Assembly (NCBI GenBank): GCA_011088145.1
Contig: JAALKG010000008.1
Span: 1-37,940, forward strand
Source of the DNA: Cyanobacteria bacterium MH1_Bin12
GTDB taxonomy: Bacteria; Cyanobacteriota; Cyanobacteriia; Cyanobacteriales; Cyanobacteriaceae
Direction: 5' to 3'
Length of the DNA: 37,940 bases
The notes under the pieces are model-generated. The model was not told the origin of the DNA and ran no database searches. It saw only the letters and a program-made list of their open reading frames with translations. Of this stretch, positions 1 to 37,940 are shown one piece after another. Numbering within the stretch: the stretch's first letter is position 1; each line of letters starts with the position of its first letter. The position numbers were made by a program, and so were the translations under genes.

Positions 1-22
1 ATTCTGGGTTTGGCAAAAAATC

Positions 23-448
23 TCAAATTAGCACCAGTAAAAGATTAGAGGCTGTCATTTGTCCTATACGAGGTTCATTTCCCTCTATCATTCTTTTGAT
101 ATTACTTGTATGCCTAGAAATAACATAAATTGCTGCAACAAAGGCAAATAATATATAAGGGGTGGTGGGTATTAATAATAACATAAATATATTAACTGCG
201 ATCGCTGCACTAATAGAACTTAAAGAGACAATTTTAGATATTGCTAAAACGCTGACAAAAACGGCGAGAGTTGATAAACCCAACCAAATATTAATGGTTA
301 ATAAAATACCTAAACTGATAGCGGCGGATTTACCACCAGAAAATTTTAACCAAACTGATTTACTGTGTCCTAAAACGGCGAATAATGCACAGCCAACAAT
401 TAACCAATCTAAACCATTTTGAGGTAATAAACTAGGGCTTGTCATCAA
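23..448 (-). pseudogene. plsY: 5'-truncated glycerol-3-phosphate acyltransferase PlsY
   Basis: The product resembles the C-terminal two thirds of PlsY, the membrane enzyme that acylates glycerol-3-phosphate from acyl-phosphate in the first step of phospholipid synthesis. Visible PlsY signatures are LGHSKSVWLKFSGGKSAA near residue 26 and EPRIGQ near residue 125, with several hydrophobic segments between. The family is usually about 200-220 residues; here only 141 remain, and the N-terminal segment with the GSGNIGATN-type loop is absent. The only possible start is a TTG directly after an in-frame TAA, and it overlaps the stop of a transposase-like tail at 445-543. I infer that the 5' end was removed by an insertion or deletion. 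PlsY is normally essential, so an intact copy should exist elsewhere in the genome. Confidence 0.75.
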
Positions 449-543
449 TTAAGCCAAATGACGATCGCTGCTAAATGAATACCACCAAGAAAATTTATTT
501 TTCGTTGATAATATCGAGTGGAGATCGCCCGATACTGTAATTA
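445..543 (-). mobile_element. transposase C-terminal remnant (IS5-like)
   Basis: On the minus strand about 30 codons read QYRAISTRYYQRK, then INFLGGIHLAAIVIWLN and a stop. This resembles the C-terminal end of IS5-type transposases (RxxxTRYxK...FLxxxxLAxxxIWL). The fragment sits exactly between the broken 5' end of plsY and the broken 5' end of the ferredoxin-like pseudogene, which fits a leftover insertion scar. Family assignment is from memory of the motif only and is not certain. Confidence 0.55.
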
Positions 544-890
544 ATTGTTATTTGTATTGGTAAAACTTGTAGTAAAAATGGTTCGATCGATCTTTTAAAT
601 TTTATCAAACAAAAAGAAATAAAGGGAATAAAAGTACAGACAAAACATTGCTTTGGCAAATGTGGTAACGGCTGTGTTGCCTTATCTTTACCCGAAGAAA
701 AATTATATACTTACGTTAATAAAAAGGTGTTAATGTCGATAATCAATTCCCAACAAAATTAGTTAATTATTGAGCAAAAAAACCTGTTAAAAGTAATGGT
801 ATTAAAATTACCAAAAAAACTATTAAAAAAGTAGTTTCTGGACTTAAAGTTATTTCATTGGGGTCTTTTCTCTTCATTGGAAGCCATTGA
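541..890 (+). pseudogene. (2Fe-2S) ferredoxin-like (thioredoxin-fold) pseudogene
   Basis: The frame from 541 reads CIGKTC, about 30 residues, then CFGKCGNGC and SLPEEKLYTYVNKK. This is the cysteine spacing of thioredoxin-like [2Fe-2S] ferredoxins. Three lesions are visible. There is no start codon, since the frame begins right after a TAA beside the transposase scar. The A5 run at 721-725 is one A short, so the frame ends at 762; adding one A restores NKKGVNVDNQFPTKLVNY. That restored frame then meets TGA at 771-773, where TGG (Trp) is plausible, and continues with KKPVKSNGIK to a stop at 888-890. It is clearly decayed; the original exact role is unknown. Confidence 0.7.
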
Positions 891-1154
891 ATTCTTCTCG
901 TTTACCATTATAACCTTTCTTTTATTTCTTTCAGGAAAAACCCATTTTCTGAAGTAAAGGATTGAATTTTAATACTTCTATTATTTTGCCATATAAAAGC
1001 AACCACAGAAATCAAGACGACAATGTAGGGTCAAGTAGAAATATTAATTTATTGGTTGTATTATGTTTCAATTGTGGCAAAAACAAAAAGAGAAAACGGG
1101 GGTGAAAGTTTTATCAAAAGGTAGGAGTGAATAGAATTTAATTAGAACAAATGT

Positions 1155-1619
1155 TCAGGAAGGTAATCTTTGAGTACAAGGTCTAATTAATGGGCCAGGC
1201 AAAATGCGATCGCCTTCTACACCAACGGGAACACCTCTTAGTTGACGCAAAGCGTTAATTGCTTTGACGCAGTCACAACCGAACATACTAACGGCAGTAT
1301 CACTTTCTTCTTCTGATACTTCTAAGACTAAATGTCCTTCTTCGTTTTGTTCAACATTAGGAAATTCTTCTGGCACATTTTCCGTAGTTTGCACTTGAGG
1401 AAAAGCAGCTAAATAATTATTTCCAGTGCAATCAGTGCGATCGCATTCAAGATTAACAGGAGAAGGATTAGAAGATGTGACCTGATTCTGAGGAGATTCA
1501 ACTTCAACATCTACAGCTAAAGCAGACTCACTATAGAATAAATTTAACAAAAAAGCTGCGACGATTGTCGGACAGGATAACAGTAGGATTCTTAATATAG
1601 AGTTCATTTTCATCAGCAA
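1155..1619 (-). CDS. secreted cysteine-containing hypothetical protein
   Basis: This 154-residue protein begins with a basic start and a hydrophobic stretch (residues about 8-33) ending in SALA, a typical signal peptidase I site before VDVEVE. The mature part is acidic and Ser/Glu-rich, and has five cysteines: NLECDRTDC, FGCDC and a C-terminal RPC. This suggests disulfides or metal binding in the periplasm or thylakoid lumen. Alternative starts exist at Met3 and Met5, and I cannot choose among them. I do not recognise the family. It is monocistronic, with 389 bases to typA upstream. Confidence 0.6.
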   Translation of the reverse strand: MLMKMNSILRILLLSCPTIVAAFLLNLFYSESALAVDVEVESPQNQVTSSNPSPVNLECDRTDCTGNNYLAAFPQVQTTENVPEEFPNVEQNEEGHLVLEVSEEESDTAVSMFGCDCVKAINALRQLRGVPVGVEGDRILPGPLIRPCTQRLPS

Positions 1620-1914
1620 AATAGTAGTTTATTTTTTACAACAATTTAAAGGAGTAAGGATAATAATTTTACCTAGATTTTAACGTTGATTGGGAAAAAG
1701 TAAAGCAAAAATATAAAAAATACCAAAATGATCAATAATTTCTGGTTATACTTTCTTTCAAATTCCAAGGTGAAAAATTCTGTTACATTAATCAGATAAT
1801 ATTGATACGTCCTCCATTTTACATAAAGACAAACTAAATGACATTAGTGATTTTACCTATGATCACTTAATAAAAAAAGTAGAGAGAAACTCGATCTTCG
1901 ATCTGACAAAATCA

Positions 1915-1948
1915 CAAAAAAGATGAATGATTACTCATTCACCCTTTT
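1915..1948 (-). terminator. terminator of typA
   Basis: A perfect 7-bp stem TGAATGA / TCATTCA with a TTAC loop (1924-1941) is flanked by A-rich sequence on the left, giving a T-run on the minus strand after the hairpin. It lies about 60 bases past the typA stop. The rest of 1620-2008 shows no gene. Confidence 0.6.
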
Positions 1949-2008
1949 ATTTTGATAAATTTTTTTAACTGGAAATACCAATAAATTGTCAACCGTGAAT
2001 AGTTACAT

Positions 2009-3802
2009 TTATCGTTTCGCTAGTTTTTGATTTTTAACTTTGCGTAAACGAATAGACTCAGGAGTAACTTCCACTAATTCATCAGGGCCTATATATTCCA
2101 ATGCTCTTTCTAAAGTCATTTCTATCGGTGTTTGTAATTGTACTAACTCTTCACCGCCAGACGCACGATGGTTCGTCAACTGCTTAGTTTTACAAACATT
2201 GATTTCCACATCTTGAGGACGATTACTTTCCCCAATAATCATACTTTTATAAACTTTGGTTCCCGGATGAATAAAGAAAACGCCTCTGTCTTCTGCATTT
2301 TTCATAGCATAGAAAGTAGAAACACCTTCTTCAAAAGAAGTAAGCACACCATTATAACGATTTTCTAACTCACCAACTAAAGGACGATATTCATGGAAAC
2401 TATGGTTCATAATACCAGCACCTCTTGTCATGCGAATAAAGTCTCCACGGAAACCAATTAAACCACGAGCAGGTACAATGAATTCTAATTGAGTACGTCC
2501 ATTAACTCCTCCTTGCATATCTTGCATTTCAGCTTTACGTTGACCTAAACGCTCGATACAAGATCCTTGAGCTTCTTCTGGTACGTCTAAAACAAGATAT
2601 TCAAATGGTTCATAAGGTTGTCCATTCATTTCACGAAAAATAACTTGAGGTTGAGATACTTGGAATTCAAAACCTTCACGACGCATATTTTCGATGAGAA
2701 TACCTAAATGTAATTCACCTCGTCCAGAAACGACAAATTGATCAGTAGTGTCCCCATCTTCTACTCTTAAGGCTACATTAGTTTGCAATTCACGATATAA
2801 GCGATCGCGAATTTGACGAGAAGTAACAAATTTTCCTTCTAAACCAGCAAAAGGAGAATTGTTAACGGAGAAAGTCATTCTCAAAGTAGGTTCATCTACT
2901 TTAATTAAAGGTAAAGCTTGAGGTTCAGTCGGACAAGTTATAGTTTCTCCAATATTCGCATCAGCAAAACCCGCTACTGCCACCAAATTACCTGCACTAG
3001 CTTCGGGAATTTCAATTCTTTCTAAACCTTTAAAACCTAAAAGCTTACTCACTCTAGCTTTGGTAATAGTACCATCTTCTTTAATTAAAGCCGCTTGTTG
3101 TCCTGCTTGAATGGTACCGTTTTGGATTCTACCAATGACAACTCTACCTAAATATTCAGAATAATCCAAGGTAGTGACCTGTAATTGTAAAGGTTTTTGG
3201 GGGTCTCCTGCTGGTGGCGGAACATGATGTAAGATCGCTTCAAATAATGGTTTCATATCTTTATCTTCATGATCTAACTCATCCTTGGCAAAACCAGAGA
3301 TACCAGAAGCATAAAGAGTGGTAAAATCACATTGATCATCATCTGCACCTAACTCAACAAAAAGGTCAAATACTTTATCAACTGCAATATCGGGTTCAGA
3401 ACGAGGGCGATCGATTTTATTAACAACAACAATCGGACGTAAACCTTTTTCTAAAGCTTTTGTCAGTACAAAACGAGTTTGAGGCATAGGGCCTTCATTC
3501 GCATCAACAATTAGAATACAACCATCGACCATGCCAAGTACACGTTCGACTTCTCCACCAAAGTCTGCGTGTCCAGGTGTATCAACAATATTAATTAATG
3601 TGTCATTATAATTTACTGCTGTATTTTTAGATAATATTGTGATTCCTCTTTCTCTTTCAATATCATTAGAATCTAATACACAAGTAGGTACTTCTTCCCC
3701 TTCACGGAAAATACCTGATTGCTTTAACAGTGCATCTACTAAAGTCGTTTTACCGTGGTCAACGTGGGCAATAATCGCAATATTGCGAATTGGTAAAGAC
3801 AT
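2009..3802 (-). CDS. typA: translational GTPase TypA/BipA
   Basis: TypA (BipA) is an EF-G-like GTPase that binds ribosomes, helps 50S assembly and is needed under cold or other stress. All GTPase motifs are present near the N-terminus: HVDHGKTTL (G1, residues 13-21), RGITI (G2), DTPGHADF (G3) and NKIDR (G4). Domain II and the EF-G-like domain with [12 protein letters not shown] follow, then the BipA-specific C-terminal region ([21 protein letters not shown]). Length of 597 residues is normal. The start [18 protein letters not shown] is the standard one. It stands alone with its own terminator. Confidence 0.97.
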
Positions 3803-4000
3803 ATATATTTATTAATTTAATGTAAAGATTATTCATAGTGTCCTTTAATTCTAACTGATGAGTGTTATTTTTTGTAAAATCTTTGACCAAATGGAAGCTT
3901 TTTAGGTTAGGAAAATTTGACTTTTTAAAGGATCATTTCTCAAAATTGGTAAATTTCTATGGAGTAATGTAAACAAAGATTTATGGGACTATCTAACTTG

Positions 4001-4126
4001 TAATTATTACGCGGTGTGCAACTTAAAACGAAAGAATAGGGCTTTTAAGGTTAATTTGTGTTTATTCAATTTTCAAAACCCTTTAAAATCAATGGTTAAA
4101 ATTTAGTTGCACATGGCGTAATTATT
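4001..4126. repeat. candidate MITE with imperfect inverted repeats
   Basis: Inverted arms of about 24 bp close this segment. The left arm, from 4002, contains ATTACGCGGTGTGCAACTTAA; the right arm, read in reverse complement, contains ATTACGCCATGTGCAACTAA. TAATTATT occurs as a direct repeat at 4001-4008 and 4119-4126 and could be an 8-bp target duplication. Only about 110 bases lie inside and no ORF is present. It lies in the 508-base gap between typA and phhB; I see no gene in the rest of that gap. Confidence 0.5.
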
Positions 4127-4310
4127 GTATTTTTTAATATCAATAGTGTGAGTTTTTGTCCAGATAACACATAATTATTGAAATGATTGGTTTATAAGCA
4201 CAGTGAAAGGAAGTAGTTCAAACTTGCATAACCAAAGAACTAAACGATGAACTAACTAAATTAGATATATTAACAGACAGAGAATTTTATTAACTTAAAC
4301 AACAAAAATA

Positions 4311-4595
4311 ATGGTATTTAACGAAACCCAAATCAGACCAAAATTAGCTAATTATCCAGCATGGACAATTAGTGGACAATCTCTCAGGCAAGATTATCAA
4401 TTTAAAGACTTTATTCAAGCAATAGAATTTATTAATCGTTTAGTTGAACCATCAGAAGCCATGGGACATCATCCAGACATAAGTATTTCTTACAATAAAG
4501 TGATCATTAATTTAATGAGTCATGATGCTGGAGGAATTACCCAAAAAGATTTTGATTTAGCGGCACAAATCGACAAAATCGCCAATGATTTTTAA
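4311..4595 (+). CDS. phhB: pterin-4a-carbinolamine dehydratase
   Basis: This 94-residue protein matches the PCD/DCoH family, which dehydrates 4a-hydroxytetrahydropterin and recycles the pterin cofactor. The diagnostic motif is present: EAMGHHPDISISYNKV, then LMSHDAGGIT and a following Asp, containing the catalytic histidines. Length is typical of bacterial PCDs. In cyanobacteria without phenylalanine hydroxylase its substrate is unclear; a link to other pterins is possible. It is flanked by a MITE-like repeat upstream and ftrC downstream, with no sign of an operon. Confidence 0.93.
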   Translation: MVFNETQIRPKLANYPAWTISGQSLRQDYQFKDFIQAIEFINRLVEPSEAMGHHPDISISYNKVIINLMSHDAGGITQKDFDLAAQIDKIANDF

Positions 4596-4841
4596 TTATA
4601 ATAGAGAAGTCAAAGAAGATATGGGAAATTATTGACTGAAGAGAATAGGGATATAAGGCTCTATCTTCCAAGTTAGAGATAACTGTTAATTGTTCATTTT
4701 TTGACAGTTTGATCCTTAAAAATATCTTGTTTATAAATCAAAACTTACTACTTAAATGATTTGTTAGTTTTGAATTTGAAAGACTCTCCATCAGGTAAAA
4801 TGTAAACTGAAACAGTAGCAGCAGAAAATTAAGATATAACT

Positions 4842-5177
4842 ATGAGTGAAGTTAAGAATCAGAAAACTTTGGAAGCAATGAAAAACTTTGCTGAACAATA
4901 TGCAAAAAGAACAGATACTTATTTTTGTGCAGACCCGTCAGTCACAGCCGTCGTTATACAAGGTCTAGCAAACCATAAAGAAACTTTGGGTTCTCCTCTT
5001 TGTCCATGTCGTTACTATGAAGACAAAGAAGCTGAAGTCAAAGACACATTTTGGAATTGTCCTTGTGTGCCAATGCGAGAGAGAAAGGAATGTCATTGTA
5101 TGTTATTTATAACTCCTGACAATGAATTTGCAGGAGAACAACAGGAAATTACTTGGGAAGATTTAGAAAAGGGTTAA
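4842..5177 (+). CDS. ftrC: ferredoxin-thioredoxin reductase, catalytic subunit
   Basis: This is the catalytic (beta) chain of ferredoxin-thioredoxin reductase, which passes electrons from photosystem I-reduced ferredoxin to thioredoxins through a [4Fe-4S] cluster and a redox disulfide. The signature CPC-x16-CPC-x8-CHC is complete (CPCRYYEDK ... NCPCVPMRERKECHC, about residues 57-87). At 111 residues it is of normal length. The variable subunit gene (ftrV) is not in this window. A strong terminator follows. Confidence 0.97.
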   Translation: MSEVKNQKTLEAMKNFAEQYAKRTDTYFCADPSVTAVVIQGLANHKETLGSPLCPCRYYEDKEAEVKDTFWNCPCVPMRERKECHCMLFITPDNEFAGEQQEITWEDLEKG

Positions 5178-5210
5178 TGAAGCAATCATAAATAATTGTT
5201 GATTACTTCC

Positions 5211-5252
5211 CTCAAGATTGTGAGTTTGAAGCTCATAATCTTGAGTTTTTTA
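5211..5252 (+). terminator. terminator after ftrC
   Basis: The stem CTCAAGATTgTGAG / CTCAtAATCTTGAG, with one internal mismatch, runs 5211-5245 and is followed by TTTTTT. It lies 33 bases past the ftrC stop. The psbN stop lies 47 bases to the right on the opposite strand, so the hairpin may serve both genes. Confidence 0.85.
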
Positions 5253-5292
5253 TTGTAGATGTTAATTAGTGCAGAAAAATAAGATCGAATTT

Positions 5293-5424
5293 CTAATCTT
5301 CGTGATCCTCAAAAGGATCACCTAATTCTGCTGATGGTGGGCCAAAAGACGTATAGATCGCAAATGCTGTAATTGCTACTAAAAAGATACCGATTGTCAC
5401 ACCAATAATTGTTGCAGTTTCCAT
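5293..5424 (-). CDS. psbN: photosystem II biogenesis protein PsbN
   Basis: A 43-residue ORF begins METATIIGVTIGIFLVA and ends DPFEDHED, the standard PsbN pattern. It has one N-terminal transmembrane helix (about residues 5-25), then a short polar tail with FGPPSAELGDPFE. PsbN is not a stable PSII subunit but is needed for assembly and repair of the PSII reaction centre in plants. It is divergent to psbH with an 87-base gap, the arrangement conserved in cyanobacteria and plastids. Confidence 0.95.
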   Translation of the reverse strand: METATIIGVTIGIFLVAITAFAIYTSFGPPSAELGDPFEDHED

Positions 5425-5511
5425 AATTCGTTTTTTTTGTTCAATGATACTCTTATTCTTATATAATATTACGACAGATAAAAAAAATTATTGAAATAGA
5501 TCAAGTTAAAT

Positions 5512-5715
5512 ATGTCACAACGCACTCGTTTAGGCGATCTTCTCAAACCTCTTAACTCAGAGTATGGTAAAGTCGTTCCTGGCTGGGGAACAACCCCTCT
5601 CATGGGAGTTTTTATGGTTTTATTTTTAGTGTTTTTATTGATTATTTTACAAGTTTACAATTCTTCTATCTTATTGGACGGAATTGATGTTGATTGGAGA
5701 AGTTTAGGTTCATAA
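5512..5715 (+). CDS. psbH: photosystem II reaction centre protein PsbH
   Basis: This 67-residue protein reads [20 protein letters not shown], then [15 protein letters not shown], and ends WRSLGS. That is the PsbH profile: a stromal/cytoplasmic N-terminus, one transmembrane helix (about residues 29-48) and a short lumenal tail. PsbH sits next to CP47 and helps QA/QB function and PSII stability. It shares an upstream region with divergent psbN and is followed after 112 bases by tatA. Confidence 0.97.
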
Positions 5716-5827
5716 ACTAAAATCTTCAATAGTTGATAATTAACTGTGTCTTTATTAAAGTCACTTTTATTTTGTTAATTAGTTTAGACTAAAAATAATT
5801 ATTAAATTAACGAGCATATAATCTATC

Positions 5828-6091
5828 ATGAATGTTTTTGGTATTGGATTGCCAGAATTACTTGTTATCTTTGGGGTAGCTTTATTGATTTTTGGTCCTA
5901 AAAAACTACCTGAAATAGGTAAAACTTTGGGTAAAACTGTGAAAGGTTTTCAAGAGGCCTCTAAAGAATTTCAAGACGAATTTAAAAAAGAAGCCCAAAA
6001 AATTGAAGAAACTGTATCTATGAATGCCCAATTAGAATCTGGCAATGAAACAGAGGTTAAAACGGTTACTTCTGAGGAAAAAACGGGCTAA
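5828..6091 (+). CDS. tatA: Sec-independent protein translocase TatA/TatB-like
   Basis: This is a small Tat component (87 residues). The N-terminal helix (residues about 5-22, IGLPELLVIFGVALLIFG) is followed by the hinge FGPKKLPEIG and an amphipathic helix KTLGKTVKGFQEASKEFQDEF, then an acidic tail. The family forms the channel that exports folded, often cofactor-bearing proteins such as the Rieske protein across thylakoid and plasma membranes. Cyanobacteria commonly encode a TatA and a TatA/B homologue that sequence alone does not fully separate. Confidence 0.92.
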   Translation: MNVFGIGLPELLVIFGVALLIFGPKKLPEIGKTLGKTVKGFQEASKEFQDEFKKEAQKIEETVSMNAQLESGNETEVKTVTSEEKTG

Positions 6092-6178
6092 TTATTGGGA
6101 TTATATTTGGATGTTTTTGATAGTTTAATTGGTAGTTTAAAAAAATAAATGTACGGGGTCTTCTTCGTAAGTTTAAAA

Positions 6179-6236
6179 AAATCAGCTTTAGTTGGGATTT
6201 TTCAATGAGTCCGAATTAGAAAGCTGATTTTTTTTG
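6179..6236 (+). terminator. terminator after tatA
   Basis: AAAATCAGCTTT (from 6178) pairs with AAAGCTGATTTT (to 6231), leaving a loop of about 29 bases, and a T8 run follows. A-rich sequence on the left side means it could also work on the minus strand for the convergent gene ending at 6396. I see nothing else in 6092-6395. Confidence 0.65.
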
Positions 6237-6395
6237 TATGTAAATGTAAAATAGTTAGGACATTCTTACTACGGCTAACATACCTATTTTCAAATTATTG
6301 CAATTGTGATGTTGTTAAAAAATTTTTTGAAAATATATTTTGCCTTTTATATTTGAATTTCAATCAGGCTTGGCACGCCACTTGGTAATCACAAA

Positions 6396-7907
6396 TTATT
6401 CTTGTTCAATGGAATTCATAATATGGATATAAGCGGGAGTCTGGGATGTCAATTCTCGATCCTCAATAATGTTATCATCACGAATCGCTTTTTTCGCATT
6501 ATCAATGATAACGGTGTTAGACAGTAATTCCAGAGCATCTTCTTCTTCCATATTATCAAGAGCTTCGGCATATTTGCGACTATGGGTATGACGTACTGAC
6601 TCTTGACAATAGTTTGATAGTTCTCGACTTTCGGTCATGACTTTAAAGGCTAAATTTTGGTCTTCTTCTATCCCATATAATCCTTTATAAAGAAGATTGA
6701 CCATGGAGGTGTCGTGATGGGGAATACTATATTTCTTTTTAATTTGTGGCCAATATTGTAAAGCTTTCAGTCCTTCTAAGGCTCCTGTATTTAAACCTGC
6801 TTCCTGACACCATTGTTCAAATTCATAAACATCATAAGGGCAACGATTATGTTCACGCATTCCTTTGGCTAAAACTTGTCCTGCTTCAAAATTTCTGGTG
6901 GGTTTTCCTGTGGCAGGGAGCATCATACTGCCCCTAACATCAGCGACAATTGCTGTTAATTGAGAAAAAGTGTGATCACGAACTTTTTCTGTGAAACTGC
7001 CTTTATTTAAGATAGCTTCGATTTTAGGTACAGCATATCCTAATTCAGTTAATGCGATCGTTTGTTGATTATAAAGTTCATAACGGTCTTTTCTAGACAT
7101 GGAGATGGTTGCAGCTTGATCTAATGCTTGATGAAGCAACAAAGTTAAGACAGTGGGTAAAATGCCGGGTTTTTGTTGATGATATTCATGACCAAATCCA
7201 GCAAAGATAGATGCCATGTTTTTCCCTGCTTTAATATATTGTGCTTCTACGTTATGAATACCGGGGGATACTTGAATATTAGGAGAAAGCTGATTGAGTA
7301 AATGAGCTCCAATAAGAGCGGTTAGAGCATTTGGATGACAAAAGTTAGCGGTAAAACTATCCACAGGATCTCTTAGTGAACCGTGGCGGTGAAATCCTGA
7401 AAAGAATCCTAAATTAGGATTTTTTTCACATAGTACATAAGATTCGTTATTGGTCTGGTCATGGTTAAAAGATCCTGACAAACAGCCCAGAACAACATTA
7501 TTGCGATCGAGATCTTCTTTAATTTGACAAGCTTGAGCTAAATCTTCTTGTATATATTTACTATTAGCGGTCAAGATGACTAAATCACATTTAGCAATTA
7601 GATATTCTAAAGAGTTAGATACGGACTTACCTTCTTCTCGATGAAAAGACATTCGTCGCATTTTTGCTAAATGTGTAGGGTCCATTCCTTTAATCGCTTC
7701 TTCAGAAAATGCACCTAATAAACTTCGACCAGGACGAGTTGCTAGTAAAAGGGATTTTGTACTTTGTTGCATTGCTGAATTATAAGCAAGAGAAGCAGGG
7801 TAAAGTCCGATGCTATAAAAGCCAATTTTAGTTTTACTCAGTTTGCGAATTCGTTGTTTAATACTCTTTTTATCTAAAGAATCGTTATTAAAGAAATTAT
7901 TTTTCAT
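6396..7907 (-). CDS. GpsA-like NAD(P)-binding dehydrogenase family protein, function unknown
   Basis: This 503-residue protein has an N-terminal Rossmann-like region (KIGFYSIGLYPASLAYNSAM, then LLLATRPGRSLLG near residue 53) and a second strand SLEYLIAKCDLVILTANSKY. The middle part, with IHNVEAQYIKAGKNMASIFAGFG, recalls the helical C-terminal domain of glycerol-3-phosphate or 6-phosphogluconate dehydrogenases, whose conserved Lys and Asn lie in a K-N-x-x-A pattern. The usual GxGxxG loop is replaced by GLYPAS, so cofactor binding is uncertain. About 150 extra C-terminal residues exceed standard GpsA (about 330). I think it is a cyanobacterial conserved family without a settled function. It is monocistronic and divergent from the kinase at 8370. 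Confidence 0.55.
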   Translation of the reverse strand: MKNNFFNNDSLDKKSIKQRIRKLSKTKIGFYSIGLYPASLAYNSAMQQSTKSLLLATRPGRSLLGAFSEEAIKGMDPTHLAKMRRMSFHREEGKSVSNSLEYLIAKCDLVILTANSKYIQEDLAQACQIKEDLDRNNVVLGCLSGSFNHDQTNNESYVLCEKNPNLGFFSGFHRHGSLRDPVDSFTANFCHPNALTALIGAHLLNQLSPNIQVSPGIHNVEAQYIKAGKNMASIFAGFGHEYHQQKPGILPTVLTLLLHQALDQAATISMSRKDRYELYNQQTIALTELGYAVPKIEAILNKGSFTEKVRDHTFSQLTAIVADVRGSMMLPATGKPTRNFEAGQVLAKGMREHNRCPYDVYEFEQWCQEAGLNTGALEGLKALQYWPQIKKKYSIPHHDTSMVNLLYKGLYGIEEDQNLAFKVMTESRELSNYCQESVRHTHSRKYAEALDNMEEEDALELLSNTVIIDNAKKAIRDDNIIEDRELTSQTPAYIHIMNSIEQE

Positions 7908-8369
7908 TCTTTATTAAATTTTTATTTGATTTCACTTCTATTGTGACACTTATTGCTTTAAACGTAAAATAATTAAACTTTATAAGAATGAATTAAGTGA
8001 TTGTTGATAATTATTTTTAATCGGGAAGAATGTTTCAGAAATTCACTTTTTTTTTGCTTAGATATTTTGTCACCAAAGAATACATGTTCATTTAAAATAT
8101 CTAATTTAGGTAATTAATGAAATATTTTTAAATCAATTTTTTTTAAAGAATACTACATGATGCTAATTATAGTTTTTGATATTTAAAAATTATTAAAATT
8201 TAATTCAGTGATATAAATATTCAAATCTGTACCGTAATAAATTTGATTATTTTTACTATTTAATTAATTAATTTTGTGAGTTCTTCTAGTTTCAATCATT
8301 TCACAATTTAAAATGTCATACTAGTTAATCAGGGAAAAGCTTTATATAAGATGCTAACTGACATCACAC
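7908..8369. other. divergent intergenic region, no gene seen
   Basis: 462 very AT-rich bases separate two divergent genes and should hold both promoters. I see long A/T runs but no convincing ORF, RNA gene or strong inverted repeat. Confidence 0.5.
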
Positions 8370-9497
8370 ATGAAATTATTTAAGTCTGAGGACAACTCGC
8401 AACTAAGTTTAGGTACAAGATTATTTTTATCTCATTTAGCTGTAATGGTAGTAGGTTTGAGTACCTTTGTCTGTATTGCCAAATTTTCTTCTCCTCAATT
8501 TTTTGTAGTACGGTTGGAACAATTAGAAAGAAAGGGTTTTATAACTTTTAGATCAGCCAAAACATATTTAATTGATGGCTTTGAAACAGCATGGAATCGC
8601 AGTACCTTGTGGTCATTAATTGTCGGTGGTAGTACCGCAGGATTTTTAAGTTATTATCTGAGCCAAAGAATTATGAAACCCCTACGGAAAATGAAGGAAA
8701 TTACTCAACATTTTACCGCAGGAGATTGGCAAGAAAGAATGCCCAAAAGTGAAATACCTGAGTTAAATCAATTAAGTGTTAGTTTTAATCGCATGGCAAG
8801 TGGTTTGGAAGATGTGGAGTCAAGGCGAAGGGATTTGGTAAGCGATTTAACTCATGAGTTGCGTACTCCTTTGACGGTAGTTCGTGGTTATTTGGAAGAG
8901 TTAGCCGTAGGAGAAATGGAAGGTAGTCCTCAATTATATTTGAGTTTGGTGGGAGAAACCAGAAGACTTGAACGCTTAACTCATGATTTACAGGAATTAT
9001 CTAAAGCTGAAGCTGGTTATTTGTTTCTGGATTTAAAATCTTTGGATTTATTGCCTTTATTACATTCTTTAGTTGAACGTTTTAGTGATCAACTGTTAGA
9101 AGATGGTCCTATTTTAAAATTAGATATTCCTGCTACTTTACCTTTAGTTATGGCTGATCGCGATCGCACTCAACAAATTTTAGTAAATTTATTAGGTAAT
9201 GCAATTCGCTATACCCAGACAGGTTCAATTATAGTCAAGGCAGAAAATAAATCTATGTGTTTATGGTTATCAATAATCGATACTGGTAGTGGCATTATCG
9301 AGGAAGATTTACCTCACGTCTTTGAAAGATTTTGGCGTGCCGATCGATCTCGTTCGAGTTATTCTGGGGGTAGTGGTATTGGTTTAGCGATCGCCAAAAA
9401 ACTAGTAGAATTACAGGGTGGAGAGATAAAAGTTACTAGTAAATTAAATGAAGGTACAACTTTTTCTTTTTGTCTTCCCCTCGCTTCCAAAAAGTAA
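8370..9497 (+). CDS. membrane sensor histidine kinase (HAMP-HisKA-HATPase)
   Basis: This 375-residue orphan sensor kinase has a first hydrophobic helix at residues about 18-37 and a second at about 80-97, enclosing a short extracytoplasmic loop of about 40 residues. HAMP follows (about 98-150, IMKPLRKMKEI...). The H-box is DLTHELRTPLTVVRG with the phosphorylated His at 162; the N-box is NLLGNAIRYT, and the G boxes are DTGSGI and GGSGIGLAI. It should phosphorylate an unlinked response regulator. Only 12 bases separate it from fetB, so the two may be co-transcribed. The signal sensed cannot be told. Confidence 0.9.
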   Translation: MKLFKSEDNSQLSLGTRLFLSHLAVMVVGLSTFVCIAKFSSPQFFVVRLEQLERKGFITFRSAKTYLIDGFETAWNRSTLWSLIVGGSTAGFLSYYLSQRIMKPLRKMKEITQHFTAGDWQERMPKSEIPELNQLSVSFNRMASGLEDVESRRRDLVSDLTHELRTPLTVVRGYLEELAVGEMEGSPQLYLSLVGETRRLERLTHDLQELSKAEAGYLFLDLKSLDLLPLLHSLVERFSDQLLEDGPILKLDIPATLPLVMADRDRTQQILVNLLGNAIRYTQTGSIIVKAENKSMCLWLSIIDTGSGIIEEDLPHVFERFWRADRSRSSYSGGSGIGLAIAKKLVELQGGEIKVTSKLNEGTTFSFCLPLASKK

Positions 9498-9509
9498 GTA
9501 ATAAAATTC

Positions 9510-10289
9510 ATGGAAATTATTGAATTAGACTGGATAGATTTGTTTTGGACATGGGGTTTGATTATCATTGCAATTGGCTTATCTCGTTGGCAAAAACTAG
9601 GGCTGGAAGGTCAATTTTTTCTGGCTGGTATTCGCTCTTTAATCCAGTTAATGGTGATTGGCTACATCTTGGAATTCATCTTTGCGGTTGATAATCCGAT
9701 TGCGGTTATATTAATAATATCAGTCATGATCTTCATTGCTGCGATCGTCGCCAGAAACAGAATCAGTAAAAAAATCAAGGGATTATTACAAATAGTCTGG
9801 ATGGCTTTGATTGTCAGTACTTCTTTTGTGGTCACTTATAGTATTGTGTTTATCATCCAGCCTGATAACTGGTACAATCCACAATATTTAATCCCTTTAG
9901 TGGGTATGGTATTAGGTAACACCCTTAGTGGTGCATCTCTTTCAGGTGAAAGATTAGCAACGATGATCAAAAATAATCGTCTGGAAATTGAAACTCATTT
10001 ATGTTTAGGGGCAACAGGTAAACAAGCTATTGCTCAATATCGCCGAGAAGCCATTAAAATAGGCTTAGTTCCGATTCTAAATACGATGATGGTAGTGGGA
10101 ATGGTAAGTCTTCCGGGAATGTTTACAGGACAGGTTTTAGCGGGCAATGAACCTTTGTCTGCAGCTTCTTATCAGATTTTAATTTTATTTATGATTGCTT
10201 TGGCAAATTTAATTACAACTTTGATTATTACTCAAGGGGTGTATCGTCAATTTTTCAATGACCAAGAACAGTTAATAATTAAAAGTTAA
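9510..10289 (+). CDS. fetB: FetB-family ABC transporter permease
   Basis: This 259-residue polytopic membrane protein is of the UPF0014/FetB family, with about seven hydrophobic segments. The signature GNTLSGASLSGERL and the loop EIETHLCLGATGKQAIAQYRREAIK (coupling to the ATPase) are clear. In E. coli FetAB exports iron and protects from peroxide. No fetA ATPase gene is adjacent here, so the partner must be encoded elsewhere. It sits 12 bases after a sensor kinase gene, which may control or be co-expressed with it. Confidence 0.85.
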   Translation: MEIIELDWIDLFWTWGLIIIAIGLSRWQKLGLEGQFFLAGIRSLIQLMVIGYILEFIFAVDNPIAVILIISVMIFIAAIVARNRISKKIKGLLQIVWMALIVSTSFVVTYSIVFIIQPDNWYNPQYLIPLVGMVLGNTLSGASLSGERLATMIKNNRLEIETHLCLGATGKQAIAQYRREAIKIGLVPILNTMMVVGMVSLPGMFTGQVLAGNEPLSAASYQILILFMIALANLITTLIITQGVYRQFFNDQEQLIIKS

Positions 10290-10415
10290 TATAGCAATTC
10301 TTGTATAAATGAGGTACAAACAGCTTGGATTAAATCCTCCAATTTTGGATACCTACAAATCCCAACCAAACCTCATAACGGTGAGAAACACTATGGTTAA
10401 ATCTTGATAACATTA

Positions 10416-11685
10416 TCAATTATTAATTATTCCCAATTTTTGTGGCAAATAATCTTTAATAGCTTCAACAGTAAGGGGTTTAGCAAACAGATAACCCTGA
10501 GCATATTGACAATCTAAGGCTTGCAATTGTTGGACTTGTGCGGCGGTTTCTACTCCTTCTGCGATCGCATCCATACCAAGATTATGAGCAAGACTAACAA
10601 TGGTTTTAACAATCTCAAAACTTTGTGTTTCAGAATTAATACCATTAATAAAAGAGCGATCTATTTTAAGATTATCAATAGGTAAATCACGTAAATAACT
10701 TAAACAAGAATAACCAGTACCAAAATCATCGATACTCAATTTTATTCGTCTTTTTCTAATGTCAGTTAGAATGTCGTTGGTACTTTTCTCCGAATTGATC
10801 AAAACTCGTTCCGTAATTTCTAATCTAATACAACTAGGGTTTAAGCCTGTTTGCAAAAGTAATTCGTCTAGTCTTTCAATAAATTTTGGTTGTTGTAGTT
10901 GCTGACTAGCAACATTAATATTCATTTTCAAATTACCTATTTTGGGATTGTCGGGATAATTTGGCGATGGCAATTAGTAATTGATCTCCAACTAAATGAC
11001 CTAAACTATCATTAACTATCTTAAAGCGATCGAGATCAATAAATAAAACAGCAAATAAATAATCTCCCTTGCGTTTAGTATGTTGAAGTAGAAAATCAAT
11101 TCTTTCCATCAACAAATTACGATTGGGCAAACCCGTCAAATTGTCGTGAAGTGAATCATGAAGTAATTGTTGTTGAATATTTTTACGTACATCTATTTCC
11201 CGTTTAAGTTCTTTGTTGATAGTTTCAAGTTGAATAGTACGTTCCTTCACTTTTTGTTCTAGTATTTCATTAAGTTGAGAAAGTTCTTTTTTAACTGACT
11301 GAAGGGCTAAATGATTTTTTACTCTTACTAAAACTTCTTCTATTTGAAAAGGTTTGGTAATGTAATCAACACCACCAATTTCAAAAGCTTTAACTTTATC
11401 TTTAATATCATCTAAAGCACTCAGAAAAATTATCGGAATATCTTTGGTATTTAAATCTTTTTTTAATTTTTGACAAACTTCGTAACCATTCATTATTGGC
11501 ATTTTAATATCTAATAAAATGAGATCAGGGGCAATCATTGTGACGGTCTTTAAAGCTGACATACCATTTTTAGCACAGTGAATTTTATAACCTGATTTGC
11601 TGAGAGTTTTAGATAAAATTCTTAAATTATCTGTGACATCATCAACCAGTAAAATTTTGTGAGTATTATTCGTATTTACATTCAT
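10416..11685 (-). pseudogene. response regulator-GGDEF-EAL gene with internal deletion
   Basis: The 5' frame (11685 to 10933) encodes a receiver domain (ILLVDDVTDNLRIL, phospho-acceptor in LLLDIKMPIMNGYE, TKPF) and a coiled coil. It then has only the start of a GGDEF domain (DNLTGLPNRNLLMERI ... LFIDLDRFKIVNDSLGH) before ending after QLLIAIAKLS. The second frame (10973 to 10416) starts within an EAL domain (MNINVASQQL, EITERVL, IDDFGTGYSCL, LKIDRSFI, AEGVETAAQ). Missing are the GGDEF active loop and the first 75 or so EAL residues, including the EAL motif; I estimate about 550-600 bases deleted out of frame. Neither cyclase nor phosphodiesterase activity is expected. The gene starts 20 bases after a hybrid-kinase remnant, its former partner. 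Confidence 0.8.
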
Positions 11686-11705
11686 AAATCATTAATAATT
11701 ACTAG

Positions 11706-11984
11706 TTATTGATTGTCAATTTTTCTGATTTCATTCACCGTTTTTTGAACCGAATCAACTATTTCTTCAAAGTCAAAATTATCAACTTTGGTCTGGAGTA
11801 ACTGACTTAAACTATTATATTCCTGAGGAATTTGTTTGAGTAATTCAACGATTGATTCTGCATCCAATTGTAAAGCAAGTTGCTCTAGCTTCGTCAACCA
11901 TTCATAAGGCATTGCTTGTAAATAAGCAGATTCTGATAAAAAATTAGATCTTGTGATATTTTGAACTAAGGAATGAGGATTTAA
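11706..11984 (-). pseudogene. C-terminal remnant of a hybrid sensor kinase
   Basis: From the stop at 11706 the frame stays open to 11984 (LNPHSLVQNI ... LQAMPYEWLTKLEQLALQLD ... LLKQIPQEYNSLSQLL), where it meets TAA. The pattern MPxEWLxKLxQxAxxxD...I..LI.QIP....L...L resembles the tail found after the receiver domain in many cyanobacterial hybrid histidine kinases. Everything upstream is gone, replaced by the transposase copy starting 14 bases away. It would have been in one operon with the response regulator gene that follows. Confidence 0.6.
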
Positions 11985-11997
11985 TTATTTAGCCAAC

Positions 11998-13225
11998 TTA
12001 GACAAGTTTTGGTCGGACTAAATAATTCCATTGAGGTAGATATTCATCAAAAACAAGATTGATTTTTTCTTTCCAGTCAGTGGCTACTTTTCTTCCTGTT
12101 TTATACACTTTATCAACTATTCGAGAAAAAACTTTTAATCCCGAACTTGTTTTTGCTTTTGCCATTAAGTTTTTCACTGTTTGATAACTATCAAAAATTA
12201 CCCCCGTACAAGCACGAGTAATATGGGGAAATAAGCGGTGTTCAATGGGATTATATTTTGAGGTGTAAGGAGGATAATGGGCTACTCTGATTTCGACTTT
12301 TAATTGACTCGATAGTTTGCTCAGTTCTTGTTTAAATAGGTGGGAACGAGAACTATTACTGCCTCCACCGTCACACAACAGTAAAATCGAATCAGCCAAC
12401 GGATAAAGTTTGCAACCGTAATTAATCCACCACTGACCAATACAATCACAGGCAAACTCACTCGTATCGTCAGAATTACCCAGATTCATGTATCCGAGAT
12501 TGTGTTTGAGATCATATAGACCATGAGGTATTACTTTCCCTGTTGCTAGAGAAGACCAATCATGGTCATAGACTTCTATTGGCTGTTGATTTCTGGTTTT
12601 TCCCTCTCGGTACAACTTTCCTAATTTTTCTTTTTTTTTGTGTCCATACTGATAATTGGATTTTGTTGGTTTTGATAAGATTTAATCAAACCATTAATTT
12701 TTTCAAATTGTTCATTTCGGTGAGGATTGTTACCTGTGGCTTTTGTCTTGACTGCTTTGCGGCGACAAAAATTATGATTTGATAATAATTGGTCGATGAC
12801 TGTAACACTAACTTTTATTTGTTCTTCTTCAAACAGTAAATCAGCTATTTGTTGACGAGTCAAATCAAATGTGTCCATCTAATTGATTCATTCATCGGTG
12901 AACCAGCTATGTGTCTATCGATAACTCTTAAAAATGCTTCATTAATGCCATCAATTGTTTCGATGGACTTTTTTCTTCCTGCTCCCTTGTTTCTAATACG
13001 TTGTTCATTGATCAAATCAAGGGATTCAAGCTCAATTAACCCTTTGTTTACGGTTTCTCGTCGACATCCTAATAATCGGGCAATATAACTAATACCCCCA
13101 TACCCCAATTTTTCTGCTTCCAATGCCGCATAACGCCTTCGTTGTTTTTCTGATAGAGTGTGATAGTATCTAATCATTTTTTCCTCTATTTTGAGATCAT
13201 AAGGTTTTATTGGCTTCATAATCAT
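11998..13225 (-). mobile_element. ISAzo13-family transposase, broken into three frames
   Basis: Three successive minus-strand frames add up to one ISAzo13-type DDE transposase. They are 13225-12860 (SEKQRRRYAALEAEKLGYGG, RLLGCRRETV), 12878-12621 (LTRQQIADLL, FCRRKAVKT, NPIISMDTKKK) and 12615-11998 (EVYDHDW, GKVIPHGLYDLKHN, TSEFACDCIGQWW, LLLCDGGGSN, HYPPYTSKYNPIEHRLFPH, WNYLVRP). The first break is a 5-bp tandem duplication (TCAAA TCAAA, 12860-12869). The second is at a T9 run (12631-12639), where one more base, or a -1 slip at A-AAA-AAG, would restore the frame. Element ends are not sharply defined. It truncates a hybrid-kinase gene on its left. Confidence 0.85.
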
Positions 13226-13251
13226 TAACTTTCGAGCAACATCATATTAGT

Positions 13252-13281
13252 TAGTTTTTTTGCCACTAGTTTTTTTGCCAC
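13252..13281. repeat. two perfect 15-bp direct repeats
   Basis: TAGTTTTTTTGCCAC occurs twice in tandem (13252-13266, 13267-13281), just upstream of the transposase 5' end. It may belong to the right terminus of the ISAzo13-type element, perhaps a transposase binding site. I could not find a convincing inverted partner at the left end near 11985. Confidence 0.6.
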
Positions 13282-13415
13282 TATACTATAGTGCCTTTTT
13301 ATCAATTTGACTATTTTATTTAATTCTCATTCCTTATAGTCATCTTTGCCTTTTGTTAACCCATAAGCTTGAACAAAAAGATTAAGAAAGTAATTAAGGC
13401 AATCGGAGATGATTT

Positions 13416-14339
13416 TTAGTCACAGATACAAGGTGGGTTTTTTTGTCCAGAATCGAAAAATGATCTAATAAAACATTTTTTGATCACTTTTTTGACATCT
13501 GTGACTGTATTTTTAACTTCTTCTGCTAAATCTTCGGCAAAATCATCTATTTTATTTCGTTCTTGAAATGCTAATTTGTTTAAGTCTTTTTCCCATAGTT
13601 TCACAATATCAGGATGAGGATTTTCGATGATTTCTTCTTTTTCTACTATCCTCTTTTCTAAGCTACCATCACTGTTAATAAGTAATTCACCTGTAATTAT
13701 TTTTGTTATTAAATCAGCAGATGATAATCCTATTTCTAAAGATTTATTTTCAATTTCTTTGATTACTTGAATTGGTAATTTTATTGTACCTTTTTTTCTA
13801 ATTTGATCACCAAATACAATTCTTTCAATTCGATTGGCTGTGATTTGATGAGGTTTATATTTATTTAATACAGCTTGCCATTTTTTAATTAATTCTTCTG
13901 AATTTAATTTGATTAAAATCCTAGCTTGAGTTTCATTTTGGGGAATAATATTAAAGCCATATTTAACTAGCTTAATTGCAACTTGTGCTGATTGTATTAC
14001 TTGATTTGCTCTCCAGACTCTGTAATATATTTCTTTCTCACAATAGCTTTTAAAGTTTTGATGTTTTTTTTTATATAGTTTATAATATTTTGCTTGATAC
14101 AGTAAAATACCAAGTTTGATATAGTTTAAACGGGAATATTTAATATTTTCAGTAATTGGATCTAGCTGTTGATATTTTCCTTCTTCTATACAATCATAAC
14201 ATTCTTCTAAAATTGATTTGTATGGTTCATCAATACTTTCCCAAAATAGTTCATTTTTATTTTCTTCTCCATTAGTATAAAGAAGAGCGATCGCAGAATT
14301 GTGATTAATATTAATCACATTATTTGTCTTTTTAATCAT
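13416..14339 (-). CDS. hypothetical protein, possibly plasmid/phage-type DNA-binding
   Basis: This 307-residue, Lys/Ile/Asn-rich protein is not securely recognised. The middle part resembles a pattern I know from cyanobacterial plasmid and phage proteins: FKSYCEKEIYYRVWRANQVI (about 97-116), then NETQARILIKLNSEELIKKW (about 135-154), equivalent to the 'GxxxxRANQLI ... NExQARxL' element of some ParB-like or KfrA-like proteins. A ribbon-helix-helix-like segment (KGTIKLPIQVIKEIENKSLEIGLSSADLI) follows, then an amphipathic acidic/basic tail. It lies beside the degenerate IS and has no functional neighbours. DNA binding is inference. Confidence 0.6.
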   Translation of the reverse strand: MIKKTNNVININHNSAIALLYTNGEENKNELFWESIDEPYKSILEECYDCIEEGKYQQLDPITENIKYSRLNYIKLGILLYQAKYYKLYKKKHQNFKSYCEKEIYYRVWRANQVIQSAQVAIKLVKYGFNIIPQNETQARILIKLNSEELIKKWQAVLNKYKPHQITANRIERIVFGDQIRKKGTIKLPIQVIKEIENKSLEIGLSSADLITKIITGELLINSDGSLEKRIVEKEEIIENPHPDIVKLWEKDLNKLAFQERNKIDDFAEDLAEEVKNTVTDVKKVIKKCFIRSFFDSGQKNPPCICD

Positions 14340-14616
14340 CTCATTTGTGTTAGCTCATTTTTTATACTTTCCCCTAGGGTTTTTTATTATACATCTTTTG
14401 TTTCAATTATTTCTACTATTTTAAAAAACCTTTTTTGAGTACATTTTTTCTTCCCCTATATCTGGTGTATCTAAATTTTAAGCACGCTAAAGAATTATAT
14501 TTTAAATATTAAATAACATATATAATCTCTTATTAAGACATAATAAATAAAAATATTATCTAATAGTTAAAATGTCACATTAATTGTTATAGAAATAGTT
14601 TAGTAGAGAATTTAAA

Positions 14617-15967
<1,351 letters not shown>

Positions 15968-16074
15968 TTGAAAATTGTCCACGAAGAGTAATGGTGTTTT
16001 CTTGATGAATGAAAAGTTTTGTATCCTCATTTGGGATAAATTTATCAGTAATCAAAAAAGTTTATTCGGTAACA

Positions 16075-16704
16075 TCAGTTACTAATATATTCGATAATTT
16101 GTTGATGTATTTCTTCCTTATTTTTTGTGGCATCAACTTTCAAATAAGGATGTTGATATTCGTCAATTATTTTGAGAAAATTATTTCTAACTTTGACTAA
16201 CTTTTCTTTTGTTTCATATATTTCTTTAATAGATCTATCTTTAATTCTTTCTAAGGCAATATCTACAGGAAGATCAAAATAAATTAAAAAATCTGGTGGT
16301 GGAAACTGTCGATTTAATAAACTGACAAATTCATATTCTGATTCATTTTTAGCATTATAAGCTAAAGACGAAAAATAATATCTTGTGGTAATAACATGAG
16401 TATCATTATTAATGAATTTTTGTACTCCATCAAGATCATTATAAAGATGATAATGACGATCTGCGGCAAATAAATAAGCCATTTGTTGATCAAATAAATC
16501 TTGATTTGCAAAGTTATTTTGATTACCTAATAACTCTCTTAATAATTTTCCAATTTTACCTGAAGTTGGTTCTGGACTAAGTATCGCATTTTGTTCATTC
16601 TTGATAAAGTATTGACAAAGCAAATCTGCTTGAGTGGAAGAACCTGAACCATCTATTCCTTCAAATACAATAAAAAACTTTTTTTTTTCTATATTACTAA
16701 TCAT
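16075..16704 (-). CDS. tmk: thymidylate kinase-like protein with altered P-loop
   Basis: The protein resembles dTMP kinase, which converts dTMP to dTDP. It has FIVFEGIDGSGSSTQ at the N-terminus, EPTSGKIGKLLRELL, LFAADRHYHL, TRYYFSSLAYN and YFDLPVDIALERI. In the P-loop the usual Lys (GxGKS/T) is Ser (GSGSST), and the normal DR before Y is TR. Either this is a divergent clade or its activity is changed. I chose the Met at 16704, one base after the upstream stop at 16706; the longer frame from 16746 would overlap the oxidoreductase gene. The tight junction implies one operon with that gene. Confidence 0.75.
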   Translation of the reverse strand: MISNIEKKKFFIVFEGIDGSGSSTQADLLCQYFIKNEQNAILSPEPTSGKIGKLLRELLGNQNNFANQDLFDQQMAYLFAADRHYHLYNDLDGVQKFINNDTHVITTRYYFSSLAYNAKNESEYEFVSLLNRQFPPPDFLIYFDLPVDIALERIKDRSIKEIYETKEKLVKVRNNFLKIIDEYQHPYLKVDATKNKEEIHQQIIEYISN

Positions 16705-16705
16705 A

Positions 16706-18043
16706 TTATATTTTATCATTTTTCCATATAAAAAAAGTTTCGGCAACAGACATCATCATACTATTAATTAGTTTATTTTTTTCTTGCCATATTTGCTTTA
16801 TTTCTTTAATTAATTTGTAACTACTAGATTTTATAAAATTAAGTTTAAACAAATACTTTAAAGGTTGATTATTTTGGATCATTAAACTAATAGCTGTAAA
16901 AATTTCTTCTGCTATACCCAATGAATGAAAACCAATAATATAATTATTTCGATCGAGAATTATTTTTAAATAATAAATATCATTATGATCATAATCGAAT
17001 AACAGCGATCGTCGCAAGGGAAATAAACTAATAATCTTAATGGTATTTCCCCATAATAATCTCGCTTGTTTTTCGGTATAACCAATACGACAAATGCGAG
17101 GACTAGTATTTAAACAGTAAGGTATTTTACTATAGTCAATATTTGTCCAAGGTATAAATAAAGCATTTTTAACTGCTATTTGAGCTTCATGTTTACTAAT
17201 ATTATCAATATGATAACCCCCTAAGATATCACCACAAGCATAAAATTGAGGATTGTCAGTTTGTAGTTTAGAGTTGACTTCTATTCCTTGAGAATTAATT
17301 TTAATTCCTAATTTACTTAATCCTAAATAATCATTTATTTGATAACTATTAACATCTGTAACTATTAATCTATCACATTTTTTTTTGATTAAGCTAATAT
17401 TATTTTTATCTAAATTTTGACTAAGATAAATTTTAATCCCCTGAGCTTCTAAATATAATTGCAATTGCCATGAAATATCTTCATCTTCATGGGGCATTAA
17501 ATATTTATTAGATGAAAATAAACTAATATTTTTATCTAGTTGTTTTAAGCTATATGCTAAATAGATAGCAGTAATATCATTGCCAATAATTCCGATATTG
17601 TTAGGTAATTTTTCCCATTTATCATCAATAATTAATTGATCGATCGTCATATAATCAAAACTATTATCATCTTGAAAAATATTTGTTTTATCAAAACTTA
17701 ATAAGTACTTAGGTGCAATTAAAGTATCATTATCAGTTTTTATTTTTACTTTTTTCTGATTAATAAAATTAATATTAGCAGTGATTATATCTACTCCCAT
17801 TTTCTCTAATTGAGGAATTTTTTCTGACTTTCAGAAAAATTGTTGTTCTTCAATAAATTCTTGATACTTAATCAAATAATTCCTTTCCAGATAAATATTT
17901 TTATAACTATTAATAACTGATGATAAATAATTTTGTTTCGAGCTAATTAATCCCACTTTTGCACCTAAAGACGTAGCATACTCAGCAGTTAAAAAACTTT
18001 GATTAGAATTTCCAATAATGATTAAATCATATACTTGATCCAT
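16706..18043 (-). pseudogene. FAD/NAD(P) disulfide-oxidoreductase-like protein, split by an in-frame TGA
   Basis: Two segments in the same frame (18043-17831 and 17830-16706) are separated only by TGA at 17831-17833. Read through, they give about 445 residues: FAD-binding YDLIIIGNSNQSFLTAEYA, mid-domain ANINFINQKKVKI, NAD-binding NIGIIGNDITAIYLAYSL, YACGDILGGYH (FAD pyrophosphate contact), and a C-terminal dimerisation domain with RIGYTEKQAR. This is the SthA/mercuric reductase/lipoamide dehydrogenase fold, but the CxxxxC redox motif after the first FAD strand is absent (GLISSKQNYLSSVIN instead). The stop may be a mutation of TGG or a sequencing error. It overlaps the tmk region by position only. 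Confidence 0.7.
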
Positions 18044-18134
18044 TATTTTTAGTAATTATATGTATATATAAAAAGTTAGAAAAGAGTGGAAATAATGGGA
18101 TTATATTTATTAGTATATAGCATTTGAGCAAAGC

Positions 18135-18156
18135 AAATAGGGATACAAGCTTCTTC
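18135..18156 (+). repeat. dispersed 22-bp repeat, copy 1
   Basis: AAATAGGGATACAAGCTTCTTC matches the reverse complement of 28677-28698 with three mismatches. A weaker relative (AATAGGGATATAAGGCTC) begins at 4644. All lie between genes. Confidence 0.4.
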
Positions 18157-18221
18157 GAAAATAAAGCATGGTTACGTCTTTACACTGCACAGATAATTCT
18201 CAATTCTAATTTTTGATGCAA

Positions 18222-21200
18222 CTACAAATTAATCCCCAATACTTGAGTATAAGCCCCTTTGGCCTGAGTTACCCCGATTGTTCTTTGTGAAGCTTCAATC
18301 ATTGGTCTTCTTAAACTAACCACGATAAATTGAGCTTGTTGGGCTTGTTGTTGAATCATTTTTGATAGTTTTTCCACATTGGCACCATCTAAAAACATAT
18401 CCACTTCATCAAAAGCATAAAAAGGAGAAGGACGGTATCTTTGTAAGGCAAAAATAAAACTTAAAGCCGTTAAAGATTTTTCTCCTCCAGACATGGAACT
18501 TAATCTTTGTACCGCCTTACCCTTAGGATGGGCAACCAAAGTTAAACCACCATTAAAAGGATTAGTAGGATCGTCTAATTTTAAATATCCATCTCCATCA
18601 GATAAAGTCGCAAAAATAGTTTTAAAATTCTCATTAACTGCATCAAAAGACTCTTTAAATGCTCTAAATCTTAAAGTAGTAAAATTCTCAACTCTTAATA
18701 ATAATTCTGTCCTTTCTCCTTCTAAAGTACCTAATTTATCGGATAATTCTGTTAATCGTTCTTGATTTTTTTCATATTGTTCTAACGCTAACATATTGAC
18801 TGGTTCTAAAGCTTCTAATTTTTTCTCGATTCGTTTCATTTCTTTATTTATTTTATCTAGCTTTTCTAACAAAATTTCTGTGGTAATTTTATGTTGTTCT
18901 TGTAACCAAGGAATCTCGGGTAAAGGTTCAGGTAATTCTTCTTTAATCTCATTAGTATTTGCTTCTATCTCCTGCAATTTAGTTTGTAATTCTTGATGTT
19001 GTAAAACTAATTTCTCTAACTTCCACTGTATTTTCTGATCATCGCTTTCCAAATTTTTGACTTCTAATTCTGTCTTATCTCTTTCTCCTTTAATACCTTC
19101 AAGTTTTTTGGCTAATTGTTGAAAGATAATTTCATGTTCGGTAATTCTTTCTTTAATTGTTTTTAATTCTTTGGCAATATCAATACCTTCTTGTTTTAAC
19201 TCATTTATTTCTTGGAGAATATTTTGGATACTTTCTTCTTTTTGCTTAATATTATTAGCGAAGTCTTTGTGTTGATTCACTAATATTTGTAAGTCTTCTT
19301 TTTGTTGATTTAATCTCGATTGTTTTTCCTCTAATACGGCTTCTTTATCGTTAATAATTTTTTGTAATTTCTGCCATTCTTCGTTATCATAAGTTTCTTC
19401 TAATTTTTTAAGTTCTAGTTGAGTTATTTCTAATTCATTTCTTAATAAAGGGATGTTTTCCGTTAATTGAGTTAATTCTTGTGTATCTTTAACCAATTGT
19501 TCATAATGTTGGGCATTGCTCTTAACTATCTTTTCTTTTTCTCTCTCCAAACGAGATATTTCTCCTTGATATTGTTCAAGAATTAACAGTGTTTTTTGTC
19601 TTGTTTGTCTTTGATTACTTAAGTCTTCTGCCCATATCTTTGTTTGTTCCTTCTTTTGTGATATTTTTAAATTAAGCTGGGGTATTATATTTTCAATTTC
19701 CGTAATTCGATCGCGTAATTCTATAAATTCTGATGATTCACTGTTAGACACACGACCAAAGCTTAAAGAAGAACGTCGAGAAATACTACCTCCTGTCATC
19801 GCGCCACTGGCTTCTAACAACTCTCCTTCGATGGTCACCATACGATATTTGCCGATAAAGTTTCGAGCAGAGCCTAAATCTTCAAAGACAACAGTATTAC
19901 CAAAAACATAGGCAAAGATAGACTTATACTGAGGCTCAAAATCGACTAAATTAATCGCCCAATCAATGACACCTCTGATGGTCATAATATTGGTATTGGT
20001 TTCTAGACGGGGAGATTTGATTTTATTCAGAGGTAAAAAAGTGGCTCTTCCTCCTCGCTCTTGTTTGAGTAATTTAATTGCCATCGAAGCAATACTATCG
20101 TCTTCCACTACGATGAAACCTAAACGACTTCCTGCGGCGGTTTCTAATGCTCTTTGGTAACGAGATTCCACTTCCCCTAATTGAGCAACTAAACCGCATA
20201 CTCCTGGTAAATCAGAGTTGAGGATTATTTGACTAGCATAAGTACCTTGAGCTTCTTGTTGTGCTTGTTTCGTCGCCTCTAATTTATCGAGTTTTCTTTG
20301 TTTATCTCTTTGCTCTAGCTGTAAACGATTAATTGTCTCTTGATTTAAGACAATATCACTTTCAACTTTGGCTAACTTTTCAGCAATATTTTGAATCTCT
20401 GATTCAGATTGGTTAATTTCGGTGGAGAGTTCGGTAATTTGTGCTTTTTTATTAGTTAATTCTCCATCAAATTCGGCTAACTGTTCATTTTCGACTTTAA
20501 TTGTTGACTGTAATTGTTGACATCTTTGGGTTAATAAAGCTTCTTTAGTTAACTGAGGATTTAATTCTTTTTGAACGTTACTAATTATTTGATTTAATTG
20601 GGTTTGTTTTGTTACCCATACTTGAGATTTAGAAGCAATTTTTTGAGCTTCTTGTTTATTAACTAATAAGTCATCTTTAACTAGATTAAAATCATTTTCT
20701 AATTCAGGAATAATAACTTTTTGAAAATGTTCAATCTCTGTTGATAGTTGGTCAATATTCCTTTGACTTTGATTTATATCCTCTTTCGCTCTGTTTTGCT
20801 TTGTTCCTAGTTCCTCTTGTATTTTAACTAATTCTTCTTGTCTTTTTTCTAACTGTTGTCTTCTCGCTTTTTCCGTCGCTAACTTAGATGCGATCGCTAT
20901 TTTTTCCTCTTCACCTAAAGCTTGAATTTCAATATTTAGTTTACCTAAATTATTTTGAGCAACTAATAATTTATTGTGAATATTTTGCTGATCATTAACT
21001 GCTTTTTCCTGCTGATTATTAATGTTAATCAACTGTTGTTTAATCTCTTCCTCTTGCTGTTGTAAATAACGCCAATTAATAACAACTTGCCATTGTTTTT
21101 TCTCCTGCATTTGAGCTTTTAAAACTTGATATTTAGCCGCTTTCTCTGAATCTTCTTTTAACTTGGCACTATTTTCGACTAATTCTTGTTGGATAATATG

Positions 21201-21851
21201 ACATTTCTCTTCCCTTTCCTTAACATCATCTAAAGTACTTCTAGTTTGCTCAATTTTTCGATCGAATTCTGCCACCCCAGCCAACTCATCAATTATTTCT
21301 CTTCTTTCACGGGCATTCATAGAAATAATGCGAGTGACATCCCCTTGCAAAACGACATTATAACCTTCAGGATAAATTCTTAACCGTTGTAAATACTCAT
21401 GTAGTTGCGAAGCAGTAGAAGGCTCATCATTAATATAAAAAGTAGAAGAATAACTCCCTCCTTTGGTGACTCGCAAACGTCGAGTTATTTTCAACTCCGA
21501 CATGGACTTTAAAAGATTATTTTCTTGTTTCTCATTACTACTAACTTCTTGACTAAGTTCCGAATCATTCTCTAACTTATCTAAATCACCTAAATCAAAA
21601 GTAACAGAGACGATCGTCTCCAATGCTTTACCATTACTTTGATGGCTATTATTAATTAAATCAGGCAATCTATCCGCTCTCATCCCCTTTGAACTAGCTA
21701 ACCCTAAGCAAAACAACAAAGCATCTAAAATATTTGATTTCCCCGAACCATTAGGGCCAGAAATTACTGTAAACCCGTCAAGAAAAGGTACAGAATTGCT
21801 ACCACCAAAAGATTTGAAGCGAGATAACTCTACCCGTTTAACATAAACCAT
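18222..21851 (-). CDS. smc: chromosome segregation protein SMC
   Basis: SMC is the condensin ATPase that forms a ring with ScpA/ScpB and compacts and separates chromosomes. The N-terminal head has KRVELSRFKSFGG and Walker A GPNGSGKSNILDALLFCLG. Long coiled coils enclose the hinge (about residues 520-680, GVCGLVAQLGEVESRYQRAL, GASGAMTGG-like). The C-terminal head has the ABC signature LSSMSGGEKSLTALSFIFAL and Walker B PFYAFDEVDMFLD. I took the start MVYVKRVELSRFKSFG at 21851 rather than the longer frame from 21881, because the family begins there. The product is about 1209 residues, normal size. Confidence 0.97.
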   Translation of the reverse strand: MVYVKRVELSRFKSFGGSNSVPFLDGFTVISGPNGSGKSNILDALLFCLGLASSKGMRADRLPDLINNSHQSNGKALETIVSVTFDLGDLDKLENDSELSQEVSSNEKQENNLLKSMSELKITRRLRVTKGGSYSSTFYINDEPSTASQLHEYLQRLRIYPEGYNVVLQGDVTRIISMNARERREIIDELAGVAEFDRKIEQTRSTLDDVKEREEKCHIIQQELVENSAKLKEDSEKAAKYQVLKAQMQEKKQWQVVINWRYLQQQEEEIKQQLININNQQEKAVNDQQNIHNKLLVAQNNLGKLNIEIQALGEEEKIAIASKLATEKARRQQLEKRQEELVKIQEELGTKQNRAKEDINQSQRNIDQLSTEIEHFQKVIIPELENDFNLVKDDLLVNKQEAQKIASKSQVWVTKQTQLNQIISNVQKELNPQLTKEALLTQRCQQLQSTIKVENEQLAEFDGELTNKKAQITELSTEINQSESEIQNIAEKLAKVESDIVLNQETINRLQLEQRDKQRKLDKLEATKQAQQEAQGTYASQIILNSDLPGVCGLVAQLGEVESRYQRALETAAGSRLGFIVVEDDSIASMAIKLLKQERGGRATFLPLNKIKSPRLETNTNIMTIRGVIDWAINLVDFEPQYKSIFAYVFGNTVVFEDLGSARNFIGKYRMVTIEGELLEASGAMTGGSISRRSSLSFGRVSNSESSEFIELRDRITEIENIIPQLNLKISQKKEQTKIWAEDLSNQRQTRQKTLLILEQYQGEISRLEREKEKIVKSNAQHYEQLVKDTQELTQLTENIPLLRNELEITQLELKKLEETYDNEEWQKLQKIINDKEAVLEEKQSRLNQQKEDLQILVNQHKDFANNIKQKEESIQNILQEINELKQEGIDIAKELKTIKERITEHEIIFQQLAKKLEGIKGERDKTELEVKNLESDDQKIQWKLEKLVLQHQELQTKLQEIEANTNEIKEELPEPLPEIPWLQEQHKITTEILLEKLDKINKEMKRIEKKLEALEPVNMLALEQYEKNQERLTELSDKLGTLEGERTELLLRVENFTTLRFRAFKESFDAVNENFKTIFATLSDGDGYLKLDDPTNPFNGGLTLVAHPKGKAVQRLSSMSGGEKSLTALSFIFALQRYRPSPFYAFDEVDMFLDGANVEKLSKMIQQQAQQAQFIVVSLRRPMIEASQRTIGVTQAKGAYTQVLGINL

Positions 21852-22579
21852 AGATAATTTTTTGCGATGAACAATTGACAACTGACAATTGACAGTTAAC
21901 CTCTACCTCAAATGAGAAGTAAAAAAACATAATCGAACAATTCTCCTCTGGAAATAAAAGGATTATATTGCTATATTTCTTCGGTCACAAAGTTACCGCA
22001 AAATGGTAATTTTTGCAATTAAAAACGATACAGTCAAAAAAAAGCTAAATATTAACAACTAACTTTTTCTGTTTTTAGTTTGATTACAGAAATAATATAT
22101 AAGAATTGTTTAATTTGGTGAAGAACTTTTCCATTGATGATATACAAGTTTTGACTCTTAGAGATAACTGATTTTAATATGTTGGATTTTATTCAAAAGT
22201 CGATCTATAAAGATAAATTCATATTCTTTAATACCTTGTCATCAAAAAGTTATAAAGATTATTAATTGAGAATTGATCTATCCAAAAATTCTTATTAAAA
22301 GATTAATTTATCAGTAAAAATTATAAAATTTGGACTTCTCAATATACATCTTTTTTGAGGAAAACTTAATATTTTAATTGCCATTTGACTCATGAAAAAG
22401 TAAATATTCAGAAAAGTAAAATTATGTAACAAAGAATTAAGATACTAGGGAAATTACTAATTTGGGAAAAACAAACATGGTATTTTCATTTTAGACTTGA
22501 TCTATAAAATAGTAATCTAAAAGAAAATATTTCAAGTTAACTACAAAATCAGTCAAAAAATCAAATAATAAGATAAATA
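21852..22579. other. long intergenic region upstream of the rod-linker cluster
   Basis: 728 AT-rich bases without a gene. It must hold the smc promoter and the promoter or leader of the linker cluster. A heptamer repeat array lies at 21871-21898. I looked for CcaR-type direct repeats (CTTTNCNATTT) and did not find a good match by eye. Confidence 0.5.
21871..21898. repeat. degenerate 7-bp tandem repeat (4 units)
   Basis: The units ACAATTG-ACAACTG-ACAATTG-ACAGTTA follow each other directly upstream of smc. Similar heptamer arrays occur at 30124, 30245 and 32635. Confidence 0.75.
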
Positions 22580-23347
22580 ATGGCAAGTTTAACAAGTCCA
22601 TTCGTTAACGACCCTATTGAGCTGCGTAAAAATTTTTCCGAAGATGATTTACAATTAGTCATCTCCGCAGTTTATAAGCAAGTATTAGGTAATATTGGCT
22701 TAATGGAAAGTCAGCGTTTAACCAGTGCAGAATCTCTATTAAGAAACGGAGACATTTCCGTACGTAATTTTGTCAGAATGGTTGCTCAATCTGAATTATA
22801 TCAGTCTAAATTTTTTAGCTCTAGTTCTCCTTATCGCTTTATTGAATTAAATTGTAAGCATTTATTAGGAAGAGCACCTGAAGACCAAGCTGAAATTTCT
22901 TCCCATGTTCAAACTTATAATGGAGAGGGATATGTAGTTGAAATCAATTCTTATATTGATAGTGAAGAATACAACAACAATTTTGGCGAAAATACTGTAC
23001 CTTATCCTCGTAGTGTCAGCAGTCAAACAGGCATTAAAAACATTGTTTTTAACCGTACTGTTTCCTTGTTAGGAGGTCGTGCTACTAGTGATAATAGTGG
23101 TCAAGCACAACTTACTTCTAGTATTGGTTCTAATATTTCTCAAAAAATCAAATTGGCATCTTCTGGTGTGAACAAAGGTTATGCTAACACAAGTAAAAAA
23201 TTTTGTATCGTTGTTAGTAAATCTGGTAAAACTCCAGTTAATAAACTAAGTAATGCTTCTTACGTTGTAAGTTATAGCAGCTTGTCAAAAAATATCCAAA
23301 ATATTCAGAAAAAAGGTGGTACGATCGTCAGTATATCTGAAGTGTAA
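22580..23347 (+). CDS. phycobilisome rod linker with CpcD domain (phycoerythrin-type)
   Basis: This 255-residue rod linker joins hexamers in a phycobilisome rod and tunes their energy transfer. The PBS-linker domain spans about residues 18-150 (VISAVYKQVLGNIGLMESQR, LTSAESLLRNGDISVRNFVR, ELNCKHLLGRAPEDQAEI, YIDSEEYNNNFGENTVPYPR). A C-terminal CpcD-like capping domain covers about 205-255 (KKFCIVVSKS ... NIQNIQKKGGTIVSI). The start MASLTSPF and the GDISVRNFVR pattern look closer to phycoerythrin linkers (CpeC/D/E) than CpcC, but I cannot say which. It heads the cluster linker-cpeR-linker-cpcL, 309 bases before cpeR. Confidence 0.88.
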   Translation: MASLTSPFVNDPIELRKNFSEDDLQLVISAVYKQVLGNIGLMESQRLTSAESLLRNGDISVRNFVRMVAQSELYQSKFFSSSSPYRFIELNCKHLLGRAPEDQAEISSHVQTYNGEGYVVEINSYIDSEEYNNNFGENTVPYPRSVSSQTGIKNIVFNRTVSLLGGRATSDNSGQAQLTSSIGSNISQKIKLASSGVNKGYANTSKKFCIVVSKSGKTPVNKLSNASYVVSYSSLSKNIQNIQKKGGTIVSISEV

Positions 23348-23656
23348 CCACCATATATCGTTAAAAATTGAATATATAAACTTAGACTATTAAATCACAT
23401 CGGATATCATAAAAAAAACAAAGATGATACCTTCGAGTTAGACGACTCGGTTTTCCTATGGGAGACTTGCTATTTATAAATTACCAGTACTGTTTTAAAA
23501 TTGTCTTAACATATAGATAAATTAACTAGTATGAGATTTTGATGCAAGTCTCTAAGTCTAAGTTTTAAAAAAAATAATCATTTATATCCATATAAAAGAA
23601 AATTATTAACTTTTCATTTTCCGCAGAATAACTAATTCGTAATATTGCCCATATAA
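23348..23656 (+). promoter_or_regulatory. possible structured leader of cpeR
   Basis: The 309-base gap holds a small hairpin CGAGT-TAGACG-ACTCG (23434-23449) followed by GTTTT. It also holds a 9-bp perfect inverted pair GAGACTTGC (23462-23470) and GCAAGTCTC (23544-23552) around a 73-base AT-rich loop, followed by an A8 run. The structure could be an attenuator or an RNA end within the operon. This is inference. Confidence 0.4.
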
Positions 23657-23962
23657 ATGTTACCTCCCGTAGCGAATAAAAAGATACAGGCATGGATTCG
23701 TACTCGTCATCTAGTTTGTTCAGAAAATGTTTTAGTTTTTGAAACTTTTGATGCTCCTACTCTGGATAAATTTGAAGAATGTATTAGTAGTTTAGGTGGT
23801 GAACTAATTTCTGTAGAACCTTTAAAAAAAGTTTGGCGTGGTAATCATCGGCAAGTAATTCTTTATCAAGCAAAAGCTATTTTAAATTCTTCGAATCACC
23901 CCATCAAACAATATTGGTATGAAAAGGGTAGTTTTTATACTCGTTTTGATGAGCGTTGTTAA
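23657..23962 (+). CDS. cpeR: CpeR-family regulator of phycoerythrin genes
   Basis: This 101-residue protein matches my memory of the CpeR family: MLPPxAxKKIxxWIRxRH at the start, then FETFDAPTLDKFEECISSLGG, SVEPLKKVWRGNHRQVILYQ and IKQYWYEKGSFYTRFDER. In Fremyella diplosiphon CpeR is needed to express cpeBA and is encoded in the linker operon cpeCDESTR. In Nostoc punctiforme cpeR1 sits with cpeC and cpcG2 under CcaS/CcaR control. Here it lies between two rod linkers, 51 bases before the second, probably co-transcribed. The mechanism of CpeR is not clear from sequence. Confidence 0.8.
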   Translation: MLPPVANKKIQAWIRTRHLVCSENVLVFETFDAPTLDKFEECISSLGGELISVEPLKKVWRGNHRQVILYQAKAILNSSNHPIKQYWYEKGSFYTRFDERC

Positions 23963-24013
23963 ATCTAAATCAACTATTTTTAACAAAAAATCAACAATCA
24001 TAAATCAAAAATA

Positions 24014-24958
24014 ATGTTAACTCAAATATTGAATTCTAAGCAAAATATTTCTTATTTTCCAACCAACAGTTCCACTGATGAAGTAGAAATAACCATTAAA
24101 GCTGTTTATAAACAAGTTTTAGGTAATGCTCATGTCATGGAAAGTGAAAGACTCATTTCTCTGGAGTCTAAACTAAAAAATGGAGAATTTACTGTTAGAG
24201 AATTTGTGAGACAACTTGCCAAATCAGAACTTTATCGTCGTTTATTTTTTGACAATTGTCCTCGTTACCGTTCTATTGAATTAAATTTTAAACATTTATT
24301 AGGACGTGCCCCCTCCGATTATACCGAGACTTTTGATCATAGCCAAATACTTGATCGAGAAGGATTTTTTGCAGATATAGATGCATATATTGATAGTGAT
24401 GAATATCAATCTATCTTTGGTGAAAATATTGTTCCTTATACTCGTGGTTATACTACACAAACAGGACAAAAACTACTTGGTTTTGTCAATATGTCTAAAC
24501 TATCAACAAGCCATAGTACTAGTGACAAAGCAGGAGAAACAGGAAATTCATCTAGAGTTCAAAAATTCTTAATGTACAATAACCCAACAGGTACAGCAAG
24601 ATCAACGGATGTTCAAACATTATTAAATGAAGTTTTCAAACCCAAACCAAAAGAAATTCCTGTTGTTGTTTCTCCTGCTTGGCAACCAACAAATAATCAA
24701 GCACAAAAACAAGAATCAATTCAATCATTGGAAAAACGATTTAGAGAATTACAAACACTAGCCTCCATTGGCAGTGGAATATTAGGCAATTGGTCAACTA
24801 ATCAAACTTCCACAGGCGATTTGAATACTAGTGCTTACAAAAGACCTCAAAATGATGAGCAAATTATTGCCTCTCTTAAAAGCCAAATAGCTGACTTAGA
24901 AAGAATTGCTGCTTTTGCTGAAACACAAATTAATAAATGGCGTAGTAAAACCTTTTAA
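24014..24958 (+). CDS. rod linker with novel C-terminal duplicated helix
   Basis: This 314-residue protein has an N-terminal PBS-linker domain (about residues 24-150: ITIKAVYKQVLGNAHVMESE, FTVREFVRQLAKSELYRR, LNFKHLLGRAPSDYTETF, YIDSDEYQSIFGENIVPYTR). The usual CpcD cap is missing. Instead there is a Ser/Thr-rich linker (about 165-235) and two similar helical segments, SLEKRFRELQTLASIGSG-ILGNW (about 236-258) and SLKSQIADLERIAAFAET-QINKW (about 288-310). These look like an internal repeat. It may be a rod-end or attachment linker; that is inference. It starts 51 bases after cpeR and lies 176 bases before cpcL. Confidence 0.85.
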   Translation: MLTQILNSKQNISYFPTNSSTDEVEITIKAVYKQVLGNAHVMESERLISLESKLKNGEFTVREFVRQLAKSELYRRLFFDNCPRYRSIELNFKHLLGRAPSDYTETFDHSQILDREGFFADIDAYIDSDEYQSIFGENIVPYTRGYTTQTGQKLLGFVNMSKLSTSHSTSDKAGETGNSSRVQKFLMYNNPTGTARSTDVQTLLNEVFKPKPKEIPVVVSPAWQPTNNQAQKQESIQSLEKRFRELQTLASIGSGILGNWSTNQTSTGDLNTSAYKRPQNDEQIIASLKSQIADLERIAAFAETQINKWRSKTF

Positions 24959-25134
24959 CCAAGGTAATGAAATAGGTTTAACTCTATGATTAACAATTAC
25001 AATATTGACTGTTACGAATGATTACTTTGTCTAGTCAAAAATACTCGTTGCATATTATTGTAGTTTAGGATAATCACAATTATAAAAAATACTAATTGAC
25101 AATTTAATCATTGTCTATCATTAATTAAAAAAAA

Positions 25135-25860
25135 ATGTCTCTTCCTCTGTTTAATTATTCTTATTCAAGTCAGAATCAACGAGTTAACAGTTATGAAGTC
25201 GGTTCAGAAGAAACACCCATCATTTATAACTTAGATAACGTAATTGATAATACAGATTTTGATAATTTAATTCGCTCAGCTTATGTGCAAATTTTTAATG
25301 AACAACAGTTAATAAAAAGTAACCGTCAAACCTTTTTAGAATCTCAATTAAAAGATAGACAAATTACTGTTAAAGATTTTATTCGTGGTTTGCTTCTTTC
25401 TGACTCTTTCCGCAGACGTAATTATGAAGTTAATAATAATTATCGGTTTGTGGAAATGTGCATTCAACGTGTTCTTGGACGTGAGGTTTATGATGAACAG
25501 GAAAAATTAGCTTGGTCTGTAGTTATTGCCACTAAGGGATTAACAGCATTTGTTGATTCTTTACTAAATAGTGAAGAATACTTTGATCATTTTGGTCTTG
25601 ACACAGTTCCTCATCAAAGAAGAAGAATCTTGCTAGGGCGTGAAGTCGGTGAATTGCCCTTTGCCAGAATGCCTCGTTATGGAAAAGATCATCTTTCTCA
25701 ATTAAAAGCAATGGGATATTTTCCAAAAGTGTGGCAACCTTATTATCCACCTCAATTTGCTCGCACCATAGGTAAATTTATTACTATTGGTGGAGCAGCA
25801 ATTATAGGAATTGGGGTAGTTGCAGTCGCATTATCAGCTTGGGGAATTATTTCGTTATAA
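25135..25860 (+). CDS. cpcL: CpcL (CpcG2) membrane-anchored rod linker
   Basis: This 241-residue CpcG-family linker begins MSLPLFNYSYSSQNQRV, with the linker domain at about 40-165 (SNRQTFLESQLKDRQITVKD, FIRGLLLSDSFRR, NYRFVEMCIQRVLGREVYDE). It ends in a hydrophobic helix (about 218-240, FITIGGAAIIGIGVVAVALS). That C-terminal membrane segment marks CpcL, which anchors core-less phycobilisome rods to the thylakoid and feeds photosystem I, as opposed to CpcG1, which binds the allophycocyanin core. It closes the linker-cpeR-linker-cpcL cluster and is followed by a strong terminator. Confidence 0.92.
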   Translation: MSLPLFNYSYSSQNQRVNSYEVGSEETPIIYNLDNVIDNTDFDNLIRSAYVQIFNEQQLIKSNRQTFLESQLKDRQITVKDFIRGLLLSDSFRRRNYEVNNNYRFVEMCIQRVLGREVYDEQEKLAWSVVIATKGLTAFVDSLLNSEEYFDHFGLDTVPHQRRRILLGREVGELPFARMPRYGKDHLSQLKAMGYFPKVWQPYYPPQFARTIGKFITIGGAAIIGIGVVAVALSAWGIISL

Positions 25861-25892
25861 TCGACTTTTTCCAAAATAGCTCAATAACATTA

Positions 25893-25927
25893 AAAAAGAG
25901 GTCGGGATATTTATCCTTACCTCTTTT
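25893..25927 (+). terminator. terminator after cpcL
   Basis: A long hairpin: AAAAGAGGT (25894-25902) pairs with ACCTCTTTT (25919-25927), and GGATA pairs with TATCC inside, separated by 2-base internal loops. It lies about 35 bases past the cpcL stop and is near symmetric, so it may also stop the convergent CpcD-domain gene. Confidence 0.85.
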
Positions 25928-26025
25928 GTTCATTAAAGTTGGAGTATTTATGGAGCAAAAACACAATATCTGAGACTTGCTCTTATAACCTTTAAGATTA
26001 AGGAATGCCAACATCCAGATAATAG

Positions 26026-26367
26026 TTAATTTTTTCTTCTACTGCGTTTTGGTTTTGTCGATTTGGAACTGCTCGTTCGTTTAGGTGTCGTTGATTTTGA
26101 GACTTGTTTGACAGGAGCTTTCGTTACAACTTCTCCTTTCGTGCTGGTTGTTTCTGATTTATGAGCGAAAACGTTAACACCAGTAATTTTCCCGCCTAAA
26201 GAAAAAATTTCTCTCATTGCCTGATTCATGCGATTATGAGGTACTTTTATTTGGTAACTACTAACTCTTTTTATACTCTGATTGCAGACTCCCGTTACGT
26301 TAATTTGAACGACACGACCATCATAATTGCTTATTATTGGTGTTTCAACAGTTCTCATTGTTGTCAT
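26026..26367 (-). CDS. CpcD-domain protein with basic C-terminal tail
   Basis: This 113-residue protein has a CpcD-like linker domain at residues about 18-68 (GRVVQINVTGVCNQSIKRVS, SYQIKVPHNRMNQAMREIFS, LGGKITGVNVF), the fold of rod-capping CpcD and of the N-terminal domain of long-form FNR. It then has about 45 residues rich in Lys, Arg, Ser and Thr (KAPVKQVSKSTTPKRTSSSK, then KPKRSRRKN). Ordinary CpcD is about 80 residues and lacks such a tail. The tail could bind membranes, nucleic acid or acidic subunits; that is inference. It faces cpcL tail to tail, in the middle of phycobilisome genes. Confidence 0.75.
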   Translation of the reverse strand: MTTMRTVETPIISNYDGRVVQINVTGVCNQSIKRVSSYQIKVPHNRMNQAMREIFSLGGKITGVNVFAHKSETTSTKGEVVTKAPVKQVSKSTTPKRTSSSKSTKPKRSRRKN

Positions 26368-26999
26368 ATTAAAAACCTCTAAGAAATATAAATTAAATTC
26401 AAAATTTATGAGTGCATATTGAACAAAGAAAATGGCAGTTTTCAGATTAATAATATTGTTACTGATTAACTATTTCTTTGAATATCAAAATATTTTTTGT
26501 ACAAAAAGCTATTAACTTCAATAATTTAATTAAAAGTTATTGGCAAGGGCTTGTTTGAACAAATTGACTCGAATATTTGTGTCGCATTATACTATGTCAG
26601 AAAACGATGAAAAGTAAAATGTTACAAATGTTATTTCTGTTACAAAATATAACTTAGTTTATGGTAATCAAAGAGAAAAAATTGAGCAATTATTTACAAA
26701 TATATCATTGAGTGATCTGGTATTGTCTTCCGTTATGCGATCGTCAAAAAGTTTTAATTCTTAATAGTTAACCAAATTACAAGGGTTTTAAGAATCAATA
26801 CAGATTAGGTGTATACAATAAGCATTTTAGTTCAAAGTTATGAGTTCTGTTATTATTTAACTGATTCATATAATTTAATAAATCATAATCACAATTTTTC
26901 AAGTCCTAAAAAAGATAAAAATATTTAGCCCTTATGATTAATAATTAAATTAAGTTCAAATAATATATTTACATTACTGATAATATAACTTTAAAAAAA
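26368..26999. other. intergenic region, no gene seen
   Basis: 632 AT-rich bases between the CpcD-domain gene and the cpcF stop, both on the minus strand. It should hold the promoter of the CpcD-domain gene. No ORF with a credible product and no strong hairpin was seen. Confidence 0.5.
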
Positions 27000-27665
27000 C
27001 TAAATATTTGTGTTTTTTATGGTATTAATTTTAACCAATGCCAATTTGATACGGGCTTTAATTGCTATTTCAGGATCATCATTAAATAATTCTTTTAATC
27101 TCGTTTCTATTCTCTGGTCAAAGTCAATTTTTTCGGCAGTTACCGTTAACGCTAATTGTTCTAATGCAACGATACTTGAATAACGTACCACCCATTCTCC
27201 ATCTTCTGTTACCAATAAAAGGGTATCCAAAATCAGTTCTTGGGTTTCATGGACTTTTGAGGGAGGTAATTTAGACCATCTAATAAAACCTAATCCTCTG
27301 GTTGCCGCTCGACGCACACTTAAGGAAAAATCACTACTCGCTGCTTTTAATAATAAATTTAATGCTTGAGGATCACCAACTCCTGCAAATACTCGAATCG
27401 CCCAAGCCCTTGCACCATAATTATAATCATCTAAACTTTCTAAAAGACAAGGTATACTCGGCTCTCCAATGTCAATTAGACCTTCTACTGCCGCAACGGC
27501 TGCACCAGGGTTATTATATCCTAAAACTTCGATGAGAGTCGGAATAGCTTCGATCGATCGAATTTCGGCTAAGGCTTCTACGGCATCTAATAACTTATCT
27601 GCTGAATCAGCTAAATTGACTGCTTCAATTAATTTTTCGTGATTTGGAAGATAATTTTGATTCAT
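27000..27665 (-). CDS. cpcF: phycocyanin alpha-subunit phycocyanobilin lyase, CpcF subunit
   Basis: CpcF pairs with CpcE to attach phycocyanobilin to Cys84 of the phycocyanin alpha chain. The 221-residue protein is built of HEAT-like repeats (LAEIRSIEAIPTLIEVLG, YNNPGAAVAAVEGLIDIGEP, DDYNYGARAWAIRVFAGVGD, FSLSVRRAATRGLGFIRW), and these blocks match CpcF as I recall it from Synechocystis. It starts 15 bases after the cpcE stop, so the two form an operon. In phycoerythrin strains CpeY/CpeZ are related, but the match here is to CpcF. Confidence 0.92.
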   Translation of the reverse strand: MNQNYLPNHEKLIEAVNLADSADKLLDAVEALAEIRSIEAIPTLIEVLGYNNPGAAVAAVEGLIDIGEPSIPCLLESLDDYNYGARAWAIRVFAGVGDPQALNLLLKAASSDFSLSVRRAATRGLGFIRWSKLPPSKVHETQELILDTLLLVTEDGEWVVRYSSIVALEQLALTVTAEKIDFDQRIETRLKELFNDDPEIAIKARIKLALVKINTIKNTNI

Positions 27666-27680
27666 ACCTTTGTTGCTAAA

Positions 27681-28535
27681 TTATAATAAAGTATCCATCA
27701 AGTCCATTAGTTGGTGACTCGTAGAAGAAACAGTTATATCAGATTGAGAATCTTGATTGACTTGGTATTCTAGTAAACCTTTTAAGGATATTAACTTGAG
27801 GCTATTTTCAGCTAAAGTTTCTGCGATCGCATTTCCACCTTTTACATATCCAATCGCGCCTAAATCCATTAAAGCAGAACGACGTAATTGTAGCCCATCT
27901 CCTTCTAATGCTCGAACTAAAATTTCTCCATACTCAGAATCTTGAGTCAACTGATACATCGCTCTGGCTGCTGCATATTGCACTTTAGCAAAAGAATGGT
28001 TCAAAAAGGTTTCTATGAAAGGTATTGCTTCGGATGCATTTAAAGTTCCTAGAGCCTCAATAATAGCCTCATAAGGTTCTCTTAAATGAGGTTTATCCTC
28101 CACAGTTTCCATTGCTAAAGATAATAATTCTCCATCTTTAACCATTAATGTAAGAAATTTCATTAAAGGAGCAATTGCTTGTTTATCCCCCAACATTTCT
28201 AAAGCTTGAGCAGCAGATTCTCTAACGTAATAGTCATCACAATCCAAACATCTAATTAAAGCAGGTACAACTTTAGTGTTTCCTAATTTGCCTAAAGCTT
28301 TAGCCGCATTACGTCTTAAAGGATAACCTCCGTCTGAAGAACGATTTTCACTATCTTCTAAGGCTTCTAGCAAAGCATCAATCGCTTTTTCTTCCGTTAC
28401 TCGAAATTTACCTAACCACCATGCGGCATAATAGCGTTTGCCTAAATCTTCTTTTTGTTTTAAATTATCGACTGCTGTTTCTAAAGTTAAAACTTCCTGA
28501 GTATTAGAATCAGAAGGTTCTATTTCTTGATACAT
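27681..28535 (-). CDS. cpcE: phycocyanin alpha-subunit phycocyanobilin lyase, CpcE subunit
   Basis: CpcE is the partner of CpcF in the heterodimeric bilin lyase. The protein has HEAT/PBS-lyase repeats with the typical run KRYYAAWWLGKFR, DGGYPLRRNAAKALGKLG, DDYYVRESAAQALEMLGD, REPYEAIIEALGTL and VQYAAARAMYQLT, and ends LMDLMDTLL. I chose the ATG at 28535 (MYQEIEPSD, 284 residues) over the TTG at 28598, since the family starts about there and the extra residues are unlike it. It is followed by cpcF. Confidence 0.93.
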   Translation of the reverse strand: MYQEIEPSDSNTQEVLTLETAVDNLKQKEDLGKRYYAAWWLGKFRVTEEKAIDALLEALEDSENRSSDGGYPLRRNAAKALGKLGNTKVVPALIRCLDCDDYYVRESAAQALEMLGDKQAIAPLMKFLTLMVKDGELLSLAMETVEDKPHLREPYEAIIEALGTLNASEAIPFIETFLNHSFAKVQYAAARAMYQLTQDSEYGEILVRALEGDGLQLRRSALMDLGAIGYVKGGNAIAETLAENSLKLISLKGLLEYQVNQDSQSDITVSSTSHQLMDLMDTLL

Positions 28536-29279
28536 ATTTTTTATAGTTAAGATATTATTACTAGTGATATTTACCCAAATATACTGTGGACTTGTCAATC
28601 AGAATTGAGAATTACCGATGCTTGAAGTCATAGGCTTGACAAAACGATTTATGTTTTGTTCGTTTTCGTCTTAAAAGACGAGGCTTGTATTCCTATTTTT
28701 TCGGTCAATATCATTTATTTGAAATCCTTATTCAATAAAATTTCAACTCAATATGAAGTTATCAATATTTTCAAGGAATATTCTTCTCTGATTTATTATC
28801 TAATATTTAGCAACAACTTTATAACGAATTTTTAAATAGCTTTCATCTATGATTATTTCAATTTGTCTTCAGGGAAATAATTTAATAACTAGTTATACAA
28901 CTATCTTTTTCTTAATAAAAAATATTAAGCTAAAACAAAAGAATCTGTTGAGATGTAGAGATAGTGCGATCGCCTAATGTATATTTAAAAATGACGAAAA
29001 ATATGTTTTTGAAGATGCTTAAATTCCTTATTACATAAACAATACAAGAATTATAGTTTTTACTGATACTTCTTAGTTGTTTTATCTGACTAGAGTTGTT
29101 TTAATTTTTAGCTTTTCCTAAAACCGATCTTTTTCAATTACTCTTGATTATTTTTATATTTTACATAATTTAATATTTCAAGCTCTCAATCTAAGATATG
29201 TTTATTTAGAATATTTATGTTTAAACAACATAATAAAACTTAATAAAAACTTTTTGAAAATAAACAATAAGCAAAAAAA
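28536..29279. other. long intergenic region between cpcE and psaK
   Basis: 744 bases without a gene, holding divergent promoters. Near 28638-28680 are stacked hairpins: ACAAAAC-GATTTAT-GTTTTGT and the palindrome CGTCTT-AA-AAGACG (28667-28680). A dispersed repeat copy (28677-28698, minus) overlaps the end. The rest is AT-rich and plain. Confidence 0.5.
28677..28698 (-). repeat. dispersed 22-bp repeat, copy 2
   Basis: On the minus strand it reads AAATAGGAATACAAGCCTCGTC, three mismatches from the copy at 18135-18156. It abuts the palindrome at 28667-28680. Confidence 0.4.
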
Positions 29280-29540
29280 ATGGATTTAATTTTTCTAACT
29301 GCTTCAATTCCTCATACTGCACAATGGAATCCCGGTGTAGGTATTGTAATGATTCTTTGTAACATTTTAGCGATCGCTTTAGGTAAATTGACCATGGCTG
29401 AACCTTCTGCTGAACCTAAACTAAAGAGCTCAAAATTTTTTGGTGGCATGGGATTATCTGCATTGCTGGCTACAACTAGTTTAGGTCATGTAATTGGTTT
29501 TGGTGTGATTTTGGGTTTAGCGAATATAGGTATTCTTTAA
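29280..29540 (+). CDS. psaK: photosystem I subunit PsaK
   Basis: PsaK is a two-helix subunit at the edge of photosystem I. The 86-residue protein shows a start ending in IPHTAQWNPGVGIVMILCNI (helix 1), then AIALGKLTM, a loop AEPSAEPKLKSSKFFGG and a second helix LSALLATTSLGHVIGFGVIL. In Synechocystis PsaK1 and PsaK2 differ in light response and state transitions; I cannot tell which type this is. It has its own terminator. It lies next to the cpc/cpcL block, which also serves photosystem I. Confidence 0.95.
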   Translation: MDLIFLTASIPHTAQWNPGVGIVMILCNILAIALGKLTMAEPSAEPKLKSSKFFGGMGLSALLATTSLGHVIGFGVILGLANIGIL

Positions 29541-29578
29541 TCTGACTAAATTACATAAAATAATCACCATTTATTTGT

Positions 29579-29615
29579 AAACCCATCTATAAAAATGGTA
29601 TGGGTTTATTTTTTT
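29579..29615 (+). terminator. terminator after psaK
   Basis: AAACCCAT (29579-29586) pairs with ATGGGTTT (29600-29607), with a 13-base loop, and is followed by A and a T8 run. It lies 38 bases past the psaK stop. Confidence 0.85.
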
Positions 29616-29668
29616 ACAGGAAATTAGAAATTGATAGTTTAATTTATTATTAACTACGAGAATTTATC

Positions 29669-30065
29669 ATGGATATATTACAAGTTGCTAAAAGAGTTTC
29701 AGGTTTAAAAAAAAGATATTTAACAGGCAACAAATATTTCCCTAATTTAGACTTGCAACAAGCCGATTTAGTTGGTTTGGAATTTAATGCATGTGAATTT
29801 ACTCGCTCTAATTTTTGCGGTGCTAATCTTCATGGAATTAGTTTGCAACAAAGTTATTTAACCAAAGCTAATTTGAGTTCAAGCCAATTTAGAAAATGCA
29901 ATTCTCAATGAAGCAAATTTACATCAGGCAAATTTAAGTGGTGCTAATTTGAAGGGGTGTTATCTTTATCAAACTAATTTATCAGAGGCTTACTATGATA
30001 AAAATACGATTTTTAATGATAATTTTGATCCCATTGAGCAAGGGATGATTTTGCAATCTTCATAG
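29669..30065 (+). pseudogene. pentapeptide-repeat protein with +1 frameshift
   Basis: The first frame (29669-29911) reads a short N-terminal region, then pentapeptide repeats (DLQQADLVGLEFNACEF, NFCGANLHGI, LTKANLSSS), then loses the pattern and stops. The other frame continues exactly: ANLENAILNEANLHQANLSG, ANLKGCYLYQTNLSEAYYDK, then a non-repeat tail ending at 30063-30065. Removing one A in TTCAAGCC near 29882-29883 restores an unbroken A(D/N)LXX series of about 131 residues. Such proteins fold as a right-handed beta-helix; roles vary. It is a mutation or a sequencing error. Confidence 0.8.
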
Positions 30066-30123
30066 AGTTGTAAGCTTCTAATGAGTGAAAATAAGAAATA
30101 AGACTAATTAAAGACTGACTAAA

Positions 30124-30158
30124 AAGCTTATAGCTTAAGGCTTAAAGTTTAAAGCTTA
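30124..30158. repeat. degenerate 7-bp tandem repeat (5 units)
   Basis: Units AGCTTAT, AGCTTAA, GGCTTAA, AGTTTAA, AGCTTAA run without gaps, between the pentapeptide pseudogene and the CO2-hydration gene. Confidence 0.8.
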
Positions 30159-30244
30159 ACATAACAAATAAGAAAACTTTCAGATTCCAGATAATATTGT
30201 TTTCATGACCAAAAGCCATACTAGTAAAAGTTTTGGTAATTCTT

Positions 30245-30272
30245 AATTCTCAATTCTCAATTCTCAGTTCTG
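30245..30272. repeat. degenerate 7-bp tandem repeat (4 units)
   Basis: Three exact AATTCTC units followed by AGTTCTG, about 60 bases before the CO2-hydration gene start and possibly close to its promoter. Confidence 0.75.
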
Positions 30273-30334
30273 ATTTTCGTCTACTCAAACTCAGGTAAAA
30301 TAGAACAATAAAAATAATAAAATTATATATATAA

Positions 30335-31477
30335 ATGAATATAGCTATGGTAGCCACACCCATTCAATCTTCAAATCATCCCTTAGCTGAATATATCCAT
30401 CGTTTAGAGCAAGGTAAATCACTGTTAAAAAATACTCCTGAAAATGTGATAGAAGTGGTGGGTATTTTAAAATCCTATGGTGTGATTTTAGATAATTATT
30501 CTAATAATCTTAATTATATTGCTGAAAATCAATTTTTAGTCTTATTTCCCTTTTTTAAATACTTTAATAATAAATTGTCATGGGGAAACCTAATGAAACA
30601 CTGGTGGCATGATCGTATTAATTATGAATATGCTGAATATTGTATGCGATCGATGTTATGGCATGGAGGAGGGAAACTAGACGAATATATAGATAGCGAC
30701 GAATTTAATCAATTAACCAAAAAAGCCATAGACGCAAAATTAGCAGGAAATCCTTTAATGAGAGGACTAAACAAACTGTTTCCCGAATTTTTACCAGAAC
30801 AAGTGAGAATGTTAGCTTATTATTCAGGATTAGGGCAATTTTGGCGAGTTATGAGTGATATGTTTCTCTCCTTAGCCGATAGATACGATCATAAAGAAAT
30901 TAACTCCATTGAAGATATAGTTAAACATATTTTAGATGGTTTAGTCGCCGATGCCAGTAAACCCATTATTTATGCCATAGAAATAAAAGGGAAAAAATAC
31001 GACATTATTCCTGAAAGTGTCGGATTGACATTTCTCATGGATACTGCTGTTCCTTATGTTGAAGCAATTTTTTTCCGTGGTACTCCCTTTTTAGGCACAA
31101 TTTCTTACAATGCTCAAGCTAATCAAATCCCCATAGATCAAGGTTCTTTTAACTATGGTGCATTATACGCTGATCCTTTACCCGTTGGAAGTGCGGGGAT
31201 TCCTCCGACTTTATTGATGCAAGATATGCGTCATTATCTTCCCGATTATCTAGATAAATTTTATCAAAACACCGTCAGAGAAGAAGACGACTTACTCGTC
31301 AAAATTTGTATGACTTTCCAAAAATCAATGTATTGTGTTACCACTGCGGCACTACAAGGATTAGCACCCTATTCTCTCACCACCGACAATCTAGAAGAAC
31401 AACAAGCCAATCGCAAATATTTAGAACAATGGATGAATCGTTTTACAACTTCTCAAATTATTAACGTTAATAAATAA
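30335..31477 (+). CDS. CO2 hydration protein, CupA/CupB (ChpY/ChpX) family
   Basis: Members of this family attach to special NDH-1 complexes (NDH-1MS with CupA, NDH-1MS' with CupB) and convert CO2 to bicarbonate in the light, using photosynthetic electron flow. The 380-residue protein shows family blocks such as MKHWWHDRINYEYAEYCMRS, MLWHGGGKLDEYIDS, FRGTPFLGTISYNAQ and DPLPVGSAGIPPTLLMQDMR, with His/Asp residues that may bind zinc. No ndhD or ndhF genes are adjacent; CupB is often encoded alone while CupA usually follows ndhF3-ndhD3, so CupB is likelier. An alternative start is at 30347. Confidence 0.9.
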   Translation: MNIAMVATPIQSSNHPLAEYIHRLEQGKSLLKNTPENVIEVVGILKSYGVILDNYSNNLNYIAENQFLVLFPFFKYFNNKLSWGNLMKHWWHDRINYEYAEYCMRSMLWHGGGKLDEYIDSDEFNQLTKKAIDAKLAGNPLMRGLNKLFPEFLPEQVRMLAYYSGLGQFWRVMSDMFLSLADRYDHKEINSIEDIVKHILDGLVADASKPIIYAIEIKGKKYDIIPESVGLTFLMDTAVPYVEAIFFRGTPFLGTISYNAQANQIPIDQGSFNYGALYADPLPVGSAGIPPTLLMQDMRHYLPDYLDKFYQNTVREEDDLLVKICMTFQKSMYCVTTAALQGLAPYSLTTDNLEEQQANRKYLEQWMNRFTTSQIINVNK

Positions 31478-31553
31478 AATAATTGAAAACAGAGCACAGA
31501 CTTAAATCTACAGAATCTTGACTCTGTTTATCATCAATAATTGACTGTCCTAA

Positions 31554-31841
31554 CTATTTTTCTGAAATCTCAGCTTCAGTATTTTTTAACAAAGTAAAAC
31601 GAACTTCATCAATAGCATGATTTAATTGATTTATTTTATCTTCCAAATTAGTTTTTGTTTCTAAAATATCCTCAGTATTATCAACTGTATATTTAATATT
31701 TTTCATCACAGAATTATCATTTTCTGTTTCGAATATCTCTTTATTTTGATTTGCAATTAAACTTCCAATTACTCCACCCACAACACCGCCAATAATAGTT
31801 CCAAGAATAAACCCACTGCCAAAATTATCTTTATTACTCAT
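31554..31841 (-). CDS. glycine-zipper membrane protein (YtxH-like)
   Basis: This 95-residue protein has a polar N-terminus, one Gly-rich hydrophobic helix (residues about 8-29, GSGFILGTIIGGVVGGVIGS) and a predicted coiled-coil tail (ETKTNLEDKINQLNHAIDEV). This layout matches YtxH/DUF-type small stress or envelope proteins common in cyanobacteria. Function is unknown. It is convergent with the CO2-hydration gene and 69 bases after upp on the same strand, so may be co-transcribed with upp. Confidence 0.7.
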   Translation of the reverse strand: MSNKDNFGSGFILGTIIGGVVGGVIGSLIANQNKEIFETENDNSVMKNIKYTVDNTEDILETKTNLEDKINQLNHAIDEVRFTLLKNTEAEISEK

Positions 31842-31910
31842 TTTAAATTAATTAATAATTATTGATTTATTATGTTTAATAATATTAAGATCATTTGCTC
31901 TGTAATTGAT

Positions 31911-32561
31911 TTAAGTCCCAAAAATTCGATCGCCCGCATCACCCAATCCAGGAACAATAAAACCAGAATCATTAACATTTTCATCAATCATAGCAGTATA
32001 AATATATAAACCTGGATATTCCAAGCTTAATTTTTGTAAAGCTGGAGGAGCCGCCACAACAGAAATGATCCGAATAAATTCAGGATTTCCTCCTCTTTTG
32101 ACTATTTCTTCTAGTGCTAGCATCATCGTGCTACCCGTCGCTAACATTGGATCTAAAACCAAAATGCGACTATCATTATTAAATTCTTTTGGTAACTTAT
32201 TCAGATAGCAACTAGCTGTCAAAGTATCTTCATTTCTGACCATTCCTAAATGATAAGTCACAGCTAAAGGCAAAACAGTCTGACTTCCCTCCCATAAACC
32301 TAAACCTGCTCTTAAGATAGGAATAGTGGCGATGGTATTGCGAGGATCAATAAAAGTTGCATTAACAGAGGATAAAGGTGTTTCCAAATCTACATTAATA
32401 GTCGGTAACCATTCCCTTGTTGCTTCATAAGTAAGCCAACGTCCTAATTCAACCATCGCTGTTTTAAAAAGAGCTGAAGGAGTATTCTTATCCCTTGCAA
32501 CTCCTAACCAATGTTTAATTAATGGATGAGGGGGGACATATACTTTTAACTGTAATGACAT
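31911..32561 (-). CDS. upp: uracil phosphoribosyltransferase
   Basis: Upp salvages uracil with PRPP to form UMP. The 216-residue protein shows HPLIKHWLGVARDKNTPSAL, PILRAGLGLWEG, the PRPP loop VLDPMLATGSTM and a C-terminal PGLGDAGDRIFGT that closes the uracil site. I chose the ATG at 32561 (MSLQLKVYVPPHPLI) and not the upstream start at 32606, because Upp proteins begin here. Upstream lies a heptamer repeat array. Confidence 0.96.
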   Translation of the reverse strand: MSLQLKVYVPPHPLIKHWLGVARDKNTPSALFKTAMVELGRWLTYEATREWLPTINVDLETPLSSVNATFIDPRNTIATIPILRAGLGLWEGSQTVLPLAVTYHLGMVRNEDTLTASCYLNKLPKEFNNDSRILVLDPMLATGSTMMLALEEIVKRGGNPEFIRIISVVAAPPALQKLSLEYPGLYIYTAMIDENVNDSGFIVPGLGDAGDRIFGT

Positions 32562-32634
32562 TAATTTTTTTTGATGAAGATCACTAAGGAAGATTATACA
32601 AGACAATGTGAATCACCCAAAGTTTAACTATAGC

Positions 32635-32669
32635 AAAGGACAAGGGGTAAAGGCCAAAGGACAAAGGTT
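32635..32669. repeat. degenerate 7-bp tandem repeat (5 units)
   Basis: Units AAAGGAC, AAGGGGT, AAAGGCC, AAAGGAC, AAAGGTT, about 75 bases upstream of the upp start. Confidence 0.8.
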
Positions 32670-32710
32670 AAAATCTCGACATAGCAATACTTTTAGAAAT
32701 CATCAATATC

Positions 32711-32839
32711 CTAATCAACCTGTTCTCTGCTATATCCATGAATTATCGTCTTCTCAATAACTTTAACTTTAACTTTTTTATAACCTTGAGGATTTACCTG
32801 AGAACCAGAAAGTAGGAAAAGCAAAAAACACTTACTCAC
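32711..32839 (-). CDS. possible small ORF between aroQ and upp
   Basis: A 42-codon frame with a GTG start reads a hydrophobic beginning (KCFLLFLLSGS), then NPQGYKKVKVKVIEKTIIHG and YSREQVD. The tail has amphipathic alternation that looks coding, but the start has no clear ribosome-binding site. It could be a small gene, a remnant, or chance. It lies in the 391-base gap between aroQ and upp, which otherwise holds only the heptamer array. Confidence 0.25.
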   Translation of the reverse strand: MSKCFLLFLLSGSQVNPQGYKKVKVKVIEKTIIHGYSREQVD

Positions 32840-32952
32840 CAGCGAAACAAAGAAAATGAAGAGTCTTTAAACGTGATCATATTGTTGACTTTTTATCCTA
32901 ATTCAATTACATCCAGTCTGTAGATTATGGATAGTTGAATTTAAGTCCAAAA

Positions 32953-33402
32953 TCAAGATGATTTTTCTAAATAATTGACTAAAGCGTGTAAACCTAGACA
33001 GTAGCTATTTGCACCGAAACCGCTAATTTGTCCCACTGCAACAGGTGCAATATAAGAATGATGACGGAACTCTTCCCGACAGTATATATTACTTAAATGA
33101 ACTTCTACTACTGGCAACCCAACCCCTGCAAGAGCATCTCTAATGGCGACACTAGTATGAGTATAAGCACCTGCATTTATTACTATTCCTTGATAATTAT
33201 CAACAGCCCCGTGGATTGTATCCACCAATAAGCCCTCATGATTAGATTGAAAACAGGAAAGCCCCACTTTTAGCCTAGCGGACTCCTGTTCCAAAATCTC
33301 ATTAATATTTGCCAGAGTTAAATGTCCATAAATGTCAGGTTCTCTTCGACCTAACAGATTTAAATTGGGTCCATGCAAGACTAGTATATTAAACTTAGAC
33401 AA
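32953..33402 (-). CDS. aroQ: type II 3-dehydroquinate dehydratase
   Basis: AroQ converts 3-dehydroquinate to 3-dehydroshikimate, the third step of the shikimate pathway. The 149-residue protein has the family motifs [18 protein letters not shown] (with the catalytic Tyr/Arg loop), [31 protein letters not shown] and [20 protein letters not shown]. Length is standard. A 46-residue ORF lies 55 bases upstream in the same direction. Confidence 0.97.
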
Positions 33403-33457
33403 TTGAGTTATTGTAAATTTTTGTAATATTTAAAGATTAATGCTGATATGTTGTGTT

Positions 33458-33598
33458 TTAATATCTTCTGCGGGGATTATTTTTCACTGGAACAGGAATT
33501 AATTCAGGTTCAGCTTGACCTTCAGGATTAAATAAAGTGTCGATAACTGTCTGAGCCCATTCTCTGAGTTTTTCAATGATTTTTCCGATTTCTTCCAT
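33458..33598 (-). CDS. small conserved-looking protein upstream of aroQ
   Basis: A 46-residue ORF: an amphipathic helix (MEEIGKIIEKLREWAQTVID), then TLFNPEGQAEPELIPVPVKN and NPRRRY. The helix, the acidic PEPELIPVPV stretch and the basic end look selected and I believe similar small cyanobacterial proteins exist, but I can name no function. It is 55 bases upstream of aroQ on the same strand, so it may be in one transcript. Confidence 0.55.
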   Translation of the reverse strand: MEEIGKIIEKLREWAQTVIDTLFNPEGQAEPELIPVPVKNNPRRRY

Positions 33599-33892
33599 TA
33601 ATCAATATATACTCCTAATAATAGATTGATTCTATAGTAAACCATCATAACTCTTACTTTTTGTAAATGCAACTGTTTTCTTTTTTGTAGTTATAATTTT
33701 TGGATCAAATCTGATAGCAAAGGCAAAATTTGTGTTGTTTAAATGACCGAGTAATGGCTATATACTTCAATGATATTATCATTTGAAATAGTAAGTTGTT
33801 TAAAGAATTTATCTAATGATGTACGAATACACGATACAATCAAATATCATCTTATGGTAAACTTCTAACCTTCTTGTAATGAAAGGATTCGA

Positions 33893-34159
33893 ATGAGTAC
33901 GGAAATTTATATAAATCATCCTAATTTCGGTCTTCTTTATCGTTTATGTGTAATAGAAAAAGATCGAGAATTATTTACGACACTGTATGCTCAACGTCTT
34001 TTTTTTAGAGTAAATACGGAATCTAAATCAACCAATTTTGAACCTTTAACTCGCACAGAAGCTCGTCTTTTGATGGAAAATAAATTACGTAATTTACGGG
34101 GTAATGGTAATTGGGAAGATTATCAAAACGTCAATAAACTTTATGAAAATACTTTCTAA
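33893..34159 (+). CDS. pipX: PII-interacting protein PipX
   Basis: PipX is a small cyanobacterial protein that binds either NtcA as co-activator or the PII signal protein GlnB, swapping according to 2-oxoglutarate and so linking carbon/nitrogen balance to transcription. The 88-residue sequence matches: INHPNFGLLYRLC, ELFTTLYAQRLFF (the Tudor-like domain), FEPLTRTEARLLMENKLRNLR and a C-terminal helix. Its stop overlaps the pipY start by one base (TAATG), the conserved pipX-pipY pairing. Confidence 0.95.
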   Translation: MSTEIYINHPNFGLLYRLCVIEKDRELFTTLYAQRLFFRVNTESKSTNFEPLTRTEARLLMENKLRNLRGNGNWEDYQNVNKLYENTF

Positions 34160-34839
34160 TGAATGATTCAGTTATTGAAAGATTAAAGAAAATACAAGCA
34201 AATATTCCTGCTAATGTACGTTTAGTTGCTGTGAGCAAAAAAGTTTCCATTGACCTTATACAGTGTTTTTATCAGCAAGGAATACGAGACTTTGCAGAGA
34301 ATAAATTGCAAGAGGCTTTAGATAAGCAAATTCAATTGAAAGATTTGACTGATATTTGTTGGCATTTTATTGGGCATTTACAAACCAATAAAGCTAAAAA
34401 AGTTGTAGAGTCTTTCGCTTGGATTCATTCTGTAGATAGTTTAAAATTAGCTCAACGTTTGGATTTTCATACAAAAAATGCTTTGGCAGAAGGCAAAATT
34501 CGTCAGTCTCCTCAAGTTTGTTTGCAAGTTAAAGTTTTAGTTGATGATAATAAGTATGGTTGGAGTGTAGAACAGTTATGGCAAGATTTATCTGAATTAC
34601 AAAAATTGAATTATTTACAGATTCGCGGATTGATGGCAATTTTACCTTTAGGTTTATCGTCTCAAGAAACTCTTATGGCTTTTAAAAAAGTCACAGAGGT
34701 AGCTCACAGTATTCAAAATAAACAAGTTTTCTCTCCTGATTTTAATCAATTATCTATGGGTATGTCGGGAGATTATCCATCCGCTATTCAAGCTGGTGCG
34801 ACGATGATTCGTTTAGGTAGTATTCTTTTTGCCGATTAA
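34159..34839 (+). CDS. pipY: PLP homeostasis protein PipY (YggS family)
   Basis: PipY binds pyridoxal 5'-phosphate as a single-domain alanine-racemase fold and helps vitamin B6 and amino/keto acid balance. The 226-residue protein has VRLVAVSKKVSIDLI (PLP lysine), FAENKLQEALDK, WHFIGHLQTNKAKKV, IHSVDSLKLAQRL, LSMGMSGDYPSAIQAG and TMIRLGSILF. Its start overlaps pipX by one base, so the two are translationally coupled. sepF, often next, is not here. Confidence 0.95.
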   Translation: MNDSVIERLKKIQANIPANVRLVAVSKKVSIDLIQCFYQQGIRDFAENKLQEALDKQIQLKDLTDICWHFIGHLQTNKAKKVVESFAWIHSVDSLKLAQRLDFHTKNALAEGKIRQSPQVCLQVKVLVDDNKYGWSVEQLWQDLSELQKLNYLQIRGLMAILPLGLSSQETLMAFKKVTEVAHSIQNKQVFSPDFNQLSMGMSGDYPSAIQAGATMIRLGSILFAD

Positions 34840-35264
34840 TTTGTTTTAAATCACGCTCATCTTCAAAACAGGAGTTTTTAAACTGAAATGTTGCTGAGAA
34901 ATCATTTGAAATGTCTGCTCATAAGTTTATTTTTTCTTGATTAATCCTTTTGATGGCTTTATTTCTGATTTTCAAAATGTTCAAATATGAACATTTTCTG
35001 TGAGTGAAATAAGTAGAATAGTCAGCAAAGTTTTTCTCAATATGGGAAAAGTTCAATTGTTTCAATTGAATTAGCAATCAAAAAAACTTCAATTTTCAAA
35101 ATGAATAATGAAACTTGTAACTTACAATTACTTAAAGTTAATATTTTTATATTTCACATTAATTTTGTTGTTTTTGCATTAAAAACTTATTAACTTTATA
35201 GATTGTCAAAGTAATAATGATTTTTTATTATTGTTAGTATCAATTAAAACATTAATAAAAACTC
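34840..35264. other. intergenic region with two strong AT-rich palindromes
   Basis: 425 bases with no gene. Two inverted repeats stand out: AAAATGTTCA-aata-TGAACATTTT (34974-34997) and TTCAATTG-TTT-CAATTGAA (35052-35070). Neither has a following T-run, so they are more like operators than terminators. Confidence 0.5.
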
Positions 35265-35462
35265 ATGTACTTAAAATATCGTGGCATTTATTACCAATCT
35301 AAATCATTTTCTTTATCCAATAATCAAGCCAAAATTCAAAGCAAATTAATAACACCACAATTGGAATATTTTTATTTTTCGATGATTTATCGTGGTGTTC
35401 AATATACGTGTCTTCAATGTTTAAATATATCTAAAAATCGTTTAATAATGAATTTATTATGA
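35265..35462 (+). CDS. DUF4278-type small protein
   Basis: This 65-residue protein with the repeating element YRGIYYQ ... YRGVQY resembles DUF4278, a cyanobacterial family with one or two copies of a (L/M)xYRGxxY motif. Function is unknown; some members respond to stress. The region between the motifs is Lys/Gln-rich, and the last residues after the second copy have two Cys (CLQCLN). It stands alone. Confidence 0.65.
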   Translation: MYLKYRGIYYQSKSFSLSNNQAKIQSKLITPQLEYFYFSMIYRGVQYTCLQCLNISKNRLIMNLL

Positions 35463-35650
35463 TATTAAATATGAATATAATCCAATGTAAAGTTCGTCAT
35501 TTTAATAATGAACTTCTATAAAAATAAAATATTAAGGCATATTATTAATTAAGAAAATTGAGATTTAATTCGTTCTATTTTCTTTTCAAACAAACTAAAT
35601 TGGAGGATTTTTTGTATAGAACAAGGAGAGTGACAATATGAAAATTTCAG

Positions 35651-37156
35651 TTATTCCTCGTCCATATCCGTCTGATTTTGATTATTAGGAATAGCTAAAA
35701 CGATCGCTTCTATGACTTTACCCACACTAATAATCTCTAAACCTAAGTCAGTGGGATAGGTTTGACCTTTAGGAACGATCGCACGTTTAAACCCTAATTT
35801 AGCAGCTTCCTTTAATCTTAATTCCATTTGCGACACTAACCGAACTTGACCACCTAAACCAATTTCTCCAATTAACACTGTGCGAGGATCAACTATTCTA
35901 TCCCTAAAACTCGCTACCAGTGCGATCGCTATTCCCAAATCGGCAGCAGGTTCTGCTACCCCTAAACCACCAGCAGAAGCCAGATAAGCATCTAATTTGG
36001 ACAGAGGAATACCCACTCGTTTTTCTAAAACTGCTAAGATTTGTTGTAATCTGTTGTAATCTACTCCTGTGGTAGAGCGTCGAGGAGAAGTGTAACTAGT
36101 GGGGCTAACTAAGGCTTGTAATTCAACGACTAAAGAACGTGTTCCTTCACAAGAAACAATGGTGGCAGTACCGGGGGCTTGTTCTTCTCGGCTACTCATA
36201 AAAATTTCTGAAGGGTTAGTAACTTCATCCAAACCATGATCTACCATCTCAAAAATACCGATTTCATGGGTTGCACCAAAACGATTTTTGACAGATCTTA
36301 ATAATCGATGGGAAGCATAGCGATCGCCTTCAAAGTATAATACAGTATCGACTAAATGTTCTAAAACTCTAGGTCCTGCGATCGCACCTTCTTTGGTAAC
36401 ATGACCAACAATGAATAATGTAATACTATATCTTTTGGCTACCTGCATTAAAGCTGAAGTGCATTCTCTAACTTGTGAAACTGAACCTGGGGCAGAACTA
36501 AGAGTAGCAAAATGGAGAGTTTGAATACTATCGATAATCGCCACCTGAGGCTTTAAAGATTCCAATTCCCGTAAAATTTCTTCCAAATCTGTTTCCGCTA
36601 AGATATACAAATTAGGCTCAGGAGGAGATTGCTTTTCTTCGGATTTTGCTTTTTTGCTTTTTTTCGGTTTTTCTTGTGATTGCCCTACACCCAAACGAGA
36701 AGCTCTCAATTTTATTTGTTGTCCCGATTCCTCCGCAGAAACGTAGAGAATACGAGGAAGACGAAGAGCTAATTGATTTGCGGTTTGTAACAACAAAGTT
36801 GATTTACCGATACCGGGGTCACCACCAATGAGAACTAATGAACCAGGTACAATACCACCGCCTAAAACTCGATCTAATTCTTGATAGCCAGAATTGAATC
36901 TTGGTTGCTCTTGTTCGTGTATATCTGAAAATTTAACAGAAGTTCGAGGTTTGGCAGGAGTTGTATCACGATTATTATCTCTGGTATTAGATTGCCAACC
37001 ACCACGACTGAAATGACCATTACCGTTATTATTACTACTATTAACGATAACTTCTTCTAAGCTACCGTAAATATCACAACTAGGGCATTTACCAAACCAC
37101 TGAGAAGATTCTGAACCACAGGAGTTACAGATATAAACAGTTCTGGTTTTTGGCAT
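35651..37156 (-). CDS. radA: DNA repair protein RadA (Sms)
   Basis: RadA is a DnaB-like helicase that drives branch migration at recombination intermediates. The 501-residue protein has an N-terminal zinc finger (C10, C13, C24, C27: YICNSCG ... KCPSC), a RecA-like core with Walker A GGDPGIGKSTLLLQT, the RadA-specific KNRFG motif (VKNRFGATHEIG) and a C-terminal Lon-protease-like domain (GVAEPAADLGIAIALVASF). A Lys/Glu-rich insert (KPKKSKKAKSEEKQ) after residue 160 is slightly unusual. It starts 159 bases from the IS-like element on its right. Confidence 0.96.
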   Translation of the reverse strand: MPKTRTVYICNSCGSESSQWFGKCPSCDIYGSLEEVIVNSSNNNGNGHFSRGGWQSNTRDNNRDTTPAKPRTSVKFSDIHEQEQPRFNSGYQELDRVLGGGIVPGSLVLIGGDPGIGKSTLLLQTANQLALRLPRILYVSAEESGQQIKLRASRLGVGQSQEKPKKSKKAKSEEKQSPPEPNLYILAETDLEEILRELESLKPQVAIIDSIQTLHFATLSSAPGSVSQVRECTSALMQVAKRYSITLFIVGHVTKEGAIAGPRVLEHLVDTVLYFEGDRYASHRLLRSVKNRFGATHEIGIFEMVDHGLDEVTNPSEIFMSSREEQAPGTATIVSCEGTRSLVVELQALVSPTSYTSPRRSTTGVDYNRLQQILAVLEKRVGIPLSKLDAYLASAGGLGVAEPAADLGIAIALVASFRDRIVDPRTVLIGEIGLGGQVRLVSQMELRLKEAAKLGFKRAIVPKGQTYPTDLGLEIISVGKVIEAIVLAIPNNQNQTDMDEE

Positions 37157-37200
37157 AGGTTTGGTCGTCCTTATTATTTGGTGACTACCTCACAATGTTA

Positions 37201-37314
37201 TCAAAAAATTCTTTTTTTTTGATTAAATAATGCCAATTCTAACAAATCAAAGCGAATTTCAAAGTTTCCGTGAGCAGTTATATAACCAATTTGAGCATCG
37301 AGCTGACAGTGCCA
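37201..37314 (-). pseudogene. C-terminal piece of a gene interrupted by the IS-like element
   Basis: On the minus strand, directly next to the element's left end, the frame reads WHCQLDAQIGYITAHGNFEI, then RFDLLELALFNQKKRIF and stop. It looks coding (balanced, protein-like) but I do not recognise the family. A possible upstream half is at 37834-37906. Confidence 0.4.
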
Positions 37315-37315
37315 T

Positions 37316-37833
37316 CAGGGCTTTCTCATAAAAATTGGATCCCCTTTTGGGGTAGGATAGCAGGTTGCCTCATTCACGATTACAAATCTCGCTATCCCTT
37401 ACTCAGATGACATAAATGGAGACCTTACAACTTGATTCAGCTCAAACGAACCTATTGATCTGTGCCCTGAAAGAAAAGCTGCCTGATCCACGTGACAATC
37501 GTGGCAAAAGACATAACTTGGCCTTCATTATCTGCGCTGTCGTGATTGCCATCATGGCTGGACGTGCCACCACATCGAGGATTTTCCGCTTGATCCGCAA
37601 TCGCATTGATTGGTTGGCTCAAATCACCGGAATTGTCGATGCCACACCGATTTCCCGAGCTCATTTACCTCGGCTGCTGGCTCAGGTGATGGCGGGTCTG
37701 CGTACCCTAGCAATGCAGGTGTTTCGCCAGGCTAAAATTCCCAATATGATGGCGGCACTAGATAATTTTTGCGACAGCAATAAGCTGTTGGGGGAATTCT
37801 TGAAAAGGGTAGGATTTTTATGAGAAAGCCCTG
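37316..37833. mobile_element. 518-bp ISAs1-like deletion derivative with 20-bp terminal inverted repeats
   Basis: Perfect inverted repeats CAGGGCTTTCTCATAAAAAT lie at 37316-37335 and 37814-37833, each followed inward by C/T-rich matches (CCCCTTTT / CCCTTTT). Between them is only the N-terminal part of a transposase. The element is clearly GC-richer than the surrounding genome, pointing to an outside origin. Flanking sequences show no clear target duplication. Confidence 0.85.
37416..37823 (+). pseudogene. truncated ISAs1-family transposase
   Basis: The 135-residue frame starts METLQLDSAQTNLLICALKE and shows the ISAs1 N-terminal associated domain: LPDPRDNRGKRHNLAFIICA, VVIAIMAGRATTSRIFRLIR, then PISRAHLPRLLAQV. 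Complete ISAs1 transposases are about 350-400 residues; the DDE catalytic core is missing, and the frame runs straight into the right terminal repeat (EFLKRVGFL). It cannot move itself but may be moved by a full copy. Confidence 0.85.
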
Positions 37834-37906
37834 CTAAATCCCACAAGGCTTCTCGTTCCAAATCATTGGCTGCTGTTAAACTAATAGGGAGTATCCCACT
37901 TTTGCA
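37834..37906 (-). pseudogene. possible upstream piece of the interrupted gene
   Basis: Right of the element the minus strand reads ILPISLTAANDLEREALWDL up to the insertion point. It has no start and meets TAG at 37907-37909. It has protein-like composition and may be the part preceding the piece at 37201-37314, though the phases do not join directly. Confidence 0.3.
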
Positions 37907-37940
37907 CTAAGCACAAATACTCAATTTAATCTGACTATTT

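Follow-up and report, generated by a model that had tools for sequence, protein, structure and literature searches.

The window analyzed here, a stretch of 37,940 nucleotides, is the whole of contig C119 in a genome bin of a Geminocystis-like cyanobacterium (2.57 Mb in 190 contigs, with an estimated completeness of 67.5%). At positions 22580-25860 it carries four open reading frames, all on the plus strand, that encode a linker, CpeR, a linker without a CpcD domain, and CpcL, separated by gaps of 309, 51, and 176 bp. The features of the region are as follows.

18222-21881, minus strand: SMC-like gene on the left flank, in the opposite orientation to the cluster
22580..23347, plus strand: CpeE-type phycoerythrin rod linker (Pfam, tree, best matches)
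23433..23467, plus strand: two weak terminator-like hairpins within the 309 bp that separate the linker gene from cpeR, a possible attenuation point
23657..23962, plus strand: cpeR, by homology an activator of phycoerythrin genes (identity to proteins at the cpeR position)
24014..24958, plus strand: tail linker, with a pfam00427 domain and no CpcD domain (Pfam, alignment, AlphaFold, tail profile)
25135..25860, plus strand: cpcL, predicted rod-membrane (photosystem I) linker (match to 8hfq_n, tree, hydropathy)
26026..26367, minus strand: small protein with a CpcD domain (Pfam, E = 5.6e-07) and a basic tail, convergent to cpcL
28598-27000, minus strand: cpcE and cpcF (Pfam, NCBIfam)
29280..29540, plus strand: psaK paralog (TIGR03049)

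No phycobiliprotein subunit genes were found within the window, and the original prediction of a four-gene group standing without such subunits was correct in the place, the strand, and the Pfam- and homology-based identities of the genes. Its mention of psaK and cpcEF nearby was right as to their presence, but cpcE and cpcF lie on the opposite strand. Shared strand and spacing suggest that the four genes are co-transcribed, and the unit may be split by the 309-bp gap with its hairpins; terminator-like hairpins occur at four sites in the region, which does not differ significantly from the 1.9 expected by chance.

The first linker matches PBS_linker_poly (E = 1.3e-49) and CpcD (E = 2.5e-10) in Pfam, and its best matches are from members of the Geminocystis-like family (66-70% identity). 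In a tree of 68 linkers, in which the names CpeC, CpeD, and CpeE were assigned by operon position and not by biochemistry, it falls in the CpeE clade (98/97, 15 rows), which comprises linkers adjoining cpeT-cpeS-cpeR or the ccaR/cpeE-cpeR arrangement. Its partners there are a ccaR-linked linker from Geminocystis GBBB08 and a Symploca linker from locus L115 (98/82, inside a 100/99 group), the latter being the SIO1C2 linker encoded after cpcL. The protein encoded next has 101 residues and no match in Pfam or NCBIfam, and its whole length aligns with the proteins at the cpeR position of cpeC-D-E-T-S-R operons (61-64% identity; 69-76% with those of same-family genomes). By this homology it is CpeR, an activator of phycoerythrin genes. 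Phycoerythrin genes had been expected in this genome, and the bin indeed contains cpeBA, on contig C7, together with two more phycoerythrin-type rod linkers on contigs other than the window (they fall in the CpeC and CpeD clades of the tree), cpeT/S-type genes, and the bilin reductase pair pebAB (contig C29).

The fourth gene encodes 241 residues with a PBS_linker_poly domain (E = 3.1e-44) and aligns over its full length, hydrophobic C-terminus included, with the photosystem I-associated CpcL chain of Synechocystis (8hfq_n, E = 6.4e-92). Its peak 19-residue hydropathy is 2.45, compared with 0.05 for the bin's own CpcG (contig C73). With a CpcG-like N-terminus, a pfam00427 domain, and a predicted C-terminal membrane helix of hydrophobic character, the protein is a true CpcL as judged from its sequence. 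CpcL keeps a rod attached to the membrane to serve photosystem I (PMC10322944, PMC12461855, PMC9415938), and the window protein would deliver energy to that photosystem. It resembles Synechocystis CpcL (CpcG2) from end to end, including the hydrophobic helix, but differs from it in that its gene lies in a phycoerythrin-type cluster without ccaSR. Of the four products, only CpcL speaks for the photosystem I role that the original prediction suggested; CpeR and the tail linker indicate phycoerythrin instead.

Between cpeR and cpcL lies the part of the cluster that is most worth following. Rod linkers that bear a CpcD domain stack hexamers. In canonical CpcC, such a domain, the rod-capping unit, is combined with pfam00427 (PMC10696076). 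The protein encoded at 24014-24958 (314 residues) matches PBS_linker_poly alone (E = 1.2e-50), with CpcD absent, and is laid out as a pfam00427 domain, a disordered stretch, two helices, and a C-terminal motif, E..INKWRSKTF. An AlphaFold model is confident for the pfam00427 domain, but its mean pLDDT is 62 and the tail helices lie at about 50-71. The sequence N-K-W-R near the C-terminus is invariant in 20 orthologs, and we conclude from the alignment and predicted domains that a coiled-coil tail ending in NKWR takes the place of CpcD. Beyond generic coiled coils the tail matched nothing in the PDB, Pfam, or NCBIfam, and we did not find this type of linker described in the literature.

A profile built from the final 40 residues detected the tail in 64 linkers encoded at the loci that we read, mostly as two copies per linker (as in the window protein), of which the last is best conserved; the profile also matched four proteins with predicted ribbon-helix-helix (RHH) and/or coiled-coil parts, which are encoded close by in loci L101, L120, L069, and L153. 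The original prediction had called the second linker unusual, a view that the survey contradicts: of the 75 cpeR loci whose downstream sequence was long enough to be read, 32, from many families, have a same-strand linker ORF beginning no more than 1 kb past cpeR. The arrangement is found in Nostocaceae (10/13), Xenococcaceae (4/6), Coleofasciculaceae (4/5), and Pleurocapsaceae (3/8), and in none of the loci from Microcoleaceae (0/11) or Calotrichaceae (0/10). By a strict pattern most, though not all, of these linkers carry the tail motif. Tail linkers with one linker domain have about 340 residues, those with two about 600, and those with three and seven have 732 and 2007 (the last in locus L290).

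Two assignments of the window protein were set aside. It is not a canonical CpcC/CpeC rod linker, because CpcD is absent; in the tree its domain falls in the tail clade (99/99), whose sister is CpeC (92/90 for the two clades together). It is not a multi-domain linker of the CpcN/Glr1262 type either, because it has one pfam00427 domain, although relatives with two, three, or seven exist. CpcN of Anthocerotibacter and Glr1262 and Glr2806 of Gloeobacter share with it the use of pfam00427 without CpcD (PMC10696076, PMC12525769), and in this they also resemble those relatives with two, three, or seven such domains. However, its nearest neighbor in the tree, which does not contain CpcN, is CpeC; the NKWR coiled-coil tail is not described for the three proteins; and the tail linkers come from crown Cyanobacteriales. 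CpcN, with five domains, has been held to lack a counterpart in crown cyanobacteria (PMC10696076), and the tail linkers add to that group a type in which one, two, three, or seven hexamer-binding domains are combined with a conserved coiled-coil tail. As a linker that lacks CpcD and exits through a coiled coil, the window protein would terminate a rod or connect it with a partner, be it another rod or a different protein. If the tail does join or anchor rods, it bears on how phycoerythrin rods end, bundle, or go to photosystem I.

Related clusters place the four genes among the outputs of light-color sensing. Geminocystis GBBB08 (L076) has the arrangement ccaR / linker-cpeR-ccaS, in agreement with the published clusters of strains NIES-3708 and NIES-3709 (PMC4424290, PMC4417701). 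The cpeC(E)-cpeR operon of those strains has the same order and, by sequence, the closest cpeE and cpeR; unlike the window, their cluster has ccaS/ccaR and is without cpcL. The order linker-cpeR-tail linker-cpcL recurs once, in locus L282 of a genome from another family (G146), where a CcaS homolog follows (60% identity over 485 aa). In the tree, however, the first linker of L282 belongs to the CpeD clade and not to the CpeE clade, and separate assembly of the two sets of four genes is therefore possible; inheritance of the set as one unit from the L282 lineage was rejected as the simple reading because the linker paralog and the CpcL subclade differ. Two Symploca bins (L115, L143) have a ccaR-divergent operon, cpeC-cpeD-cpcL-cpeE-cpeT-cpeS-cpeR followed by a further linker, in which all four gene types of the window are present and which stands behind ccaR and a perfect tandem G-box. 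In the tree, cpeE and cpcL of the window are placed with their Symploca counterparts; the best matches of the tail linker come from the same genomes, as do several of the top matches of cpcL. The nearest relatives of the window cpeE and cpeR are in same-family genomes; among 14 other genomes of that family, we found no tail linker and no second CpcG/CpcL. The likely history, as we infer it, is that an inherited cpeE-cpeR pair was joined by a tail linker and a cpcL of outside origin.

The grouping also resembles the cpeC-cpcG2(cpcL)-cpeR1 cluster of N. punctiforme, in that a rod linker, CpcL, and CpeR stand together without phycobiliprotein subunits. It differs in gene order, in the extra tail linker between cpeR and cpcL, and in that neither ccaS/ccaR nor a G-box was found. 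CcaSR controls phycoerythrin and cpcL in N. punctiforme (PMC12461855). The proposed kinship with light-color output operons is confirmed by L282, L115, and L143, which carry the set beside ccaS or ccaR, and these relatives support reading the window cluster as a variant among the known output operons of chromatic acclimation.

The proposal that CcaS/CcaR controls the cluster fared less well. The genome check that accompanied it was successful for cpeBA, but searches with Geminocystis CcaR and CcaS found no orthologs of either in the bin (67.5% complete): the best matches have 46% and 39% identity, respectively, compared with 70-78% and 53-65% for true orthologs elsewhere. The tandem CcaR site (G-box) is CTTTCCGATTTCTTTACGATTT (PMC8256508). 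Sites with at most two mismatches occur in 11 of 12 ccaR-divergent control promoters, whereas in the window, from which the tandem box is absent, even the best site has five mismatches, and single halves number 25 where 38 are expected, fewer than chance. Control by CcaR through a tandem G-box is not supported by these sequences. The bin lacks about one third of the genome and ccaS/ccaR may be located there, in which case the cluster could be a CcaS/CcaR-controlled CA1+CA2 operon whose sensor genes are merely absent from the assembly, much like the ccaR / cpeE-cpeR-ccaS clusters of Geminocystis and the matching set beside ccaS in L282. We regard this as improbable: the tandem G-box, present within two mismatches in 11 of 12 control promoters, has five or more in the window; the operon is normally flanked by ccaR and ccaS, neither of which stands on the two flanks that this contig preserves; and the bin contains rcaEFC.

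The genes rcaE, rcaF, and rcaC lie together on contig C91 and encode RcaE (700 aa, PAS-GAF-PAS-kinase), RcaF (126 aa, receiver), and RcaC (627 aa, receiver-OmpR-HPt-receiver). RcaE shares 43% identity, across 591 aa, with the RcaE-like kinase from L080, and its GAF domain contains Cys-Leu and VKAKLIVPI stretches that are common to CcaS and RcaE-type sensors. The G+C content of C91 is 34.1%, compared with 32.2% for the window, and its assignment to the same organism rests on binning. As far as predicted domains can tell, the bin has the makeup of a CA3 (RcaEFC) species: an RcaE with a green/red GAF domain, an RcaF, and the RcaC architecture. All three genes occur together with the domains expected of the CA3 system, but the window cluster differs from that system in having no validated RcaC box. 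Using the Fremyella consensus for the L-box, for which the promoters of this bin offered no positive control, we found no site with two or fewer mismatches upstream of 22580 and none that stood out at the bin's other cpe/cpc promoters. A perfect L-box on C7 was set aside, as it has no pigment gene near it and is at about chance level by a rough estimate. Our literature search found no RcaC box sequences. With RcaE-RcaF-RcaC in the bin and CcaS/CcaR not detected there, control is most likely to come from RcaC or to be relayed by CpeR, although this is the weakest step of the argument; a link between RcaEFC and the cluster is plausible but unproven. Among 27 species with RcaE, 14 have genes for CpcL, often in operons that RcaE is presumed to modulate, and control of CpcL by RcaEFC instead of CcaSR has been named as an open question (PMC9415938), for which the window locus is a test case.

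The lack of a G-box and of a recognizable L-box (by the Fremyella consensus, unvalidated in this bin) at the cluster would also fit rod-linker genes that are constitutive or under CpeR or nutrient control, a remnant of an older CcaR operon from which CpcL rods are always made; expression of CpcL is constant in Anabaena 7120 (cited by PMC9415938). We think this unlikely, although less so than a CcaS/CcaR operon with missing sensors, because the linkage of cpeR and tail linker, conserved across families, and the RcaEFC set in the bin both suggest continuing light control of phycoerythrin.

On balance, the cluster is probably, though far from certainly, a compact green/red chromatic-acclimation output operon that remodels phycobilisome rods. 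The identities of its genes, their order and domain makeup, their phylogenetic placement, and their recurrence in other genomes can be read directly from the DNA; co-transcription, the role of the tail, delivery to photosystem I, and light control go a step beyond it. In such an operon, CpeR would switch on the phycoerythrin genes encoded on other contigs and the CpeE linker would stack phycoerythrin hexamers. The pfam00427 domain of the tail linker would fill a hexamer cavity and, with its coiled-coil tail instead of CpcD, the protein would end the rod or tie it to a neighbor, while CpcL would fasten a rod at the membrane to serve photosystem I. Joint expression of the four genes would thus be expected to give longer phycoerythrin rods with changed ends, and added membrane-anchored rods. 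A bolder reading, which we offer as speculation and doubt as much as constitutive expression, is that the cpeR-linked tail linkers of crown cyanobacteria are an undescribed linker class whose NKWR tails, shared with the neighboring RHH/coiled-coil proteins, cross-link phycoerythrin rods to form bundles or fix them to a partner, and that here, together with CpcL under RcaEFC, they would provide phycoerythrin rods for photosystem I.

Two neighboring genes deserve mention. The bin has three psaK paralogs, including that at 29280-29540, whose nearest relatives lie near genes for tail linkers or cpcL in three further genomes (G178, G216 [the genome of L115], and G298) in a search that covered only the surroundings of such genes. 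We did not count psaK as a true member of the module, as the association, seen in those three genomes only, is tentative. The small CpcD-domain protein encoded at 26026-26367 is possibly a rod-cap linker, and its membership in the module is uncertain; homologs of it are encoded inside the cpe operons of L081, L089, L104, and L118.

A 346-aa linker with the tail is encoded at the compared locus L072 (6980-8020) of genome G019, where it is part of a phycocyanin operon with the order cpcBA-linker-lyase-linker, and the tail thus also occurs beyond phycoerythrin clusters. Two giant linkers from Cyanobacteriales genomes carry the same C-terminal NKWR tail as the tail linker, and the one at L290 has seven pfam00427 domains (Pfam). 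Genes for RHH and coiled-coil proteins lie close to cpeR or the tail linker in several loci; four of these proteins have the linker tail motif as their C-terminus, and others end in a hydrophobic helix.

L290:8317-14340, giant linker, 2007 aa (G079)
L305:4004-10033, giant linker, 2009 aa (G269)
L101:4247-6325, L120:5934-8120, L069:7880-8533, L153:7034-7687, RHH/coiled-coil proteins
L070:3121-4662, L074:13791-15773, further RHH proteins

Two further window genes lie near the cluster.

26026-26367, convergent to cpcL, small protein that combines a CpcD domain with a tail rich in lysine, arginine and serine
29280-29540, psaK, one of three paralogs

Homologs of the small protein are found in cpe operons at L081, L089, L104, and L118. 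At L115, L255, and L306, psaK genes positioned near tail-linker, cpcL, or cpe genes share 67-73% identity with the window psaK, whose identity to the bin's two other copies is lower (61% and 40%).

The RcaEFC system is physically linked to cpeR at two loci of other genomes, as rcaC immediately follows cpeR (3') in Hydrococcus rivularis (L109:10541-12430) and rcaE/rcaC/rcaF-like genes adjoin a cpe operon in UBA11153 (L080:1298-7054). CpeR-like paralogs (47-53% identity) adjoin rod linkers at L186-L195, all in members of the Geminocystis-like family (G001, G004, G005, and G008-G014), most of which lack true cpeR.

The L117 contig, labelled Candidatus Gracilibacteria (MAG), encodes ccaS, ccaR, cpeR, and cpe genes and is almost certainly a cyanobacterial contig placed in the wrong bin. 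ORFs that appear to be transposase-type repeat fragments (window 11998-13225 and 37416-37823; L030:9807-10562; L031:4850-5176) are alike across several contigs of the bin.

Follow-up and report, generated by a model that had tools for sequence, protein, structure and literature searches.

In known cyanobacterial rods, CpcG attaches to the core and CpcL to the membrane, and the distal cap is provided by CpcD or FNR. Structures of phycobilisomes show that the PF00427 domain of the linkers fills the cavity of the hexamer and that rod-core linkers bind the core through their C-terminal extension (PMC8448738). The linkers of CpcL-based rods follow the order CpcL-CpcC1-CpcC2, with CpcD as the distal domain (PMC10322944).

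We identified a different type of rod linker in a 37,940-nucleotide stretch of DNA from Cyanobacteria bacterium MH1_Bin12 (the window). The gene (24014..24958, + strand) encodes a protein of 314 amino acids that consists of one PF00427 (PBS_linker_poly, or REP) domain and a tail with two related helices, which we call KWR helices. The PF00427 domain (residues 20–144; 24071..24445, +; Pfam E=1.2e-50) has the fold of the rod linkers of solved phycobilisomes. As originally predicted, the protein lacks CpcD: Pfam finds no PF01383 in it, but does find this domain beside PF00427 in a neighboring rod linker of the phycoerythrin-linker type (22580..23347, +). Directly upstream of the tail linker gene is an ORF (23657..23962, +) that matches no Pfam or NCBIfam family and that we take to be cpeR-like. 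Directly downstream is a cpcL-like gene for a rod-membrane linker with PF00427 and a hydrophobic C-terminus (25135..25860, +). Genes for the bilin lyase subunits CpcF (27000..27665, −; NF058515) and CpcE (27681..28598, −; NF058502), both above their NCBIfam cut-offs, lie further along on the opposite strand. The genome also carries cpeBA and two cpcBA pairs. A CcaR-type G-box, for which we used the pattern CTTTNCNATTT, is absent from the window.

With the rod linkers CpcC, CpeC, CpeD and CpeE the window linker shares PF00427 and an operon context of cpeR and phycoerythrin-linker genes. However, these proteins carry a C-terminal PF01383 domain, where the window linker has its two KWR helices. 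The features common to it and CpcG or CpcL are PF00427 followed by a C-terminal extension other than CpcD, and cpcL is its next gene. In contrast to those proteins, it reaches only 113 bits against the NCBIfam cut-off of 420 for CpcG, and its tail has no transmembrane end. Moreover, 12 CpcG/CpcL rows are split off in the PF00427 tree by a branch with an SH-aLRT value of 100, and no tail linkers are found among them. Set against solved phycobilisomes, PF00427 with a non-CpcD extension would look like the arrangement of an attachment linker.

The best PDB sequence match of the window linker is CpcN. A similar arm follows each domain in CpcN, in CpcJ of Anthocerotibacter, and in Glr1262 and Glr2806 of Gloeobacter, and the first part of the window linker's own post-REP arm (residues 145–215; 24446..24658, +) is common to ordinary rod linkers and the CpcN arms. 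Proteins of this group have several PF00427 domains without CpcD, as do 28 of 76 tail linkers, whereas the window protein has one domain. They also lack the KWR tail, and their matches to our profile A2 end near position 84 of 190. A profile search of the PDB found no solved structure of the tail, the matches to phycobilisome chains ending after the first ~84 of 190 positions. Foldseek aligns the red-algal linkers LRC2 and LRC3 over their full length (PF00427 and a long C-terminal part), but at an rmsd of ~20 Å, so that likeness is shown for the PF00427 part only. We rejected both as homologues of the tail, since only PF00427 is comparable and the tail has no sequence match.

The two similar 23-residue segments that had been noticed in the tail lie at residues 238–260 (SLEKRFRELQTLASIGSGILGNW) and 287–309 (SLKSQIADLERIAAFAETQINKW), and the stretch of 26 residues that joins them contains seven Ser or Thr. 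They share 5 of 23 residues; no other two segments of the tail match each other better, and 2 of 300 shuffles reach or surpass this match. Judged from the window sequence alone, this is a modest case for duplication. The homologues settle the matter, and on that ground we accept it: both copies are present in 75 of 76 tail linkers, and in the 76-row alignment each position of the internal copy has its counterpart 49 residues further on in the terminal one (L239/L288, A250/A299, W260/W309), with Gly at position 253/302 in 72 internal and 63 terminal copies. Because the pattern used to scan genomes contained only the C-terminal copy, the second copy in these proteins is not a product of that selection.

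In the AlphaFold2 model made with alignment A3, the PF00427 domain is predicted with confidence, and the tail forms two helices, residues 229–261 and 281–310, with a block pLDDT of ~88 across most of each. The first corresponds to the internal, diverged copy (24698..24796, +), and the second lies within the C-terminal KWR helix (residues 281–314; 24854..24955, +), which has an LNKWR.R.F-type end. Confidence is low in the arm (150–187) and in the Ser/Thr-rich, flexible spacer between the helices (residues 262–280; 24797..24853, +; low pLDDT at 264–275), which varies among homologues. In a fold search the window linker matches known rod linkers via its PF00427 domain. A test for hydrophobic periodicity was not significant for either helix.

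The original prediction proposed a distinct partner for the duplicated helix, such as a membrane or photosystem component or another rod. The tail might bind a membrane or photosystem component directly, within CpcL-type rods, and cpcL is indeed the next gene in the window and at eight other loci; moreover, the tail linker of Xenococcus PCC 7305 ends a cpcBA-linker-apcAB-cpcL cluster that has no phycoerythrin genes. However, the majority of tail linkers do not adjoin cpcL, and by sequence neither helix is a hydrophobic transmembrane stretch, the internal one having a net charge of ~0. We consider such direct binding very unlikely. A distinct partner remains plausible, but the best candidate is a soluble coiled-coil protein that ends in the same motif as the linker; the tail may also associate with another rod.

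Relatives of the tail region (query residues 144–314) occur across the order, and profile A2 covers 60 named loci from Nostoc, Moorena, Xenococcus, Pseudanabaena, Symploca and others. We obtained 76 distinct tail linkers, of which 48 have one PF00427 domain, 25 have two, one has three and two have seven. In every one of them, the last KWR copy ends no more than two residues from the C-terminus. W309 is invariant, and L306, N307, K308, R310, R312 and F314 are each conserved in more than 90% of rows. The internal copy retains W260 in 64 rows and A250 in 70, and it has WQS in place of the WRSR.F of the terminal copy. This conserved divergence suggests that the two copies have different roles. The possibility that the tail is unconserved is excluded by these data. 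Nor is it a known tail of ordinary CpeC or CpeD linkers, because CpcD in these operons belongs to separate, ordinary linkers and is found in none of the 76 tail linkers, an absence for which the scan selection may be partly responsible. The tail is real and conserved, and the protein that bears it is a variant rod linker for which a new family of partners is plausible.

In the PF00427 tree, the two tail linkers of phycoerythrocyanin type (loci L052 and L143) group with phycocyanin- and phycoerythrocyanin-type linkers, and the remaining tail linkers mostly group with those of phycoerythrin type. A single clade of tail linkers is rejected by the AU test (p=0.03), a weak test on 129 columns. This distribution fits a tail that has moved between linkers and is present on two linker backbones. 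Most of the genes follow cpeR: 50 of the 76 are directly downstream of it. The clusters around the two exceptional loci L052 and L143 contain divergent cpcBA-like genes together with lyase genes of cpcE/F type, and we read them as phycoerythrocyanin operons. The expectation that the tail occurs only in CpcL clusters did not hold, given this association with cpeR and the fact that cpcL is the next gene at only nine of 76 loci, the window included (it is just upstream at one more).

The C-terminal motif, I..LQ..IA....A.IGE..LNKWR.R.F-end, is also found in a second class of proteins, here named KWR proteins. Most of these have a short basic N-terminus, a putative CopG-like ribbon-helix-helix (RHH) and a coiled coil of highly variable length, and total lengths range from ~140 to ~870 amino acids. 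RHH_1 matches 13 of 22 KWR proteins (best E=1.9e-7); in others, such as those at L210 (142 amino acids), L217 (455 amino acids) and L207, no RHH is detectable and the coiled coil and motif are kept. The AlphaFold2 model of the KWR protein at L054 has two short helices where the RHH is expected, a beta hairpin and a long helix (107–221) that includes the motif. A fold search with the KWR protein model gave no significant match, to the RHH fold or otherwise. We found no known phage or NCBIfam family for the tail or the KWR protein, only generic coiled-coil matches, and no description of either in the family libraries and papers that we searched.

An HMM trained on five KWR proteins and no linkers scores the C-terminal copy of the window linker at 38.9 bits and the internal copy at 19.9 bits, compared with a top score of 6.9 bits among ~1000 shuffled tails, and it also scores both copies in nearly all other tail linkers tested. 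Coiled coils converge easily, which counts against reading a relationship into the shared motif, and the low-score PDB matches are themselves coiled-coil proteins. The tail could on this account be a generic coiled coil without a specific partner. However, the motif has 46 positions and those PDB matches stop after the first ~36, so the LNKWR.R.F end is not a feature of coiled coils in general. This end sits at the extreme C-terminus and contains the invariant W309, and 117 of 1949 ORFs have the pattern [ILV][NS][KR]W[RQ] within their final 14 residues, 116 of them being motif proteins. Convergence is the least probable of the explanations that we considered.

The genomic positions of the KWR genes link them to phycobilisomes. 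At 17 loci, in several families, the tail linker gene is immediately followed by a KWR/RHH gene; at 47 of 76 loci the next gene is neither cpcL nor a KWR gene. Eleven of 20 KWR loci are near phycobilisome genes (cpcU, cpcS, cpcL or cpcBA) compared with none of 20 random windows (p=1.5e-4), and after four loci previously known to be linked are dropped the count is 7 of 16 (p=0.0014). The gene order is cpcU-KWR-cpcS-cpcL at L054 and L158, and KWR-cpcS-cpcL at L188. Pfam confirms CpeS in such neighborhoods; the choice between the names cpcS and cpcU for the lyase genes is our own assignment. Across the order, the motif occurs in 128 of 293 genomes, 48 of which have a tail linker. Genomes with tail linkers usually have cpeR (44 of 48, versus 81 of 245 others; p=1e-14). 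In the other 80 of the 128 genomes, KWR proteins are present but tail linkers are not, and the linker is thus not the sole partner of these proteins.

An association of this kind could also arise if KWR proteins were CopG-type DNA-binding regulators of phycobilisome operons that are sequestered by the tail and so report unassembled rods. The RHH_1 matches and the frequent proximity to phycobilisome genes would be expected of such regulators. However, the proteins that keep the motif and coiled coil without a detectable RHH would not, and the spread in length is unusual for a regulator. We regard this regulatory coupling as quite unlikely.

The most likely explanation is that the tail, by means of its helix pair, docks rods of phycoerythrin or phycoerythrocyanin to a KWR protein or to a partner shared with it. 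PF00427 would occupy the cavity of a hexamer in the rod, most likely one of phycoerythrin and in a few relatives one of phycoerythrocyanin. The flexible arm and two KWR helices would then form a docking tail at the place where CpcD would be, leaving the hexamer to attach the rod elsewhere, as the extensions of rod-core and rod-membrane linkers do. We infer this direction, as well as any direct binding between linker and KWR protein. The coiled-coil KWR family is the candidate partner: its members end in the same helix, and their genes often adjoin those for tail linkers, CpcL and bilin lyases. The data point to these proteins as partners of the tail or users of the same receptor. RHH proteins dimerize and so bring two helices. 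One linker per hexamer would carry two helices in tandem, and these copies may give it the pair of helices that an RHH/coiled-coil protein acquires through dimerization.

The tails of neighboring rods might instead pair with each other, clustering rods or phycobilisomes side by side, with the KWR helix of the coiled-coil proteins serving their own self-assembly. The first half of the motif is coiled-coil-like and predicted to be helical, and relatives with two, three or seven PF00427 domains already resemble hexamer-joining linkers. Nevertheless, such bundling leaves unexplained the linkage of KWR genes to tail-linker and phycobilisome genes, and the conserved difference between WQS and WRSR.F suggests separate roles for the copies. 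We therefore think it unlikely.

Taken with the shared motif, its duplication, conservation and position, the absence of CpcD and the gene linkage, we put the probability that the window protein is a rod linker with a docking tail replacing CpcD, and the KWR family its candidate partner, at roughly 0.5. Several observations count against the partnership: at most tail-linker loci the next gene is neither cpcL nor a KWR gene, many KWR proteins occur without tail linkers, the Trp has been lost (KRR for KWR) from the Moorena KWR proteins encoded next to tail linkers, and the KWR/RHH gene of the window genome itself (L149:2285-3196, contig C143) is interrupted after codon 84 by an in-frame stop in what is an incomplete assembly. 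More tentatively, the coiled-coil KWR protein may hold or position phycoerythrin, phycoerythrocyanin or CpcL-type rods via the paired KWR helices of dedicated tail linkers, including those with up to seven hexamer-binding domains, as part of an undescribed phycobilisome-organizing system. The linker tail and the KWR end helix together suggest that antenna rods dock to a protein partner in an undescribed way. If correct, this would be a third, widespread C-terminal rod attachment beside CpcG and CpcL, common to an antenna-linked coiled-coil family, and would account for the placement or clustering of phycoerythrin rods.

Several further loci have unusual arrangements. Linkers of ~2008 amino acids with seven PF00427 domains, a KWR tail and no CpcD are encoded in Xenococcus (PCC 7305 and MO_188.B8) at L129:2523-8546, L132:2517-8546 and also L048. 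Multidomain linkers of that kind have been reported as confined to Gloeobacterales (PMC10696076, PMC12525769); linkers with several PF00427 domains and without CpcD thus exist outside this group. A linker of 1021 amino acids (L058:8079-11144) has four PF00427 domains and no KWR tail; of these domains, the fourth is one of the closest relatives of the domain in the window linker. At L042:5330-10307 (the same as L094, from Xenococcus PCC 7305), the order cpcB-cpcA-rod linker-apcA-apcB-cpcL-tail linker possibly specifies a self-contained rod-shaped phycobilisome with allophycocyanin. KWR genes lie beside cpcS-like and often cpcU-like lyase genes near cpcL or cpcBA at L054, L158, L188, L206, L210, L213 and L218; these span several families and include genomes in which no tail linker was found. 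Finally, a protein of 154 amino acids (L159:2874-3338) carries two copies of the KWR motif after a hydrophobic N-terminus that possibly spans the membrane, and its gene adjoins another KWR protein fragment.
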